DNA from: Pseudodesulfovibrio sp. zrk46
GTDB taxonomy: Bacteria; Desulfobacterota; Desulfovibrionia; Desulfovibrionales; Desulfovibrionaceae
Direction of reading: 5' to 3'
Assembly (NCBI RefSeq): GCF_012516435.1
Contig: NZ_CP051216.1
Location: 3,647,501 to 3,711,500, forward strand
DNA length: 64,000 nucleotides
Shown here: piece after piece, positions 1-64,000 of the stretch
Layout: every line of letters starts with the position of its first letter
Numbering within the stretch: the first letter of the stretch is position 1
The notes under the pieces: generated by a model
Databases searched by the model: none
Seen by the model: only the letters and a program-made list of their open reading frames with translations
What the model was told of the DNA's origin: nothing
Program-made: the position numbers and the translations under genes

Positions 1-462
1 GGTGAAACACACTTAGAGGTCAAGGTGTTTTTTCAAAAAAATTACATTCTTTTTCGATAAAACCGGCAACCAATGGCAAATATTGACTTTATTTGAACCC
101 ACAATATCCGACACGTTCTTATGTTGTCTCACTGATAATGTCTTCTATACTATATATAAAGATAAACTGCTCTGATTCTAAAAATCAAATTCTAGAATTA
201 CACGATCAATCTTTCATATATGATCGCTTGGCCCGCCCAAAGATCGTCTGAAAATCAGTAATGCAATTACTATCAGCACTCTCTTAGAGCAATTCGTAAT
301 TACTTCGGGGAAGTACGGCAAAACGGATTCCCATCTCTGCGAAATTAATTACATGAAGTCAATGGCCGCCCACCCCTCTTCCCTTTTGAAATGTGTATGT
401 TTTCGCCTGTCAAACATCACACCACATATATTTAACGGACTTCTTGATTCAAATTTGAAATG
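1..462. other. Gene-free AT-rich stretch
   Basis: No open frame of useful length, RNA gene or repeat could be supported on either strand. The stretch is visibly richer in A+T than the genes around it. At 5-30 a weak AAACAC/GTGTTT pair is followed by a T-run. It could be the terminator of a gene lying off the left edge, but the stem is short. Confidence 0.5.
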
Positions 463-463
463 A

Positions 464-500
464 AAAAGCCCGGCTCTAAGAACCGGGCTTTTATTATTTT
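464..500 (-). terminator. Rho-independent terminator of asnS
   Basis: A 10-bp stem (AAAAGCCCGG with CCGGGCTTTT) closes a 9-nt loop and is flanked by A-rich and T-rich tracts. It sits just past the asnS stop codon. The symmetrical A/T flanks would let it stop transcription from either side. Confidence 0.85.
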
Positions 501-509
501 TCTTATCAC

Positions 510-1877
510 TTAAAATTCAAGACTTTTAGGAGTTCTCGGGAACGGCATAACGTCACGGATATTTGATACACCGGTCACCAACATTAACATACGCTCAAAT
601 CCCATACCAAAACCTGCATGGGGTGCGGTTCCGTAACGACGGGAATCCAGATACCACCAATAATCCTCTTTATCGAGCTCCATCTCGTCCATACGAGAGG
701 TCAGAACATCCATACGCTCCTCACGCTGACTGCCACCGACCAGTTCTCCAATACGAGGTACCAACAAATCCATAGCTGCCACGGTCTCGTTGTCATCATT
801 CATGCGCATATAGAATGGTTTGATGGTCTTGGGGTAGTCATAAACGAAGACCGGCTTCTTAAACTTCTCCTCACAAAGGAACCGCTCATGTTCGGTCTGA
901 AGATCCATGCCCCACTCTACCGGGTAGTCAAACTTCTTTTTGGTCTTCTTTAGAATCTCAATAGCTTTGGTGTACTGGAGTCGTTCGAAAGGCTCATTGA
1001 GAATAGTCTCTAAGGTCGGCATAAGTGTCTTATCCACCCACTTGGCGAACAGTTCTATGTCTTCTGCACAATTATCCAGCATGTGTTGAACCAAATACTT
1101 AACCATCTCTTCTGCCAGATCCATATCATCAGCCAAATCGGCAAATGCAATCTCCGGTTCAATCATCCAAAATTCCGCCACATGACGCGGAGTATTGGAA
1201 TTTTCAGCACGAAAAGTCGGACCAAAGGTGTAGCAGTCCCCCAAAGAAAGGGCGAACATTTCTACTGAAAGCTGCCCAGACACGGTCAGCGAGGAAGGCT
1301 GACCAAAGAAATCGTTCTCGGCGCCCTCCTTAGAGCCTGGCTCCAAGGTAGTTACACGGAACATCTCGCCTGCGCCTTCGCAATCAGAACCAGTAATGAT
1401 TGGGGTGTGAATGTAGAAAAAATCATTGTCTGCAAAAAACTTATGTACAGCTTGGGCAAGCTCGGAGCGCATACGGAAAATTGCACCATACTTGTTGGTC
1501 CTAGGCCGCAAGTGAGCAATTCCACGCAAGAATTCATCGCTGTGACGTTTTTTCTGGAGAGGGAAAGTTTCCTGATCAGCCTCACCAAGCAATTCAATGG
1601 ACTTACCACGGACTTCCCACTTTTGCCCCTTGCCAGGAGACTCGATCAACTCACCCTCAATGGCAACTGAGGCACCTGTACCAACTTTATCCAGAACAGC
1701 TACGATTTCCGGGGTGTGGTCGATAACAGCCTGAATATTGGCCAGACAGGAACCATCATTTAGCTCCACAAAGGAAAAGCCCTTGTTGTCACGTTTGGTG
1801 CGGACCCATCCTTTGATCAGGATCTCAGGCATGGGAGCTTCCGCGTTAAGTGCGTATTTTATTTTGGTTCGTTTCAT
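510..1877 (-). CDS. asnS: Asparaginyl-tRNA synthetase
   Basis: Class IIb aminoacyl-tRNA synthetase that charges tRNA-Asn with asparagine in the cytoplasm. The 455-residue protein has an N-terminal OB-fold anticodon-binding domain (about residues 18-100). The catalytic core carries class II motif 2 around residue 222 ([11 protein letters not shown]) and motif 3 at about 422 (GFGMGFER), with the usual C-terminal [11 protein letters not shown] ending. Full family length. The ATG at 1877 is preceded by AAAGGG. The gene is divergent from ftsY and closed by a strong terminator. The N-terminus aligns with AsnRS rather than AspRS, which separates it from its closest relative. Confidence 0.97.
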
Positions 1878-1930
1878 GGAATTACCCTTTTGGTTATTTT
1901 TTTACTCGCTCTTAACGGTTATGTCGTTAC

Positions 1931-1958
1931 TTGGCAACGTCATCCATATCAATATAGT
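1931..1958 (+). promoter_or_regulatory. Predicted sigma-70 promoter of ftsY
   Basis: TTGGCA at 1931-1936 and TATAGT at 1953-1958 are separated by 16 bp. The pair lies about 75 bp before the ftsY start, in the asnS/ftsY divergent spacer. This is a match by eye to the housekeeping consensus. Confidence 0.5.
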
Positions 1959-2031
1959 CTATTGCCTCTCGAGGGCAGGTAAGCTATGAAACACGCCCAA
2001 ACAGAAACGACAATCTCAACAAGAGGACCGA

Positions 2032-3462
2032 ATGGGATTCTTTAGCAAACTAAAAAAGGCCTGGGCAAGCCCTGAAGATGTGGCTCAACAGGCTCTGGAA
2101 GAATACAAGAAAGAACAGGGCATCGAAGTTGAGGCAAAGGAAGAACCGGCCCCGGCTTCAGAAGAGGTCGTTGATCCAGTTCCTGCCTCTCCAGTTGCCA
2201 CAGAAGTAAGTCAACAAGAAGCACCCGTTGCTTCTGTAGAAACTGATGCCGCGCCTACTCCCACTGAAGATTGGCAAGCAGGCCTAACGCTTTCCCTGCG
2301 GCAAGCTGAGCCCAAGCTCTCCGAGTGGTTGAATCTTATTGTTGAGGGCGTTGATGAAAAGGGCCAGAACCTCTGGGACCGTCTCGCTTTCCTGTTTAAA
2401 GCGCTTGGAGCCCCTGAAGACGAAGCACGGGATTTCATCAAGAAGTTTGATGTATGGCTCGACGAAATGGGCTACGTTGCCGTCGCTGAATTCAAGTCCG
2501 AACTCCAGTATCGGTTGGCCCTAGCATTGGAATTGGAAGATGAAGAAGATGAACGTGACCGTCTCTTCCTCAAGCTCTCCGAAGGCATTTCCAAAACTCG
2601 CGAACAGATAACCAAACGCATCGACGGCCTGCTCTCCTCCCACTCCAAGTTGGATGATGATTTCTGGGAAGAATTCGAAGAGATCCTCATCATGGCAGAC
2701 GTCGGCATGGAAGCCGCCAACCAACTCATGGAGAACCTCAAGGAACGCGCCCGCAAAGCAGGCACTGACGATCCAGAGGATTTCAAAGACATTTTGCGCG
2801 ATGAGCTGGAAGAAATTTTCAAAGTACCGCCGCGTATTGAAGCCGTTAATCCGCCTGAAGTGCTGATGATGGTTGGTGTCAACGGTGTAGGAAAGACTAC
2901 TAGCATCGCCAAGCTCGCCTACCGCGCTCAAATGCAGGGCCGCAAAGTCCTCATCGCCGCAGGTGATACCTTCCGCGCGGCGGCTATCGACCAGCTCAAA
3001 GTATGGGCTGATCGCATTGGTGTTGGTTTCTTTGCCAAAGCAGAAGGTAGCGATCCGGCAGCCGTGGCCTATGAAGCCATGGACAAGGCTGTCAACGAAG
3101 GCTACGATCTGTTATTGCTCGATACTGCAGGTCGATTGCATACCAAGATCAACCTGATGGAAGAGCTTAAAAAGATCGAGCGCGTAGTTGGCAAGAAGCA
3201 CGAAGGTGCTCCCCACCGAACCGTCTTGGTTATCGACGCGACCACGGGTCAGAACGCTCTATCGCAGACCAAGCTTTTCAACGAAGCCGTGGGGGTTGAC
3301 GAAATAATTCTGACCAAACTCGACGGAACAGCCAAAGGTGGAGTCGTCGTTGCTGTGACATTACAGAACCAACTTCCGATCACCTTTGTGGGGCTCGGAG
3401 AGAAGATGGAAGACCTTCGCCCGTTCAACGGCAAGGACTTTGCCAAAGCCTTGTTAACTTAA
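2032..3462 (+). CDS. ftsY: Signal recognition particle receptor FtsY
   Basis: SRP receptor GTPase that docks ribosome-nascent chain complexes at the membrane for co-translational insertion. The 476 residues begin with an acidic, alanine/proline-rich A domain (about 1-100) that is variable in the family. The NG GTPase follows, with P-loop GVNGVGKTT at 282-290, then DTFRAAAIDQL, DTAGRLH and TKLDGTAKGG. All GTPase signatures are intact. The ATG at 2032 is preceded by AAGAGGA. The next gene encodes an S1 protein 25 bp downstream and is probably co-transcribed. No terminator is visible between them. Confidence 0.97.
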   Translation: MGFFSKLKKAWASPEDVAQQALEEYKKEQGIEVEAKEEPAPASEEVVDPVPASPVATEVSQQEAPVASVETDAAPTPTEDWQAGLTLSLRQAEPKLSEWLNLIVEGVDEKGQNLWDRLAFLFKALGAPEDEARDFIKKFDVWLDEMGYVAVAEFKSELQYRLALALELEDEEDERDRLFLKLSEGISKTREQITKRIDGLLSSHSKLDDDFWEEFEEILIMADVGMEAANQLMENLKERARKAGTDDPEDFKDILRDELEEIFKVPPRIEAVNPPEVLMMVGVNGVGKTTSIAKLAYRAQMQGRKVLIAAGDTFRAAAIDQLKVWADRIGVGFFAKAEGSDPAAVAYEAMDKAVNEGYDLLLLDTAGRLHTKINLMEELKKIERVVGKKHEGAPHRTVLVIDATTGQNALSQTKLFNEAVGVDEIILTKLDGTAKGGVVVAVTLQNQLPITFVGLGEKMEDLRPFNGKDFAKALLT

Positions 3463-3487
3463 AACCTTTTACTAGACGGTAAACATC

Positions 3488-4957
3488 GTGTCCGAAGAAT
3501 TCAAAGATCGTAATGGCGTGGAAGAAGGCGAAGCCAGCTTTGCCGAACTGTTCGAACAGTACAGCGACGGCGGCGGTGACGACCTAAACGTAGGCGACAA
3601 GGTCGCCGGCCAGGTCATCCAGGTTGGCGAAACCACCATTTTCGTGGACACCGGCACCAAGCTGGACGGTGTTGTGGAAAAGGAAGAGCTGCTTGACGAA
3701 GAAGGCAACTGCACTGTCAAGGAAGGCGACACTGTAGAACTATATGTCGTTGGTAAGGACTCCGGTGGCATCAAACTTTCTCGCGCCCTCTCGGGTGTTG
3801 GCGGCCTCGCCATGCTTCAGGAAGCCAAGGCAGGCAATCTGCCCGTCGAAGGCAACGTAGAATCCACCTGTAAGGGAGGGTTCAACGTTAAGGTCATGCA
3901 GCGCCGCGCTTTTTGCCCGGTGAGCCAAATCGACAATCGCTTCGTAGAAGACCCTGAAGAGTATGTCGGCAAAACCATGGAGTTTCTGATTACCAAGCTG
4001 GAACAGGGCGGCCGCAACATTGTGATCTCCCGCCGCGCTCTGCTGGAACGTGAAACTGCTCAGGCCGTGGAAACCTTCCAAGCCGAAACCAAGGTTGGCG
4101 ACGAGGTAGAAGGTACGGTCACCCGTCTGGCTCCTTTTGGCGCATTTGTTGAGATCATGCCCGGTCTCGACGGTCTGGTTCACATTTCTCAGATCTCCCA
4201 CGGTCGCATCGGTCATCCCGAAGAAGCCGTCACCGTTGGCCAGAAGGTCAAAGCCAAGATCACCAAATATGAACAGGACGATAAGGGACGTCTCAAGATT
4301 TCCCTTTCCATGAAAGAACTCGCACAGGATCCTTGGGATACCATCACTGCTACCTTTGCCGAAGGCGACAAGGTCACAGGTAAGGTAGTGCGCATCGCCG
4401 ACTTTGGTGCATTTGTGGAAATCGCTCCTGGTATCGATGGCCTGGTTCACGTCTCTGAGATGAGCTACACCCAGCGAGTTCACAAGCCAGCAGATTTCGT
4501 TAAGGAAGGCCAACAGGTTTCGGTCAAAATTAAGTCCATCGACACCGCTTCTCGCCGCATTGGCCTTTCCATGAAAGATGCAGAAGGCGATCCGTGGATG
4601 GATGTAGAAGAGAAGTACCAGGCAGGCCAAAAGGTAGAAGGCACCGTGGAGAAGCAGGAGCAATTCGGCATCTTCATTCAGCTTGAACCTGGCATTACCG
4701 GCCTGCTGCCTAAATCCGTCATTGCTCGCTCCGAAAACGCTTCCAAGTACGAGAAGCTTCACTCCGGCGATACCGTAGAAATCGTCATCGGCCAGGTAAA
4801 AGCCGGGGAACGCAAGATATCCCTCACTACCGGCGATGTTGAAGACGATGGGGACTGGAAACAGTTTGCACCCAAGAAGCAAAAGTCCTCTGCCAACGCT
4901 GGTGGAATGGGACTGCTCGGCGCAGCACTTCAAGACGCATTCAACAAGAAAAAATAG
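3488..4957 (+). CDS. rpsA: Ribosomal protein S1 / S1-repeat RNA-binding protein
   Basis: The protein is built almost entirely of S1 OB-fold repeats that bind single-stranded RNA. In E. coli S1 these help mRNA bind the 30S subunit. I count five repeats: about residues 35-105, 118-185, 200-270, 285-358 and 370-440. Repeats 3 and 4 are the best matches (GAFVEI.PG.DGLVH.S). At 489 residues it is shorter than the six-repeat E. coli protein, and its C-terminal 40 residues are lysine/glycine-rich. It starts with GTG at 3488. A longer, true S1 may exist elsewhere in the genome, so this could be an accessory S1-domain protein; the symbol is given with that caution. Confidence 0.8.
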   Translation: MSEEFKDRNGVEEGEASFAELFEQYSDGGGDDLNVGDKVAGQVIQVGETTIFVDTGTKLDGVVEKEELLDEEGNCTVKEGDTVELYVVGKDSGGIKLSRALSGVGGLAMLQEAKAGNLPVEGNVESTCKGGFNVKVMQRRAFCPVSQIDNRFVEDPEEYVGKTMEFLITKLEQGGRNIVISRRALLERETAQAVETFQAETKVGDEVEGTVTRLAPFGAFVEIMPGLDGLVHISQISHGRIGHPEEAVTVGQKVKAKITKYEQDDKGRLKISLSMKELAQDPWDTITATFAEGDKVTGKVVRIADFGAFVEIAPGIDGLVHVSEMSYTQRVHKPADFVKEGQQVSVKIKSIDTASRRIGLSMKDAEGDPWMDVEEKYQAGQKVEGTVEKQEQFGIFIQLEPGITGLLPKSVIARSENASKYEKLHSGDTVEIVIGQVKAGERKISLTTGDVEDDGDWKQFAPKKQKSSANAGGMGLLGAALQDAFNKKK

Positions 4958-4981
4958 TTTCTTGCCATAACCTTGAAAGGT

Positions 4982-5015
4982 AAGGCCCGGTCTGGTTTTA
5001 GACCGGGCCTTTTTT
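4982..5015 (+). terminator. Rho-independent terminator after the S1 gene
   Basis: A 10-bp GC-rich stem (AGGCCCGGTC with GACCGGGCCT) closes an 8-nt loop and is followed by TTTTT. It ends the ftsY-S1 transcript. Confidence 0.88.
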
Positions 5016-5063
5016 GTACTTAATTATGAGACTAGAGAATGAACGCGATTACGACTGTTGCTA

Positions 5064-5888
5064 TTAAAACGGTCCATCCTGCTCTGCTTCGAAGCCAGGG
5101 AACTCAATGCGCTGGTGATGAAGATGCAACAAATCCCCAGCAGCGTCTCCGTACATAGGATCACCAACAATAGGATGACCAATGGAGGCGAGGTGAGCAC
5201 GAATCTGATGCCGTGCTCCCTTCACAATTAAACAGCGCACGTCTGTTGTATCCAAATCTCGATCATGTGCAATTGCTTCGACCTCTGTCCAGCGGCGAGT
5301 GTCCACATCGCTCTCTTCAAGCACCTTAGTCGTTTTACGATCATCACAATCCAACTTACTTTGAACTGACACGAAACCGTCAAAACGTCCCTTTACCCGA
5401 GCCTTATAAAATTTCTTGATATCGCCAGCATCTTCCAACTCGCGATATTTATTCACCCCATCAGAGTTAAGAGCCACCAGCAGAATACCTGAAGTCAGGT
5501 AGTCTAAACGATTTAGCAAAACAGGCGCTGAATCGGGAAAAAGACTGGGCAAAACATCTTCTACATTCGCCGACCCTTTGCCTTCGATTCGAGCAGAATG
5601 AACAGCCCCCGGTTTATAAACGGCAGCGAACTGATCATTACGATGTATAATCTTAAGTCCCAATTCCTCATGAGTCATGGTTACAACTCCTGACCTAATA
5701 ATGAGCTCCTGCCCGGTGCGGACCTTGTACCCAGGCTTTCGTACCTTGCCATTTATGAGGACTTTTCCCTCATCGCAAAGACGGCGACGCAATCTCAGGC
5801 CTGAGCCGGGCAGAACTTCAACTAGCGCCTTATCGAGACGCACACCCTCAAGTTCCTCTGACACATTGTATATTTCTTGGCGGGACAT
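5064..5888 (-). CDS. RluA-family pseudouridine synthase
   Basis: Converts uridine to pseudouridine in rRNA or tRNA. An N-terminal S4 RNA-binding domain (about residues 10-65) is followed by the catalytic domain. The active-site segment reads NRLDYLTSG; the Asp is the catalytic residue, and most relatives have H rather than N before RLD. The family KGARHQIRAHL segment lies near the C-terminus. I start at the ATG at 5888, because AGGAT lies 8 nt upstream. The frame continues to a GTG at 5918 without a better site. The gene stands alone between convergent and divergent neighbours. The exact target base cannot be read from the sequence. Confidence 0.85.
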   Translation of the reverse strand: MSRQEIYNVSEELEGVRLDKALVEVLPGSGLRLRRRLCDEGKVLINGKVRKPGYKVRTGQELIIRSGVVTMTHEELGLKIIHRNDQFAAVYKPGAVHSARIEGKGSANVEDVLPSLFPDSAPVLLNRLDYLTSGILLVALNSDGVNKYRELEDAGDIKKFYKARVKGRFDGFVSVQSKLDCDDRKTTKVLEESDVDTRRWTEVEAIAHDRDLDTTDVRCLIVKGARHQIRAHLASIGHPIVGDPMYGDAAGDLLHLHHQRIEFPGFEAEQDGPF

Positions 5889-6048
5889 CAATTTGATCCT
5901 ATACGTACAACCAGACACAGGGCAATGAATTATCTTCCTTTGACAGCTAGCCTGGAAAAGGCCTAAACCTGTTTGGCAACAGATAAAATATCGTAATGAT
6001 ACAGGGAAATCCAGGCTTTCTATTCACTTCAACTACATCGAGCATTGC

Positions 6049-6939
6049 ATGGATATCAGGGGTTTTTTGTATGTTCTGGCCGCCGCCTTTATGTGGGGTG
6101 TCATTGGTATTTTTGCCAAGGAGGTTCTGGCCGAAGGAGTAACGGCCCTTGAGATAGCCTTTTGGCGAGCAGCACTGGCCTGGGTCATGTTCGTCATCCA
6201 TGCAGCGATCCAAAAGGAACTAAGAGTCCACCGTACTGACCTTCCTTTTCTATTCGGTTTCGGGTTCATTTGCGTCACCCTGTTCTATGGATCTTACCAA
6301 CTGGCTATCCGCGATGTCGGCATGGCCATGGCTGCAGTACTGCTCTATACGGCTCCCGCTTGGGTTGCATTCCTCTCATGGTTGGTTCTTAAAGAAGAAA
6401 TGACGCCTACAAAATCCATCTGCGTAGCCATGACTATCATTGGCGTTTCCTGCATTAGCCTCGGCCCAAGTCTTTTGAGTGGTGGCACCATCCAACTTGA
6501 CTCCTTTGGTCTTATTGCTGGATTGGTGTCAGGGTTCACATATGCGCTCTACTACATTTTCGGGAAGAAATACCTACACAAGTACGCCACGCCAACTATC
6601 TTTGTATACGCGCTGCCCTTTGGAGCAGCCTTACTCTTCCCTTTTGTCGAATTTCATCCCAAATCAGCTTACGCATGGTCCATGCTTATTTCCATGGCCG
6701 CTGTCACAGCATATGGAGCCTTCAACGCGTATTATGCAGGCCTCAAACGAATGGAAGCAACCCGCGCCTCTGTCATTGCGACCTTTGAACCGATGGTGGC
6801 CGCTGTGCTGGCATATATCCTGTTCGGTGAGAAATTCTCTCTCCTTGGCTATGTGGGCAGTAGCTTGATCATTGCCGCTGTATTTCTGGTCGTTTTATCC
6901 GGTAGTAAATCCAGCCGGGCGGCTGGCGAGGAGGCATAA
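6049..6939 (+). CDS. EamA/DMT-family transporter
   Basis: Inner-membrane drug/metabolite transporter of the EamA type. The 296 residues hold about ten hydrophobic helices arranged as two repeats. The first repeat starts with GFLYVLAAAFMWG and the second with GLIAGLVSGFTYALYY. Family members export amino acids, nucleobases or other small metabolites; the substrate here is unknown. The start is the ATG at 6049, without a strong SD. The stop lies 3 nt before the AddA start, so the gene may head the same transcript as addAB, but no functional link is evident. Confidence 0.85.
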   Translation: MDIRGFLYVLAAAFMWGVIGIFAKEVLAEGVTALEIAFWRAALAWVMFVIHAAIQKELRVHRTDLPFLFGFGFICVTLFYGSYQLAIRDVGMAMAAVLLYTAPAWVAFLSWLVLKEEMTPTKSICVAMTIIGVSCISLGPSLLSGGTIQLDSFGLIAGLVSGFTYALYYIFGKKYLHKYATPTIFVYALPFGAALLFPFVEFHPKSAYAWSMLISMAAVTAYGAFNAYYAGLKRMEATRASVIATFEPMVAAVLAYILFGEKFSLLGYVGSSLIIAAVFLVVLSGSKSSRAAGEEA

Positions 6940-6942
6940 TCA

Positions 6943-9900
6943 ATGTCACAGCTCAAGCAGGTTAAAGCGTCTGCCGGATCAGGCAAGACCTACCAACTCA
7001 CTCGCAGGTTCCTAAGCCTGCTAGACAAAGCTGATGAAAACAAACACGCCTTTACTTGTACTGTCAGCCCCCACAAAGGATATGCTTGGCCAGAAATCAT
7101 GGCCGTGACCTTCACCAACAAGGCTGCCACGGAGATGAAGGAGCGCGTTGTATCGGGCCTCAAACACGCTGCTTTGGATTTGGGAGACCAAATGACAGAC
7201 TGCTCTCCGCAGACTGCCTCTCGCGCCATCGATTCCATCTTGCGTCGATATCATCGTCTGAATATCCGAACCATTGACTCGCTACTGGCGCTACTCCTTC
7301 GACTCTTCGCACTTGAATTCGGCATCCGTCCAGACTTCCAAATGATCTTTGACGAGAGCGAAATGTTCGACGCGGTATACGACCACTTCGTTCTCATCTG
7401 TGAAGAAGATGGCCTTGAGCACGAACTACTGGCGGCAGCCATGGACACCATGATCCGCTCTGAAGGTCGATCCGGCTTCTGGATGCAGGACATGATCCGC
7501 CGACGACTGTTGGATTTGACTCGCTTCCTGCGCACCGAGTCCGGCCCGCTCCTAACGGACCAAGAGGAAATCAAGGCTCTGCTCACTGCAGCTTATGCCG
7601 ACTTTCAACAGACCGTGAAATGCACACTGGAGTATTTCGCCGACACAGGTTTGCCATTTGCCAAACGATTCATTGATTTTCTCATGAACAGTCAGGACCT
7701 CGGCCTGTTCGATCCCCCTAAGGACTCCGCGTATATAAAGAAGGAAAGCCTGCGAGACTGTGTAAACAAGAAAGGCAAAGACGACGTCAACAGCCGTGCC
7801 GAAGCTGAATACGCCCACCTCAAGGAAGCATGGCAAACCTACGCTACAAACCATGCGGCGCTAACAGGAGCCTATTTTCTAGCTCCTGCGGTGGAGATAG
7901 CCTTGCGCCTACTCAACGGTCTCAATCACCAGCAAAAAGAGCAAGGTCTGATCCTCGGCTCGTCACTGGCCGGGTTCGTTAATGAACTGCTCACATACAA
8001 CGAGGCTGTATCCGAAGCATACTGCCGCCTCGGTTGCAGGTTACATCACTTATTAGTGGATGAATTTCAGGACACCAGCCGCGAACAATGGCAAGCCATC
8101 ACCCCTCTATCACAAGAGTGTCTCGCCAAAGGCGGTTCACTTTACTACGTCGGCGACGTCAAACAAGCCATCTATGGCTGGCGTGGCGGAGACTCTGCCC
8201 TGTTCGACGAGGTGCTCTCTCAACCCGACCTAGCATCACTCGCACTGAATTCGGGAAGCGACACCCTGCCTAACAACTGGCGCAGTTTCCGCAACGTGGT
8301 GGAGTTCAATAACGAGTTCTTCCGTAATTTCGAAAATATCATTCACGCATCTGATCTGGCCGATACTCTATTTAAAGATGCACCAGACAACTTTCGAGCC
8401 AGCTTTGCCGACGATCTTACCGGCAACTTCGAGGATTGCGCCCAAGCCATCCCGCCTCAGAACGAAGAAAGCGAAGGTTATGTTCGTATGACCCGTTTAC
8501 CAGGCGGGCGTAACGAAGAGATCGAAGAGCAAGCGCTGGTAGCCCTCGACGAACTAATAGATGAACTTACCAAACGCCGCTACTTTCGCGATATCGCAAT
8601 ATTGGTCCGCACTCATGGGCACGCTTCGTTAGTATGCGATCTGCTGGTACAAAAAGACATTCCGGTTATCACGGAAAACTCTCTTCAATTGGATCGTCAT
8701 CCTATTATCCGCCAATTAGCCGGTCTGCTGGGCTTCCTTGACTTTCCGCGTGATGATGTTGCCTTTCTCACTTTTGCCGCAGGCAATGAACTCTTCCTTG
8801 CCGAAACCGGCATCACAGAAGAAGAATTTCACAACTGGCTCATCAAACCTAAAAAGCGTCCCCTCGGCGTCTGCTTCCGTGACGATTACCCGGATCAGTG
8901 GCAACAATTTATTGAGCCGTTTTACAATCAATCAGGTCTGATGACACCCTACGATTTAACTCGCGAAGCCATTCGGACCTTTCGCGTGCTAGAACGCCAT
9001 CCGGACGCAGAGCTCTATGTTCGTCGCTTCTTGGAGGTCGTTCACCTTGCCGAAGAAAACGGCTATGGCTCACTGTCAGCATTCTTGGAGTACTGGGACG
9101 AAAAATCAGGTGAGGAAAAGGTTCCTCTACCGGAAAACATCGACGCAGTGCGCATTATGACCATTCACAAATCAAAGGGCCTGGAGTTTCCAGTTGTCAT
9201 CGTGCCCTTCCATAACTGGGCTGTGCGTCCAGACCAAGACTACCTCATCCGCAAGGTAAAAGGACAACGCATACTCACCCCCATGAAGAAAGGAATGGGC
9301 AAACCCTATCTCACAAGCATGGGGCGCGCAGTGAGAGAACAGTTGAACCTTCTTTATGTGGCCTGGACCCGTGCCCGAGAAGAGCTCTATGGGTTCTTTA
9401 CGGAAAAACCTGTGCACTACCCTGCACTGGCCGCCTTGAATCTTTTCCTCGATCTGGAGGAAGACGAAATCTTCGAATACGGCACCCTGCCCCAAGATGG
9501 CGAGCCATCACCGCCTCCGCCCAAGCCCGAACCTCAGCAGCTTGATAAAGGCAATACCGAAAATCTTCTCATGGAATGGCTACCGCGCCTGCGCGTATAC
9601 CGACACAATCGTGACGAGTTCTTCTACAATGAAAAAATGCGAGGCGAGGTTGCTCATAGAGTAATGGAACATCTACGCCTCACTGGAAACGATGAAGAAG
9701 ATACCAATCGAGCCGTACTCCTTGCTCTTCAGGATTTTCCCATATTAGCGGCACTTGATGAAGAGACCATGCAGAACCTCGATTCAGACCTGCGCACCAT
9801 GACTCGTTGGGCTTTGACCGATGACAACCTTCGCCGTTGGCTCGACAAAGGAGACCGCGAACCCGAAATCATGGATGCTGAAGGCAACTTCAAACGGCTG

Positions 9901-10089
9901 GACCTCCTCTACCGGCAAGACAAAACTGTAGTGGTAGACTTCAAGACAGGTCAGCCTACTCCCAAAAATCGTGAGCAGGTACTTGATTATATGAATATTT
10001 TGAAAGAGATGGACCCAACTTGTGAGCCAAGCGGTTATCTCGTGTATTTTGATCTTCAGGAAATCCACGAAGTCGCGGAGGATGTATAA
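6943..10089 (+). CDS. addA: AddA-type helicase-nuclease (RecB-like)
   Basis: UvrD/Rep-family (SF1A) helicase with a C-terminal nuclease; the motor of AddAB, which resects double-strand breaks for RecA. Visible motifs are Walker A ASAGSGKT (residues 9-16), motif Ia TFTNKAATEMKER, Walker B VDEFQDTS, motif III GDVKQAIYGWRGG, motif V TIHKSKGLEFPVV and motif VI YVAWTRAREEL. The last 150 residues carry a PD-(D/E)XK nuclease (GEVAHRVMEHL, RLDLLY, VVDFKTG). At 1048 residues it is shorter than typical AddA (about 1200). Its stop codon abuts the addB ATG, so the two are translationally coupled. Confidence 0.92.
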   Translation: MSQLKQVKASAGSGKTYQLTRRFLSLLDKADENKHAFTCTVSPHKGYAWPEIMAVTFTNKAATEMKERVVSGLKHAALDLGDQMTDCSPQTASRAIDSILRRYHRLNIRTIDSLLALLLRLFALEFGIRPDFQMIFDESEMFDAVYDHFVLICEEDGLEHELLAAAMDTMIRSEGRSGFWMQDMIRRRLLDLTRFLRTESGPLLTDQEEIKALLTAAYADFQQTVKCTLEYFADTGLPFAKRFIDFLMNSQDLGLFDPPKDSAYIKKESLRDCVNKKGKDDVNSRAEAEYAHLKEAWQTYATNHAALTGAYFLAPAVEIALRLLNGLNHQQKEQGLILGSSLAGFVNELLTYNEAVSEAYCRLGCRLHHLLVDEFQDTSREQWQAITPLSQECLAKGGSLYYVGDVKQAIYGWRGGDSALFDEVLSQPDLASLALNSGSDTLPNNWRSFRNVVEFNNEFFRNFENIIHASDLADTLFKDAPDNFRASFADDLTGNFEDCAQAIPPQNEESEGYVRMTRLPGGRNEEIEEQALVALDELIDELTKRRYFRDIAILVRTHGHASLVCDLLVQKDIPVITENSLQLDRHPIIRQLAGLLGFLDFPRDDVAFLTFAAGNELFLAETGITEEEFHNWLIKPKKRPLGVCFRDDYPDQWQQFIEPFYNQSGLMTPYDLTREAIRTFRVLERHPDAELYVRRFLEVVHLAEENGYGSLSAFLEYWDEKSGEEKVPLPENIDAVRIMTIHKSKGLEFPVVIVPFHNWAVRPDQDYLIRKVKGQRILTPMKKGMGKPYLTSMGRAVREQLNLLYVAWTRAREELYGFFTEKPVHYPALAALNLFLDLEEDEIFEYGTLPQDGEPSPPPPKPEPQQLDKGNTENLLMEWLPRLRVYRHNRDEFFYNEKMRGEVAHRVMEHLRLTGNDEEDTNRAVLLALQDFPILAALDEETMQNLDSDLRTMTRWALTDDNLRRWLDKGDREPEIMDAEGNFKRLDLLYRQDKTVVVDFKTGQPTPKNREQVLDYMNILKEMDPTCEPSGYLVYFDLQEIHEVAEDV

Positions 10090-12978
10090 ATGAATCCTGT
10101 CATCCTCATTCCATGGCAAAACGACTTTCTTCCGGCATTGGGCCAGCATCTAGTTGAGCGCGATGACTTCAGTCAATGTACAGTTCTTTTCCCGCACAAC
10201 CGCCCACGTCGTTACCTCAAGGATTATTTTAAAGGCCATCCGGACCTGAATCCCCCTGTATTCCTTCCTCGCATGACCTCTATTGCGGAATTCGTATCTT
10301 CCATCAGACGCAATCTGACCGACACCCCGGTCACACTGGCAAACCAACTTGATTTGGTGGAAATGCTACGTGAGATAGTCAATGATCTTCGGATAACAGG
10401 TCGAGGGCTTCTAGCTCGTCTCCCAGAACTAGACCGCGAGAGTTTCCTGCCATGGGGTATCCGCTTAGCTAAACTCATGGATGATTTGTTGCGACAAGAC
10501 ATTGAACCTGAAGACCTCAAATACATGGAAGGCGAGGTATCGGCATACGCCAGTGGTCTGCTGGAGCAGCTAAGTAGCATCCACCACGAATACGTGACTC
10601 GGTTATTTGCTCGAAACTGGACCACACCCGGTTTGGACTGGCGATTCATCACTAACAATATCAAAGAGGTATCGGCCCACCTTTCGGGCACTCCCGTCGT
10701 TGCCGCTGGATTCTATGCCCTTAGCGGGGCAGAAGACATATTCTTCCGCCGTCTTTGGGAGGACGGCATTTTGACTCCAATCATTCATTCCGATCCAGTA
10801 TTGGCAGAAGGGAAACGTCCTCACTGGTCTGCCGCAGAGCACACAGCATGGCTTGAACGTTGGAAAACAAAAGTCGAAATCCCGACTGACATCCCCCGAA
10901 ACAATAGCAAACCCTCAATACGTTTTTGCGAAGGCTTCGACCGCCACTCTCAATTGGCCGCATTGACTGATGACATGCATAAAACCACTGATCTGGATCG
11001 AACAGCCATTATTCTTCCAGACGAAGGCGCGCTCATGCCTGTGTTGCACCACCTCCCGGAAGTTGAACCCAACATATCCATGGGGTATCCCTTGGAGCGC
11101 ACCTCTCTGGCACGCCTTGTCGAAATAATCATCTCCTTGCAGGAGAACCGACTGGAAGACGGGCGCTATTCATGGCGCGACGTCATCGCCCTTATTCGTC
11201 ATCCCTACCTTCGATTGCTCGGCCCGGACAACAAGCCGTTGCGTAAGATCTTCCACATCTGGGAAGCCGCCATACGCATGGGCGAGAGATATGTTCATCC
11301 TCTTCACTGGGAGCCGCCCTACGACGATCCCATTCTGGATGGCGTGGATAAAAAGGTCGCAGAGCCACTCAGACAGGAAATTCTTCATCATTGTCTCACT
11401 GCCTTCGAACAGGTCCACTCCCTCGAAACACTGGGGGAAGCCCTAACAGGGTTAGCTGTGATGCTTCACACTCATGGCGAAAAGCTTTGGCATGGCTACC
11501 TCGTGGACGCTGAGTGCCTTTTCCGGCTGACGACTTCAGTAATCCCACAATTACAAAGCGTTGAAACTGGTAGCGAAGAATTTCGAAAAACAACCCTTTT
11601 CGCACTGCTGCGCCGTATCATTTCGCAAGAGCGCGTGTCCTTCGAAGCAGAACCATTGGCTGGCCTCCAAATTCTCGGTGTGCTGGAAACCCGTTTGTTG
11701 CAATTCAAGCGTCTCTTCATTCTTGATGCAGTAGAAGACCGACTGCCAGGCACCAATCCTTACGACCCTCTCCTTCCTGATGCTCTCCGAAAAGTACTCG
11801 GCCTACCCGACACTCGTGAACGAGACAACGTATCCGGCTACAATTTCTATCGACTCTTAATGGGGGCCGAGGAAGCTGTCATATACTACCAGAGCGGAAT
11901 CCAGCCCGGACTGCTCGACTCCAAATCCGTTCGCAGCCGTTTTGTCGAACAACTCCTCTGGGAAATAGAGAAAAAAGAAAAGCGTATCATAGAGACAGGC
12001 GACGAAGTCATTCGTGCTGTAACTTTCCCTGCAGGCTCACTACAGCAGGATGCCCGCTCCATACCAGTAACGAAACACTTGCGAACTTTACTGGAAACGA
12101 CCTTACGCGAAAAAGGGCTCTCTCCCTCGCGACTCGACCAATATTTGCAGTGTCCCAAACAGTTTTTCTATTACTACCTCGCCAAGATACGCCCCATAGA
12201 TCACTTAGATGAAGATGGCGATCGCAGCGAATTCGGCACGCTCATACACAATGTCCTGCGCGAGCATCTGAGCAAATACATCGGCCAGAAGACCGATCTC
12301 GCAGCCTTGGATCCCCTGCCCCTGACCGCTCTGTTCGACCAACGCTTTAGAGAAAGCGAACTCTATGCCCAAATCCCACATGACACACGGCTAGCGCTCA
12401 CTAATACTGGCCGCCATCGTCTGACCACCTTCCTTGCCTCACAAGAACCAGCCAAGCTTCTCTCTCTTGAACAGCAGATCCACGCTACTGTCGACATGGA
12501 AGGACTGATCATTCCTCTAAATGGCCAACTCGACCGAGTAGAAGAACGTGACGAAGGCATCTTCATCATGGACTACAAGACAGGCGGAGGAGTTTTACCT
12601 AAAAAGGCTTTCTGGGAAGATATGAACCTTTGGGATCGTCTGCACGAGTTCGGCCCTGAAAATACCGATCCCATGCTTCTAAATGATCTGAGCAAATCCG
12701 TTCAAAGCGTCCAGCTTCCTGTCTACATGCATCTCTACAGTGAATCTGAAGAGACCTCGCCATTCGATGCAGGACTCATCAAACTGGGCGAGGATGGGAA
12801 GACCGATTACGTTTTCGGCAAGAAATGGGCAGACTTGGAACGACGTGAAGCTATTAACGAAATGACTCCAGTGTTAGTAAAAACACTGATTCGGCACATG
12901 CTCACGGCAACTCAATACACAGCTCAACCAGGCCGCCGCTGCCAATGGTGCGATTTCAAAGCTCCATGTGGTGCATAG
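10090..12978 (+). CDS. addB: AddB-type nuclease subunit
   Basis: Partner of AddA: a RecB-family nuclease domain behind a degenerate helicase fold. The N-terminus shows no Walker A, as in proteobacterial AddB and unlike the Firmicutes form. The C-terminal domain has SPSRLDQYLQCPKQFFYYY, GTLIHNVLREHL, a catalytic LDRV...IMDYKTGG stretch and CQWCDFKAPC near the end. The one upstream cysteine (in LQCPKQ) and the three terminal cysteines match the four ligands of the AddB 4Fe-4S nuclease domain. Length is 962 residues. It starts directly after the addA stop, and its own stop is followed 18 bp later by the PPC-domain gene. Confidence 0.9.
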   Translation: MNPVILIPWQNDFLPALGQHLVERDDFSQCTVLFPHNRPRRYLKDYFKGHPDLNPPVFLPRMTSIAEFVSSIRRNLTDTPVTLANQLDLVEMLREIVNDLRITGRGLLARLPELDRESFLPWGIRLAKLMDDLLRQDIEPEDLKYMEGEVSAYASGLLEQLSSIHHEYVTRLFARNWTTPGLDWRFITNNIKEVSAHLSGTPVVAAGFYALSGAEDIFFRRLWEDGILTPIIHSDPVLAEGKRPHWSAAEHTAWLERWKTKVEIPTDIPRNNSKPSIRFCEGFDRHSQLAALTDDMHKTTDLDRTAIILPDEGALMPVLHHLPEVEPNISMGYPLERTSLARLVEIIISLQENRLEDGRYSWRDVIALIRHPYLRLLGPDNKPLRKIFHIWEAAIRMGERYVHPLHWEPPYDDPILDGVDKKVAEPLRQEILHHCLTAFEQVHSLETLGEALTGLAVMLHTHGEKLWHGYLVDAECLFRLTTSVIPQLQSVETGSEEFRKTTLFALLRRIISQERVSFEAEPLAGLQILGVLETRLLQFKRLFILDAVEDRLPGTNPYDPLLPDALRKVLGLPDTRERDNVSGYNFYRLLMGAEEAVIYYQSGIQPGLLDSKSVRSRFVEQLLWEIEKKEKRIIETGDEVIRAVTFPAGSLQQDARSIPVTKHLRTLLETTLREKGLSPSRLDQYLQCPKQFFYYYLAKIRPIDHLDEDGDRSEFGTLIHNVLREHLSKYIGQKTDLAALDPLPLTALFDQRFRESELYAQIPHDTRLALTNTGRHRLTTFLASQEPAKLLSLEQQIHATVDMEGLIIPLNGQLDRVEERDEGIFIMDYKTGGGVLPKKAFWEDMNLWDRLHEFGPENTDPMLLNDLSKSVQSVQLPVYMHLYSESEETSPFDAGLIKLGEDGKTDYVFGKKWADLERREAINEMTPVLVKTLIRHMLTATQYTAQPGRRCQWCDFKAPCGA

Positions 12979-12996
12979 TTTATTTAAGGAGTCGAC

Positions 12997-13443
12997 ATGC
13001 AATACAGTGAAGGAACTATCGGACGAGTTTTTACTCTGCGGCTTGAAGAGGATGAACGTGTTCCGGATTGTATTGAGCAATTCGCCAAGGAGCACGACAT
13101 AAAAACTGCATACTGCGCCATGCTTGGCGGCGTGGATGGTGGCAACATCGTAGTCGGCCCCAAGGATGGAGAAGCTCCTACCATTGCCCCAATGCTCCAC
13201 GCTATTACCGGCGCCCATGAAGTAGCTGCTCTTGGCACCATCTTTTCCGACGAAGAAGGTTCGCCTATTCTGCACATGCATGCTGCCCTGGGACGTGATG
13301 GCAAGACTCGAACCGGATGCATTCGACCAGGCCTGGATGTGTGGCTGGTGGGAGAAGTCATTATCATGGAAATTCTCGGCACAGACATGATCCGCAAGAC
13401 CGAAGCCAAGAGTGGCCTAAAACTGTTATCCAAGAGGGATTAA
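12997..13443 (+). CDS. PPC/DUF296-domain protein
   Basis: A single PPC (DUF296) domain of 148 residues, the fold fused to AT-hooks in plant nuclear proteins and found alone in bacteria. The characteristic YCAMLGGVDGG and ILHMHAALGRDG segments are present. The HMH cluster resembles the metal-binding site of bacterial relatives. The function of the stand-alone bacterial form is not established. A strong AAGGAG precedes the ATG. The stop codon abuts the start of the L-2-hydroxyglutarate oxidase gene with no spacer, so the two should be made together. Confidence 0.85.
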   Translation: MQYSEGTIGRVFTLRLEEDERVPDCIEQFAKEHDIKTAYCAMLGGVDGGNIVVGPKDGEAPTIAPMLHAITGAHEVAALGTIFSDEEGSPILHMHAALGRDGKTRTGCIRPGLDVWLVGEVIIMEILGTDMIRKTEAKSGLKLLSKRD

Positions 13444-14652
13444 ATGTATTCAGCCGAAGTTATCATCTGTGGAGGAGGTATCATCGGCCTCACAATAGCT
13501 CGCGAACTCATCAAGACCGGCACTTCCAGCATAATCATTATCGACAAGGAAGAAGAGCTTGGCCGTCATGCATCTGGACGTAATAGCGGCGTTCTCCATG
13601 CCGGTATATATTATGATCCCGGCACATTAAAAGCAAAGATGTGCCTGAAAGGCAATCAGCTAATGCAACAGTATTGCGAGGTTCATGGTCTACCGCTTTT
13701 CAAATCGGGCAAGGTCATCGTCACTCGCACCGCAGACGAACTTTCCACCCTTGATGAACTAGAACAAAGGGCAATGGCCAATGGCGGAAATGTGGAAATG
13801 ATCGATGCCAAACAGCTTGGCGAGATCGAACCCAACGCAAAAACGGTAGAGCGTGCCCTCTACTCTCCCCTGACCGCTGTGGTCGACCCCAAAACCATCT
13901 TGGCACATATGCGACTTGAATTGGAGCGGACCGGCAAGGTCCGTTTCTTTTTGGGAACTCGTTTCATAGACAAGGGCACAAAAAACGTCATCAAGACCAA
14001 CAAATGTGACATAGGCTATGATCTCTTCATCAATGCGGCCGGGTCATACTCTGACAAGGTAGCCCAAGCATTTGGCATCGCCGAAAACTTCAGGCTACTG
14101 CCGTTTAAGGGCATCTACCGCCTCTTGAAAAAGCCTGCAGCGGCAAAGATTAACGGCTCAATCTACCCCGTGCCAAACATCAAAAACCCCTTCCTCGGCG
14201 TACATTTCACCCGCAGCGTTCATGGAAACGTCTACGTCGGCCCCACTGCTATCCCGGCATTTGGCCGCGAGAACTACGGAATCCTGCGAGGTATCGACAA
14301 AGAACTACCGTCAATCCTGTGGCGTGATATTGAAATGTTTTTAGAAAATAAGAAGTTCCGGGATGTCGCTTTGGAGGAACCTAGAAAGTATCTCTACAAG
14401 TATTTTTACAAGGACGCGGAAAAACTGGTCAAACACCTGACTCCGCACGACATGCGGCCTAGCCCTAAGGTCGGAATCAGACCACAACTGGTCGACATAC
14501 GCACCAAAGAAATGGTTATGGATTTCCTCATTGAACGATATGACAACACCATACATATTCTCAATTCTATTTCTCCGGCCTTTACCAGTTCAATGTATTT
14601 TGCTGAATTAGTAGTAAAAAATTATGTGCAAGGTAAACAGAATACCATTTAA
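13444..14652 (+). CDS. lhgO: L-2-hydroxyglutarate oxidase/dehydrogenase (LhgO family)
   Basis: FAD-dependent oxidoreductase of the DAO superfamily that oxidises L-2-hydroxyglutarate to 2-oxoglutarate. The N-terminal Rossmann motif is VIICGGGIIGLTIAREL. It is followed by the family signature HASGRNSGVLHAGIYY and a long substrate domain. At 402 residues it is full length. In an anaerobe the electron acceptor is more likely a membrane or quinone carrier than oxygen (inference). It is translationally coupled to the PPC-domain gene upstream. The paralogous glycerol-3-phosphate dehydrogenases lack the HASGRNSGVLH stretch, which supports this call. Confidence 0.87.
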   Translation: MYSAEVIICGGGIIGLTIARELIKTGTSSIIIIDKEEELGRHASGRNSGVLHAGIYYDPGTLKAKMCLKGNQLMQQYCEVHGLPLFKSGKVIVTRTADELSTLDELEQRAMANGGNVEMIDAKQLGEIEPNAKTVERALYSPLTAVVDPKTILAHMRLELERTGKVRFFLGTRFIDKGTKNVIKTNKCDIGYDLFINAAGSYSDKVAQAFGIAENFRLLPFKGIYRLLKKPAAAKINGSIYPVPNIKNPFLGVHFTRSVHGNVYVGPTAIPAFGRENYGILRGIDKELPSILWRDIEMFLENKKFRDVALEEPRKYLYKYFYKDAEKLVKHLTPHDMRPSPKVGIRPQLVDIRTKEMVMDFLIERYDNTIHILNSISPAFTSSMYFAELVVKNYVQGKQNTI

Positions 14653-14663
14653 AACACGTGTTT
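14652..14663. promoter_or_regulatory. Palindrome AAACACGTGTTT upstream of flavin oxidoreductase
   Basis: A perfect 12-bp palindrome in the spacer between lhgO and the next gene. The 10-bp core AACACGTGTT recurs in the lpxC upstream region (54573-54582). It has no loop, so an operator is more likely than an RNA hairpin. The cognate regulator is unknown. Confidence 0.35.
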
Positions 14664-14729
14664 ATCTTGACTTAACTCTCTTTTGAGCGCAAACCACACA
14701 TAATCTGATTAATATATGAGGTACCAAAA

Positions 14730-15830
14730 ATGAAACTTCCCAGTCTGTCGTTCGGCGATCTGACGGCCAAAATGCCTGTTATTCAGGGCGGTATGGGCGT
14801 CGGCATCTCGCTTTCCGGCCTGGCCAGCGCTGTTGCCAATGAAGGTGGCATCGGCGTTATTGCCACTTCTATGATCGGCATGCGCGATCCCCTGCGCGCC
14901 AAGGATCCTGAAGCCGCTGACCACCGCGGCCTTATCGAGGAAATCCGCAAGGCCCGCGCAAAAATGCATGACGGTCTTCTCGGCGTGAACATCATGTGCG
15001 CTCTGACCAACTACGGTGACATGGTTCGCACCTCCATCCGCGAGGGCGTGGACGTTATCATCTCTGGCGCTGGTCTTCCCATGGATCTCCCCGGCTACCT
15101 TCGCGAAGTTCGCGAGGAACTCAAAGATGACGTCAAGACCAAACTGGTCCCCATCGTCTCCTCTGGTCGCGCCGCAAATATCCTCTGCAAAAAGTGGATG
15201 AAAAAATTTGATTACCTGCCCGATGGCTTCGTTGTTGAAGGCCCCAAGGCTGGCGGCCATCTCGGCTTTAAAGCAGAACAGCTCGAAAAGCCGGAATTCC
15301 AGCTTGAGCAAATCGTCACTGAAGTCATCGACGCCGTGACCCCGTTCCGCGAGAAGCACAACAAGGACATTCCTGTCATCGCAGCGGGTGGTGTATACAC
15401 CGGTGAAGACATCGCCAAGTTCCTTGAACTCGGCGCATCCGGAGTCCAGATGGGCACCCGCTTCGTCGCCACGCACGAATGCGATGCTGACGAAGAATTC
15501 AAGCGTGCCTATGTTGAAGCGAAGAAAGAAGACGTCACTATCATCAAGAGCCCTGTCGGTCTGCCCGGTCGAGCCTTGAAAAACGCCTTCCTTGATGCAG
15601 TTTCTTCTGGCCTGAAGCAACCCAAGAAATGCGTTCACAAGTGCCTGCATAGTTGTGCGGAGGAAAAATCTCCGTATTGTATTGCTCAGGCCTTGGTAAA
15701 CGCATACCGAGGCAAACTCAAACACGGCTTCGCATTCGCAGGAGCCAACGCCTATCTTGTTGATAAGATCGTATCCGTCAGGGAACTAATGGACTCCCTG
15801 AAAGATGAATACGAACGCCGCATCAAATAG
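14730..15830 (+). CDS. NAD(P)H-dependent flavin oxidoreductase (nitronate monooxygenase family)
   Basis: FMN-binding TIM-barrel protein of the nitronate monooxygenase/FabK superfamily. It opens with MPVIQGGMGVGISLSGLA and carries the phosphate-binding stretch IAAGGVYTGEDIAKFLELGASGVQMGTRF in two parts. After about residue 290 there is a cysteine-rich segment (C-x3-C-x3-C-x7-C) ahead of a short helix. Members act on nitronates or reduce enoyl thioesters; an oxygen-dependent reaction is unlikely in a strict anaerobe, so the true reaction is open. The gene has its own spacer with a palindrome upstream and a strong terminator downstream. Confidence 0.8.
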   Translation: MKLPSLSFGDLTAKMPVIQGGMGVGISLSGLASAVANEGGIGVIATSMIGMRDPLRAKDPEAADHRGLIEEIRKARAKMHDGLLGVNIMCALTNYGDMVRTSIREGVDVIISGAGLPMDLPGYLREVREELKDDVKTKLVPIVSSGRAANILCKKWMKKFDYLPDGFVVEGPKAGGHLGFKAEQLEKPEFQLEQIVTEVIDAVTPFREKHNKDIPVIAAGGVYTGEDIAKFLELGASGVQMGTRFVATHECDADEEFKRAYVEAKKEDVTIIKSPVGLPGRALKNAFLDAVSSGLKQPKKCVHKCLHSCAEEKSPYCIAQALVNAYRGKLKHGFAFAGANAYLVDKIVSVRELMDSLKDEYERRIK

Positions 15831-15852
15831 CGCACCCTCAGTTTACATATAT

Positions 15853-15886
15853 AAAAAGGCGGAACCGAAAGGTTCCGCCTTTTTTG
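15853..15886. terminator. Bidirectional terminator
   Basis: An 11-bp stem (AAGGCGGAACC with GGTTCCGCCTT) has a GAAA tetraloop and is flanked by A- and T-tracts. It lies between the convergent flavin oxidoreductase (+) and cyclophilin (-) genes and can serve both. Confidence 0.9.
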
Positions 15887-15937
15887 TTTGCGATCTGATT
15901 GAGAAGCAACTGAGGAGTCTTCTCACCACCACTTCGA

Positions 15938-16444
15938 CTATTCGAAACGTCGTGCAGTGATCAAAGAGATGGGATCGACAGGAACATCATCGTACCCCTG
16001 CCACTCACGAGTCCGCACCTTGCTGATTTTCATGGCGACGTCCATACCGTCAATGACTTCTCCGAATACACAGTAGCCGAAGTTCTCATCATCTTCGCCT
16101 GTGTGGTCGAGGTCTGGATTGTCGGCCACATTGATATAGAACTGAGCAGCTGCGCTGTGCGGATCAGGCAGTCGGCCCATGGCAACGGTACCTTCAAGAT
16201 TCTTCAAGCCATTAGTGGCTTCGTTCTGAATGGCATCACGAGTTTCCTTTTCCTCCATAGAGAAAGTCAACCCACCTGTCTGAATCATAAACCCCTTGAT
16301 AACACGATGGAAAAGAGTGCCGTCGTAGAACTCATCATCAACGTACTTAAGAAAATTCTCGACGGTAATGGGGGCCTTGTCCGGGAAAAGTTCAATGAGA
16401 ATCTCGCCTTCTGGGGTTTCCAGAAGAACCATGGGATTTTCCAT
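15938..16444 (-). CDS. Cyclophilin-type peptidyl-prolyl isomerase
   Basis: Catalyses cis/trans isomerisation of prolyl bonds. The single 168-residue cyclophilin domain has the core motifs FHRVIKGFMIQTGG, GTVAMGR, SAAAQFYINV and FGYCVFGEVIDGMDV. No signal peptide is visible, so it should be cytoplasmic. The loop GLTFSMEEKETRDAIQNE is the variant found in bacterial PpiB-like proteins. It is the last gene of a (-) run that includes xerC, 23 bp downstream of the xerC stop. Confidence 0.93.
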   Translation of the reverse strand: MENPMVLLETPEGEILIELFPDKAPITVENFLKYVDDEFYDGTLFHRVIKGFMIQTGGLTFSMEEKETRDAIQNEATNGLKNLEGTVAMGRLPDPHSAAAQFYINVADNPDLDHTGEDDENFGYCVFGEVIDGMDVAMKISKVRTREWQGYDDVPVDPISLITARRFE

Positions 16445-16467
16445 TATTTACTCCATCTAATTGGTTA

Positions 16468-17424
16468 TTATTTCTTATCGAAATCATCGCCGTGTCCAGC
16501 ACCGGACAACGGGTGCGCTCGGTCGTATACCTGCATGATGCGCTGCATGTCCAGATGCGTATAGCGCTCAGTTGTCGTAAGTCGCTCATGGCCAAGCAAC
16601 TCTTGAACACTACGCAAATCAGCTCCAGCTTCAAGCATATGAGTGGCAAAGCTATGCCTCAACATATGCGGATGAACATCCTTAGGAAGCCCTGCTAAAC
16701 GGGCCAACTTAGCAACAATACGGTTGGCTTGGCGCCGATCCAGTCGCTTTCCTTTTCTAATGCTCAAAAAAAGGGCCTGTTCTGCATAGTTACCATCTTG
16801 AATGAGAGCATGACGCTGCTCCATATATCGACGAATTCGCTTCACGGCGGCATCACTCAAAGGAACAATGCGTTCCTTGGAACCTTTTCCCACCACTCGA
16901 ATGACGTCAGAATCAAGATCATTGAGGTCAAGATTGAGAGCTTCACTAATGCGTAGGCCAGAACCGTATAACAATTCGGCCAAGGCAATATCACGCAAAC
17001 CTTCCGGATCAGGTTCAACATACGCTTCCATCATGGACACGGCCTGATCCACATTCAGCACCTGGGGATGCCGCTTTTCCTGCTTGGGATTACGGATACC
17101 CACCATCGGATCACGAACAATTAACTTATGCTTAATTAAATATTTGAAATAGGCACGCAAACTGGAAAGCTTTCGCCCCATGGAAGTCTTGGAGAGACTG
17201 CGTCGATGCATATCAGCCAGATACCCACGCACATGATCTCGATTAATTCGACTAGGAGTTTCGAGCTTTCGCTTCACTCGTCGGAGATATTCGTCAAACT
17301 GTTCCAAGTCAGTACTATACGAACGGATAGTAGCACCAGAGTAGCCTTTCTCAACCTCTAGAAAGGCTAAAAATCCACGAACCATTTCGCCGTGCTGACG
17401 ATTATTTGCGCCGGTCGATGACAT
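16468..17424 (-). CDS. xerC: Tyrosine recombinase XerC/XerD type
   Basis: Site-specific recombinase that resolves chromosome dimers at dif. The N-terminal SAM-like core-binding domain (about residues 10-95) is followed by the catalytic domain. The conserved residues are visible: Arg in GSGLRISEAL, His and Arg in HMLRHSFATH, His in LLGHERL and the nucleophile Tyr in TERYTHLD. Its 318 residues are typical of Xer proteins. The start lies 23 bp inside the upstream GGDEF gene, so the two are probably coupled. There are no phage genes nearby, which argues for a housekeeping Xer rather than an integrase. XerC and XerD cannot be told apart here. Confidence 0.88.
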   Translation of the reverse strand: MSSTGANNRQHGEMVRGFLAFLEVEKGYSGATIRSYSTDLEQFDEYLRRVKRKLETPSRINRDHVRGYLADMHRRSLSKTSMGRKLSSLRAYFKYLIKHKLIVRDPMVGIRNPKQEKRHPQVLNVDQAVSMMEAYVEPDPEGLRDIALAELLYGSGLRISEALNLDLNDLDSDVIRVVGKGSKERIVPLSDAAVKRIRRYMEQRHALIQDGNYAEQALFLSIRKGKRLDRRQANRIVAKLARLAGLPKDVHPHMLRHSFATHMLEAGADLRSVQELLGHERLTTTERYTHLDMQRIMQVYDRAHPLSGAGHGDDFDKK

Positions 17425-18361
17425 AGCTGGACTTGGGATCTTCCTTGGCTTTTTTCTTTAATTCCATAGCAACAGATGAGACTTCACCATAATGTTTAAT
17501 GCGACCATCAACGTTGATCACCACGGCGATAGACACAGCCATCAGGGGAAATATCTTGGTGTTTCCCTCACGATCTACCGAAGTGATATTGCCCCGTTGA
17601 CGATCTTCGTGATCATAAAAATGTGGTACAATGTCATCGAAAGCCTTGATGATCTTCTTGCAAGCGTCTTCAACCTTGTCCGGAGGCAGGATAAAGACAA
17701 AATCATCACCACCTACATGCCCCACGAAACTACGAACTCCAGGAAAACTTTTGATGGTGTTCACGATGAGTCTCGCAGACATCATCAAGATTTCATCCCC
17801 CCGTGAGAACCCATATTTATCGTTGTAGGACTTGAAAAAATCAAGATCACAATAGGCTAACGCAAAGTCTTCTTTTGTATCTATAAGAGACTGAATTCTC
17901 TGAATTATAGAAGTATTCCCCGGCAACTTTGAAAGAGGATTAGCATCAAGCGCACGCATAGCACGACACAAGGTCAGATTGATTCTGTCTCGTACTTCTG
18001 ATGGATTGAAAGGACGTACAAGAAAATCATCTACTTCAACCTCATTCCAGTTCCACGGCTCTTCTACATCGATGGGATCAACGCACATGACAACGGGAAG
18101 CTGGCGATACACGTTCTCGCTTTTGACAAGATTAGCGATCTCACGCCCAGAGATATCTTTGAGTCGATTGTCAACGACCAACAGATCCGGGGGTTCGTTG
18201 AACATCTTCTCGATAGCCCCACCACCATGGTCAAACACCACAAACTCCAGAACCTCAGGAGACCAGAGTTTTTGCAGCATCTCGGCAAACGACGTGTCCG
18301 GGGATAGTAAAAAAGCAGTCTGTTTCCGCTGAAACAGGGAGTCTTCAAGGGGCTGAGTCAT
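17402..18361 (-). CDS. Receiver-like/GGDEF diguanylate cyclase
   Basis: Two domains in 319 residues. The first (about 15-140) folds like a response-regulator receiver and keeps the phospho-acceptor position in LLVVDNRL. It lacks the acidic pair near the N-terminus (LLSPDTS) and has Arg in place of the conserved Lys (DFLVRPF), so it may be a pseudo-receiver. The second (about 150-319) is a GGDEF domain that makes cyclic-di-GMP. Its active-site loop reads GGDDF, a conservative change, and no RxxD inhibitory site precedes it. It sits between the HDOD gene and xerC in one (-) operon, suggesting a second-messenger output. Confidence 0.82.
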   Translation of the reverse strand: MTQPLEDSLFQRKQTAFLLSPDTSFAEMLQKLWSPEVLEFVVFDHGGGAIEKMFNEPPDLLVVDNRLKDISGREIANLVKSENVYRQLPVVMCVDPIDVEEPWNWNEVEVDDFLVRPFNPSEVRDRINLTLCRAMRALDANPLSKLPGNTSIIQRIQSLIDTKEDFALAYCDLDFFKSYNDKYGFSRGDEILMMSARLIVNTIKSFPGVRSFVGHVGGDDFVFILPPDKVEDACKKIIKAFDDIVPHFYDHEDRQRGNITSVDREGNTKIFPLMAVSIAVVINVDGRIKHYGEVSSVAMELKKKAKEDPKSSYVIDRRK

Positions 18362-18417
18362 GAAAGGAAACTAGCACCGGAGACAGCTTACGTCAAAGCG
18401 ATCCGGCAAGCTTAGTG

Positions 18418-19254
18418 TTAAAATGTCAGATCGGAAACCTCTAACAACTGCTCGGACATTTCGTCCATAACCTTGTCGAGATCTGACATCTTAAAGCCCA
18501 ACTCGATAAGAGCCTCAGGACGAAGATACGCTGTTTGATCATCCCCGGAATTACCGAACTCGAATAGACGCACCAAAAAATCGGCGATATGAACAACACA
18601 AGACATTGGTTTATAGAACTCGGCCAACTGCGGTGCATGATGACGCGCCATGGCCTCACGAATATTCGGGGGGAGCCCCCAATGCCGAGCAAGCCATGCA
18701 TTGATACGGTCATGTCCAAAACCAAGTACATCTTTCTCTGATTGGAAGTAGGTCAGTTCCTTCACTGCGACCGTGTCCAGAATTTGCTTATGAACGTCTG
18801 GCAACTGGACTGCGGTTACAACCTTACCTAAATCATGGAGCAGTCCTGCTACTGCATATTCTTCAGGATCTTCAAACCCAGCACGACGAGCGATAATGTT
18901 ACAAGCCGTAGCACAACCAAGACTGTGCTCCCACAACCCCTTCATGGCCTGGACCATCATATCAAAGACAGAGGTGGAAATGATGATACCGCGGATGACA
19001 TTAAAGCCAAGGAGGACCAAGGCATGCTGAATGGAACTAATACGACCGGGGAAACCATAAATGGGTGAGTTAACCATCTTGAGGACCTTAGCCGAAAGAA
19101 CTTGATCCGTAGAAATGACTTTCGCGATGGCCTCACTAGACGTCTCAGGGTTCTCAATAAGACGAGTTACCTCATCAAGGACATGAGGCAGGGTTGGCAG
19201 GTCTTTAACCGCGAGGATTTCGCCCTTGATGCTGGTTTTCAGATCAGCTTCCAT
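18418..19254 (-). CDS. HDOD-domain signalling protein
   Basis: The HDOD domain fills most of the 278 residues. Features are the LPTLPHVLDEVTRLI opening, LSAKVLKMVNSPIYGF, and an HD-like metal segment (VAGLLHDLGKVV) that is often degenerate in the family. HDOD proteins act in bacterial signalling, motility and stress responses, usually as binding rather than catalytic modules. It starts 3 bp after the preceding 133-residue gene and is followed 57 bp later by the GGDEF regulator. The three form a likely signalling operon, with xerC and cyclophilin trailing. Confidence 0.85.
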   Translation of the reverse strand: MEADLKTSIKGEILAVKDLPTLPHVLDEVTRLIENPETSSEAIAKVISTDQVLSAKVLKMVNSPIYGFPGRISSIQHALVLLGFNVIRGIIISTSVFDMMVQAMKGLWEHSLGCATACNIIARRAGFEDPEEYAVAGLLHDLGKVVTAVQLPDVHKQILDTVAVKELTYFQSEKDVLGFGHDRINAWLARHWGLPPNIREAMARHHAPQLAEFYKPMSCVVHIADFLVRLFEFGNSGDDQTAYLRPEALIELGFKMSDLDKVMDEMSEQLLEVSDLTF

Positions 19255-19256
19255 GA

Positions 19257-19658
19257 CTATTCCTCGCCTCCGCCATTCTCTTCAACGTTTTCTCCCTTGT
19301 CCTCATTCATCAGAGCTTCCATGGCCTTACGCTTGGCTTCCTGAGCAGCAGCTTTCAATTGGAAATACTTACTAATACGTCCTTTGACACGCATCATCCA
19401 CTTATCTCTTGCGTACTTGCGGAACAAAACATCCATCCGTTCCAAACGTTCCGCGTAAACCGTTCCTGCACCAGCTCCTCCCATGTCCACGGGATTGCCC
19501 TGCACCGTAATGCGATCAATATCCATATTCTGAAGGCGCGAGATAAGGCTGTCTGTCAACTCCATTCCCTCGGCCATAATGGTCATACCATTATCCTTGG
19601 TCACGGGTTTAGCCAGCTTCATACCGGGGGCGGCGAGATCAATGGGTATCTTCTGCAT
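19257..19658 (-). CDS. Small DUF3391-like protein, HDOD partner
   Basis: Uncharacterised protein of 133 residues. Residues 5-50 (LAAPGMKLAKPVTKDNG...MELTDSLISRL) resemble the small domain that precedes HD-GYP domains in c-di-GMP phosphodiesterases. The C-terminal half is helical and highly charged (RKYARDKWMMRVKGRISKYF) and ends in an acidic/glycine tail. No catalytic motif is visible. It is translated 2 bp upstream of the HDOD gene. I infer that it works with that protein, perhaps as a detached N-terminal domain. The assignment rests on motif resemblance only. Confidence 0.6.
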   Translation of the reverse strand: MQKIPIDLAAPGMKLAKPVTKDNGMTIMAEGMELTDSLISRLQNMDIDRITVQGNPVDMGGAGAGTVYAERLERMDVLFRKYARDKWMMRVKGRISKYFQLKAAAQEAKRKAMEALMNEDKGENVEENGGGEE

Positions 19659-19728
19659 GGGATCCTGGTTACGTATCAGTCAGTAAGATATGAGGTTCGC
19701 GTAGGCACAGTGTACACGTCAGACCTAA

Positions 19729-19746
19729 GGCACTCAAGTTAGTGCC
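19729..19746 (-). terminator. Possible weak terminator after Gdt1-like gene
   Basis: A 6-bp stem (GGCACT with AGTGCC) around a 6-nt loop lies immediately past the stop codon of the Gdt1-like gene. It lacks a convincing T-run on the minus strand, so it may be only a hairpin. Confidence 0.3.
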
Positions 19747-19748
19747 CC

Positions 19749-20021
19749 TTAAATTTTGTCAAAAAAGATTAGCCCGCCCATAAGAACGAAACCAACCGCT
19801 GCAATCTTTTTAATGATACTGGGTGAGACATACTGACAGATAAAATTAGCAAACATAACCCCAAGGAAACTGACAAGAACAAGCGCTAAAGAAGAACCAA
19901 GAAATACAGTCCAAGGCTTCTGCGTCTTGGCGGTCATAAGCATACATGCAAGTTGAGTCTTGTCACCCAACTCAGCCACAAACAAGGTACCAAAAGTGGT
20001 GGCAAGCAGTTTCCAATCCAT
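19749..20021 (-). CDS. Gdt1/TMEM165-family membrane protein, single-repeat form
   Basis: A 90-residue membrane protein with the family signature E-x-G-D-K-T (AELGDKTQLA, about residues 16-25) and about three helices. Gdt1/UPF0016 proteins move Mn2+ or Ca2+ across membranes. Most have two such repeats in about 190 residues. This one has only one, so it would have to dimerise to make a complete transporter (inference). It follows dprA with a 36-bp gap and no terminator between. No manganese riboswitch could fit in that spacer. Confidence 0.8.
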   Translation of the reverse strand: MDWKLLATTFGTLFVAELGDKTQLACMLMTAKTQKPWTVFLGSSLALVLVSFLGVMFANFICQYVSPSIIKKIAAVGFVLMGGLIFFDKI

Positions 20022-20057
20022 GATTTTTCTCTCTTCTAGCCCACACCTGCGATGCGA

Positions 20058-21350
20058 CTATGCTTCCTTTGCAAGGTACCACATACCGGGCAACTGCTGC
20101 ACAGCTCCTCTCATTTCCAGCATGATCAAAACCTTGCTGATCTTCGCCGAAGCCCAATCCAATTCCCTTCCAAGGGTATCAATATGCACTTTGTCGGTCT
20201 GCCACAGAACGGCCATGACTTCTTTTTCTTCATTATTGAGGACAATGTCCTCCCGCTCCACAGCAGTAGGACGCTTTGACTTCTTGATAGGGGCGCCATC
20301 GAGCGTATCTTTCAGCTTAACGTTTGACCGAAGATCTTTCTCTTCCTTTGTGTTCGCCGCTTTCTTCTGCTTTGTCGAGTTTTTTACTCTGACTTCACTC
20401 TCATCAATCTCTTCCTCTGCTTTAACAGGTACTGGATCAGGAATATTCTCCAACTCCCGAGCAAAATCATATCGCAATATCTCAAGAATATCCTCGGCGT
20501 TTTCCACCAAGGCTGCCCCTTGCTTGATAAGGCGATGACAGCCGGTAAACGTTGGCTGTCCAAGAGGACCAGGCAAAGCAAAAACATCTCGCCCCTGCTC
20601 TCCTGCTAAGCGAGCCGTAATCAGACTGCCGCTGTTATGCGCAGCTTCAGCCACCAACACACCGAGCGACAGTGCACTGATGAGACGATTGCGATAAGGG
20701 AAATGCCCTGCGCGAGGGGTTACGCCTGGACCATATTCTGTCACGACCAGTCCTTTCGAGTACAGAGCCTTGCGCACATCGAGATTGTCATAGGGATAAT
20801 CCACATCCAGACCGCACCCTAGCACGGCAATCGAACTGCCAATTCCACGCAAGCCACCAAGGTGCGCCTGACGATCAATGCCAAGAGCAAGACCGGAAAC
20901 AACCGTGATCCCGATGTTTGACAACTGAGTACTGATCCGCCCGGCTGCCTCCAAGCCCAAAGAAGTACACTCACGAGCCCCAACAACGGCTACACCAGGA
21001 TTGCTGAATAGCTTCACGTCCCCAGCCACATAAAGCATGACCGGGGGATCTTCCAACTGTTTTAAGCAATTAGGGAATCGGGGATCAAACCACGTGACAA
21101 CATCCATCCCAGCCTTGCGGGCCGCATGGAACTCCGCTTCCGCTTTGTCTCGCCAAGCTTCATCCCGGCAATTACGGACAACACTTTTGATGTAATGATT
21201 CTCGACACCCAAATCACGCCATGAATCAGGCTTTTGAACCGCTTCATAGGCATTGGAAAAATGAGAAAAGAGTTGTTTCCAGACCTTAGGGCCTAATCGA
21301 GGCGTATGTTTCAGCGCCAGACAGGCGAAAAATTCTCTTTGTAGGTCCAT
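20058..21350 (-). CDS. dprA: DNA-processing protein DprA
   Basis: Loads RecA on incoming single-stranded DNA during transformation. The Rossmann-like DprA domain (about residues 90-290) shows VAVVGARECTSLG, VSGLALGIDRQAH, LGCGLDVDYP, FPYRNRLISALS and ARLAGEQGRDVFALPG. The 430-residue protein also has a charged linker (about 300-360, rich in K/E) and a C-terminal winged helix of the DprA type (about 375-430, GRELDWASAKISKVLIMLE). The ATG at 21350 is used. A terminator directly upstream separates it from cpoB. The linker is longer than in many relatives. Confidence 0.93.
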   Translation of the reverse strand: MDLQREFFACLALKHTPRLGPKVWKQLFSHFSNAYEAVQKPDSWRDLGVENHYIKSVVRNCRDEAWRDKAEAEFHAARKAGMDVVTWFDPRFPNCLKQLEDPPVMLYVAGDVKLFSNPGVAVVGARECTSLGLEAAGRISTQLSNIGITVVSGLALGIDRQAHLGGLRGIGSSIAVLGCGLDVDYPYDNLDVRKALYSKGLVVTEYGPGVTPRAGHFPYRNRLISALSLGVLVAEAAHNSGSLITARLAGEQGRDVFALPGPLGQPTFTGCHRLIKQGAALVENAEDILEILRYDFARELENIPDPVPVKAEEEIDESEVRVKNSTKQKKAANTKEEKDLRSNVKLKDTLDGAPIKKSKRPTAVEREDIVLNNEEKEVMAVLWQTDKVHIDTLGRELDWASAKISKVLIMLEMRGAVQQLPGMWYLAKEA

Positions 21351-21365
21351 AAATTACGCAACTCA

Positions 21366-21412
21366 CTGAAAAACAAAGGCCGGAACTCTCATCTTTCCGA
21401 TGGGTTCCGGCC
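21366..21412 (-). terminator. Rho-independent terminator of cpoB
   Basis: On the minus strand a 9-bp stem (GGCCGGAAC with GTTCCGGCC) closes a long loop and runs into TTTGTTTTTC. It lies between the cpoB stop and the dprA start, so dprA needs its own promoter or readthrough. Confidence 0.8.
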
Positions 21413-21431
21413 AGAAATGTAAATGAAGCAA

Positions 21432-22334
21432 TTAGCCGCCGAGTCTGTTCAACTCTTTTCTGCCCAACTTGGCTGGACCGGATTGAGGGAAATCCTCCAC
21501 CAGTGCCCGCAGATAGAAGATGGCGTTATCATTGTCACCAACCTTTTCATACGACATACCAATTTTGAGCAATGCTGCCGCAGCCTTGGAATGCTTGGGG
21601 AATCGTCCGGTGACTTCTTTAAAGGCGAGGATTGACTGGCCATAATCCTTTTGAGAGTAGAAGGTCTCGCCCTTCCAATACAAAGCATTAGGGACCAAGT
21701 CATCCTTGGGATACTTCTTGATGAACTCATCGAACCCACCTCGAGCACCTTCAAAATCGCCCTTATTATATTTGGCAAGGGCCATGTCATACATAGCCTT
21801 GGCAGGAGACACACGAGGCTTTGGCTTCATCTTGGGTTTGGACTCGACTTTGGAAGCAGTAGGCTTATCCCGACTGATGATCTTAGGCTCAGGCACGACA
21901 GGCGGAGCACCAGGGACTTTATCCCACGGTTTCTCTTCATCGCTTTGTGCCATAGGCGCCTTGGGAGCACCATCAGGCTTCTGGCCTTCCACCCATCCAT
22001 CTTCTTCAGGAGAGAGATCGGTCACCCACCCTTTACCTGCAGGCGGAGCACTATCAGCCATGTCGTCCGGAGCGTCCATCATGGTGCCGCCAGCTTTCAA
22101 AGCAGCCAACTCCAGTTCCATGGCAGTCAGCCTCTCCTTAACAGCCTTGGCGTCTTCGGCCTGCATATCTGCCTGCCGACGCTGCTCTTCGCGGAAATTC
22201 AGGAAGCTTTCCTCCAGGCTCTTGATGCGCCATTCGGTACTCGCGGTGTCCGTGGGTGTCGGCTGCTTGGCGGCGTTACACGCCATCATCGACATACACA
22301 CAGCCGCAAGTGCGACAAGCTTCAGATATTTCAT
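21432..22334 (-). CDS. cpoB: YbgF/CpoB-like TPR lipoprotein
   Basis: Envelope protein of the Tol-Pal/CpoB type that links outer-membrane constriction to cell-wall synthesis. The N-terminus has a lipoprotein signal (hydrophobic stretch ending SMMAC, Cys at residue 19). A coiled coil follows (about 35-80), then a proline/aspartate-rich linker. The C-terminal TPR repeats run from about 180 to 300 (AMYDMALAKYNKGDFEGA..., YWKGETFYSQKDYGQ...). The order coiled coil, linker, TPR matches CpoB. The lipid anchor is a difference from E. coli, where the protein is soluble. tol and pal are not in the window. Confidence 0.82.
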   Translation of the reverse strand: MKYLKLVALAAVCMSMMACNAAKQPTPTDTASTEWRIKSLEESFLNFREEQRRQADMQAEDAKAVKERLTAMELELAALKAGGTMMDAPDDMADSAPPAGKGWVTDLSPEEDGWVEGQKPDGAPKAPMAQSDEEKPWDKVPGAPPVVPEPKIISRDKPTASKVESKPKMKPKPRVSPAKAMYDMALAKYNKGDFEGARGGFDEFIKKYPKDDLVPNALYWKGETFYSQKDYGQSILAFKEVTGRFPKHSKAAAALLKIGMSYEKVGDNDNAIFYLRALVEDFPQSGPAKLGRKELNRLGG

Positions 22335-22527
22335 TCAGAGTTCTCCCATTATTCACGTTGAATGCTTTACAGTGAAATAGGCGATGTAGGGACTTTTTGC
22401 AAGGAATCGTTGAGAATTGGCTACAGCTTTGCCTTTGCCGCAACCTTGCGCCCCGGCACTTTTTCAGGCAATAAACCCTCGCGGACCGAACTAGGGTCGC
22501 CATCCCAAAATCCGGAGACATCAAATC

Positions 22528-23454
22528 ATGACTATCAATGAAACACTGACCATGACCGCCCTCCTCCTTGCCCCGGCTTTCTTCAGCCTGCTGGGCATGG
22601 CTGCTTTTGGCAGCCCGGTGGTCGCAGTTCTCGGCGAAATCGCCGCAAAGACCAAATCAAAGGTCTTTTATGACAAATACGGCCAGCAAACAGCCTCCAT
22701 GGGGCTGGTCCTGCTCATCCTCATCCTTATCATCCAAGGCGCAGCCATAGGCGTTGCCTACACCAAATTTCCGCAATTCATTCAGCAATTCTTTACGGCT
22801 GAAACACCGCTCCTCAAGGCATTCATTGCCTTTGGTGCATTTATCATTTTCGCTCTTCCATATCTGACTCTCTGGAAAAAGATGCGTCAGTCCAAAGGCT
22901 TCCACATGTTCCTCGGAATTGGAGCCGCTCTCGCTTCCATCTGTCTTATCGCTCTCGGCGTTCCGGCCAAACTGATGGCCACCCTGCCCACTGAGACCGT
23001 ACAGGAGCAGTTGGCTCTCGGCGCGCAGTCCATGTTCCTGCCGATGGCGATTATGTACACCCTGTTGACCATCGTGGCCGCAGCCGGTCTCAGTTGCACT
23101 TATCTCGTCCTCCGTCGCAAGAAGGACGATTTCGGACGTGACTACTATAATTTTTCTCTGAAACTTGCCGCACGTTGGGCCACCATCCCCATGTTCGGCT
23201 TTCTGGCATGCCAGGGCTGGCTTTTCACCACCCTCCCCGCCAACTTCAAAACCATGGTCCTCGGCACCCCGCTAGGGATTGTCTGGGCTGCCGGTTGCGC
23301 TATGGGCTTCATCTGCGCCATCGTCTGGATTCTCATTGCTCGCAGCGAGAAACCCCTTCAACTCAAAGGGCTCACCTTCCTCGGCTGCCTGCTCATGTGG
23401 CTCATGCACACCGCTAATGCGACGCTGTTTGTGAACTTCATGTCCATGTTCTAG
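22528..23454 (+). CDS. Polytopic membrane protein of unknown function
   Basis: A 308-residue protein with about eight predicted transmembrane helices and short loops. I do not recognise the family. The N-terminus (MTALLLAPAFFSLLGMAAFGSP) is a membrane helix rather than a cleaved signal. The central loop KKDDFGRDYYN is the main charged segment, and no cofactor-binding motif is obvious. It has its own spacer and a terminator, so it looks monocistronic. A respiratory or transport role would fit a membrane protein of this shape, but nothing in the sequence proves it. Confidence 0.75.
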   Translation: MTINETLTMTALLLAPAFFSLLGMAAFGSPVVAVLGEIAAKTKSKVFYDKYGQQTASMGLVLLILILIIQGAAIGVAYTKFPQFIQQFFTAETPLLKAFIAFGAFIIFALPYLTLWKKMRQSKGFHMFLGIGAALASICLIALGVPAKLMATLPTETVQEQLALGAQSMFLPMAIMYTLLTIVAAAGLSCTYLVLRRKKDDFGRDYYNFSLKLAARWATIPMFGFLACQGWLFTTLPANFKTMVLGTPLGIVWAAGCAMGFICAIVWILIARSEKPLQLKGLTFLGCLLMWLMHTANATLFVNFMSMF

Positions 23455-23476
23455 TCGTTCATTCGACATCAATCAA

Positions 23477-23512
23477 AAGGCCGGGCAGCAATGCTGTCCG
23501 GCCTTATTTTTT
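23477..23512. terminator. Bidirectional terminator
   Basis: A 13-bp stem with one G-T pair (AAGGCCGGGCAGC with GCTGTCCGGCCTT) around a 3-nt loop is followed by T-runs on both strands. It lies between the convergent membrane-protein gene (+) and the MFS-ApbE gene (-). Confidence 0.87.
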
Positions 23513-23529
23513 TGAACTTTCAGGGTTCC

Positions 23530-25683
23530 CTATCGTGGGAAATTATCCGTAACCACTACAGACATATCCCTTGTAAACCACATCGCAGCGACATCGGGAA
23601 AATCCTCGTGTACAAAACGACTGCCCACATCCGGTCCCATAATAAATAATGCTGTAGCCAATCCATCGGCAAGCTCTGCGGTATTAGCAATGACCGTCAC
23701 GCCAGCAGAGGCTTCAGCAGACTCCATATCAGAGGGATTGATGATGTGATGACGAAGACGAGTCTCACCCGCTTCTTTCATTTTGACGAACTGCTGGTAA
23801 TCTCCAGACCCACAGACACCTTTCTCTCGAACAGTCACTGTACCGTAAACAGATTCCTCTCGAGGATTCCGTATCCCGACAGTCCAATCACGCTCGCCAA
23901 AACAGTAGAAATCTCCACCAGCCTCGACAATGCCAGCACGAACATGCTGCTTGCGCAACAAAGCCACCGTTGCGTCAATAATGGCCCCCTTGGCGATACC
24001 ACCGAGGTCAATTGCCATCCCTTTCTTTCTTAGCAGAACACGATGATTCTCGTCGTCAAAATCTATCTGACGATAATCCACCAAATCCGCTTTTGCTCTC
24101 GCAACAGTTTCATCTAATACATAATAAAGAGGGGAAGTTGTCAGAGCACCAATCGTGGGATCAAAAACACCGTCAGACGCATGAGCCAAGTCAACCGCAC
24201 GGCGAATGAGCGCATAAGCCCGCTTGGTTGGTTTGACATAGTGTTCACCCGCAGATTGATTGATTCTGTATACCGACCCCTTGGGAGTACGGTGATCCAA
24301 ATCTCTCTGAATATTACGCATAAAGGCCAAAGCTTTCCGAGCAGCATCGTCAGCCGCCCTGCGGCTATCAGCCTCTAAGGTCAAATTGACCACTGTCCCC
24401 ATGGCGACATCAGTATATTGGTAAAACTCATCATCAGGATCCGTTGGGAGGCTCAACGTCAAATACAGCCCTGTCGCAACAACTGCCATTATGAATAATG
24501 TAAGAACCGCACCATAAGGCATCAAACGCTCATATCTCGGACAGTAATAGCCCCACATTAGGAGACAGGCCCAACCAACAAGTCCCGACACAACAAACAC
24601 GTAGCCGATGTTGCTAAGGGACTGAATTATAAGACCACCCATTAACGGTCCTAAAACAAAACCAAGACTGGTCACCACATGGGTAACGCCAAAAACTCGC
24701 CCCTGTTGAGTGCCTGATGAAGAAGCTACGGCCATGGACTCAGGGATCGATAAAGCTGCACCTGTTCCCATGATGATGCCAGCAATAACGAAATGCCATA
24801 ATTGGCCACCGACTCCAGCAAGCATCAATCCCAATCCGCTTGCAAGCATGCCCGCCATCACAAAATCGCACTGATAGCGCCGCTTTAAAACGGGAACTAA
24901 CGGCAGCACCAAACAAGTGATCAACCCGGGCAAGGCAAACAACAACCCGACTTTTGGTCCACTGATGCCAAGAGTTACTGTCAACAGAATTGGGTAAAAG
25001 GCAATGGTAAGCCCAATACCAAAGGTGCGGCCGAATATTGCTAACAACAGCGCATAAAACCGCTTCTTATCAAAATGCTTATCTGATTGAGGACGCTCCT
25101 CACGTCCTTTGGTAGCGATATCAGTAGGAACAAAAATCAAGATGAGCACGAAGGCAACAATCATACAAAGAGACAACCCTCCCAGTATTGGAGTCATTGT
25201 TCGACTCCAATACAGAAGCCCACCGAGCAAAGGACCTACAAACGCCGCAGCATTGAAAGCCAGAGTGTGGACAGAAAACCATCGCGCAAGAGAGTTGTGT
25301 GGGACGTTACCGCCCAGCACGGCCAGCCCCACTGGACGAATCAAGCCAGAGCACACACCGAGGATGAACTGTATGACATAGAGGGAAGCAACATCAGGGA
25401 ATACAACATATCCTAAAGAGGTTGTGGCAGCCAAAGCTGTTGCAAACATTAGTGGCCAACGAGGAGAAAACTTGTCCGCCCAGATCCCGCCCAGCGGCCC
25501 GACGAGCAACCGCGCCAGAAAGAATCCGGCAAAACCAGTACCAAGCCATGTACCACTTACTTTGGCATCAAGGCTAACCAACGGAAGAGTGAACGACACC
25601 AATCCAATCCCCAGCGTGGCAAGGAAGCCACAGGCGATAATGGCGCACAACGCACGAGTTATTTTCTGACGTTCATTTTGCAT
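23530..25683 (-). CDS. MFS transporter fused to ApbE flavin transferase
   Basis: One reading frame joins two proteins. Residues about 8-380 form a 12-helix major facilitator with a GGIWADKFSPR loop like MFS motif A. After one more helix (about 390-412), residues 420-717 are an ApbE domain: MAIDLGGIAKGAIID, the GGD motif, HHIINP and AELADGLATAL. ApbE attaches FMN from FAD to Thr/Ser of target proteins, usually in the periplasm. With 13 helices the ApbE part would lie outside (inference). I start at the ATG at 25683, just before the first helix; an ATG at 25740 with GAGCGG upstream is also possible. The MFS substrate is unknown. Confidence 0.85.
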   Translation of the reverse strand: MQNERQKITRALCAIIACGFLATLGIGLVSFTLPLVSLDAKVSGTWLGTGFAGFFLARLLVGPLGGIWADKFSPRWPLMFATALAATTSLGYVVFPDVASLYVIQFILGVCSGLIRPVGLAVLGGNVPHNSLARWFSVHTLAFNAAAFVGPLLGGLLYWSRTMTPILGGLSLCMIVAFVLILIFVPTDIATKGREERPQSDKHFDKKRFYALLLAIFGRTFGIGLTIAFYPILLTVTLGISGPKVGLLFALPGLITCLVLPLVPVLKRRYQCDFVMAGMLASGLGLMLAGVGGQLWHFVIAGIIMGTGAALSIPESMAVASSSGTQQGRVFGVTHVVTSLGFVLGPLMGGLIIQSLSNIGYVFVVSGLVGWACLLMWGYYCPRYERLMPYGAVLTLFIMAVVATGLYLTLSLPTDPDDEFYQYTDVAMGTVVNLTLEADSRRAADDAARKALAFMRNIQRDLDHRTPKGSVYRINQSAGEHYVKPTKRAYALIRRAVDLAHASDGVFDPTIGALTTSPLYYVLDETVARAKADLVDYRQIDFDDENHRVLLRKKGMAIDLGGIAKGAIIDATVALLRKQHVRAGIVEAGGDFYCFGERDWTVGIRNPREESVYGTVTVREKGVCGSGDYQQFVKMKEAGETRLRHHIINPSDMESAEASAGVTVIANTAELADGLATALFIMGPDVGSRFVHEDFPDVAAMWFTRDMSVVVTDNFPR

Positions 25684-25926
25684 ATGGTTTTTGTTCCGGT
25701 TGGCGCACTGTGGACGCAAATTCCTTGTTTTGGCAAGCATGTTCCGCTCTACAAAAGTGAATCTTTTCCTCGCTTTTACCCAATCTATTCGGTAAATGGC
25801 TGTCTTTTGCCGGGCAACGGCAGCCCAGGGGGTTGACCAAGCAAGCGTAACAAGAGACAAAACTAGGCGAGACTGCGATCTTCTTTCCCGAATGCGGTCC
25901 AACTCACAACGGCTTTGCCAATGTGG

Positions 25927-29552
<3,626 letters not shown>

Positions 29553-29576
29553 GTTCATAGCAAAAGACTAACAACC

Positions 29577-29609
29577 AAGCGCCCACAGTTATCTGTGGGC
29601 GCTTTTTTG
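29577..29609 (+). terminator. Rho-independent terminator of PFOR
   Basis: A 12-bp stem (AAGCGCCCACAG with CTGTGGGCGCTT) has a TTAT loop followed by TTTTTT, 25 bp after the PFOR stop. Confidence 0.9.
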
Positions 29610-29673
29610 TCTGAAACAAAATGACACAACGATTATTATCTTAATGTGCAGTGGCAATGTTTCCCGATTACAA

Positions 29674-29701
29674 TTGCAATGGGTAAAGCCTTGTCTATAA
29701 T
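29674..29701 (+). promoter_or_regulatory. Predicted promoter of the Cys-rich small gene
   Basis: TTGCAA at 29674-29679 and a perfect TATAAT at 29696-29701 are 16 bp apart. The predicted start lies about 31 bp before the ATG of the following gene. Confidence 0.55.
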
Positions 29702-29738
29702 CGAAGGTATTAATAACCCTCAACATGGAGACAGTACT

Positions 29739-30101
29739 ATGCCCAACATGGATTATCCCGGACCTTGCCCCAGTTGCATGGGAATTGATGGCTGCCCCAC
29801 TGATAGCGGTAAGCAGGAAGCTGTTGCCCATTACTGCAAGGGTCTTGAAATGGAACTTAACACCTGGAAGGCTCGCCTCTACGACGTACTGGCAGCAGAT
29901 CAGGGTGGCGACTTAGCCGATACCATTATTCTCATTAAGTCCACTGTGAAGGAACTAGAAGCGATTGCCGAACAGATGCAGCAAACCTGCCCATCCAGTC
30001 TTGGCGATCAAGAAAAGATCATCGGCGGAAAGCTGGAAGACTTGCGTGTTCACTACACCAAGGCGCTGGAAGTCATCGCTCCTGGTTGGTTTGGCGGTTA
30101 G
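29739..30101 (+). CDS. Uncharacterised small protein with N-terminal cysteine cluster
   Basis: I do not recognise this 120-residue protein. The N-terminus is YPGPCPSCMGIDGCPTD: C-x2-C-x5-C, with more cysteines at about 36 and in QQTCPSS. This could bind metal, but it fits no named motif. The rest is helical (MELNTWKARLYDVL, LIKSTVKELEAIAEQM) and acidic. The start at 29739 has GGAG 9 nt upstream. The frame is open from 29646, but no site supports that start. The gene is monocistronic, with its own promoter and terminator. Confidence 0.75.
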   Translation: MPNMDYPGPCPSCMGIDGCPTDSGKQEAVAHYCKGLEMELNTWKARLYDVLAADQGGDLADTIILIKSTVKELEAIAEQMQQTCPSSLGDQEKIIGGKLEDLRVHYTKALEVIAPGWFGG

Positions 30102-30127
30102 ACACCAATAAAATTAATGAAAACAAA

Positions 30128-30162
30128 AAAAGGCCGGAACGACTGTTCCGGCCTTTTTTTAT
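30128..30162 (+). terminator. Rho-independent terminator
   Basis: An 11-bp stem (AAGGCCGGAAC with GTTCCGGCCTT) with a GACT loop and a seven-T tail lies 30 bp after the Cys-rich gene. Confidence 0.9.
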
Positions 30163-30280
30163 GCATTGGGTAAAAGTAAATAATGATTATCTGTCTTGCC
30201 ACACTTATTCCGGGCAGGTACTATTACAAGCATCTAAAGGACTTTCATCTATGCTCGACACTGTATATCTTAAACAAACC

Positions 30281-30309
30281 ATAAAAAAAGCCCGACTGGT
30301 AGCCGGGCT
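30281..30309 (-). terminator. Terminator of the downstream tRNA-Lys copy
   Basis: On the minus strand AGCCCG...CGGGCT, with an inner extra pair, forms a short stem followed by TTTTTTTAT. It lies 13 bp past the tRNA 3' end. Confidence 0.75.
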
Positions 30310-30315
30310 GAATCT

Positions 30316-30435
30316 TCTGAGTGGTGGGTCACCAAGGAATCGAACCTTGAACCTCCGGATTAAGAGTCCGCTGCTCTGCCAATTGAGCTAGTGACCCACT
30401 CAGTGCTAAACGCTGTTGCGCTCAACGGAGTGAAT
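30316..30435 (-). repeat. 120-bp duplication, copy A (tRNA-Lys plus leader)
   Basis: This segment matches 30521-30640 at 118 of 120 positions; the mismatches are at 30414 and 30431. It contains the complete tRNA and about 38 bp of its upstream leader. Outside it the two copies differ, which marks the limits of a tandem duplication. Confidence 0.85.
30322..30397 (-). tRNA. tRNA-Lys (anticodon CUU), copy A
   Basis: The cloverleaf folds as acceptor GGGTCAC/GTGACCC, D-arm GCTC/GAGC, anticodon loop CTCTTAA with CTT at positions 34-36, T-arm CAAGG/CCTTG with loop TTCGATT, discriminator A and an encoded CCA, 76 nt in all. It reads codon AAG. The first anticodon-stem position pairs G27 with G43, a mismatch seen in both copies. 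It is the second of two tandem copies in transcription order. Confidence 0.95.
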
Positions 30436-30436
30436 T

Positions 30437-30463
30437 TCTATAAGTCGAGGTCTCATTTGTCAA
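30437..30463 (-). promoter_or_regulatory. Predicted promoter of tRNA-Lys copy A
   Basis: On the minus strand TTGACA (plus positions 30458-30463) and TATAGA (30437-30442) are 15 bp apart. The same two boxes with the same spacing precede copy B. The short spacer is unusual but shared. Confidence 0.55.
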
Positions 30464-30488
30464 CAAGAAATATTAAAAAAGTTGCAAT

Positions 30489-30513
30489 AAAAAAGCCCGG
30501 CTAAAAACCGGGC
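30489..30513 (-). terminator. Terminator of the upstream tRNA-Lys copy
   Basis: On the minus strand GCCCGG/CCGGGC closes a 7-nt loop and is followed by a T-tract. It sits between the two tRNA genes, so each copy appears to be an independent unit. Confidence 0.78.
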
Positions 30514-30520
30514 ATTGATC

Positions 30521-30640
30521 TCTGAGTGGTGGGTCACCAAGGAATCGAACCTTGAACCTCCGGATTAAGAGTCCGCTGCTCTGCCAATTGAGCTAGTGAC
30601 CCACTCAGTGCTAAACGCGGTTGCGCTCAACGGAGAGAAT
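30521..30640 (-). repeat. 120-bp duplication, copy B (tRNA-Lys plus leader)
   Basis: Second copy of the segment described at 30316-30435. It carries its own tRNA-Lys gene. The offset between the copies is 205 bp. Confidence 0.85.
30527..30602 (-). tRNA. tRNA-Lys (anticodon CUU), copy B
   Basis: Identical in sequence to copy A over all 76 nt, including the encoded CCA and the G27-G43 mismatch. It is the first copy in transcription order and has its own promoter boxes upstream and terminator downstream. Confidence 0.95.
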
Positions 30641-30641
30641 A

Positions 30642-30668
30642 ACTATATGTCAGCCTTGTGTTTGTCAA
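30642..30668 (-). promoter_or_regulatory. Predicted promoter of tRNA-Lys copy B
   Basis: On the minus strand TTGACA (30663-30668) and TATAGT (30642-30647) have a 15-bp spacer, as in copy A. The spacer sequences of the two promoters differ while the boxes are kept, which supports function. Confidence 0.55.
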
Positions 30669-30700
30669 CAACATGTTTTCACTTTTTACATTTTTTTTCG

Positions 30701-32515
30701 ATGAAGATAAGCAAGCCATTTATCACACTGTTTTTCACGCTCTTCCTGGCCCTGGCCTGGACGCCTGCGTACGCCCAAATAACGCCTAAAACGATTCCCA
30801 TGACCATGCCCGTGGAGGCTTATAGGCTGGACAAATCCACCTTGCTTCTGACGCTCTCCCTCGACATGGCTCCAGAGTGGTATACCTACGCGGACAATCC
30901 TGGCGGCATGGGCAAACCGACCCGTCTCTCGGGAAGCTCTGCAGCTGGCAACGCGATTTTGCCCCGTTACCCCGTACCTATAGTTAAGCCAGACGCCTAC
31001 GATCCAAGCGTCATGGTCAATACGTATAAAAGCGGCACAAAACTCTTTGCAGTTGTGCCAGCCGACGCTCCCATTTTCCCCATTAAGCTCCGTATCGACC
31101 TTCTTCTTTGCCATCCCACAAGATGCATTCCTGTACGCCGAGACATAACCTATGGCGAACAAGGGCTCGACATAGCCTCCCTTCCGGCCGCACAAGACCA
31201 ACCTTGGTGGCCAACATATAAATCTCTTGCAAGAGAAGACGCTGCGCCTTCAGAATCAACAGCTACAGAAATCACCGAAAGTGGCTACGTTCAATGGAAC
31301 TTCACTCCTGAATACATGCAGCCGGGCCTTGAAGTTCGCAGTCTCCTCTCCGCCATACTCATGGGACTGTTGGCCGGGCTAATCCTCAATATCATGCCCT
31401 GCGTCCTCCCCGTGGTCAGTCTCAAGCTTTCGGCAATTCTGAACTCAACCAACGCTGAAAGTGAAGAGGAGCGAATAGCAAATTTCCGGGAACACAATGT
31501 CTTTTTTGCTCTCGGAATTCTGGCCTTCTTTCTCTTCCTTGCCATTATCCTTGGCGGTACAGGACAAGCTTGGGGCGCCCTTTTCCAAAAGAAATGGCTC
31601 GTGCTCACAGTTGCAGGGGTGATCTTCGCCTTATCACTCAGCTTGTTCGGCCTATTCCATCTGCCAGTCATTGACCTGAAATTCGGAGCAGAAAGCAAGA
31701 ACCCACGCGTCAAAGCCTTCTTCACAGGCAATCTGACAACGCTCCTTGCAACCCCATGCAGCGGCCCGTTCCTTGGTGGAGTACTGAGCTGGGCTCTGGT
31801 TCAAGGACCAATCCTCATTGCCACGGTATTCATTTCAATAGGTATAGGGATGTCCCTTCCCTACATACTCTTGATCATCAACCCGAGTCTGTCACGATAT
31901 CTTCCTAAGGGTGGGCCATGGATCGAATACGTTGAAAAGGGCATAGCTTTTTTTCTCGTAGCAACAGCCTTCTACCTTGTGTCCATCGCTCTAGGCGACA
32001 CCGCTCTGCGCATTCTAGCTCCACTTTGGGCCATACTCCTCGGGGGATGGCTTTGGGTACAAACCAAAGACTCCCTTCCCTCACGCAAATGGATCATACG
32101 TATTGTCTGCATAGCCCTCTTTGTTGGCCTGCTTGTCTGGACAACTCCTGCACCAGTTGAAGACTCAGTATGGGAACCATTTGACGCAGTTGAACTGAGC
32201 CAACGAATCGGAAAAGAAAAACTATTTGTGGACTTCACTGCTGATTGGTGTCCCACCTGCAAAGCGCTGGAAGCGACAGTACTTACTCCAGCCAATATCC
32301 AACGCTGGAAGCAAAAGTACGGTGTCAAATTTATCAAGGTTGATTTAACTGAACGCAATATCGAAGCTGAGGCCCTACTTCGTGCCCTTGGCTCCATGTC
32401 TATTCCAACGGCTGCACTCTTCTCCCCCGGTCCCGATAGTAACTCCCCCATAGTGCTGCGCGACCTCTTCACCGAGTCGCAACTTGAAAACATCTTGAAA
32501 TCGTGGAAGAAGTAG
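30701..32515 (+). CDS. dsbD: Thiol:disulfide interchange protein DsbD
   Basis: Carries reducing power from cytoplasmic thioredoxin across the inner membrane to periplasmic proteins. The 604-residue protein has a signal peptide (FITLFFTLFLALAWTPAYA) and a periplasmic alpha domain with a cysteine pair (CHPTRC). An eight-helix membrane core carries its redox cysteines in IMPCVLPVVSLK and TPCSGPFLGG. A C-terminal thioredoxin domain has ADWCPTCKALE. I start at the ATG at 30701 because it opens the signal peptide, although its SD is poor. The open frame extends back into the tRNA gene and cannot be coding there. Confidence 0.93.
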   Translation: MKISKPFITLFFTLFLALAWTPAYAQITPKTIPMTMPVEAYRLDKSTLLLTLSLDMAPEWYTYADNPGGMGKPTRLSGSSAAGNAILPRYPVPIVKPDAYDPSVMVNTYKSGTKLFAVVPADAPIFPIKLRIDLLLCHPTRCIPVRRDITYGEQGLDIASLPAAQDQPWWPTYKSLAREDAAPSESTATEITESGYVQWNFTPEYMQPGLEVRSLLSAILMGLLAGLILNIMPCVLPVVSLKLSAILNSTNAESEEERIANFREHNVFFALGILAFFLFLAIILGGTGQAWGALFQKKWLVLTVAGVIFALSLSLFGLFHLPVIDLKFGAESKNPRVKAFFTGNLTTLLATPCSGPFLGGVLSWALVQGPILIATVFISIGIGMSLPYILLIINPSLSRYLPKGGPWIEYVEKGIAFFLVATAFYLVSIALGDTALRILAPLWAILLGGWLWVQTKDSLPSRKWIIRIVCIALFVGLLVWTTPAPVEDSVWEPFDAVELSQRIGKEKLFVDFTADWCPTCKALEATVLTPANIQRWKQKYGVKFIKVDLTERNIEAEALLRALGSMSIPTAALFSPGPDSNSPIVLRDLFTESQLENILKSWKK

Positions 32516-32541
32516 CCACATACATTCCTCAAGGAGAACTC

Positions 32542-33756
32542 ATGCTTAATTTTCAATATTATATGCCCACACGCCTTATATTTGGCCCCGACACTCTCAA
32601 TCAGCTTGGCGACACGCCACACCTGCCTCGCGGCAAGAAAGCCATGATCGTCATCGGCGAATCCGGCATCATGATAAAGCTCGGATATCTTTCCCGTGTA
32701 CAAAGTCTACTCGCAAAACAAGACGTTCAGACCATTGTGTATGACAAGATCCAGCCAAATCCAGAATCCAAGCACGTTGACGAAGCAGCAGCACTCTGCC
32801 GTGAACACGGCGTAGACTTCGTAGTAGGCCTCGGCGGTGGTTCCACCATCGATTCTGCAAAGGCAATCGCCTTCATGGCCGCAAACTCAGGTCTTTACTG
32901 GGACTACATGGCCTCTGGAACTGGTGGCTGCAAAGAGCCTGAAAACGATGCTATCCCCATCGTAGCCATTCCGACCACTGCAGGAACAGGCACTGAAGCC
33001 GACCCATGGACCGTCATCACCAAGCAGGATTGCGCTGAGAAGATCGGCTGGGGCAACGATTCCACTTTTCCCACTATTTCCATCGTTGACCCACAATTGA
33101 TGCTTTCGGTGCCTCCCAAGCAGACAGCATACACCGGCATGGATGCATTTTTCCATGCAGTAGAGGCTTACCTCGCAACCTGCCGTCAGCCAGCAAGCGA
33201 CGCTCTGGCCCTGGAAGCAGTGCACCTCATCGCACACACGCTGCCCGAAGCCGTAGCCAATGGAGATAATCTCGAAGCTCGCACCGTAATGGCTTGGGCT
33301 TCCACCGCAGCTGGACTTTGCGAGTCGTACTCTTCCTGTATCTCCCACCACTCTCTTGAACACGCTTTGTCGGCATTTCACCCAGACCTGCCACATGGCG
33401 CAGGTTTGACCCTCATTTCCAGAGCCTATTTTGGATTCCTTGCTGCTTGCGGAGAAGAACGCCTCGCCGATCTGGCTCTCGCAATGGGCGACACCCTCGA
33501 GGAGGACATTGAAGAGGATGTCCCGGGTGTGGCATTCCTCGATGCTTTGGACAACCTTATCAATGCGTGTGGGCTTGGAGATGAGAAACTCACCGACTAT
33601 GGAGTTACGCGCGAGGAAATACCTGCGCTGGCTGAAAATGCCATCACCACCATGGGCGCACTGTTCGACATTACTCCCGTCCAGATGAACATGGATGACG
33701 TAGTCGCCATCTTCGAAGCCGCATTTGATTTGGGCGAAGAAGAGACGGCAGAATAA
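32542..33756 (+). CDS. Iron-containing alcohol dehydrogenase
   Basis: Group III NAD(P)-dependent alcohol dehydrogenase. The 404-residue protein has the cofactor loop GLGGGSTIDSAKA, the signature AIPTTAGTGTEAD, and the iron ligands in MDAFFHAVEAY and HHSLEHALSAF...PHGAGL. This class interconverts alcohols and aldehydes in fermentation and ethanol oxidation in Desulfovibrio; the chain-length preference cannot be read. The ATG at 32542 has AAGGAG 5 nt upstream; an earlier in-frame ATG at 32503 lies inside dsbD without a site. It follows dsbD by 26 bp and is closed by a strong terminator. Confidence 0.92.
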   Translation: MLNFQYYMPTRLIFGPDTLNQLGDTPHLPRGKKAMIVIGESGIMIKLGYLSRVQSLLAKQDVQTIVYDKIQPNPESKHVDEAAALCREHGVDFVVGLGGGSTIDSAKAIAFMAANSGLYWDYMASGTGGCKEPENDAIPIVAIPTTAGTGTEADPWTVITKQDCAEKIGWGNDSTFPTISIVDPQLMLSVPPKQTAYTGMDAFFHAVEAYLATCRQPASDALALEAVHLIAHTLPEAVANGDNLEARTVMAWASTAAGLCESYSSCISHHSLEHALSAFHPDLPHGAGLTLISRAYFGFLAACGEERLADLALAMGDTLEEDIEEDVPGVAFLDALDNLINACGLGDEKLTDYGVTREEIPALAENAITTMGALFDITPVQMNMDDVVAIFEAAFDLGEEETAE

Positions 33757-33778
33757 GATCTTATGCTTAAGTAAACAA

Positions 33779-33813
33779 GAAAGGCCCCGAGAACATCTCT
33801 CGGGGCCTTTTTC
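33779..33813. terminator. Bidirectional terminator
   Basis: A 12-bp stem (AAGGCCCCGAGA with TCTCGGGGCCTT) with a 5-nt loop and A/T flanks lies between the convergent alcohol dehydrogenase (+) and M24 peptidase (-). Confidence 0.9.
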
Positions 33814-33839
33814 TATTCAGATATGTAACCTGGTTGATA

Positions 33840-35063
33840 TTATTCAACAGGTACCATCTCGTAAGAATCACCAGTGATGCAACGGCAGCCGTCCTCGGTG
33901 ATCTCAAAAGTGTTCTCAACGCCCACCATTGCAACACCACGCACACCCTGCTTGGGCTCCAAAGCGATAACCATGCCCTTCTCTAGCGGCAGGTCGAAGC
34001 CTTTTGCAATGGGAGGAAATTCATCGATAGTAAGTCCAATGCCATGGCCGACAAATGGAACCTGATTCTCATCCAATCCCATGAAGCCCTCTGCAAAACC
34101 ACGAGCGTTTGCCTGCTCGATACAATGCTCATAAAGAGAACTGACAATAACGCCGGGCTTAGCGTTTGCACACATCCAAGCCTGCATTTCCATGCAGAAC
34201 TCATGAGCTTTACGTACTTCGTCAGGAATGGCAGATGCGCTACCCGCAAAATAGGCTTGGGTTTTATCAGTGTGATAACCTTCCAACTGAAAACCGATGT
34301 CGAGCATCAAAGGCTCTCCCTTTTCCCAAACCTTATTGGCGTTGCCCATCAGGGCAGAACCGGGGTGTTCACCTCGAAGGCCAAGGGGACCATTAAACGC
34401 ACTGGGGTAGTTGCCGGAATCTCCAGCTGCTACATGACCAAGAAATGCTTCCTCACCATGTGCCTGCATGCGCAAGATGCCCATGTGCCCCTTTGAGAAG
34501 AAAGCCTCCCATGCAAGGTGAGAGATCTCGCGCTCCGTCATACCGGGGCGCATCTTCTGCGGAAGGATATCGTAAAGACACTCATGATGCAGTGCACCAC
34601 AACGACGAAGAATGTCCAACTCGAATTCAGACTTAACCATCTTGGCAAGAGCAACAGCATGATCGCCTGAGACGATGGTGTAGTCCTTAAGCTTAGCAGC
34701 CAGCATATTGCCAAGCTGCCAAGTAAGGCCAGACATGACCGCAGCCAAAGTGCCGGTGAAAGGACTTCCTTTTTCAGCGGCAACAGCTGGTAATTCTGAA
34801 TAAGATTTAAACGACTCAATATGCTGGAGAGGAGACTCCAAGCGGGCCCGATTCACACCCTTACGAATCATCAATACAGGCTCACCTTCTAAAGGCAGCC
34901 ACAGCACACCCTGACCAAAGGTACCGGTCAGATAATAAATATTGAGGCGTGAAAAAACAAGAATACCACCAGCTTCAGGGGCAACTGTCTGCAAATGGGC
35001 TCTTACTGCATTCTGACGACGCAGCAATTCTTCCGCTGGAATGTGGCGGGTCGGTTCGAACAT
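33840..35063 (-). CDS. M24-family aminopeptidase (Xaa-Pro type)
   Basis: Metallopeptidase of the creatinase/aminopeptidase P fold, removing N-terminal residues from peptides. The N-terminal creatinase-like domain (about residues 15-140) precedes the pita-bread catalytic domain. Metal-ligand segments are visible: LDIGFQLEGYHTDKT (two Asp), GHGIGL (His), and Glu in ALEPKQGV and VENTF. The ATG at 35063 has AAGGAGA upstream; the frame extends to 35222 but would overlap the promoter of the divergent gene. No signal peptide. Substrate preference is inferred from the family. Confidence 0.88.
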   Translation of the reverse strand: MFEPTRHIPAEELLRRQNAVRAHLQTVAPEAGGILVFSRLNIYYLTGTFGQGVLWLPLEGEPVLMIRKGVNRARLESPLQHIESFKSYSELPAVAAEKGSPFTGTLAAVMSGLTWQLGNMLAAKLKDYTIVSGDHAVALAKMVKSEFELDILRRCGALHHECLYDILPQKMRPGMTEREISHLAWEAFFSKGHMGILRMQAHGEEAFLGHVAAGDSGNYPSAFNGPLGLRGEHPGSALMGNANKVWEKGEPLMLDIGFQLEGYHTDKTQAYFAGSASAIPDEVRKAHEFCMEMQAWMCANAKPGVIVSSLYEHCIEQANARGFAEGFMGLDENQVPFVGHGIGLTIDEFPPIAKGFDLPLEKGMVIALEPKQGVRGVAMVGVENTFEITEDGCRCITGDSYEMVPVE

Positions 35064-35145
35064 CGGGCTCTCCTTCATATATAAACTAGGCAACAGGGAA
35101 GGTTTGCTGTACAAGCAACTCTCCCCAACCAATGAGGTAATCAAC

Positions 35146-35565
35146 ATGCTGTACAACGACAAAGAGCTATCCGCCTTGCTCCGCGAGGTCAAGACCATCG
35201 CAGTGGTAGGCGCTGTGGACAAACCTGGCCGTCCGGTGGACGGTGTGGGCCGCGAAATGATTGAAATGGGTTTTGATATTATCCCGGTTCACCCGGTTCG
35301 CAAAGACGTCTGGGGGCTAGAGACGTATAAGACTGTCACTGACATTCCTACACCCGTGGACGTGGTTGACCTGTTCCGAGCAGCCCAATTCTGCCCGGAT
35401 CACGCGCGCGAAGTGCTTAAAATGGATCCGCTGCCAAAAGTATTCTGGATGCAATCCGGCATCATCAGTGCCGAGGCTCGCGAGATCCTGGCCGACAGTG
35501 GTATTACCGTTATCGAGGACCGATGCCTCAAGGTCGAATTTCAACGTTTTGGAATCACCCGATGA
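35146..35565 (+). CDS. CoA-binding (Rossmann) domain protein
   Basis: A 139-residue CoA-binding fold of the YccU type. Segments are VKTIAVVGAVDKPGRPVDGVGR, FDIIPVHPVRKDVWGL and VFWMQSGIIS. Such proteins bind CoA or nucleotides and their physiological role is poorly known. The start at 35146 has GAGG 8 nt upstream. The stop overlaps the start of the YkgJ gene by 4 nt (ATGA), so the two are translationally coupled. Confidence 0.85.
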   Translation: MLYNDKELSALLREVKTIAVVGAVDKPGRPVDGVGREMIEMGFDIIPVHPVRKDVWGLETYKTVTDIPTPVDVVDLFRAAQFCPDHAREVLKMDPLPKVFWMQSGIISAEAREILADSGITVIEDRCLKVEFQRFGITR

Positions 35566-35999
35566 GTATTAACGCATTTGAATGCCGCATGTGCGGCCAC
35601 TGTTGCCACGGTGAAGGCGGCATTGTAATGACTGAGAAAGACCAGAAGCGCCTTGCTGCACATCTCGATATATCCGTCGACGAACTTGTAGAGAAGTACA
35701 CTGAAGAGCGTGGTGGTAAGCTACACCTTATTACTGGTGACGATGGCTTCTGCTTCTTTTTCAAGGAAGGCTGTGGTGTGCACCCCGGCCGCCCGGATAT
35801 CTGCCGAGCATGGCCCTTCTTCCGTGGAAATCTCGTGGATGAAATGAGTTGGGAAATGATTCAAGAATACTGTCCTGGAGTTAATCCAAAGGCAGGACAC
35901 AAAGAGTTTGTCAAACAAGGCAAGCAGTATTTGCGCGATGAAGACCTTTTGCGCTATGATCCCGACTCATCACCCAATGCCCTGATTTCAGACGACTAA
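35562..35999 (+). CDS. YkgJ-family cysteine-cluster protein
   Basis: A 145-residue zinc or iron-binding protein of the YkgJ family. The N-terminal C-x2-C-x2-CC cluster is FECRMCGHCCHGEGG. A second set (FCFFFKEGC and DICRAWPFF) gives the CxxxxxCxxHxxxPxxCxxxP pattern of the family. The function is not established, although these proteins often sit beside oxidoreductase or chaperone genes. It starts at 35562, overlapping the stop of the CoA-binding gene. The J-domain gene follows 18 bp later. Confidence 0.85.
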   Translation: MSINAFECRMCGHCCHGEGGIVMTEKDQKRLAAHLDISVDELVEKYTEERGGKLHLITGDDGFCFFFKEGCGVHPGRPDICRAWPFFRGNLVDEMSWEMIQEYCPGVNPKAGHKEFVKQGKQYLRDEDLLRYDPDSSPNALISDD

Positions 36000-36017
36000 T
36001 CTTCCACGAGGCTAATC

Positions 36018-36809
36018 ATGACTCTCCAGCAATGCTTACGGGTACTTCAACTTGAATCCGGTGCCGGGCTGGATGACGTAAAAACAGCCTTTAGAAAACT
36101 CGCCTTCAAATACCATCCGGACTTAAACGATCACCCAAGTGCGGGAGAGAAGTTCCGGGAAATTAACGAAGCATATGTCATTGCCAAGGGGCTGCTGGAA
36201 GACAGCGGCCCCAAAGCAGGCCCTTCCTCCAGCAAAGCCTCTGAAGGCCCCACGGCATCTAAAGCCGAAGGAGCCAAGGCATACGCCCGTCAGCAAAAGA
36301 CCAAGTTCAAAGCAAAACCAACGGCGAAAAAAACTCACCACTCAACCCGCTCACGGAATCAGAAATTTTACTACAAAGAAGAGGAAGTCCTCAAGACGAT
36401 CCTCAACGACCCTTTCGCCAAAAAGGTCTTCGAAGACATCTATAGCCAGATTCGCAAAGAACAACCTGGCTACAAAGGCCCATTGGAGCTGAAAAAGAAA
36501 AAGCTCCAGCTTCATTGGGGCGAACGCACCATGAACCTTGATTTTACGCAAGGAATCAGCGGTACCATCAAATCATGGTTCAAGGGGCAGATGGACCATG
36601 AGCAAGAAGTCTATTTTCCTGCTCACGCCTTGATGCCTGGTAGAAAAATCCGAATCACAGTCGAGCAGAAATTCAGTGAAGGTCCCAAAACCATCGAAGT
36701 AACCCTTCCCCGTGACTTTGTTGTGGGCCGCCCTATTCGCCTCAAAGGACTGGGAAGAAAGCTCGGCCCCATCACAGGTGATCTCCTGCTGAAAGTTTTC
36801 GCTAAATAA
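36018..36809 (+). CDS. J-domain protein with DnaJ C-terminal domain, no zinc finger
   Basis: DnaJ-like co-chaperone of 263 residues. The N-terminal J domain (about 3-63) has the HPD tripeptide in KYHPDLNDH that stimulates Hsp70. A lysine/serine-rich linker follows (about 64-120). A single DnaJ C-terminal beta domain near 195-263 has [18 protein letters not shown] and [10 protein letters not shown]. The four CxxCxGxG zinc repeats of true DnaJ are missing, so it resembles type II proteins such as CbpA. It is probably co-transcribed with the CoA-binding and YkgJ genes. Its stop lies 1 bp from the stop of the convergent 56-residue gene. Confidence 0.85.
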
Positions 36810-36810
36810 T

Positions 36811-36981
36811 CTACAGCCAAGTCTTAAAGGTTTTCAAATCACCTTTCGGTCCCACGTACCGGGCAGTTCGCGCTACATTACGTGCGTTAATGGGACTTGT
36901 CTCAATATTGCAGAAGAACAAAGCCACCACAGCCAGTGCTGCGAATACAAACAAGGCTGAAAACAGAATCTCTACAAACAT
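36811..36981 (-). CDS. Small membrane protein (56 residues)
   Basis: A short reading frame I translated by hand: 56 codons from an ATG at 36981 to TAG at 36811. A perfect AAGGAGG SD lies 6 nt upstream. The first 24 residues form one hydrophobic helix (ILFSALFVFAALAVVALFF). The rest is polar and basic, with INARNVARTARYVG as the central stretch. The N-terminus is short, so insertion with the tail in the cytoplasm is likely by the positive-inside rule. I do not recognise the family. It converges on the J-domain gene with only 1 bp between the stop codons. Confidence 0.6.
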   Translation of the reverse strand: MFVEILFSALFVFAALAVVALFFCNIETSPINARNVARTARYVGPKGDLKTFKTWL

Positions 36982-37210
36982 GACGCCTCCTTGGCTTCAA
37001 AAGTGTAGTTCAATGAACATGCCATTATAGCTTGACCAATAATTCAAGACACCTACCTTTCAAGCAGAAGCTGCAGAACCGTCTATTCCTACGACAAAAA
37101 CGGCAAATCTCATTTTATAATGAACAAAATTGCCAATTCTAAAAAACCCCTTGTTTTCCCCCATTATTTTTACTAGTGCCTGTATTGAACAAAGATTTAG
37201 TGGAGGGAAC
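36982..37210. other. Spacer ahead of hisH
   Basis: This 229-bp AT-rich spacer separates the small membrane gene (-) and hisH (+). It holds a TATAAT at 37116-37121 without a good -35, which could serve hisH. No leader peptide or attenuator hairpin could be identified. Confidence 0.35.
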
Positions 37211-37852
37211 ATGCTCGCCATATTTGACTACAAAGCAGGAAACCAGACGAGTGTGCATCGTGCACTGGAAAGTTTGGGAATTCCGAACAAAATCACAAAC
37301 GACCCCGATGAACTGAATAATGCAGCGGGCATCATCTTCCCTGGCGTCGGCGCTGCCGGACAGGCCATGGATGAATTGAGCTCCGCTGGCCTTGATGAAG
37401 TCATCAAAGGACTAATCTGGCAGAAGAAACCTGTATTAGGTATCTGCGTAGGCTGTCAGATTCTGCTGGACTATAGTGAAGAGAATGACACAAAGGCACT
37501 GGAAGTTATTCCCGGTGAATGTCGCCTCTTCAACCCTTCTTGGGTAGACTACGAGAACATTACTATCCGCGTTCCTCATATGGGATGGAATCAGGTCGAA
37601 CTCAAAAATGAGTGCGAACTCTTTGCAGGCATAGACCCTGATGCGGACTTCTATTTCGTCCATAGTTATTTCCCGGCTCCATCCGATGACTTTGTCATCG
37701 CCACCACTCGCTATGGTATCGACTTCTGCTCCGTCCATGGCCGCAAAGGTCTCTGGGCTGTGCAATTCCACCCGGAAAAGAGCGGACGCCCGGGACTGCA
37801 GCTCCTCAAGAACTTTTACAACTACTGCCAGGAGGCCGCCGATGCTGAGTAA
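37211..37852 (+). CDS. hisH: Imidazole glycerol phosphate synthase glutaminase subunit
   Basis: Class I glutamine amidotransferase that supplies ammonia to HisF in histidine synthesis. The catalytic Cys lies in [13 protein letters not shown] and the His in VQFHPEKSG; the oxyanion segment [14 protein letters not shown] is present. The 213-residue length is typical. The ATG at 37211 has GGAGG 5 nt upstream, and the longer frame from 37130 has no site. The gene overlaps hisF by 11 bp, so the two subunits are made in a coupled way. Other his genes are not in the window. Confidence 0.93.
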
Positions 37853-38621
37853 GCGCGTCATCCCCTGCCTCGACGTCCGGAATGGGCGCCTCACTAAGGG
37901 CATTAAGTTCAAAGGCAATGTTGATATCGGCGATCCAGTTGAGACCGCCAAAAAATATTATGAAGAAGGCGCAGACGAAATCGTTTTCTATGATATCACG
38001 GCTTCACATGAAGCCCGCGGCATTTTCCTCGACGTAGTCGAAAAGGTAGCCTCGCAGATATTCATCCCCTTCTCTGTTGGAGGAGGCATCAACACTGTAG
38101 ACGACATGCGTGATGTCCTCATAGCCGGCGCAGAAAAAGTTTCCGTTAACTCCGGTGCGGTTAAGAACCCTGATATCATCAGTGAAGGTGCTGTGCGCTT
38201 TGGTTCTCAATGTGTTGTTCTCGGCATGGACGTCAAACGCGTCGAAAAGTCCGAACAGATTCCCTCCGGTTTCGAGATCGTCATTCACGGCGGTCGTAAG
38301 TTTATGGGAATTGACGCCATTGAATGGGCCAAGACCGGCGAAGCCCTCGGAGCTGGCGAGATCTGCCTGAATTCCATTGACGCAGACGGCGTGAAGACCG
38401 GTTATGATCTGGAACTCACTCGTCTTGTGGCCGAGTCCGTCACCATCCCGGTAATCGCCTCTGGTGGCGCTGGTAATCCGCAACATATGGTTGACGCTGT
38501 GACCAAAGGTCGCGCGACAGCAGCACTCATTGCCTCCATCGTCCACTATGGCGAGTACACAATTCCTGAAATCAAAAAATACATGCACGAGGCAGGCGTA
38601 CAAACACGAACTGTCTGGTAA
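37842..38621 (+). CDS. hisF: Imidazole glycerol phosphate synthase cyclase subunit
   Basis: Beta/alpha-barrel that closes the imidazole ring to give IGP and AICAR with ammonia from HisH. The start [16 protein letters not shown] contains the catalytic Asp, and the second lies in [13 protein letters not shown]. The phosphate-binding loops SVGGGI and ASGGAG are intact. Length is 259 residues. The ATG at 37842 has AGGAGG 6 nt upstream within hisH. The pairing of hisH with hisF at this spot, separate from the other his genes, is common in the group (recalled, not checked). A strong terminator follows. Confidence 0.95.
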
Positions 38622-38639
38622 AGACAAATCCAAATAACT

Positions 38640-38678
38640 AAAAGAGGCCGCACCTTGATAGGTGCGGCCTCTTTTAGT
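38640..38678. terminator. Bidirectional terminator
   Basis: A 15-bp perfect stem (AAAGAGGCCGCACCT with AGGTGCGGCCTCTTT) around a TGAT loop is followed by TT. It lies between convergent hisF (+) and moaC (-). Confidence 0.92.
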
Positions 38679-38695
38679 TTTCGTAAGAAGAATTT

Positions 38696-39175
38696 CTAGT
38701 CGGCTTTAAAAGTGCCACTCTTACCACCACTCTTGAATACAAGCCGGCAGTTATCGATGACAATATCCTTCTGAACCGCTTTACACATATCATAGATGGT
38801 TGCAGCAGCCACCTGAGCACCAACCAGCGCCTCCATTTCCACGCCAGTCTTGTAGGTGGTACGCACCTCGCACTCAAGCTCAATAGTTACATCGGCATCA
38901 TTCACAGTGAAACGAACATCCACGTAACTAATTGGCAGAGGATGGCACATAGGGATCATGTCTGCCGTACGTTTGGCTGCCTGAATACCGGCAATCTTAG
39001 CAGTAGTCAGAACGTCTCCCTTGGGAAGAGCATTCTCCTTGAGAAGATTCAAAGTATCAGGAGCGAGACGTACGATACACTGCACTATGGCAGTTCGCTG
39101 GCTGTCATTTTTAGCCGATACGTCCACCATGTGAGCGTTGCCATCACTATCCATATGCGAGAAACCGTCAGACAC
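38696..39175 (-). CDS. moaC: Cyclic pyranopterin monophosphate synthase
   Basis: Second step of molybdenum/tungsten cofactor synthesis, converting 3',8-cH2GTP to cPMP. The conserved segments [20 protein letters not shown] and [10 protein letters not shown] are intact, with the catalytic Lys in DMCKAVQK. It is 159 residues, full length. It starts 1 bp after the dnaJ stop, so it is the last gene of the DUF4340-rpoZ-dnaJ-moaC run. moaA is not in the window. Molybdenum or tungsten cofactor is used by formate dehydrogenases in this group. Confidence 0.95.
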
Positions 39176-39176
39176 G

Positions 39177-40295
39177 TTACTCTCCCATGACCTTGTCTTT
39201 GGCCTTTTTAAAGAACCCTTTGGCCTTATTGGTCAACTTCCCTTCCTCAATCTCAGCAAACTCGCGAAGCAAAGCCTCCTGCTTGGAATTGAGGTGAGTT
39301 GGAGTGTTAACCTTGACCTCAACAAGCAAGTCTCCCTTATGAGCACTGCCAAGATGAGGCAATCCTAGACCTCTCAGACGGAAGACTTCACCGCTCTGTG
39401 TGCCCTTGGGAATATCAAGGTTCACCGGCTCATCCAGCGTAGGCACCTCAAGACGATGGCCCAAAGAGGCTTCAACGAATGAGATGTCCCGGCTGATAAT
39501 CAGATTCTGACCCTGACGTTCGAAAACTTTATCGGCCTCAACACGAATGACGACATAAAGGTCACCCGGGGGGCCACCATTGGTTCCGGCTTCACCCTCG
39601 CCACGCAGACGCAAACGGGAGTTGTTGTCCACACCAGCAGGAATACGAACCTTTAGATCCTTATCCTTGATGACACTACCGCGCCCCATACATTCGTCAC
39701 ATGGGTCAGTAACAATCTGACCAGCACCGCGACAACTGGGACAAGGAGCCTGAATACGGAAAAAGCCCTGAGCCTGCTGAATGGTACCGGTTCCACCACA
39801 GTGAGAACAAGTCTGGGGAGTTGTACCCGGAGCTGCACCAGTACCGTGGCAAGTGTCACACTCTTGCTCTACCGGAATAGTGATATCGACTTCCGCTCCC
39901 TTGGCCGCCTCACGGAAGGAGATGGTCAAATTATAACGGAGATCAGCACCGGGACGAGGACGATTAACCCCACCACGGCCACCAGCGGAGAAGCCGAACA
40001 CTTCGCCAAAGATATCACTGAAAGCACCAAAGATATCCTCATTACTGGAGAAACCACCATAGCCGTTACCGTTTACACCGTCGTGGCCGAAACGATCATA
40101 AGCCTGACGTTTCTCGTCGTTACCAAGAATCTCATAAGCTTCAGCTGCTTCTTTGAACTTGGATTCCGCATCAGGATCATCCTGATTACGATCGGGATGG
40201 TACTTGAAAGCAAGTTTGCGGTAAGCCGATTTGATCTCATCCTGAGAGGCTTCACGAGAGACCCCCAGGATTTCATAGAAGTCGCGCTTAGACAT
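39177..40295 (-). CDS. dnaJ: Chaperone protein DnaJ
   Basis: Hsp70 co-chaperone, complete type I architecture. The J domain (residues 3-68) has HPD in [10 protein letters not shown]. The Gly/Phe-rich region spans about 75-110. Four CxxCxGxG zinc repeats ([32 protein letters not shown]) span about 140-210, and a C-terminal substrate domain follows. The 372 residues match the family. It begins 3 bp after the rpoZ stop. dnaK is not adjacent here, so the usual dnaK-dnaJ pair is broken up in this genome, or this is a separate copy. Confidence 0.95.
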
Positions 40296-40297
40296 GG

Positions 40298-40531
40298 TTA
40301 TTTGTCAGCGTCTCCGGATTCTACTTCGAAGGTAACACCTTCGAGAGTATGCTCAGGCAGAACTTTACCAGCAGCAATTTCACGAAGCGAACTTACTATT
40401 TCTTTGTTCTTGGACTCCACGAGAGGCTCGTAACCTTCGCGGTACTGCTTGACGCGCTTAATACCCATCTGGGTAATGAGGAAACGGTTGCTGACCTTTG
40501 CCAGACAATCTTCGACTGTGATGCGTGCCAT
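40298..40531 (-). CDS. rpoZ: RNA polymerase omega subunit
   Basis: Small subunit that helps beta-prime fold. The 77-residue product starts [17 protein letters not shown] and continues through the conserved [10 protein letters not shown] place the start at 40531, where AAGGAG precedes the ATG by 7 nt; the open frame runs back to 40558 without a site. It lies between the DUF4340 gene and dnaJ on one strand, with 2-bp and 33-bp gaps. Confidence 0.93.
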
Positions 40532-40564
40532 GATATACTCCTTAAAAAAAAGATACAAATGCGG

Positions 40565-41911
40565 CTATGCACCCGGACCATTCGCTGGCGCGTTGGTCGG
40601 GAACATCCCCTGCAAATCCTTCAATAATCTGCTAGAAACGGGATAATACATCCCGCCACCGTTCTTCATCCAGCACTGCCCCTGAGGCAGTTTAGGATCG
40701 GCGTAAAAAGTTAGTTCCGTCAACTTATCACCATCTTTATCCATCAGCTTACAATACATAAGCTTCAAAGCTGTGGCAGGCAAGTTGTTGAGCGGTAATG
40801 CCTCGAACTGTAATTCAGTAAATCGCCACAGAAACATGTCAATGCCCTGCAGGTCTTTTTTGCCATCTAAAAGGCGCCATCCTGTCTCACCACGCTCCAC
40901 CACATAACTGGCATCACCGTGCATGACGAGAAAACGGCCTACGTCTCCCAAATCCAATTTGACTACGGAACGTCCCTGTACATCAAAGGCACTCTTAACC
41001 AACTGGCTCACACTCTGAGCATCCAAAGTAAAAGGAACCGTAAGCCAAGAAGATTTGCCCAGGTACTGATCAGGTGAATCCTTAATGGTAAAAAAGTTTA
41101 CCAATCCCGGTTCGGTTTCCTTGCCAGCCCACACCTTGACTGTCAGCACAGGCAAGCGTTTTTCAGTGACAACAGGCTCCAAAACCAGATTGCCCGCTTT
41201 CAACAAAGCCAAAGAGTGTATGTACAACTTCAGAGCAGAATCAGATGCAGGCTTATCCTTCAGGTAGCCAGGCAATGAGAAGAAGAATCCTTCCTTTCGT
41301 TTCTCGACAAGCCAACTGGAACCAAAGGGTTGAAGCAGTTGAACCTTGGCAACATCTTCCTGATCGAAATTAAACACCTTTCGATCCAAGAAATTTGTAG
41401 CAGGAAGCGCTAAAGAATCCAGAGCCTTTTGAGCGAATTCATAAACAAGCCCTTTGCTACGGGAATTCCAACCATATATGGTACCCGCACCGTCAGACGT
41501 CAGCTTGACAGTCAACGGCTCAACGTTCTCCGCACCAAATGTAACTATAATCTTAAGATCAGGGTTATCTAGGCCATACTGTTCTGGACCGCCGCGATCA
41601 AAACCTCCAGTCGAACGATGGGGTTCCAATGCGGCAAGCTTCCCAAGATAATCCATCACTTTGGCAGACAAAGCGCGCGCAGTAACATTCCATGAAGCAC
41701 CAGGAACCTGAGCCTCCCAATCTCCCTTTTCACCGGAAAGCATGAAAGAGCCCATCTTGCCCTGAACATGAATGGAGCGCACGTTGTCAAAAGAATTAGA
41801 CAACCAACGAGAATGGTCAAATTCTTCTTTATTTAATGTAGTGTACCAATAACCTACACCAGCGATAACGCCGAGAAGGACAATGGTCAAAACAAAGCTC
41901 AATCGTTTCAA
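40565..41911 (-). CDS. DUF4340-domain protein, membrane-anchored
   Basis: A single N-terminal membrane helix (LSFVLTIVLLGVIAGVGYWY) is followed by a long extracytoplasmic domain of DUF4340 type, with repeated beta segments such as FMLSGEKGDWEAQVPGASW. No catalytic motif is visible. DUF4340 proteins are often found with ABC-transporter/gliding-type gldG genes; none is here, and rpoZ follows. I start at the TTG at 41911 because GGAGGG lies 5 nt upstream; an ATG nine codons earlier has no such site. The role is unknown. 448 residues. Confidence 0.75.
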   Translation of the reverse strand: MKRLSFVLTIVLLGVIAGVGYWYTTLNKEEFDHSRWLSNSFDNVRSIHVQGKMGSFMLSGEKGDWEAQVPGASWNVTARALSAKVMDYLGKLAALEPHRSTGGFDRGGPEQYGLDNPDLKIIVTFGAENVEPLTVKLTSDGAGTIYGWNSRSKGLVYEFAQKALDSLALPATNFLDRKVFNFDQEDVAKVQLLQPFGSSWLVEKRKEGFFFSLPGYLKDKPASDSALKLYIHSLALLKAGNLVLEPVVTEKRLPVLTVKVWAGKETEPGLVNFFTIKDSPDQYLGKSSWLTVPFTLDAQSVSQLVKSAFDVQGRSVVKLDLGDVGRFLVMHGDASYVVERGETGWRLLDGKKDLQGIDMFLWRFTELQFEALPLNNLPATALKLMYCKLMDKDGDKLTELTFYADPKLPQGQCWMKNGGGMYYPVSSRLLKDLQGMFPTNAPANGPGA

Positions 41912-42080
41912 AAGCGTCCCTCCAAACGGGATGCACAAACCTTATGGAAAAAAAAGACCGGCAAAATACCGGCGACGAAGCTGTTAAAATTGCCCCATCC
42001 GCACTTGCAAGTCAAGAAGGAATCAACTATCAGCCTCGACTGACCACTACATAACAAAAAAATGGGCGGGAGAAAAACAT

Positions 42081-42830
42081 ATGGCATCTTGGGGCAAACT
42101 TACCTTTGCACAAAAACAGTGCGTTTCAGCCACTGGCAAGCTTATGCAAAAGACCGACATGGTCTCTAGCGGGGCTCGTATCGGCATCGCTGCATCTGGA
42201 GGAGTAGACAGCTTCCTGATGCTCAAAGTACTGACCATCCGGAAGGCAATCATGCCCTTCCCTGTTGAGCTGATGGCACTTCACATCAATCCGGGATTCG
42301 AACCTGAATCTCATGCACCACTGATCGACTTCTGTGCAGAGCACGGCGTTCCGTTACATATTGAATTAACCGATTTCGGTCCTCGCGCCCACACCGATGA
42401 AAACAGAAGCAAGTCCCCTTGCTTCTACTGCGCCATGAAACGCCGCAAAAAGCTCTTTGAGCTCTGCCGCGATTACAACCTCACCCACCTCGCCTTCGGA
42501 CATAACGCAGACGACAATGTAGTTACATTCTTCATGAACGTCCTCCAAAACGGACGAGCTGAAGGTCTTTATGTCAATGAACCCTTCTTTGGCGGCAACC
42601 TGCAGGTAATTCGCCCCACAATGCTGCTCGACAAGAAAACCGTCATTAAAGCAGCCAAACAATGGGAACTGCCCGTTTGGGAAAACGTCTGCCCCTCCAA
42701 TGGAGTTACTAAACGAGACGAAGTGCATGAATGGCTGCGCCAAACTTGGAAGAGCGATAAACGGATAAAGAACAATATCTTCAATGCCATAACGCGCCAA
42801 CAGGTTGACTTGACAAGTAAAAAAGTCTAG
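42081..42830 (+). CDS. ttcA: TtcA-like tRNA 2-thiolation enzyme
   Basis: PP-loop ATPase of the TtcA/TtuA family that thiolates tRNA through an iron-sulfur cluster. The PP-loop is AASGGVDSF, the paired cysteines are in PCFYC, and the family segment GHNADDNVVTFFMN follows. Another Cys lies in NVCPSNG. The 249-residue length fits TtcA. The thiolated base (2-thiocytidine-32 in TtcA, 2-thiouridine-54 in TtuA) cannot be decided from sequence, so the symbol is tentative. The M23 peptidase gene follows 60 bp downstream. Confidence 0.8.
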   Translation: MASWGKLTFAQKQCVSATGKLMQKTDMVSSGARIGIAASGGVDSFLMLKVLTIRKAIMPFPVELMALHINPGFEPESHAPLIDFCAEHGVPLHIELTDFGPRAHTDENRSKSPCFYCAMKRRKKLFELCRDYNLTHLAFGHNADDNVVTFFMNVLQNGRAEGLYVNEPFFGGNLQVIRPTMLLDKKTVIKAAKQWELPVWENVCPSNGVTKRDEVHEWLRQTWKSDKRIKNNIFNAITRQQVDLTSKKV

Positions 42831-42890
42831 ACTAATTTCAATTGCAGTCTTTTACGGACTCTAGAAAACTTATAAACCACTGGAAAGGCA

Positions 42891-43796
42891 ATGCTTTTCA
42901 GAAAATATCATATTGTTGTCTTTAAAGACAAACAAGGATCCTGCAAAAAGTTCCAGGTGAGAGGATGGTTTATTGCCACCCTCTTTCTTTTGATGGTCGG
43001 GCTGACCACTGGCAATGTCATTCTTTGGAAGAAATACGCCAACCACTCCCGTGTTGAGAAAGGCCTCAACTTAGCAGAAAAAACGGTTCAGGAACAAAAA
43101 ACACAACTCCTCAGCCTCTCCCAAAAAATTTCATCACTACAGAAAAATCTAGGTCGCATTCGTGATTTTGACTCCAAACTTCGAGTCATGATCAACCTTG
43201 ACCAAGATGGCAGCCAAGCAACGGCCCCTAAGGGTGGCCCGGCTAATGAGAATTTCTCTAAGGGCTATCTGCCGCTTTACCGCCAAGAGCTTCTGGCTCG
43301 CAAGATGCATGAATTCCTCCGTCAGTTGAACGTGGAAGCGCGACTCGAAGAAGTCCGCCAGCAGGAAATTATGCACACGTTGCGAAACAACCAGAATATC
43401 CTTGAAGCAACACCGTCTATCTGGCCCACTTCCGGCTGGGTAACATCCGGTTTTGCTTGGCGCACCTCGCCATTCACCGGCAAGCGCGAATTCCATAAGG
43501 GGATTGATATTTCAGCTCCACGCGGTACACCGGTTTATGCTCCTGCTCGCGGTTCTATCACCTTTACTGGGCGTGACGGAGCGTACGGCCTGTCCATTCG
43601 TCTGAAGCACAACGCCAGTCTTTCAACACGCTTTGCACACCTTCACCGCATTGCCGTGAAGAACGGCAAAAAGGTTACTCGCGGAGAACTCATCGGATAT
43701 GTTGGCAATACAGGCCGAAGCACTGGCCCGCACCTCCATTATGAGGTCCGCCTGAACGGTGTTCCGGTCAACCCGAAACGATACATCCTGAACTAA
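42891..43796 (+). CDS. M23-family murein endopeptidase, membrane-anchored
   Basis: LytM-type zinc endopeptidase that cuts peptidoglycan cross-links. The N-terminal membrane helix (about residues 27-47) is followed by a coiled coil (about 55-90). The catalytic domain (about 180-300) has the zinc ligands His and Asp in HKGIDIS and the HLHYEV pair. All expected residues are present, so it should be active rather than an EnvC-type regulator. It precedes the flagellar block but is separated from it by a terminator-like hairpin. 301 residues. Confidence 0.87.
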   Translation: MLFRKYHIVVFKDKQGSCKKFQVRGWFIATLFLLMVGLTTGNVILWKKYANHSRVEKGLNLAEKTVQEQKTQLLSLSQKISSLQKNLGRIRDFDSKLRVMINLDQDGSQATAPKGGPANENFSKGYLPLYRQELLARKMHEFLRQLNVEARLEEVRQQEIMHTLRNNQNILEATPSIWPTSGWVTSGFAWRTSPFTGKREFHKGIDISAPRGTPVYAPARGSITFTGRDGAYGLSIRLKHNASLSTRFAHLHRIAVKNGKKVTRGELIGYVGNTGRSTGPHLHYEVRLNGVPVNPKRYILN

Positions 43797-43822
43797 AAGC
43801 TCCGTTCAACATGATCGTCATT

Positions 43823-43866
43823 GGCCCTCTTGGAATACGGATTTCCAGGAGGGCTATTTCTTTATT
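43823..43866 (+). terminator. Terminator after the M23 peptidase
   Basis: A 12-bp stem (GCCCTCTTGGAA with TTCCAGGAGGGC, one G-T pair) closes a 7-nt loop and is followed by a T-rich tail. It separates the peptidase from the flagellar operon. Confidence 0.7.
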
Positions 43867-43948
43867 TAACGCCTTCACGCTAGTTGCGTTGACACTGGAA
43901 CAAAAGAAAACACCAGATAGCTGGTTCAGGTTTTGCACTGAGTAATCC

Positions 43949-44740
43949 ATGGATATTTTCGGATTCAATCCGGGCGACTTGCTCAGCTTCCTCCTGACGC
44001 TTTTCAGGATCAGTATCGTATTATTCCTGCTACCTTTTTTTGGCAGCAAGTCCATACCTAACCCAGTCAAAGCTGCTCTTGTCCTGATTTTGACAGCCGC
44101 CCTGTGGCCTCAACTGTCATTCCCCGGATCAGAGTTCCCTGGAACAGGAACAGGCCTGGCAATAATGGTGCTTGGAGAGATTATTCTCGGACTTATCCTT
44201 GGACTTCTTGTCAATTTTCTGTTTGGAGCGGTTCAGTTCGGTGGGCAGATTATTGGTTTCCAAATGGGCTTCTCAATGGTTAACGTTGTAGACCCTATCA
44301 CCGGTGTCAGCAACGCCGTTACTGCCCACTTCCTCTACATGTGCACCATGCTTACCTTCCTAGTGCTCAATGGCCACCTTCAGTTGCTCAATGCCGTTGG
44401 AATGAGTTTCCAGTATATTCCGCCCGGAGGCTTGCTCATTACTCCAAATCTGGCACACCATATATTCGAATTTTCTACGATTATGTTCGTCCTAGCCATT
44501 AAAATTGCAGCGCCTGTCATGGCGGCTCTTTTCCTTGTCGACCTTGCCCTTGCTCTCATCTCACGAGCAGCACCACAAATGCACGTTCTGACCCTCGGCT
44601 TTCCTATAAAAATTACGGTTGGTTTCTTTTTCCTTGGGTTCATGTTCACTATCATGTCCATCTATGTCACAGACTTCCTCAGAGACATTGGCGTTGTTTT
44701 CCAGGATCTCATGAAAATTGCTTCGCCACTCAATAAATAG
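43949..44740 (+). CDS. fliR: Flagellar export protein FliR
   Basis: Membrane component of the flagellar type III export gate, next to FliP, FliQ and FlhB. The 263-residue protein has about six helices and the family segments FGAVQFGGQIIGFQMGFSM and FLVDLALALISRAAPQ in order. The start is the ATG at 43949, 11 nt after a stop. flhB begins 11 bp past its stop, as in the classic fliR-flhB pair. It is the first gene of the flagellar operon, in a 150-bp spacer with no clear sigma-54 site. Confidence 0.92.
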   Translation: MDIFGFNPGDLLSFLLTLFRISIVLFLLPFFGSKSIPNPVKAALVLILTAALWPQLSFPGSEFPGTGTGLAIMVLGEIILGLILGLLVNFLFGAVQFGGQIIGFQMGFSMVNVVDPITGVSNAVTAHFLYMCTMLTFLVLNGHLQLLNAVGMSFQYIPPGGLLITPNLAHHIFEFSTIMFVLAIKIAAPVMAALFLVDLALALISRAAPQMHVLTLGFPIKITVGFFFLGFMFTIMSIYVTDFLRDIGVVFQDLMKIASPLNK

Positions 44741-44751
44741 CGAGACAGTCA

Positions 44752-45816
44752 ATGCCACAGAAAGATCCAAGTAAAACAGAAAAAGCCACCTCAAAACGAC
44801 GAAATAAGGTTCGTGGCGAAGGTAACGTCCCCAAGAGTGATGAGTTTACCAAAGCGATCACTCTTTTGATGGCACTCATCGCACTCCGATTCCTCATAGG
44901 TTTTTACCATGACCAATTTGCTGAGATCTATGAGTGGACTTTCCGTGAAGCGATTCACATGGAAATCGACAAAAACACGGCATACAGCCTTTTTGTTTGG
45001 GGAGTAAAAAAACTGGGCATTATCGTTCTGCCCCTCGTGCTTGTTCTGGCTAGCGTCGCCTACGTTACCCTCCGCCTTCAAGTTGGAAAACTGTGGTCAA
45101 ACAAAGCCATGAACCCAAATTTCGGCAAGCTCTTTAACATAACTGGGGCCTTGCAAAAACTATTTATCAGCCCTCAAGCCGCTATAAACCTTGGGAAAAG
45201 CATATTGACCGCTTTGGCTGTTGGCATTGCGCCTTACATAGTCATCAAACAGGAGATGCACAATCTCCTACCTCTCTTTTACGCAAATACCCATGGCATC
45301 ATCAGTTTTTTGCTGTCGGTAGGGTACAAGATGACCTTCTACGCCCTGATTCCCATGATGCTCATAGGAATCGCTCACCTTTGGTACACTCGTTGGAACT
45401 ATGAGGAAGAAATCAAGATGTCCAAAGAGGAGATTAAAGACGAGCAAAAGCAAGCCGAAGGTGATCCGGCTATCAAAATGAAACAAAAGCAAAAAATGAT
45501 GGAAATGATCACCAGCCGCATGTTTCAAGACATCCCTAAGGCGGATGTTGTTGTAACCAACCCCACCCACTTTGCCGTCGCTCTGCAATATGATGCTCTC
45601 ATCGCTCCCGCCCCCTTGGTTTTAGCCAAGGGCGTGAACCGTGTTGCCGAACGAATCAAAGAAGTTGCAAAGGAACACAATGTTCCCATCGAAGCCAACC
45701 CTCCCTTGGCACGAGCTTTGTATAAACAAGTTGAAATCGGGGAAACCATCCCGGAGGAATTGTTCCAAGCGGTGGCGGCACTCCTGGCAAAACTTGATAA
45801 GTTTAAGAAACGCTAG
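44752..45816 (+). CDS. flhB: Flagellar export switch protein FlhB
   Basis: Export-gate protein that switches substrate from rod/hook to filament after self-cleavage. The 354-residue protein has a charged N-terminus, four membrane helices (about 30-210) and a cytoplasmic domain. The autocleavage motif NPTH is intact in VVTNPTHFAVALQY. The conserved KMSKEEIKDE linker precedes it. The length and order are typical. It lies between fliR and flhA; the flhA start is 65 bp downstream. Confidence 0.95.
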   Translation: MPQKDPSKTEKATSKRRNKVRGEGNVPKSDEFTKAITLLMALIALRFLIGFYHDQFAEIYEWTFREAIHMEIDKNTAYSLFVWGVKKLGIIVLPLVLVLASVAYVTLRLQVGKLWSNKAMNPNFGKLFNITGALQKLFISPQAAINLGKSILTALAVGIAPYIVIKQEMHNLLPLFYANTHGIISFLLSVGYKMTFYALIPMMLIGIAHLWYTRWNYEEEIKMSKEEIKDEQKQAEGDPAIKMKQKQKMMEMITSRMFQDIPKADVVVTNPTHFAVALQYDALIAPAPLVLAKGVNRVAERIKEVAKEHNVPIEANPPLARALYKQVEIGETIPEELFQAVAALLAKLDKFKKR

Positions 45817-45881
45817 GACTTACACACCACAATGACTCCTCCAGGCAAACATACAAACTCCGCCTAAGAGGTGTCAAAAAC

Positions 45882-47990
45882 ATGTCTCAATCTCCAAGCA
45901 GCCAACTCGCTCCCAAGATTGATTATAAAAAGTTCGCCAAACAGGGCGACATACTCCTCGCAGGCGGCGTGGTGACCATCCTCTTCGTGATGCTCATCCC
46001 GCTCCCAACTTTCTTCATCGATTTCATGCTGACTGTCAGCATCTCTCTCGGTTTGGTCATTCTCGTGACGTCAATGTTCATGACTTCCCCCCTCGAGTTC
46101 TCCATTTTCCCAACCCTGCTTCTTGTCACCACATTGCTCCGATTGTCACTCAATGTGGCAACAACTCGTGCAATTCTGCTCTATGGCGATGAGGGCACCG
46201 ATGCTGCAGGTTCAGTCATTCAAAGTTTTGGTGAATTTGTTGTCGGTGGTAACTACGTCATCGGTATCGTCATCTTCTTGATCCTCTTCCTGCTGAACAA
46301 AAAGGTTATCGTAACCGGTACCACCCGCATCGCGGAAGTGGCCGCTCGATTCACCCTGGATGCAATGCCAGGTAAGCAAATGGCTGTCGAAGCTGACCTC
46401 AATGCAGGCTTGATCGACGAAAAACAAGCGACTGAACAACGTGATCATATGCGCCGAGAAGCTGACTTTTACGGCGCTATGGACGGTGCAGGCAAGTTCG
46501 TCTCGGGAGACGTTAACGCAGGTTTCATGATCACCTGTATCAACATCATTGGTGGATTCATGATCGGCGTCATCCAGAAGGACATGCCATGGATGGACGC
46601 TGCCCAGACATATACCCTGCTGACCATCGGTGACGGTCTTGTTGCAACGATCCCCTCTCTGATCATTTCCACCTCCGCTGGTATCATTGTTTCCCGTGCA
46701 GCAGCTGAAGCCAAGATGGGTGAAGAATTCATCGGCCAGCTTTCTTTCCACCACCGAGCACTCAAGCTGGTGTCTGGTATATTGCTGATTTTTGCCATCG
46801 TCCCCGGTATGCCCACCGTGCCGTTTATGATACTCTCAGCACTGATCTTCGGTATCGCCAAGCTGTCTGCGAGCCATTTTGTTCATGCTGAAGATGCTGA
46901 AGACGAGAACGCTGCGGGGGCAGCCAATGATGCTGCAACGTTGGATACACCAGAAGAAGTACAGGCCCTGTTGCCCCTCGACCAGTTGGAATTGGAAGTT
47001 GGCTACGGCCTGATCCCCTTGGTTGACGAAGAGCAAAGCGGCAATCTGCTCTCAAGAATCCGATCCATCCGCCGCCAGTTCGCACTGGACATGGGTGTCG
47101 TTGTCCCGTCGCTGCACCTGCGGGACAACCTCCAGCTCAAGCCAGGCGAATACCGCGTTGTCATCAAGGGCAACCCTGTCGCACAAGCCGAGTTACTTAT
47201 AGATCACTATCTGGCCATGGATCCAGGAGATGCCAAGCACCGCATTCAGGGCGTGGAGACTGTAGAGCCCGCATTCAATCTGCCCGCTGTCTGGATCCCG
47301 GAAGCACAGAAAGAAGAAGCCATGCTGGCTGGCTACACCGTTGTCGATCCGTCCACAGTTATCGCGACTCACCTCACCGAAGTATTCCGCCGCAACCTGC
47401 ACGAGTTCCTCGGCCGCCAGGAAACTCAGGAACTGCTCGACAACCTTGCGAAGCGCGCTCCCAAGGCAGTAGAAAGCTTGGTCCCGGCAGTCCTCAGTTT
47501 GGGTGGAGTTCAAAAGGTCCTGCAGTCTCTCGTCGAAGAAAACGTGTCTATCCGCGACCTGCTGACCATTGTGGAAACTTTGGCAGACTACGCAACTGCT
47601 ACTCAGGATCCCGCTCAGCTGACAGAGTTTGTTCGAGCCAAGATGGGCCGCACCATCATCAAGCCATACTCTGGCGAAGAAGGAGTTCTGCCTATCATTA
47701 CACTGAGTCAACAGATCAACGACATTCTGTCCAACGCCATGAGGCCCGCAGAGCAGGGAGGCTACCTTGCCCTCGAACCCGGCGTCGCCCAACAGATAAT
47801 CCAGGCCATCAACAAGGCCACTGAAGAAGCATTTGTGGCCGACGGCACCCCAGTCCTGCTGGTAAGTCCGAATATCAGAAGCCAGTTCGCACAGCTCCTC
47901 AACAGGTTCATCCCCACCCTGCCTGTACTTTCTCAGGCAGAGATTCCGTCTGACGTAAAAATTCAATCGGCAGCAACCGTCGAACTGTAG
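45882..47990 (+). CDS. flhA: Flagellar export protein FlhA
   Basis: Largest component of the flagellar export gate. The 702-residue protein has eight membrane helices in the first 330 residues, including the conserved MDGAGKFVSGD loop of the cytoplasmic FHIPEP region. A cytoplasmic domain (about 360-700) carries LPLDQLELEVGYGLIPLVD. Proton use and substrate-chaperone docking are properties of the family. Its stop is 9 bp before flhF. The order flhA-flhF-flhG-fliA is the typical polar-flagellum cluster. Confidence 0.96.
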   Translation: MSQSPSSQLAPKIDYKKFAKQGDILLAGGVVTILFVMLIPLPTFFIDFMLTVSISLGLVILVTSMFMTSPLEFSIFPTLLLVTTLLRLSLNVATTRAILLYGDEGTDAAGSVIQSFGEFVVGGNYVIGIVIFLILFLLNKKVIVTGTTRIAEVAARFTLDAMPGKQMAVEADLNAGLIDEKQATEQRDHMRREADFYGAMDGAGKFVSGDVNAGFMITCINIIGGFMIGVIQKDMPWMDAAQTYTLLTIGDGLVATIPSLIISTSAGIIVSRAAAEAKMGEEFIGQLSFHHRALKLVSGILLIFAIVPGMPTVPFMILSALIFGIAKLSASHFVHAEDAEDENAAGAANDAATLDTPEEVQALLPLDQLELEVGYGLIPLVDEEQSGNLLSRIRSIRRQFALDMGVVVPSLHLRDNLQLKPGEYRVVIKGNPVAQAELLIDHYLAMDPGDAKHRIQGVETVEPAFNLPAVWIPEAQKEEAMLAGYTVVDPSTVIATHLTEVFRRNLHEFLGRQETQELLDNLAKRAPKAVESLVPAVLSLGGVQKVLQSLVEENVSIRDLLTIVETLADYATATQDPAQLTEFVRAKMGRTIIKPYSGEEGVLPIITLSQQINDILSNAMRPAEQGGYLALEPGVAQQIIQAINKATEEAFVADGTPVLLVSPNIRSQFAQLLNRFIPTLPVLSQAEIPSDVKIQSAATVEL

Positions 47991-47999
47991 GATTAGATT

Positions 48000-49082
48000 A
48001 TGAGAATGAAGACGTTTCGGGCCGCCAACTCAACTGCGGCATTTGCTCAGGTCAAGGCTGATCTTGGTGAAGATGCGGTCATCCTTTCGAACAAGACGGT
48101 CACGGAAAACGGCGTTAAGTGCTGTGAAATAGTAGCCGCAGTTGAACCCGCTCCCCCCATCCGTAAGGCTGAGCCCAAGCGCATGACCCGCGACGATATG
48201 GTCGAAGACGCCATGAAAGCTTCCGTAGGCTGGCAACGTGAATGGAGCCAGATAAAAGGCCAGATCCTGCAGCTCATGAAGCCGCAAATGGATTTGGATA
48301 AGCTTTCCCCAAAGCAAAAGCTTGCGATGGAGTATCTTGAGCGTGAAGACGTCAATGAAAAGGTTTTGGCCAAACTCTTTTGTGAACTACGCGACAACGA
48401 GCGCCTTTCAATTGTTCCAGCTCTTGAATGCCTTGTAGACGCAAGTCCGATCAGTGCCAAAAATTCGACGGTGAAGTTTCATGCATTTACTGGCCCTGGT
48501 GGTGCTGGCAAGACCTCGAGCCTTGTACGTATCGCTCTGCGAGAAAAGAAGGCCAACCCCAATGCTAGAATCTGCCTTGCAACAGCAGACGGAGGCCGAG
48601 GCAAGGGACGCATTGTTCTCAAGCATTACGCAGAACTGACAGGGCTTGCCTTCCGTGAGATCATAACCCGAGACGACTTTCATCTCTTGAAGCAGGAAGC
48701 AGATCATTTCGATATGATTTTCGTGGACCTGCCCGGCCTGCCAGGTCAGACATCTTTGGAGGAATGGCTGCCTTTATATGGCCTAGCCGGTTGCAACGAC
48801 CTGGCAATCCACCTTGTTCTTAATCCCTATTATTCCGAGGCGCAGTTCGAAAGATTCCTCGACAAGTACAAAAGTGAACAACTTGCAAGCGTTATCTGGA
48901 CGAAACTCGATGAAGCCTGTACATTTGGTGCAATATTGAACATGGCGTTCGCATGCGGGCTGCCGGTTTCCGCACTTTCGTACGGTTCCGGACTCAAAAA
49001 CAGCATCGCACCGGCCTCCAGGGAAATGATCTGGCGGCTCTTGTTCATGCGCAAGTTGCCCAGCGGCGACATTCAACCTTAA
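48000..49082 (+). CDS. flhF: Flagellar GTPase FlhF, divergent GTPase motifs
   Basis: SRP-type GTPase that sets flagellar position and number at the pole. It has the N-terminal MKTFRAANSTAAFAQVKADLG motif and a C-terminal NG domain, in the right operon position. Its motifs deviate: G1 reads GPGGAGKTS, the DTYR-type G2 stretch is replaced by ATADGGRGKGR, and G3 reads DLPG rather than DTAG. Only G4 (TKLDE) is standard. At 360 residues it is full length. GTP binding or hydrolysis may be altered (inference). Confidence 0.85.
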   Translation: MRMKTFRAANSTAAFAQVKADLGEDAVILSNKTVTENGVKCCEIVAAVEPAPPIRKAEPKRMTRDDMVEDAMKASVGWQREWSQIKGQILQLMKPQMDLDKLSPKQKLAMEYLEREDVNEKVLAKLFCELRDNERLSIVPALECLVDASPISAKNSTVKFHAFTGPGGAGKTSSLVRIALREKKANPNARICLATADGGRGKGRIVLKHYAELTGLAFREIITRDDFHLLKQEADHFDMIFVDLPGLPGQTSLEEWLPLYGLAGCNDLAIHLVLNPYYSEAQFERFLDKYKSEQLASVIWTKLDEACTFGAILNMAFACGLPVSALSYGSGLKNSIAPASREMIWRLLFMRKLPSGDIQP

Positions 49083-49099
49083 GGAGATAACACAGCGCC

Positions 49100-49927
49100 A
49101 TGACTTCCAATTTCCCTATGGTTCTTTCCGTAACCTCCGGCAAGGGCGGCGTCGGAAAAACCAATATGTCCGTCAACCTCGCCTACTCTTTGAGCATGGC
49201 TGGCAAAAATGTGGTCCTGCTTGATGCCGACCTCGGGCTTGCCAATGTTGACGTCATTCTTGGAATGGCTCCGGAACACAACCTGTTCCATCTTTTCCAT
49301 GAGGACATGACTCTGGACAAAATACTGTATGATACACCCTATGGCTTCAAGATCCTGCCCGCCTCTTCAGGCGTCAGCGACATGGTGGATCTGGACAAAG
49401 GCCAGAAGCTCGACCTTTTGGATGCCATGGACACCATGGAAGACAAAGTAGACTATCTGATCGTTGATACTGGAGCCGGTATTAATGACAACGTGCTCTA
49501 CTTCAACCTTGCTGTTCAGGAGCGTCTGTTGGTGATAACTCCTGAACCAACCTCCCTGACCGATGCCTATGCACTGATTAAAGTGCTTAAGCTGCATCAT
49601 GGAGTGGAACGTTTCCGTGTCCTCGTCAACATGGTCAAGGACAAAAAGTCCGCCAAGGACGTTTACATCAAGCTACTCAATGCCTGCGACCACTTTCTGG
49701 ATGGCATTTCTTTGGATTTGGTCGGTTTTATTCCTTTTGACCCCAACGTGCGCAACTCGGTCATCGCCCAAACGCCGTTTTGCCACAAGTTCCCCAAGAC
49801 TCCGGCTAGCGTCGCGGTTCGGCAGACCGCACAGAAACTGGGCACATGGCAAGTAACCCCGAATACAGATGGCAATATTAAATTCTTCTGGAAGAAGCTC
49901 CTCTTCCAAGAACGATCCGTGGCGTGA
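49100..49927 (+). CDS. flhG: MinD-like ATPase FlhG (FleN/YlxH)
   Basis: Partner of FlhF that limits flagellar number. The 275-residue protein has the deviant Walker A SGKGGVGKTN, the DADLGLANVDVILG switch, and VDTGAGIND as Walker B. The N-terminus lacks the long FlhF-activating helix seen in some relatives but shows the hydrophobic MTSNFPMVLSVTS start. Its 3' end overlaps the fliA start by 59 bp, coupling the two. 17 bp after flhF. Confidence 0.93.
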   Translation: MTSNFPMVLSVTSGKGGVGKTNMSVNLAYSLSMAGKNVVLLDADLGLANVDVILGMAPEHNLFHLFHEDMTLDKILYDTPYGFKILPASSGVSDMVDLDKGQKLDLLDAMDTMEDKVDYLIVDTGAGINDNVLYFNLAVQERLLVITPEPTSLTDAYALIKVLKLHHGVERFRVLVNMVKDKKSAKDVYIKLLNACDHFLDGISLDLVGFIPFDPNVRNSVIAQTPFCHKFPKTPASVAVRQTAQKLGTWQVTPNTDGNIKFFWKKLLFQERSVA

Positions 49928-50657
49928 ACTGGAAAAGGGCGCCAAGAGTTGGGACGAGTTTTCACCGCGTGACCGCGAGAACATCGTCCGCTTCTACTCG
50001 CCCAAAATCCGCATCCTCGCCCTCCGCCTCAAGGCGAAGCTTCCCCAGTCCGTAGAGCTCAATGAGCTTCTTAGTGCTGGCAGCCTCGGTTTGCTTGACG
50101 CCCTGGGCAAGTTCAACCCAGATCTTGGCATCAAATTCGAGACTTACTCTGAGAACCGAATCAAAGGAGCCATGCTCGACGAGCTTAGGCGTATGGACTG
50201 GTTCTCTCGTGGCCTAAGACAGAAGGTAAAAGTACTCGAGGATGCTCAGCGTCATATTGAGCATGAAACCGGCGCCCCTGCGACATCTGAACAACTGCAG
50301 GAACACACTGGAATGTCTGAAAAAGAGGTCCAACAGGGACTTGAGGCACTCCACAACCAAATGTGCTTGAGCCTCGACAGTTTTCATGAGAATGTTATCG
50401 GCCGAAAGCACATGACCGAGGACGAGCCTTTTCAGTCAACGGCATTTCAGGAGATAGTCGACAAAGTAGCGAATCTCATTGAGGAATTGACGCCAAGGGA
50501 AAAATTGGTCATATCTTTATACTACGGCGAAGAGTTAAACATGAAGGAAACTGCCGAGGTTATGGACATAACCGAGGGACGCGTTTCCCAGTTACACTCT
50601 CAAGCCTTGAAAAAATTGAGAAAAACTTTCAGAGCTCGCTACGAAAGCGAGGAGTAA
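49869..50657 (+). CDS. fliA: Flagellar sigma factor FliA (sigma-28)
   Basis: Directs RNA polymerase to late flagellar and chemotaxis genes. The 262-residue protein has sigma region 2 (AGSLGLLDALGKFNPDLGIKF in two parts, then YSENRIKGAMLDELRRMDW), region 3 (about 110-170) and region 4 (ISLYYGEELNMKETAEVMDITEGRVSQ in pieces) with the helix-turn-helix near residue 225. The start at 49869 lies inside flhG and lacks a clear SD; no later Met could serve. The anti-sigma factor FlgM is not in the window. Confidence 0.93.
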   Translation: MAILNSSGRSSSSKNDPWRELEKGAKSWDEFSPRDRENIVRFYSPKIRILALRLKAKLPQSVELNELLSAGSLGLLDALGKFNPDLGIKFETYSENRIKGAMLDELRRMDWFSRGLRQKVKVLEDAQRHIEHETGAPATSEQLQEHTGMSEKEVQQGLEALHNQMCLSLDSFHENVIGRKHMTEDEPFQSTAFQEIVDKVANLIEELTPREKLVISLYYGEELNMKETAEVMDITEGRVSQLHSQALKKLRKTFRARYESEE

Positions 50658-50678
50658 AAGGAAAAAAGGAGCTAATCC

Positions 50679-51059
50679 ATGAGCTACGATAAAAACATGC
50701 GTGTTCTTGTTGTTGATGACTTTTCCACCATGCGCAAGATCGTGAAGAACATCCTGCGCCAGATTGGTTTCACCAACATCGTTGAAGCCGATGACGGTTC
50801 CACTGCTTGGGAAGTACTCAACAAGGACAACATCGATTTCATCGTCTCTGACTGGAACATGCCTACTATGTCCGGCATCGACCTGCTTCGCAAAGTACGC
50901 GCCAGCGAAGAATACGCCGACATCCCCTTCCTGATGGTTACCGCTGAAGCACAGCAGGAGAATATCATCGAAGCGGTACAGGCTAAGGTGTCCAACTACA
51001 TCGTTAAGCCGTTCACTCCGGAAACCCTGAGCCAGAAGATCGACAAAATCTTCGCTTAA
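50679..51059 (+). CDS. cheY: CheY-type response regulator
   Basis: Single receiver domain, 126 residues, that carries phosphate from CheA to the flagellar switch. The acidic pair is in LVVDDFST, the phospho-acceptor Asp in FIVSDWNMP, and the conserved Thr/Ser and Lys in MVTAEA and YIVKPF. Its closest resemblance is to flagellar CheY. An excellent AAGGAG is upstream. It lies between fliA and fliL, consistent with co-transcription; the che operon proper is elsewhere. Confidence 0.92.
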   Translation: MSYDKNMRVLVVDDFSTMRKIVKNILRQIGFTNIVEADDGSTAWEVLNKDNIDFIVSDWNMPTMSGIDLLRKVRASEEYADIPFLMVTAEAQQENIIEAVQAKVSNYIVKPFTPETLSQKIDKIFA

Positions 51060-51085
51060 TGACACCCGCCTACTAGGCAATAAAT

Positions 51086-51811
51086 ATGGTCTTGCTTGTC
51101 CCGGACGACTCAGATGATCTGACCGAAGATGAATTCGGTGATGTTGAGGAGTCCGGGCAGCCCAAGGCTCAGCTCGATGACAGCGAGGCAAGCCGGGCCA
51201 CCCAAAAGGTTGATCTCGACCTTGACGACGCCCCGTTCCTTGAGGACGAGGATGAAGAGGAAGAGGAGATCGCCCTTGAAGAGGAGGAAACTCCTTTTGT
51301 TGAAGAGCCTTTAGATTCTGAAGGTTTTGACTTTAAGGCGCTCCTTCGAAACAAGCTATTTCTTATTTTTGCAGGCGTAGTCGTCGTCCTGCTAGCTGTC
51401 ATCGTGTTCCTGCTCATGCGTGAACCCGAAGCTCCCCCACCGCCCCCTCCCCCAGTCGAAGAAATTGTACAGGAAGAAGCTGCTCCAGAAGTGGTTGAAG
51501 AGACCCCGGAAATTCTTATTCGCCTCGACCCCTTCCTTATTGAACAGAGAGACAAGGATAATAAGATACGTTTCTTAGAAGTCCGCATTGTTGTCAGCAC
51601 CCTCGAAGATGGCCTTGCGCGCCAGTTCAAGCAGGAAACATACACGATTCGCAATGCACTCTACTACTATTTGAAGAATAAGGATTTGCAGTTTTTGTCC
51701 GATAAAGACAATAGTGACAAATTAAAGAAAGAACTACTGGCTATCATCAACCAGTATATGGGATTTGGGCAGTTCGAAACACTGTTGTTCGAACAATATC
51801 TTGTGAGGTAG
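51086..51811 (+). CDS. fliL: Flagellar basal-body protein FliL, extended acidic N-terminus
   Basis: Single-pass inner-membrane protein that supports stator units. An unusual acidic N-terminal region of about 85 residues (runs of D and E, such as EDEDEEEEEI) precedes one membrane helix (LFLIFAGVVVVLLAVIVFLL). Then comes a proline-rich link and a C-terminal FliL domain (about 140-241) with RLDPFLIEQRDKDNKIRFLEVRI. At 241 residues it is longer than typical FliL (about 160), because of the acidic tail. The cytoplasmic placement of the acidic part is inferred. Confidence 0.87.
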   Translation: MVLLVPDDSDDLTEDEFGDVEESGQPKAQLDDSEASRATQKVDLDLDDAPFLEDEDEEEEEIALEEEETPFVEEPLDSEGFDFKALLRNKLFLIFAGVVVVLLAVIVFLLMREPEAPPPPPPPVEEIVQEEAAPEVVEETPEILIRLDPFLIEQRDKDNKIRFLEVRIVVSTLEDGLARQFKQETYTIRNALYYYLKNKDLQFLSDKDNSDKLKKELLAIINQYMGFGQFETLLFEQYLVR

Positions 51812-51814
51812 ACC

Positions 51815-52141
51815 ATGACGACCACACCGTTGGATCTTCCGACCCTCATCGCTGCAATGCCACACGTTGCAAAACTCGCCCATGCGGAAAAAGTCAAGCC
51901 AGATGTTAGGCAACAACTATTCGGCCCCCTGATTCAAGAGCAGATCGACAAGAACCAGGATAAGGTTCAGCAGGTCAACAAAAAGGAAAAGACCGAACCT
52001 GTCGACAGAGATGGCAAACAGCAACATCAACAAGCCCAACCAAAAAGTAAGCAGAGAAAGAAGGAAGTAGACGATGACCCAGAAACCGGCTACTCCGATC
52101 CCTCACCGTGGTCAGGCAATATCGTCAACGTCAAGATCTAA
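51815..52141 (+). CDS. Uncharacterised protein in flagellar operon
   Basis: A 108-residue, highly charged and glutamine-rich protein (LIQEQIDKNQDKVQQVNKK, then QHQQAQPKSKQRKK). I do not recognise any family. No signal, helix or motif is visible; it appears mostly unstructured, ending in SPWSGNIVNVKI. The start lies 3 bp after the fliL stop, so its expression is tied to FliL. A role in flagellar assembly or regulation is possible by position only. Confidence 0.6.
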   Translation: MTTTPLDLPTLIAAMPHVAKLAHAEKVKPDVRQQLFGPLIQEQIDKNQDKVQQVNKKEKTEPVDRDGKQQHQQAQPKSKQRKKEVDDDPETGYSDPSPWSGNIVNVKI

Positions 52142-52241
52142 TCGCCGTAGTAGCCTGCGACAATTTGATTCCTTTAAATAAAAAAGGAATAGTATTTCTG
52201 ATCCTCCCCTAAGAGAGACAACCTGAACACACGAGCTGTCC

Positions 52242-52649
52242 ATGTCTGATATTCTTCTCATCCTGTTCACAATCAGTGAAATCGTCCTTCTGGGTGTGGT
52301 TATTCTTTTCTTTCTGCGCCTCAAAAAATCTGAGAATCTCCTTTCCGCTCTTCAAGTAAAACAGGAAGAGTTCATCAAACGCCTCCAGTTCAACACCCAA
52401 CTTGAAAACGAATTAGTTGCTACCTTTGAACAACGTCAGCAGGAGTTGGTAGCGCTTAATAATAAAATTGAAGACCGTGCAGCAGAACTCAAAAAACTTG
52501 TGAAACAAGCTGATGAGTATTGCAAATCCCCCCAATTCATGCGCGAGCTTATCATTAAGGGACACCGCGCAGGAAAATCCCCAGTCCAACTGGCAAAGAC
52601 TACAGGACTTAGTCTTGAGGAAATTGAGCTCATTCTAGACCAGGCATAG
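52242..52649 (+). CDS. Membrane-anchored coiled-coil protein in flagellar operon
   Basis: A 135-residue protein with one N-terminal helix (about 4-26, LLILFTISEIVLLGVVILFFL) and a long coiled coil (about 30-95). The C-terminal segment resembles a helix-turn-helix (SPVQLAKTTGLSLEEIELIL). Its likely topology is a short N-terminus and a large cytoplasmic body. No family name can be given. Its stop lies 3 bp before the next gene. Co-location with the flagellar operon suggests a role there (inference). Confidence 0.65.
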   Translation: MSDILLILFTISEIVLLGVVILFFLRLKKSENLLSALQVKQEEFIKRLQFNTQLENELVATFEQRQQELVALNNKIEDRAAELKKLVKQADEYCKSPQFMRELIIKGHRAGKSPVQLAKTTGLSLEEIELILDQA

Positions 52650-52652
52650 CCT

Positions 52653-53474
52653 ATGAGAATCAAGGGTTCAGGCTCACAGTTCTTCGGCTCTGGCGGGGGC
52701 GGCAGTCGCTCTGAATCATTCAAGAGAGGCCGCAAACGCGGGCAAAAGGTACGGGGAACGATTTTGAAATGGGTCTCCGAGGATATGGCCTGGGTGGAAA
52801 TCGATGGGCACAGACTACTGGCTCAACTCCATTCACATCCCCCTGTAGGCTCAAGGCTCACTTTTTTAATCATACAGTTGACTCCTGAGATCATACTCAA
52901 AGAGATCTTCGAGTCATCATCTGCTGGCGTTGGAGCGCTGACTCTTGCCAAAGACTTCGAAACAGCTAGAATACTCTTTGAAGGCAAACTTCAAGACCAC
53001 ATAATCAAGCTTTCTAGCCCACAAAGCCCGAAACGAATTCATCGCTTCATCAACATCTTAGCTGAGGACATTAAACTCTTCTCGGCATATCTTGATGTGA
53101 CAGCCTGCCTGAAACACATTAACCACTCCCTTGCCTCTACAAAAAATGCCCGCCTAATATACATCCCCTGGCTTATTCCTAATGGACATCGGCATATTGG
53201 CCTTGTGCGCAATCCGAAGAGCTCTCCGTCACTCATCGAAACAATACTAGAGCTTGAACTCGAAGACTTTGGCATGGTTCGCATTGAATTTTTACATAAG
53301 ACTCCTGACACCAGCTATCGGGTCAAGTTACAGCACCCTTCCAACGCCACAGAGCTCAATTACTATCTCGAATCTCTACTGGCCTATGAGCCCGCTCCAC
53401 AATGCCTCGGTATCAGCCCACTCCAACAGCACGAGCACGGCGGAATCTTGTCACAAATACTATTCAAACAGTAA
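52653..53474 (+). CDS. FliK-like protein at end of flagellar operon
   Basis: I do not recognise a named family for the whole 273-residue protein. The N-terminus is basic and Gly/Ser-rich (about 1-32), followed by a small beta segment (GQKVRGTILKWVSEDMAWV). The C-terminal part (about 200-245, LELELEDFGMVRIEFL) resembles the flagellar hook-length control domain of FliK, where such strands occur. It is the last gene of the operon and ends at a strong terminator. The FliK link is a resemblance only. Confidence 0.55.
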   Translation: MRIKGSGSQFFGSGGGGSRSESFKRGRKRGQKVRGTILKWVSEDMAWVEIDGHRLLAQLHSHPPVGSRLTFLIIQLTPEIILKEIFESSSAGVGALTLAKDFETARILFEGKLQDHIIKLSSPQSPKRIHRFINILAEDIKLFSAYLDVTACLKHINHSLASTKNARLIYIPWLIPNGHRHIGLVRNPKSSPSLIETILELELEDFGMVRIEFLHKTPDTSYRVKLQHPSNATELNYYLESLLAYEPAPQCLGISPLQQHEHGGILSQILFKQ

Positions 53475-53487
53475 CGACCATAGAAAC

Positions 53488-53525
53488 GAAAAAGCCCCGA
53501 AGGTTGAACCTTCGGGGCTTTTCAT
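53488..53525. terminator. Bidirectional terminator after flagellar operon
   Basis: A 13-bp stem (AAAGCCCCGAAGG with CCTTCGGGGCTTT) around a TTGAA loop and A/T flanks lies between the flagellar operon (+) and lpxC (-). Confidence 0.92.
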
Positions 53526-53544
53526 TCCAAAACAGAATGGAGGC

Positions 53545-54465
53545 TTAAATAGCAGCGATTGCAGGCTCCAGCACGTCTTCACGAACAGCTTCTTCAGCTG
53601 TAGCAGGAACAGCCATGGTCTTGGCTTCAAGATACAACTCGCGATTCTCGTCCAAATGGCGAAGGAAAGCATTATTCATGGCGTGACCGGAAGCGAATAC
53701 TTCAAAGTGACCCTGAAGAGGAGCACCAAGCACAGCCATATCGCCCACGAAGTCGAGCAGCTTATGACGCACAAACTCGTCTTTGAAGCGCAGCCCCTCA
53801 GCATTGAGGACACCGTACTCATCAAGAACGATAGCGTTGTCAAGGGAACCGCCGAGAGCCAATCCGTTAGCGTGCAGATAGTCAACTTCCTTCAGGAAGC
53901 CAAAAGTGCGAGCTTTAGCGATCTCAGCGGTAAAGTTCTCTGGAGTAACTTCCATCTCAAGGCGCTGAGAACCGATAATCGGATGAGCAAACTCAATGGT
54001 ATAGTCAACACGGAAACCATCATAAGGACGAGCCTTGATGAATTTACCGTCCTGCTCGAAATCGAGCTCTTTCTTGATAGCGAAAACCTGGCGCGGTTTG
54101 GCCTGCTTGCGAACGCCTGCCTGCTTAAGCAGGTAGACAAAAGAAGCGGCGCTACCGTCCATTATAGGCAGTTCCTTACCAGTCACCTCAATGTGAATAT
54201 TGTCGATGCCCATGCCACTAACCGCTGCGAGCAGATGTTCGACAGTAGCAACAGTTTCACGGCCATCACCCAATACGGTGGCTAAGCCGGTCTCGACAAC
54301 AAGAGAGGGAGCAGGAGTCAGGAAGGTGGACCCGGATTCAGACTTAAGAGCGAACAGGATTCCGGTATCCTCAGCGGCAGGACGAAGAACCAGCTCTACC
54401 TGCTTACCGCTGTGTAGACCGATTCCCGTGCAACGCACTGATTTATGGATAGTAGTTTGTAGCAT
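53545..54465 (-). CDS. lpxC: UDP-3-O-acyl-N-acetylglucosamine deacetylase LpxC
   Basis: Zinc enzyme for the committed step of lipid A synthesis. The zinc-site histidines and Asp are seen in TVEHLLAAVSG, FVRHKLLDFVGD, and the general-acid His in ASGHAMNN. The 306 residues match the family. The ATG at 54465 has GGAGG 5 nt upstream; the open frame continues to 54489 without a site. The upstream 180-bp spacer contains a sigma-54-like promoter and an AACACGTGTT palindrome. It is not in one operon with prmC, which ends 180 bp upstream. Confidence 0.95.
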   Translation of the reverse strand: MLQTTIHKSVRCTGIGLHSGKQVELVLRPAAEDTGILFALKSESGSTFLTPAPSLVVETGLATVLGDGRETVATVEHLLAAVSGMGIDNIHIEVTGKELPIMDGSAASFVYLLKQAGVRKQAKPRQVFAIKKELDFEQDGKFIKARPYDGFRVDYTIEFAHPIIGSQRLEMEVTPENFTAEIAKARTFGFLKEVDYLHANGLALGGSLDNAIVLDEYGVLNAEGLRFKDEFVRHKLLDFVGDMAVLGAPLQGHFEVFASGHAMNNAFLRHLDENRELYLEAKTMAVPATAEEAVREDVLEPAIAAI

Positions 54466-54496
54466 TATTCCTCCGGTTGAAAACCACAATCATCTA

Positions 54497-54512
54497 AGCA
54501 AGAAAAATGCCA
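54497..54512 (-). promoter_or_regulatory. Sigma-54-like promoter of lpxC
   Basis: On the minus strand TGGCATTTTTCTTGCT matches the sigma-54 consensus TGGCAYRNNNNTTGCW at every fixed position except R. The GG and GC pairs are at the right spacing. It lies 32 bp before the ATG, so transcription would start near 54485 and leave a short leader containing the SD. Confidence 0.5.
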
Positions 54513-54572
54513 AACTAAACACATACTGTAATATGATGATTTCATTAACTTTTTAATAAAAGAGACAAAACA

Positions 54573-54582
54573 AACACGTGTT
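54573..54582. promoter_or_regulatory. Palindrome AACACGTGTT upstream of lpxC
   Basis: This perfect 10-bp palindrome, also found at 14653-14662, is centred about 112 bp before the lpxC ATG. It lies upstream of the sigma-54-like site, where an activator could bind. Confidence 0.35.
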
Positions 54583-54610
54583 GTTTTCTCGCAACTTCTT
54601 GTATTTTTAC

Positions 54611-54636
54611 AACAACGTTTTCATAAAACTGTTGTT
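54611..54636. other. Bulged hairpin between prmC and lpxC
   Basis: Eleven pairs with one bulge (AACAACGTTTT, loop CAT, AAAACTGTTGTT) form a hairpin. On the plus strand a T-run follows, but no (+) transcript is expected there; on the minus strand no T-run follows it. Its role is unclear. Confidence 0.35.
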
Positions 54637-54645
54637 TTTTTGGGA

Positions 54646-55515
54646 TTATAATTTTCGCAAAAAAACGATGCGATCGTGCCCTGAGAGGTCTTTCAGAACA
54701 TCAACCTCCCCAAATTCCGGGAACTGTTCTGACATTATTTTTTTCACAGCATCACCCTGCTGATAGCCAATCTCCATCAGAACAATTCCGCCCTGCTTCA
54801 GGGCCTTGGAAACGTGAGGAAGCATGGCCCGAATATGATTCAGCCCATCCTCGCCACTGACCAAAGCTGTCAGTGGCTCGTAATCTCTCACCTCATGACT
54901 TGCATCATCATATTCCTGCTGCGGAACATAAGGTGGATTAGACACAATGAGGTCATATACACCTGTGTCCAACAATGAACAGGTAAAGTCGCCTTCGATA
55001 AATTCCAACCTGTCGTGAACGCCGTGGGTCAAAGAATTCCTCTCAGCCACAGCGAGAGCATCAGGACTCAGATCCACAGCCACACCTCGAGCCTGAGCAA
55101 AAAGATGCGCAATGGTTACAGCCAGAATACCGGAGCCAGTCCCCAAGTCAGCAAACTGAAATGCGGCGTCTGCAGGATACAGTTCTTCCAGTTTCTCGAT
55201 GATGTGCTCGGTCTCAGGACGAGGAATCAACACAGATGATGAAACATGAAAATCAAGCCCATAAAATTCTCGATTACCAAGAATATAGGCCAACGGCTCA
55301 CCTGTTTCCCTACGAGCGACCATTTGCCGAACAAGCGCCACCTGATCGTCTTTCAGCACACGCTCCCGATCCACCACCAAAGTCAACCGAGAACAATCAA
55401 GCACTTCTGCTACGATTACTTCGGCACTCAAACGAGGCGAGTCCACGCCTGACAGACGGGACTCGCTCTCTTGAAGTATGTCTAAAATGGTGGGGGCCAC
55501 AATGTTCCCCGGCAA
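54646..55515 (-). CDS. prmC: Release factor glutamine methyltransferase PrmC
   Basis: Methylates the Gln of the GGQ motif in release factors. The 289-residue protein has the SAM-binding FADLGTGSGILAVTIA segment (about 128-142) and the catalytic NPPY in LIVSNPPYVPQ. The N-terminal helical domain (about 1-100) recognises the release factor. It follows prfA with a 2-bp gap, the usual substrate-then-enzyme order. The ATG at 55515 is used. No other methyltransferase is near. Confidence 0.95.
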   Translation of the reverse strand: MPGNIVAPTILDILQESESRLSGVDSPRLSAEVIVAEVLDCSRLTLVVDRERVLKDDQVALVRQMVARRETGEPLAYILGNREFYGLDFHVSSSVLIPRPETEHIIEKLEELYPADAAFQFADLGTGSGILAVTIAHLFAQARGVAVDLSPDALAVAERNSLTHGVHDRLEFIEGDFTCSLLDTGVYDLIVSNPPYVPQQEYDDASHEVRDYEPLTALVSGEDGLNHIRAMLPHVSKALKQGGIVLMEIGYQQGDAVKKIMSEQFPEFGEVDVLKDLSGHDRIVFLRKL

Positions 55516-55517
55516 AG

Positions 55518-56585
55518 CTATTCGCCCTGCCGCTTCATGGCCTCGGCCTGGTAATGGCTGATAAGGGCATCGTGCAACTCTTCCAGTTCTCCTTCCATGA
55601 TCTTATGCAAGGAATGGAGAGTCAGATTAATACGATGATCCGAGCAACGCCCCTGCGGGAAATTGTAGGTACGAATACGCTCGGAACGGTCGCCGGAACC
55701 AACCTGGCTGCGACGAGTGGCATCCTCTTCAGCCTTGGCCTTTTCCTGCTCCAACTGCAGCAAACGAGAACGCAGCACTTTCATTGCCTTGGCCTTATTC
55801 TTGTGCTGGGACTTTTCGTCCTGACAAATAACAACCAAGCCAGTGGGAACGTGAGTGATGCGAATGGCAGAGTCAGTGGTGTTAACAGACTGACCTCCAG
55901 GCCCGGAAGCGCGGAACACGTCCACACGCAGATCTTCGTTCCTGATATCCACATCCACTTCCTCAGCTTCAGCCATGATGGCCACAGTAACAGCAGAGGT
56001 ATGAATTCGGCCCTGAGATTCGGTTGCAGGAACACGCTGCACTCGGTGAGTACCAGACTCATATTTGAGCTTAGAATAAACCTTATCACCCGCAATAGAA
56101 GCAATGACTTCCTTGAGGCCGCCGGAACCAGTGGAACTGGAGCTCATCTCCTCAACCTTCCACTTGTTGATTTCAGCGTAACGGGAATACATGCGGTAAA
56201 GATCTGCCGCAAAAAGAGCAGCCTCGTCACCACCAGTACCTGCACGGATTTCGAGGATGATGTTCTTGTCATCCATTGGATCCTTGGGAAGGAGAAGAAT
56301 CTTGAGCTGTTCCTCAAGAGAAGGAAGCTGTGGCTCCAGCTCTTCTATCTCCATCTTGGCCATCTCCTGAATATCCTCATCGGAATCATTCAGGAGCTCC
56401 TTGTTGTCGGCCAGATCCTGAGCAACCGCCTTATACTGACGAAAGACCTTCACCACATCGCCGAGATCAGCGTGGGCTTTGGAAACCTTCTTGTAGCGCT
56501 CTTGATCATTAAAAATATCAGGCTGGGCAAGCTCCTGCTCCAGTTCCTCGAATTTGATTTCAATCTCTTCAAGCTTGCCAAACAT
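55518..56585 (-). CDS. prfA: Peptide chain release factor 1
   Basis: Recognises UAA and UAG and releases the finished peptide. The 355-residue protein has GGQ in [15 protein letters not shown] and the tripeptide-anticodon region [15 protein letters not shown] typical of RF1. The ATG at 56585 has GAGGAG 8 nt upstream; a longer frame to 56627 lies within the upstream DUF1385 gene and has no site. It sits between DUF1385 and prmC, the conserved prfA-prmC pair. Confidence 0.96.
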
Positions 56586-56586
56586 A

Positions 56587-57534
56587 TTAGCACTCCTCGG
56601 CGTTAACGGCGCACTGCAGGGCAGCAATGGCCACTTCGATCTGACTGTCGTCCGGTTCCTTGGTCGTCAGCACCTGCATCATCATGCCGGGCCAACTCAT
56701 GATCTTGCAGAACAGGCTCTTGCTATGCTTGCCCGCAAATTTAATCATTTCGTAAGCAATATTACTGACGGGAATCATCAGGAACAGCTTCATTCCAACA
56801 ATGTACAGGTGTTTAACAATGAAATTTTCTGGCGAATAGAACGTGAGCAAGTACGGCACCAGTATGGCGAACAAAGTGATGGACACCACCAGAACAAACA
56901 ACATGAATGCCGTGCCGCATCGCGGATGGAGACGGCTATAAAAACGAGTGGATTCCGGACTGAGTTCCTTGCCCTCTTCCCAAGTCCAAATAACTTTGTG
57001 CTCTGCACCATGGTACTCGAACACGCGGCGAATGTCAGGGATATAAGAAATTGCAAGGATGTATCCCACAAAGACGGCCATCTTGATAACACCGTCCCAG
57101 ATGTGAAAGCTCAAGGAGTCGACGTCACCGCCAAGTCCAAGAAACTCCATCCCTACAGAAAGAAAATGCGGAAGAACCACGAAAAGACCCAAGGCTGCAG
57201 CCAGGGCCAAAACCATGGTCAGAATGAGGTGCCAGGAGGTCAACTCGGTATCATCTTCGTCGTCCTCAGCAGCCTGAACTGCAGAGAAATTCAGGGCCTT
57301 GATGCCGTTGACCATTGTTTCCATGAGGACAGGGAAGCCACGAAGAAACGGCTTCTTGAGCCAGGGGTGAACAACAAGCGAGAACCATGGTCGGACCTCG
57401 GTTACGATTTCACCATCGGATTTGCGAACGGCAATGGCAAGTTTGTCTTTGGCGCGCATCATCACGCCTTCGATCACGGCCTGCCCACCCACAGATTGTG
57501 GAGCAGCCAACGCAAAGAGTCCTCGCAGAGTCAA
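56587..57534 (-). CDS. DUF1385 membrane protein
   Basis: Metal-dependent-enzyme-like membrane protein of the DUF1385 family, commonly found between rpmE and prfA. It opens with [12 protein letters not shown] and has the family segments [33 protein letters not shown] and about four helices. The conserved His and Cys residues suggest a metal site; the function is unknown. I start at the TTG at 57534 because GGAGGG lies 7 nt upstream, and the upstream frame is not family-like. 315 residues. prfA starts 1 bp downstream, so it is coupled. Confidence 0.85.
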
Positions 57535-57661
57535 CCAGCTACCCTCCGGTAAGAATGAGGGGGCGCGACCGATTCCCCCTAATGGCAGCACCACGTGCCA
57601 CCTGTCGCAGGCAAGAGAATTAAGAATTCCCGAGCCTTTTGTAAAGAGGCCAAACAACGCA

Positions 57662-57701
57662 ATATGCCTTCGCAGGGCACAAGACCCCAACGAAGGCATA
57701 T
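57662..57701. repeat. Inverted repeat between rpmE and DUF1385
   Basis: Two perfect 11-bp arms (ATATGCCTTCG and CGAAGGCATAT) enclose 18 bp. In RNA this is a stem-loop 26 bp after the rpmE stop. It lacks a T-run, so it may process or stabilise mRNA rather than terminate. Confidence 0.55.
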
Positions 57702-57726
57702 GATCGCGGCTTTCGCCGTGAAAAAG

Positions 57727-57945
57727 CTAGGCTTCTTTCTTGCCGAACGCTGCGTACTTCTTACGGAAGCGATCGATACGACCAGCGGTGTCAACAAAAC
57801 GCTGCTTGCCGGTGTAGAAAGGATGGCAGTTAGAGCAAATTTCGACCTCGAGGGACTCGCCCTTGGTGGTCAGCAGTTCGGCTTCGTAGCCACAGTGGCA
57901 ACGAATCTTTGCCTTGAAAGTCTTAGGATGAATATCTTTTTTCAT
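57727..57945 (-). CDS. rpmE: Ribosomal protein L31
   Basis: Large-subunit protein of 72 residues. It is the zinc-binding (C+) form: CHCGYEAE and [12 protein letters not shown] supply the four cysteines. The 3' end is basic (RFRKKYAAF). A GAGTGCGTC leader precedes the ATG. It heads the run rpmE-DUF1385-prfA-prmC. A zinc-free paralogue, common in other bacteria, is not in the window. Confidence 0.96.
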
Positions 57946-58125
57946 GACGCACTCCTGTCATTGATTTCGTTTGGAACTCGGTCTTATACGCACTGCCACT
58001 AGGCTTGGCAAGCAAAAAAATGACCATATCTCCATATTCTAGAAAAACTCCAGATATTGGGTATTTTCCGCCTCGGGTGATTCAGCACAAAAAGCAACGC
58101 TCTTCCCAGCCACTGCACCACCGGA

Positions 58126-58160
58126 GACGAAAAAAGGCGAACGCCTGAGCGTTCGCCTTT
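58126..58160 (-). terminator. Terminator of dsrC
   Basis: On the minus strand a 12-bp stem (AAAGGCGAACGC with GCGTTCGCCTTT) with a 4-nt loop is followed by TTTTT. It follows the dsrC stop by 22 bp. Confidence 0.88.
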
Positions 58161-58182
58161 AATATCTAAGCTCAGGTGCGAA

Positions 58183-58500
58183 CTAAACGCAACCGGTGGG
58201 CTTGGGCAGGCCAGCCATTTTACAGGCGCCTTTACCAGGACCGGAGGGGAACAGTTCGTAGATCTGCTTCAGCTTGAAGCCGGTGACCTTGGAGAGGATA
58301 CGGACCATCGGAGCGATGCCGTTCTTCTTGTAGTAGTCCTGCAGGAAGTCGATGACCTTCTGGTGATCTTCAGTGATTTCCTTGATACCTTCGGATTCCT
58401 TCACGTACTCAACCCAGTCCGGGGTCCAGTCTTCGAATTTCTGCAGGAAACCGTCTTCATCAACCTCAAAAGTAGCACCCTGGTATTCAACAACAGCCAT
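58183..58500 (-). CDS. dsrC: Sulfur-carrier protein DsrC
   Basis: Co-substrate of the dissimilatory sulfite reductase. DsrAB reduces sulfite to a trisulfide bridging the two C-terminal cysteines, and DsrMKJOP then reduces it. Both are present here: GACKMAGLPKPTGCV has the Cys pair ten residues apart, so this is a true DsrC rather than a TusE homologue. The protein is 105 residues. The ATG at 58500 has AGGAGG upstream. A leader of about 120 nt with a hairpin precedes it. It is the best marker for a sulfate reducer in this window. YcaO and methyltransferase genes lie upstream on the same strand. Confidence 0.97.
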   Translation of the reverse strand: MAVVEYQGATFEVDEDGFLQKFEDWTPDWVEYVKESEGIKEITEDHQKVIDFLQDYYKKNGIAPMVRILSKVTGFKLKQIYELFPSGPGKGACKMAGLPKPTGCV

Positions 58501-58569
58501 TGTATCCTCCTAAGTGGATAGTTTTTCATACTGAGCTCCGAGACAACCTCGAAACTACCATATCCTTGT

Positions 58570-58588
58570 AAACAGCGATCCGCTGTTT
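58570..58588 (-). promoter_or_regulatory. Hairpin in the dsrC leader
   Basis: Perfect 8-bp arms (AAACAGCG and CGCTGTTT) with a 3-nt loop lie about 70 bp before the dsrC start and roughly 32 nt after the predicted transcript start. It may stabilise the mRNA or act as an operator. No terminator T-run follows. Confidence 0.45.
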
Positions 58589-58626
58589 GATACCTTGTTT
58601 ATCCGGCTCAAAAACCGTGTGCGGAA

Positions 58627-58653
58627 ATTACATCTGCCCTAAGACTTTGTCAA
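58627..58653 (-). promoter_or_regulatory. Predicted promoter of dsrC
   Basis: On the minus strand TTGACA (plus 58648-58653) and TGTAAT (58627-58632) are 15 bp apart, the same short spacing as the tRNA promoters here. It predicts a leader of about 120 nt. Confidence 0.45.
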
Positions 58654-58709
58654 GGGGTCTTCGTACTTCTGCTCAAGAATTCTCAAGCTATCACTACGAC
58701 TATAACTGC

Positions 58710-60437
58710 CTAAGATTCCTGCAATTCATCATAATGAGCCTGAGCATAATCCAGTGAGGGGTCCAACTTCAAAGCCGAACCGAGATAATCCAAAGCCTCA
58801 GTAGTATTCCCCATAAACTTGTGACAGAGACCGAGGTTAGCCAGATCGTGCGCAGATCCACTATCAATCGTCAAGGCAGCCTCGAAATTCGTAGCAGCCT
58901 CTGCATAACGTTCGCCTTTAAAGTGTGCCACACCACGCAGATTGTAGAATTCCTTACAATCATCATCGTAACCGATAGCACGATCAAGCGGCTCCAGAGT
59001 GTCTTCCCACTGCTCAAGCTGTGACAGAGCATAGGCCTGATAAAATGCAGCCAGTCCACGCTCAGCATTCGCAGGCTGCAAAGGCTCGGCAATAGCGAAC
59101 TGATCTACAGCATACGCCACATCACCCATGCGCATGGCAAGAAGTCCCCGGAAGAACGGCATAAAATATCCGTTCGGGTAGATATCCTCGAGAACATCCA
59201 ACCCTTCCATGGCATCGCCAAACTCAGCATCTTCGGCCAGAATGCGACCGACAAAGACTCCAATACTACGATTGGGAGTCCTTTCACGGAAATCAAAACC
59301 AGGTACGAAGTTGTAGTTTGCCGTAACCATGAGATCGGGATGACGAGTATCCACCGAGTAAAGCGGGGTCCCCTGTTCGGCCAAGCCATTGGCCATGGAC
59401 ATCAATTCCTTATATATATTCTCATCCTCAACAGTAGGCAGAGAATCAAGGGAAACAGTCTCACCTTCCAGCAACCACTCAATGTCATTCAGATTTGTAA
59501 ATTTCGACAAACCGGACGCTTCGTACACACGGCTGGTTTCAAAATCTCCAGCCAACTGAGCAACCTCAGTAATGGCACGAATAGCTGCTTTGAGGGGCGA
59601 AGAAGAAGTGCCTGCGGTGAAAACGATTTCACTGAGTGCGGGAAAGGTTTTGGGATCCCAAGCGACAGCAGCCACGGTTGGCACAGGCTGCCCCATGGAG
59701 AAATCTTTGAGTACCAGCTTAACGCCATTGGACTCGAAGCACTTAACCAGACGAGTAAAAACCGGGTCGTCACACGAATTTAGATCAATGGTAGGCATTA
59801 CCTTACGGCTACGGTCGATGATGGCACAGACGTGACGCTCAACCAACTCACAACCGCCCTGCCCAATAGACTCTTCAAAAGTGTTACCAGCCGAAGAGCC
59901 ATTGAACTCGTTCAACTTCTTGAACCAGTCCAAGGGAACATACTCATGTTTGCCAGTAGCAATATTCAGAGCAGGATGAAAACGCCAGCGATTAAGATCC
60001 ATGAGACGAATAGCATCCTCGTCAGAGATATCCTCTTCTACTGAATGAGCAATAAGAGAAATATCCATGACCTCGCCCGGCCACTTTTCCTGAGCTTCAG
60101 ACCAAGTCAGCTCAGTGAAGTTCTCCTCATTGCTCCAAAAGGAAAAGTACGAGAAGCGTTCAACCAACTCCATAAGAGCAGAAGCCTCAGCCTGTTCAGG
60201 GGACGCGCCCTTTCCCATCTGCTTACGAGTGGGCATGACATCGCGAGCTTCGGGACCACAGGTAGACACGAATACAGGAATACCGAGCCTTCCTGTGTCT
60301 ACCCGGTCAGTTTCAGCCAGCACACCGGTGCATTTCTCGGCAAGAAGTCCTTTTACGCGTGCCACGGTTTCCACCGGGCTACACGCTTTATCCTGATCAG
60401 TAGTGTAAGCTTTTGTGCAATCCTGAAGTTTGATCAC
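58710..60437 (-). CDS. YcaO-domain protein fused to TPR repeats
   Basis: YcaO proteins use ATP to activate peptide amides, giving azolines or thioamides. Of the 575 residues, about 75-400 are YcaO: ALMELVERFSYF (88-99), FNGSSAGNTFEESIGQGG (178-194) and AAIRAITEVAQL (284-295) are the conserved ATP-site helices. Residues about 425-570 hold TPR repeats for protein binding. The C-terminus lacks the PxPxP ending of azoline-forming enzymes, so a thioamide or other activation is more likely (inference). It begins 3 bp after the methyltransferase stop. No TfuA gene is in the window. dsrC is 209 bp downstream. Confidence 0.85.
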   Translation of the reverse strand: MIKLQDCTKAYTTDQDKACSPVETVARVKGLLAEKCTGVLAETDRVDTGRLGIPVFVSTCGPEARDVMPTRKQMGKGASPEQAEASALMELVERFSYFSFWSNEENFTELTWSEAQEKWPGEVMDISLIAHSVEEDISDEDAIRLMDLNRWRFHPALNIATGKHEYVPLDWFKKLNEFNGSSAGNTFEESIGQGGCELVERHVCAIIDRSRKVMPTIDLNSCDDPVFTRLVKCFESNGVKLVLKDFSMGQPVPTVAAVAWDPKTFPALSEIVFTAGTSSSPLKAAIRAITEVAQLAGDFETSRVYEASGLSKFTNLNDIEWLLEGETVSLDSLPTVEDENIYKELMSMANGLAEQGTPLYSVDTRHPDLMVTANYNFVPGFDFRERTPNRSIGVFVGRILAEDAEFGDAMEGLDVLEDIYPNGYFMPFFRGLLAMRMGDVAYAVDQFAIAEPLQPANAERGLAAFYQAYALSQLEQWEDTLEPLDRAIGYDDDCKEFYNLRGVAHFKGERYAEAATNFEAALTIDSGSAHDLANLGLCHKFMGNTTEALDYLGSALKLDPSLDYAQAHYDELQES

Positions 60438-60439
60438 AG

Positions 60440-61156
60440 CTATTTCCTCTTGAAACGGAACAGGTTCACGGGCTTGTCTACGCCAGACTCCTGATCCTTA
60501 AAGGTTGCAGAGGATTTCGCGATATGGAACCGCTCTCCGCTCTGCATGAAAAAGTTCTTTGCGGCACGCTTGAGGTCGAGAGAGAAAAAGACCTCTCCAT
60601 CCTCGGATTCGGTCAGGCAGCCGTCCACAAAAGCAGAAAGCAGATCGAACTGCTTCTCATCATAAAGGAATTCGGTACCTACGAGACAATCGAAACGCTC
60701 GGCAAGACCTTCCTTGAAATCCGTTTTCTTGGCCGTAATGTTATCTCCCAAATCATTCTTGAGAGCATTGATGCGGGCAAAGAGCAACGCATCCGCATCA
60801 ACGTCAGTTACAGTGACATCGTACCCACGACGCGCCAAGACGAGAGAAGTGATTGCAGAACCACCACCAATTTCCAACACTTTAGCCCCCTCTTTCAGAG
60901 GGAAATTAGCCAGGGAATGTCCCATTACCAGACTGCCAGGCCAGACCTTGGCCCAGAGAGGCAAGGAGACCGTTTTGCCGGAACGGGTCTTATCCATGAG
61001 TTTGTCGATATATTTCTGCATGTGCTTGATCTGCAACACATACAAGGTACCTTCGCCCACGGACACATCCTGAAACTCGACTTCACCGAACTTCTGCACG
61101 GCGAGATCGATAAGCTTGTCCATGGGCTGTTCGAGATCGTAGTCTTTCACAGCCAC
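60440..61156 (-). CDS. SAM-dependent methyltransferase, METTL20/21-like
   Basis: Seven-strand methyltransferase. The 238-residue protein has LPLWAKVWPGSLVMGHSLA at about 65-83, a motif like the WA..WP.G.. stretch of protein-lysine methyltransferases of the METTL20/21 group. The SAM loop is VLEIGGGSAIT (about 93-103) with acidic VTDVD (116-120). Such enzymes modify proteins, so a protein target is a fair guess; small molecules cannot be excluded. It is coupled to the YcaO gene (2-bp gap) and follows the Tim44-like gene by 26 bp. The ATG at 61156 has GGAGGA upstream. Confidence 0.78.
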   Translation of the reverse strand: MAVKDYDLEQPMDKLIDLAVQKFGEVEFQDVSVGEGTLYVLQIKHMQKYIDKLMDKTRSGKTVSLPLWAKVWPGSLVMGHSLANFPLKEGAKVLEIGGGSAITSLVLARRGYDVTVTDVDADALLFARINALKNDLGDNITAKKTDFKEGLAERFDCLVGTEFLYDEKQFDLLSAFVDGCLTESEDGEVFFSLDLKRAAKNFFMQSGERFHIAKSSATFKDQESGVDKPVNLFRFKRK

Positions 61157-61182
61157 GTCATCCTCCGATATTTATTGGGGAT

Positions 61183-61944
61183 CTATTGATCTACCTTATT
61201 GATTTTTTCCAAAGTCCACAGGCCGTTCTCGACATTGTCGTCTCGGGAGAACTCCCAAACGGCCCTGACATGCATGGGCTGAGCGCCCTGCGCGGTCCTA
61301 CGAAGCTGAGCATCGTAAAATACGGTGGCAAGGGTTCTGCCTCCCTCGCTCTTCATTTCCATGAGACGGGCGGTCAGCAGCATGATTTCAGTGGGCCCCA
61401 TATCCGAAGTACGCTGGGCATCTGCAAGAGCGTCACTGTATACGGAATCAGAAAGAAACACTTTCAGGTCATCAAAATCACGACTATCGCGGGCCTGCTG
61501 AAAACGAGAAAAGAACAACTTTGCCCCTTCCAAAAATTCAGCTTCGTCAAATTGTCCATCACTGTTCACAGGTGCACCCTGGACGGAAGAGGACTCATTC
61601 TTGTCAGAACTAAGATGGCCCCACATCTGACGAGCCGCTTCATGCCGATCCATTGGACGGATCACACGCCCACCCTGATCCTGATCGTCATTTTTACGAT
61701 CCCACTTACCTAGACGAGTGTTGTCATCATCCTTATCCATACGGCGACGGAAAGTGCGTACGAGAAAATAGGCAATGAGCCCAAGAAAGAGGATGTTGAG
61801 TACACTGCCACCTGCGGAAGGCATCTGCTGCTCGGCAAAGGCGGGTGTGGCCCACAAAAGTAGGCAAAAAAAGGACGGAATTACCATACCAAAACGGCTG
61901 GAACCTAGGCAACGAATGAATATCGATATACTGTGTCGTGTCAT
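61183..61944 (-). CDS. Tim44-like domain protein, membrane-anchored
   Basis: The N-terminus has a signal-like stretch (VIPSFFCLLLWATPAFA) and a second membrane helix (LNILFLGLIAYFLVRTF). After a charged linker (about 68-125), residues 125-253 form a Tim44-like fold, used to bind membranes or proteins. An internal Met at residue 20 is another possible start. The family's bacterial role is not settled. It is the first gene of a likely operon with the methyltransferase and YcaO genes. 253 residues. Confidence 0.72.
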   Translation of the reverse strand: MTRHSISIFIRCLGSSRFGMVIPSFFCLLLWATPAFAEQQMPSAGGSVLNILFLGLIAYFLVRTFRRRMDKDDDNTRLGKWDRKNDDQDQGGRVIRPMDRHEAARQMWGHLSSDKNESSSVQGAPVNSDGQFDEAEFLEGAKLFFSRFQQARDSRDFDDLKVFLSDSVYSDALADAQRTSDMGPTEIMLLTARLMEMKSEGGRTLATVFYDAQLRRTAQGAQPMHVRAVWEFSRDDNVENGLWTLEKINKVDQ

Positions 61945-61978
61945 CTTGTTGAGTAAGGCATCCCTTCAAAAAAGGCTG

Positions 61979-62377
61979 CTAGTCAATGAGCGCGAGATCG
62001 CGCAGGATGGCGTAAAGACTCTCCACTTCAATTGGCTTTGGCAAATAAGCTGCCGCACCGCCTTTATAATACGCCTTAACCACGGTCTTAGGGTCGTTGA
62101 GGGCCGTGACCATAATCACTTTTGCCTCCTCGGAAGCGGAAATGCCCACATCATGTTCTATAGCGCGGATTTCTTTGAGCGCCTGATGCCCATCTTTGTT
62201 GGGCATCATGATATCCATGCACAACAAATCATATGGGCGCCCTTCATCCAAAGCTTGCCGAAAACTCTGCACGCACTCCACCCCGTCGTTGGCGGTATCG
62301 CACTCACCAAAATCCGACAGAAGTGCCGTCAAAAGCTTCCGGCTGGTAAATTCATCTTCAACAATCAAAATTCGCAT
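61979..62377 (-). CDS. Single-domain response regulator
   Basis: Receiver-only protein, 132 residues. The acidic pair is in ILIVEDEFTSRK, the phospho-acceptor Asp in CMDIMMPNKDG, and Thr/Lys in MVTAL and YLPKPIE. It has no output domain, so it would act by protein contact. It lies 34 bp upstream of the Tim44-like gene on the same strand and may be part of that transcript. No histidine kinase is nearby in the window. Confidence 0.9.
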   Translation of the reverse strand: MRILIVEDEFTSRKLLTALLSDFGECDTANDGVECVQSFRQALDEGRPYDLLCMDIMMPNKDGHQALKEIRAIEHDVGISASEEAKVIMVTALNDPKTVVKAYYKGGAAAYLPKPIEVESLYAILRDLALID

Positions 62378-62571
62378 TTATCCTCCCCGAGACCAACCGA
62401 ATGGCTACACCATCCATCTCGGAAACACAACGCAGACAATAAACGACAACCCATACGAGCACAAGGGCATGATAATTCCTGCACAACTGAAAGAGCTAAA
62501 CCTTGCAAGCTACCGAATTGCAACGTAGTAAGGGACCTCCAGCATTCGCTGAAAACCTGCTTGGAGAAAAC

Positions 62572-62901
62572 ATGATTTTAGAAAATATTCCGATGTTCCT
62601 GGCTGACTTTTTTGACTTTCTCAACGACCCGATGTGGCGCGCTTGGCCCTTCAACTCCGGCTATGGGGAACACATCCTCCCTGCCATCGCCCGCATGGTC
62701 TTCGTCGCCCTGATTTTTGGCGTCATAATCTTATTCCTCAGAGCCCTATATGGCCCCAAAGGTATCTTCCGCGACAAAGAAATGGAACGGGAAGCTGAGG
62801 AGCTGACCCGTAAAGAACGTGCAGAGGTAGAAAAGCAGTTCGCCAATGGCGAGATATCTGAGATGGAGTATAAAATGAAAATGCACTCTCTTAGAGATTA
62901 A
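62572..62901 (+). CDS. Membrane protein with SHOCT-like tail
   Basis: A 109-residue protein with one strong helix (about 38-60, IARMVFVALIFGVIILFLRAL) and a C-terminal tail resembling a SHOCT motif (QFANGEISEMEYKMKMHSL). The tail is used in other proteins for assembly. The ATG at 62572 has GGAG 6 nt upstream; the longer frame from 62503 lacks a site. It starts an HD phosphohydrolase operon; the next gene begins 2 bp later. Function unknown. Confidence 0.75.
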   Translation: MILENIPMFLADFFDFLNDPMWRAWPFNSGYGEHILPAIARMVFVALIFGVIILFLRALYGPKGIFRDKEMEREAEELTRKERAEVEKQFANGEISEMEYKMKMHSLRD

Positions 62902-62903
62902 TC

Positions 62904-63683
62904 ATGCCTCTTTCCGAACACATTGAATTTTTGGAGCAAGTCGCAACTTCACAAATGGGGGACGACGAAGACGTCAACCGACTGCTTCAGTTCAAGCTCG
63001 ACCACTCTTTTAAGGTACTTGATAACGCCAAGGCCATCATTGAAAGAGAAAAGATAGCAGGCCGCCGTGCCGAATTATGCTCCATCGCCGCTCTTTATCA
63101 TGACATTGGACGTTTTGATCAGTTTGCCCGGTTCAAAACCTTCAATGACCGCGAATCCGTCAACCATGGCCGCTTAGGTGTACTGACACTTCGTAGCCTT
63201 TTTCTACCTGGTGACTTAACAGCAAACGAATGGCGACAGGTTCGTTTTTCCATCGGGCAACACAATGTCAAAAGCATTCGGTCGACTCTGCCCAAACGGA
63301 TTAACACCATCACAAAGATTGTCAGAGATGCTGACAAGCTGGATATCTTTCGCCTCATGATCATGCACTTCACCAGTGAAACTCCTGACCCTGTGATCAC
63401 ATTTGGTAAAGACATGTCGCCCGACAAATACACCGACGAAATCTATGATGATGTATATAATGGCAGAATCGGCGACTATAGCCGTATTCAGTACGCCAAC
63501 GACTTCAAGTTAATTGCCGTTGGCTGGCTAAATGACCTCTACTTTCCGACGTCCTTCAACCTGTTGAAAAAGCGAGGGCATTTAGACAGTATTTTTTCGT
63601 TATTACCAAAAAACGAAAAAATACGGCTACTTGAAGAAAAAGCTAACAATTTCATGCATTATAAAATGAATCACTCCTCTTGA
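62904..63683 (+). CDS. HD-domain phosphohydrolase
   Basis: A 259-residue HD-superfamily protein. The metal-binding HD pair is in AALYHDIGRFDQFARF, with HGRLGV and a downstream Asp in VRDADKLDIF as further ligands. Such enzymes act on nucleotides or other phosphates; the substrate is unknown. The GRFDQF stretch recurs in stand-alone bacterial members. It is coupled to the SHOCT-like gene (2-bp gap), and a response-regulator gene follows 50 bp later. Confidence 0.85.
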   Translation: MPLSEHIEFLEQVATSQMGDDEDVNRLLQFKLDHSFKVLDNAKAIIEREKIAGRRAELCSIAALYHDIGRFDQFARFKTFNDRESVNHGRLGVLTLRSLFLPGDLTANEWRQVRFSIGQHNVKSIRSTLPKRINTITKIVRDADKLDIFRLMIMHFTSETPDPVITFGKDMSPDKYTDEIYDDVYNGRIGDYSRIQYANDFKLIAVGWLNDLYFPTSFNLLKKRGHLDSIFSLLPKNEKIRLLEEKANNFMHYKMNHSS

Positions 63684-63732
63684 TCTCCTGAGATCAACCA
63701 CTTAGACACAATAGAGGAGCCAACAACAGACT

Positions 63733-64000
63733 ATGCCGCAAAAGAAAGACAGCAAGGCGTATGGCAGCTTTCGGAACGTTATCATCCTCACCAACGTGGA
63801 TGTTCACGCCAAGCGAGACCTCGCCACCATCAAAATTTTCGGACCGCTCAAGGTCAAAATATTCACCACCGGCGTGGAGGCCGTTGACTATATTTCTGAG
63901 AATCATGTGGATCTCGTCCTTTGTGACTCTTCTCTGGATGATATGACTGGCATTAAATTCTGCCAGATCGTTCGGAAAAACATGGCGGGTCGTCCTCTGC
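63733..64000 (+). CDS. Response regulator receiver protein (partial, runs off the edge)
   Basis: A reading frame from the ATG at 63733 stays open to the end of the window, 89 codons. It begins MPQKKDSKAYGSFRNVIILTN and shows the receiver pattern: VIILTNVD (acidic region), VDLVLCDSSLDDMTG (phospho-acceptor Asp after C) and FCQIVRKN. The N-terminal acidic pair is reduced to a single Asp, so it may be atypical. The GAGGAG site lies about 15 nt before the ATG, a little far. The C-terminal part is missing, so an output domain cannot be seen. Confidence 0.75.
   Translation, partial: MPQKKDSKAYGSFRNVIILTNVDVHAKRDLATIKIFGPLKVKIFTTGVEAVDYISENHVDLVLCDSSLDDMTGIKFCQIVRKNMAGRPL

Follow-up and report, generated by a model that had tools for sequence, protein, structure and literature searches.

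A YcaO-TPR protein and a METTL21-like methyltransferase encoded near dsrC as candidate modifiers of DsrC in sulfate-reducing bacteria

A hidden chemical modification looks likely in the pathway of sulfate respiration, a process that weighs globally in the carbon and sulfur cycles. DsrC is the sulfur and electron carrier in the final step of this pathway, and in the stretch of Pseudodesulfovibrio sp. zrk46 DNA analyzed here (64,000 nucleotides, hereafter the window, from a 4.08 Mb single-contig genome) its gene lies beside genes for a YcaO-TPR fusion and a METTL21-like class I methyltransferase (MT). We put at about even the chance that these two proteins modify DsrC through arm thioamidation and lysine trimethylation. 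Our fuller proposal, held more tentatively and at somewhat less than even chances, is that dsr-associated YcaO-TPR proteins form a thioglycine, most probably at residue 89, at the hinge of the DsrC redox arm using respiratory sulfide, that in Desulfovibrionales this goes together with METTL21-like lysine trimethylation, and that the resulting group parallels, in a bacterial and likewise ancient anaerobic pathway, the thioamide of methyl-coenzyme M reductase. The original prediction had paired the YcaO and methyltransferase with DsrC as candidate substrate, a pairing supported by the conserved neighborhood, by published DsrC mass shifts and by the precedent of E. coli YcaO (EcYcaO) acting on uL16, with both activities predicted. 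DsrAB, which it offered as another possible substrate, drew no support from the analysis, in which DsrC was the sequence compared.

Genes of the locus and their products

Four genes, each with a Pfam match, were found on the (-) strand at the coordinates claimed for them: a Tim44-like protein with a hydrophobic stretch at its N-terminus (61183..61944; PF04280, 3.5e-9), the MT, a proposed DsrC lysine trimethyltransferase (60440..61156; 238 aa; Methyltransf_16, 5.9e-9), the YcaO-TPR fusion, a proposed sulfide-dependent thioamide synthase (58710..60437; 575 aa; PF02624, 5.5e-55, residues 74-381, with the TPRs after), and dsrC, which encodes the proposed substrate (58183..58500; 105 aa; PF04358, 1.8e-36). 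Recomputing the gaps between them returned the values given earlier, namely 26 bp from Tim44-like gene to MT, 2 bp from MT to YcaO and 209 bp from YcaO to dsrC. The promoter of its own that dsrC had been assigned was not recovered, as no sigma-70-like site occurs in 58000-62500 compared with a mean of 4.1 in shuffled sequences (consensus matches only). Since this region lacks a promoter-like site, the search of the YcaO-dsrC gap returned no terminator-like site and a terminator-like hairpin follows dsrC (58133..58160, (-) strand), all judged by consensus matches only, co-transcription of dsrC with YcaO-TPR is possible.

The YcaO-TPR protein falls within the YcaO superfamily (PF02624, 187.4 bits against a curated cut-off of 25.7) and retains an intact ATP/Mg motif of the form Sx(6-7)Ex3Qx3ExxER (SSAGNTFEESIGQGGCELVER; residues 181-201; 59835..59897, (-) strand), with G184, N185, E189, Q193, E197, E200 and R201 invariant in 21/21 aligned sequences. 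A motif search agreed with the earlier statement that it lacks PxPxP. Its structure model (pLDDT 93) has as its best fold match the methanogen YcaO 6peu (Z 38.5, rmsd 2.8, 340 aligned). Like the methanogen McrA YcaO (6peu, 6ci7; TIGR03266, also the best NCBIfam match), it would modify a core anaerobic-energy protein on a glycine; unlike that enzyme, it reaches 111.7 of the 365 bits required by the McrA-glycine thioamidation model, its alignment ends at residue 390, before the TPRs, and its substrate would be DsrC. It also differs in lacking TfuA, the partner expected of such an enzyme: PF07812 at 1e-5 matched in 0/80 YcaO+ genomes (the window genome and 79 others), so that the absence claimed at the locus extends genome-wide, and among 14 control genomes the search matched in Methanosarcina acetivorans alone.

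A direct parallel for a protein substrate is offered by EcYcaO, which carries a TPR domain and, according to Rice et al. 2026 (PMC13063428), thioamidates folded uL16 without TfuA, sulfide being sufficient in vitro at a concentration the authors call nonphysiological. Both proteins join a YcaO domain to a C-terminal TPR domain (residues 391-575 here; 58713..59267, (-) strand), are acidic (pI 4.5 for the window protein, 4.4 for EcYcaO), lack TfuA and a precursor peptide (ORFs of at least 70 aa were scanned here) and act, in our case by proposal, on a folded protein. They differ in that the window protein is dsr-linked and scores 54.1 bits against the cut-off of 700 for the NCBIfam model of the EcYcaO uL16-thioamidation group (NF040716), and the EcYcaO structures 4q84, 4q85 and 4q86 align only to its residues 10-404, a comparison that bears on the YcaO domains and not on the relatedness or placement of the TPR halves.

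The MT belongs to PF10294 (Methyltransf_16; 36.3 bits against a curated 21), and a fold search placed human METTL21B, C and A at the top (Z 22.4-23.0), with METTL21D at 21.5. It carries WxxxWP and E-x-x-Y segments, which we take to be motifs of the METTL21-like group; the WA..WPG segment noted before is present as WAKVWPG. Pfam family, motifs and fold are thus common to the MT and METTL21, although the MT is bacterial, its identity to the METTL21 structures is 18-23% and its substrate is a prediction.

Conservation of the neighborhood and co-occurrence with sulfite reductase

Neighbors were called by tblastn in 40 loci from six families of the order. Of these loci, 35 have MT on the upstream side of YcaO, at 4-389 bp as counted to the ends of the matches, and 32 have dsrC on the downstream side, at 180-650 bp. 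At 1e-15, MT was detected in 149/180 YcaO+ genomes of the order, leaving 31 in which it was not detected, versus 0/19 YcaO- genomes; with the window MT as query, none was found in 40 YcaO loci outside the order. Outside the order, YcaO and dsrC share a strand at a distance of at most 1.1 kb in 8/40 loci, with dsrC on either side: upstream of YcaO in two (L112, L119), 88-259 bp downstream in five (L123, L125, L126, L129, L132) and 1066 bp downstream with one intervening ORF in L139. A DsrC-like paralogue at L117 (39% identity, opposite strand, 3 kb off) was excluded from this count. Of the co-location that the original prediction proposed to check, the MT-YcaO-dsrC part is kept in the order, and the YcaO-dsrC adjacency recurs in other families of the phylum, which counts against the refuting outcome of a neighborhood confined to this genome.

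Part of the linkage in the order is explained by synteny that also holds for other genes near the locus. An alignment query confirmed 559 YcaO loci, of which the 80 best were kept (a single-sequence YcaO query retrieved nothing); these 80 come from genomes titled Desulfovibrionales or from broadly named MAGs, and the nearest titled relatives among them are from Pseudodesulfovibrio. Within this best-80 set, 70 loci extend for 1.1 kb or more on the downstream side, and 37 of them have dsrC linked; linkage is seen in only 8/30 loci titled Desulfovibrio, and a Tim44 match of any kind occurs in 17/80. Both Nitratidesulfovibrio loci retain MT-YcaO with no dsrC adjoining. Six Desulfomicrobium-type YcaO matches reported with one stop proved to have natural terminal stops. 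The Tim44-like gene, earlier counted as part of the module, falls outside the widely conserved gene set (upstream in 8/40 loci of the order and 0/40 outside) and was rejected as a member; it is probably an incidental, co-directional neighbor in close relatives only.

Across the phylum, dsrA is present in 145/149 genomes with a YcaO hit versus 45/246 without, in line with the co-occurrence with dissimilatory sulfite reductase that the original prediction had proposed to check. Three genomes were re-classed: G236 and G331 (hits of 1.7e-52 and 3.8e-54) were treated as YcaO-less in the DsrC rows because their hits are weak and probably paralogous, and G485 as YcaO+ on the strength of a fragment at a contig edge that aligns with residues 2-179. 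The counts then become 144/148 and 46/247, leaving 46 dsrA+ genomes without YcaO; in the order, 15/19 YcaO-less genomes retain dsrA. DsrD was considered as the true correlate and rejected: it is found in 33/35 genomes listed as YcaO+ and also in 30/45 YcaO-less dsrA+ genomes, so YcaO is more than a DsrD marker. An aprA above the family cut-off occurs in 14/14 dsrA-bearing phylum genomes of the YcaO+ list, compared with 16/45 YcaO-less dsrA+ phylum genomes and 8/19 YcaO-less genomes of the order. The YcaO+ lists for DsrD and aprA each include G236.

These distributions bear on an alternative that we consider unlikely, in which the substrate of YcaO-TPR thioamidation is uL16 or some other general protein, a need for high sulfide is all that ties YcaO-TPR to dsrA, and the dsrC linkage is old synteny. 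The EcYcaO precedent, with its near-identical pI, the conservation of parts of the dsrC neighborhood in the order and the mild DVU2210 deletion phenotype described below would all fit. However, dsrC stands on either side of YcaO in differing gene settings, the EcYcaO model score is far below its cut-off, and the DsrC mass shifts are unaccounted for, as is the tie to DsrC type, since uL16 is universal.

In other lineages, YcaO lies beside genes predicted to encode sulfur-incorporating enzymes. The gene order HcyBio-NIL ferredoxin-YcaO-Thi4 occurs in 2/2 loci of family f44, a NIL ferredoxin adjoins YcaO in 3/4 loci of f34/f70, and MnmA follows YcaO in two of the latter (L131, L133); L122 and the L131 MnmA were scanned directly, and the remaining partners were assigned by cluster. 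In E. coli, TusE feeds MnmA with sulfur. Quite unlikely, in our estimation, is that DsrC, which a profile match places in the TusE/DsrC sulfur-relay family, is instead a donor or partner whose persulfide or trisulfide feeds a YcaO that thioamidates some other protein. The sulfur-incorporating neighbors, MnmA among them, suit such a role, as does the absence of TfuA, since YcaO then needs some source of sulfur. A sulfate reducer nevertheless has free sulfide in abundance, and sulfide was enough for EcYcaO in vitro; a donor role would leave unexplained both Gly89 and the +16 Da on a Cys-free DsrC peptide.

The DsrC arm and published spectra

Modification of DsrC itself can be set against published spectra of the D. 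vulgaris protein, which count against the refuting outcome named earlier, native DsrC with no unexplained mass. In Chhabra 2011, trimethyl-lysine is reported on DsrC peptides, among them LK*EVYELFPSGPGK, seen as "Trimethylation+Oxidation" with three baits, and a +42 Da HQK*. The modified lysine of LK*EVYELFPSGPGK is equivalent to Lys78 here (58267..58269, (-) strand), and the +42 Da lysine of ESEGISDISPDHQK*IIDFLQDYYK to Lys48 (58357..58359, (-) strand). The first of these peptides, LKEVYELFPSGPGK when written unmarked, is given solely as "trimethylation+oxidation"; it spans the arm base including Gly89 and is free of Met, Trp and Cys. The same source names the +16 "oxidation" with no position, at modest ProtScores of 1.5-1.7, and reports trimethyl-lysine on ApsA and ApsB as well, with no methyltransferase named in the part available. 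Its MS1 accuracy was too low to separate trimethyl from acetyl (a calculated 0.036 Da), and for that reason the +16 on LKEVYELFPSGPGK is indistinguishable from an O-to-S exchange (0.018 Da, or 11 ppm, from O). We infer that the two enzymes make the published modifications and that the +16 is sulfur, and likewise the exact residue and its role. A DsrC thioglycine, if real, would have been overlooked because the +16 was taken for oxidation.

The window DsrC is acidic overall (pI 5.0) and basic in its last 40 residues only, and its C-terminal arm reads SGPG(89)KGAC(93)KM(95)AGLPKPTGC(104)V. The predicted thioamide site is Gly89 (58234..58236, (-) strand), with Gly87 or a neighbor as alternatives. 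Outside the order, position 89 is Gly in 36/36 DsrC rows from YcaO+ genomes (34 genomes, two counted twice) and Ala in 40/43 YcaO- rows, and of five clade-diagnostic positions it is the sole one altered in both YcaO-less f44 genomes. The association amounts to two changes on the DsrC tree; of seven independent pairs, two differed in the same way and five showed no difference (p 0.5), and Gly89 is kept in 14/14 rows from YcaO-less members of the order. Lys78 is Lys in the same 36/36 rows, where the window-MT query found no MT. Lys48 was rejected as a correlate of MT, being Lys in 34/34 MT+, 5/7 MT-less YcaO+ and 14/14 order rows lacking both, which is too weak. No DsrC hit was obtained at 1e-25 in G289, G368, G425, G381 and G203; DsrC was located but left out of the rows for G169, G180 and G187 (YcaO-less, no dsrA) and for G323 and G502 (YcaO+). 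The partial dsrC of L057 fell under the DsrC cut-off, and L037, whose arm is truncated, is in the Gly89 counts and was left out of the tree.

YcaO enzymes give multiple kinds of product. It is conceivable, if improbable, that this one acts on DsrC to make an azoline, amidine or other ATP-driven change, with the +16 being ordinary oxidation, as Chhabra 2011 termed it, or hydroxy-trimethyllysine. Cyclodehydration, however, should appear as a -18 shift on a Ser, Thr or Cys residue, and Table 1 of that paper lists no such mass; in addition, operon partners in other families insert sulfur into their products, and the nearest fold is that of a thioamide-forming methanogen YcaO.

Proposed modification of DsrC and the D. 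vulgaris orthologue

In the thioamidation reading that we prefer, MT would trimethylate Lys78 and possibly also Lys48. The TPR half would recognize folded DsrC, making a precursor peptide, leader and TfuA unnecessary, and YcaO would phosphorylate a backbone amide at the arm base, likeliest Gly89 in SGPGK, after which free sulfide would take the place of the phosphate and so yield a thioamide (O to S, +16 Da). The arm would thereby be stiffened four residues ahead of the first redox cysteine, Cys93. Such a modification may tune DsrC rather than be a prerequisite for its function, which would account both for the deletion having a mild phenotype and for losses having occurred repeatedly.

This phenotype comes from D. 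vulgaris DVU2210, likewise a YcaO-TPR protein, which on sequence grounds we take as the orthologue of the window protein; its ATP motif is one residue off three Nitratidesulfovibrio-type orthologues, and unlike the window gene its relatives have no dsrC adjoining. According to Zane et al. 2020 (PMC7774982), the DVU2210 deletion mutant grows on sulfate at near the wild-type rate and all mutants respire sulfite. Very improbable is the explanation proposed there, that molybdate or a similar oxyanion is adenylated or phosphorylated by YcaO in a cycle that is futile (the dsrC linkage then being incidental): the Δsat ΔDVU2210 strain is molybdate-resistant, as with the ATP-motif S195R substitution, but the authors allow that another DVU2210 product could cause the phenotype, E. 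coli carrying DVU2210 is not sensitized to molybdate, and a futile cycle harmful to the cell leaves phylum-wide conservation unexplained.

The main text of PMC7774982 contains no occurrence of DsrC, methyltransferase or thioamide, that of the G20 fitness paper none of methyltransferase, TPR or tetratricopeptide, and that of the D. vulgaris RB-TnSeq paper none of YcaO; in the open-access literature we found no paper pairing YcaO with DsrC. If the thioamidation of DsrC is correct, its redox arm, with a thioamide in the backbone, would add a protein of core energy metabolism to the substrates of YcaO enzymes, recombinant DsrC from E. coli may be without its native chemistry, and a likely enzyme would be named for the trimethyl-lysine reported in 2011. 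It would also supply a function for DVU2210 that bears on molybdate sensitivity and on selection in syntrophy; in evolved syntrophic D. vulgaris, the genes with high G-scores include both dsrC and DVU2210.

The locus and its predicted proteins

The four genes placed on the (-) strand by the original prediction, encoding a Tim44-like protein, a METTL21-like methyltransferase (MT), a YcaO-TPR fusion and DsrC, were all confirmed, with dsrC lying 209 bp beyond the YcaO-TPR gene. A consensus-type site scan detected a terminator-like hairpin 3' of dsrC and gave no support to the promoter of its own that dsrC had been assigned. The source genome contains one whole-length YcaO-TPR match, along with two weaker matches to the C-terminal part only (residues 473-572 and 377-554). 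The ATP motif of the window protein is complete, and seven of the motif's residues, including glutamates, glutamine and arginine, are invariant in 21/21 YcaO sequences from across the phylum Desulfobacterota. Elsewhere in the window, two tRNA-Lys(CTT) genes lie in tandem (30322-30602).

The predicted YcaO structure (pLDDT 93) has the methanogen YcaO 6peu as its top fold match (Z 38.5, 340 residues) and aligns with the catalytic half only of E. coli YcaO (Z 30.8); its top NCBIfam match, scoring well under the cut-off, is the McrA-glycine thioamidation protein. For the MT model (pLDDT 92.7), human METTL21B, C and A were the first-ranked folds (Z 23.0 to 22.4), followed by METTL21D, the p97-trimethylating enzyme according to PDB titles (Z 21.5). 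The computed pI of the TPR half of YcaO is acidic (4.3), while that of DsrC is 9.9 for the last 40 residues and 5.0 for the whole protein.

Distribution in the order and the phylum

Co-location of MT, YcaO and dsrC proved to be conserved in the order Desulfovibrionales: among 40 neighbourhoods picked to cover six families, MT lies 4-389 bp upstream of YcaO in 35, and dsrC lies on the same strand 180-650 bp downstream in 32. YcaO-TPR is present in 180 and MT (at 1e-15) in 149 of 199 genomes sampled from the order, with MT in 0/19 YcaO-less genomes (Fisher 1.9e-13, a value that, given the relatedness of the genomes, should not be read as if the events were independent). Of 80 titled genome loci, 70 were eligible, with 1.1 kb or more of sequence on the downstream side, and dsrC was linked in 37 of these. 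Linkage was seen in every eligible locus from Pseudodesulfovibrio (3), Solidesulfovibrio (4), Humidesulfovibrio (2), Desulfonatronum (2), Desulfonatronospira (3) and Desulfonatronovibrio (1), in 8/30 titled Desulfovibrio, and in 0/2 each from Nitratidesulfovibrio and Desulfomicrobium. This linkage is partly general synteny, since upstream genes for DksA-like and NFACT-like proteins (identified by reading the sequences) are also kept in many loci.

The suggested co-occurrence with dsr genes likewise held across 395 genomes of the phylum, with dsrA present in 145/149 genomes with a YcaO match below 1e-40 compared to 45/246 without. The 149 include two genomes with a weak, probably paralogous match only (G236 and G331), and the negatives include one with a YcaO fragment at a contig edge (G485); moving these three changes the YcaO/dsrA table to 144, 4, 46 and 201. 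One genome rated 100% complete (G053) carries YcaO-TPR and aprA without a dsrA match, reflecting either an assembly gap or a real loss.

Gene content around YcaO in 40 loci outside the order is unlike that within it, and MT was not found in any of them. dsrC lies within 1.1 kb of YcaO on the same strand in 8/40, a lower bound because some contigs stop near YcaO; it is upstream in L112 and L119 and downstream in the other six, one of which (L139) has an additional ORF in between. Two loci of family f44 (L122 and L140) have the order HcyBio, NIL ferredoxin, YcaO-TPR, Thi4 (L122:7303-11377). Among four f34/f70 loci, all but L130 have NIL ferredoxin 3' of YcaO (L121, L131 and L133), followed in L131 and L133 by the tRNA thiolase MnmA. 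Scans identified the genes of L122 and the MnmA of L131; the others were assigned by cluster membership. HcyBio, Thi4 and MnmA each incorporate sulfur into a product.

Proposed DsrC modification and position 89

PMC7774982 describes DVU2210, a YcaO-TPR protein of D. vulgaris. A delta-sat strain becomes resistant to molybdate when DVU2210 is deleted or carries S195R in its ATP motif, and delta-DVU2210 cells grow on sulfate at about the wild-type rate. The ATP motif of DVU2210 is one residue away from the motif shared by window-gene orthologues in three Nitratidesulfovibrio-type sequences. For D. vulgaris evolved in syntrophy, PMC8319347 places dsrC among the leading genes for parallel mutation, the changes being function-modulating, and lists DVU2210 as a high-G-score gene as well.

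PMC3125180 lists a DsrC peptide with +42 at HQK and, with three different baits, LK*EVYELFPSGPGK of DsrC as 'Trimethylation+Oxidation'. There, LKEVYELFPSGPGK is tabulated only with both changes, in a table that omits unmodified peptides, and MS1 accuracy was, per the authors, too low to split trimethyl from acetyl, which we calculate to be 0.036 Da apart. LKEVYELFPSGPGK is without Met, Trp or Cys, and its last residues, S86-G87-P88-G89-K90, form the base of the DsrC arm. We infer that its +16 is sulfur, with hydroxylation of Pro, Tyr or Lys being possible; oxygen and O-to-S exchange differ by 0.018 Da (11 ppm), and the uL16 study discriminated thioamide from oxygen by about 11 ppm (PMC13063428).

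In DsrC from outside the order, all 36 YcaO-positive rows have Gly at position 89, and 40/43 YcaO-less rows have Ala. Five positions split the two DsrC clades, and 89 alone is altered in both YcaO-TPR-less f44 genomes (position 33 is Ile for Val in 1/2), with Gly retained in two f44 sisters that have YcaO; conserved positions 59 and 66 are also altered in the YcaO-TPR-less pair. Counter to this association, all 14 rows read from YcaO-less genomes within the order retain Gly89, as do three other YcaO-less rows. Because Gly89 changes just twice on a DsrC tree computed without the arm columns, the independent-pairs test is not significant (n=7; two pairs in the same direction, five without difference, p 0.5). 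The association is a lead and falls short of proof.

We consider it most likely that YcaO and MT both act on DsrC. Folded DsrC would be bound through the acidic TPR half, and YcaO would activate the Gly89 amide with ATP, after which sulfide would finish the O-to-S exchange; MT would trimethylate Lys78 and perhaps Lys48. The arm's conformation and its reactivity near Cys93 would thereby be altered, tuning DsrC without being essential. Among the strongest rivals is that DsrC is the sulfur donor of YcaO. TfuA is the usual partner delivering sulfur to thioamide-forming YcaOs, and its noted absence extends to all 80 YcaO-positive genomes searched. Equally among the strongest is that YcaO targets uL16 or another protein and tracks sulfide; E. 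coli YcaO thioamidates uL16 through recognition of tertiary structure (PMC13063428). The YcaO class, and the notion of YcaO working on a folded protein, are already known. We found no mention of YcaO and DsrC together in the open-access literature searched, nor any proposal of this kind in the accessible portions returned by related searches; within these limits, the dsr-associated YcaO family, its link to DsrC and the rereading of old spectra appear new.

TPR and YcaO-like proteins in genomes lacking YcaO-TPR

TPR proteins of 572-647 aa occur in the YcaO-less, dsrA-positive lineages f7, f26, f45 and f79 (L223:4686-6470 and L224-L233), and are similar to YcaO-TPR in their C-terminal TPRs (blastp 1e-14 to 1e-21). 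The L223 gene precedes dsrA by 1.1 kb, and dsrD and dsrC lie beyond. Two f45 genomes with dsrA and without YcaO-TPR encode a stand-alone YcaO of 437-455 aa lacking TPRs (L234:4395-5708 and L235). Another YcaO-TPR-less genome, G129, has YcaO-like matches at three places (L237 and L238), two of them near each other, possibly a RiPP cluster.
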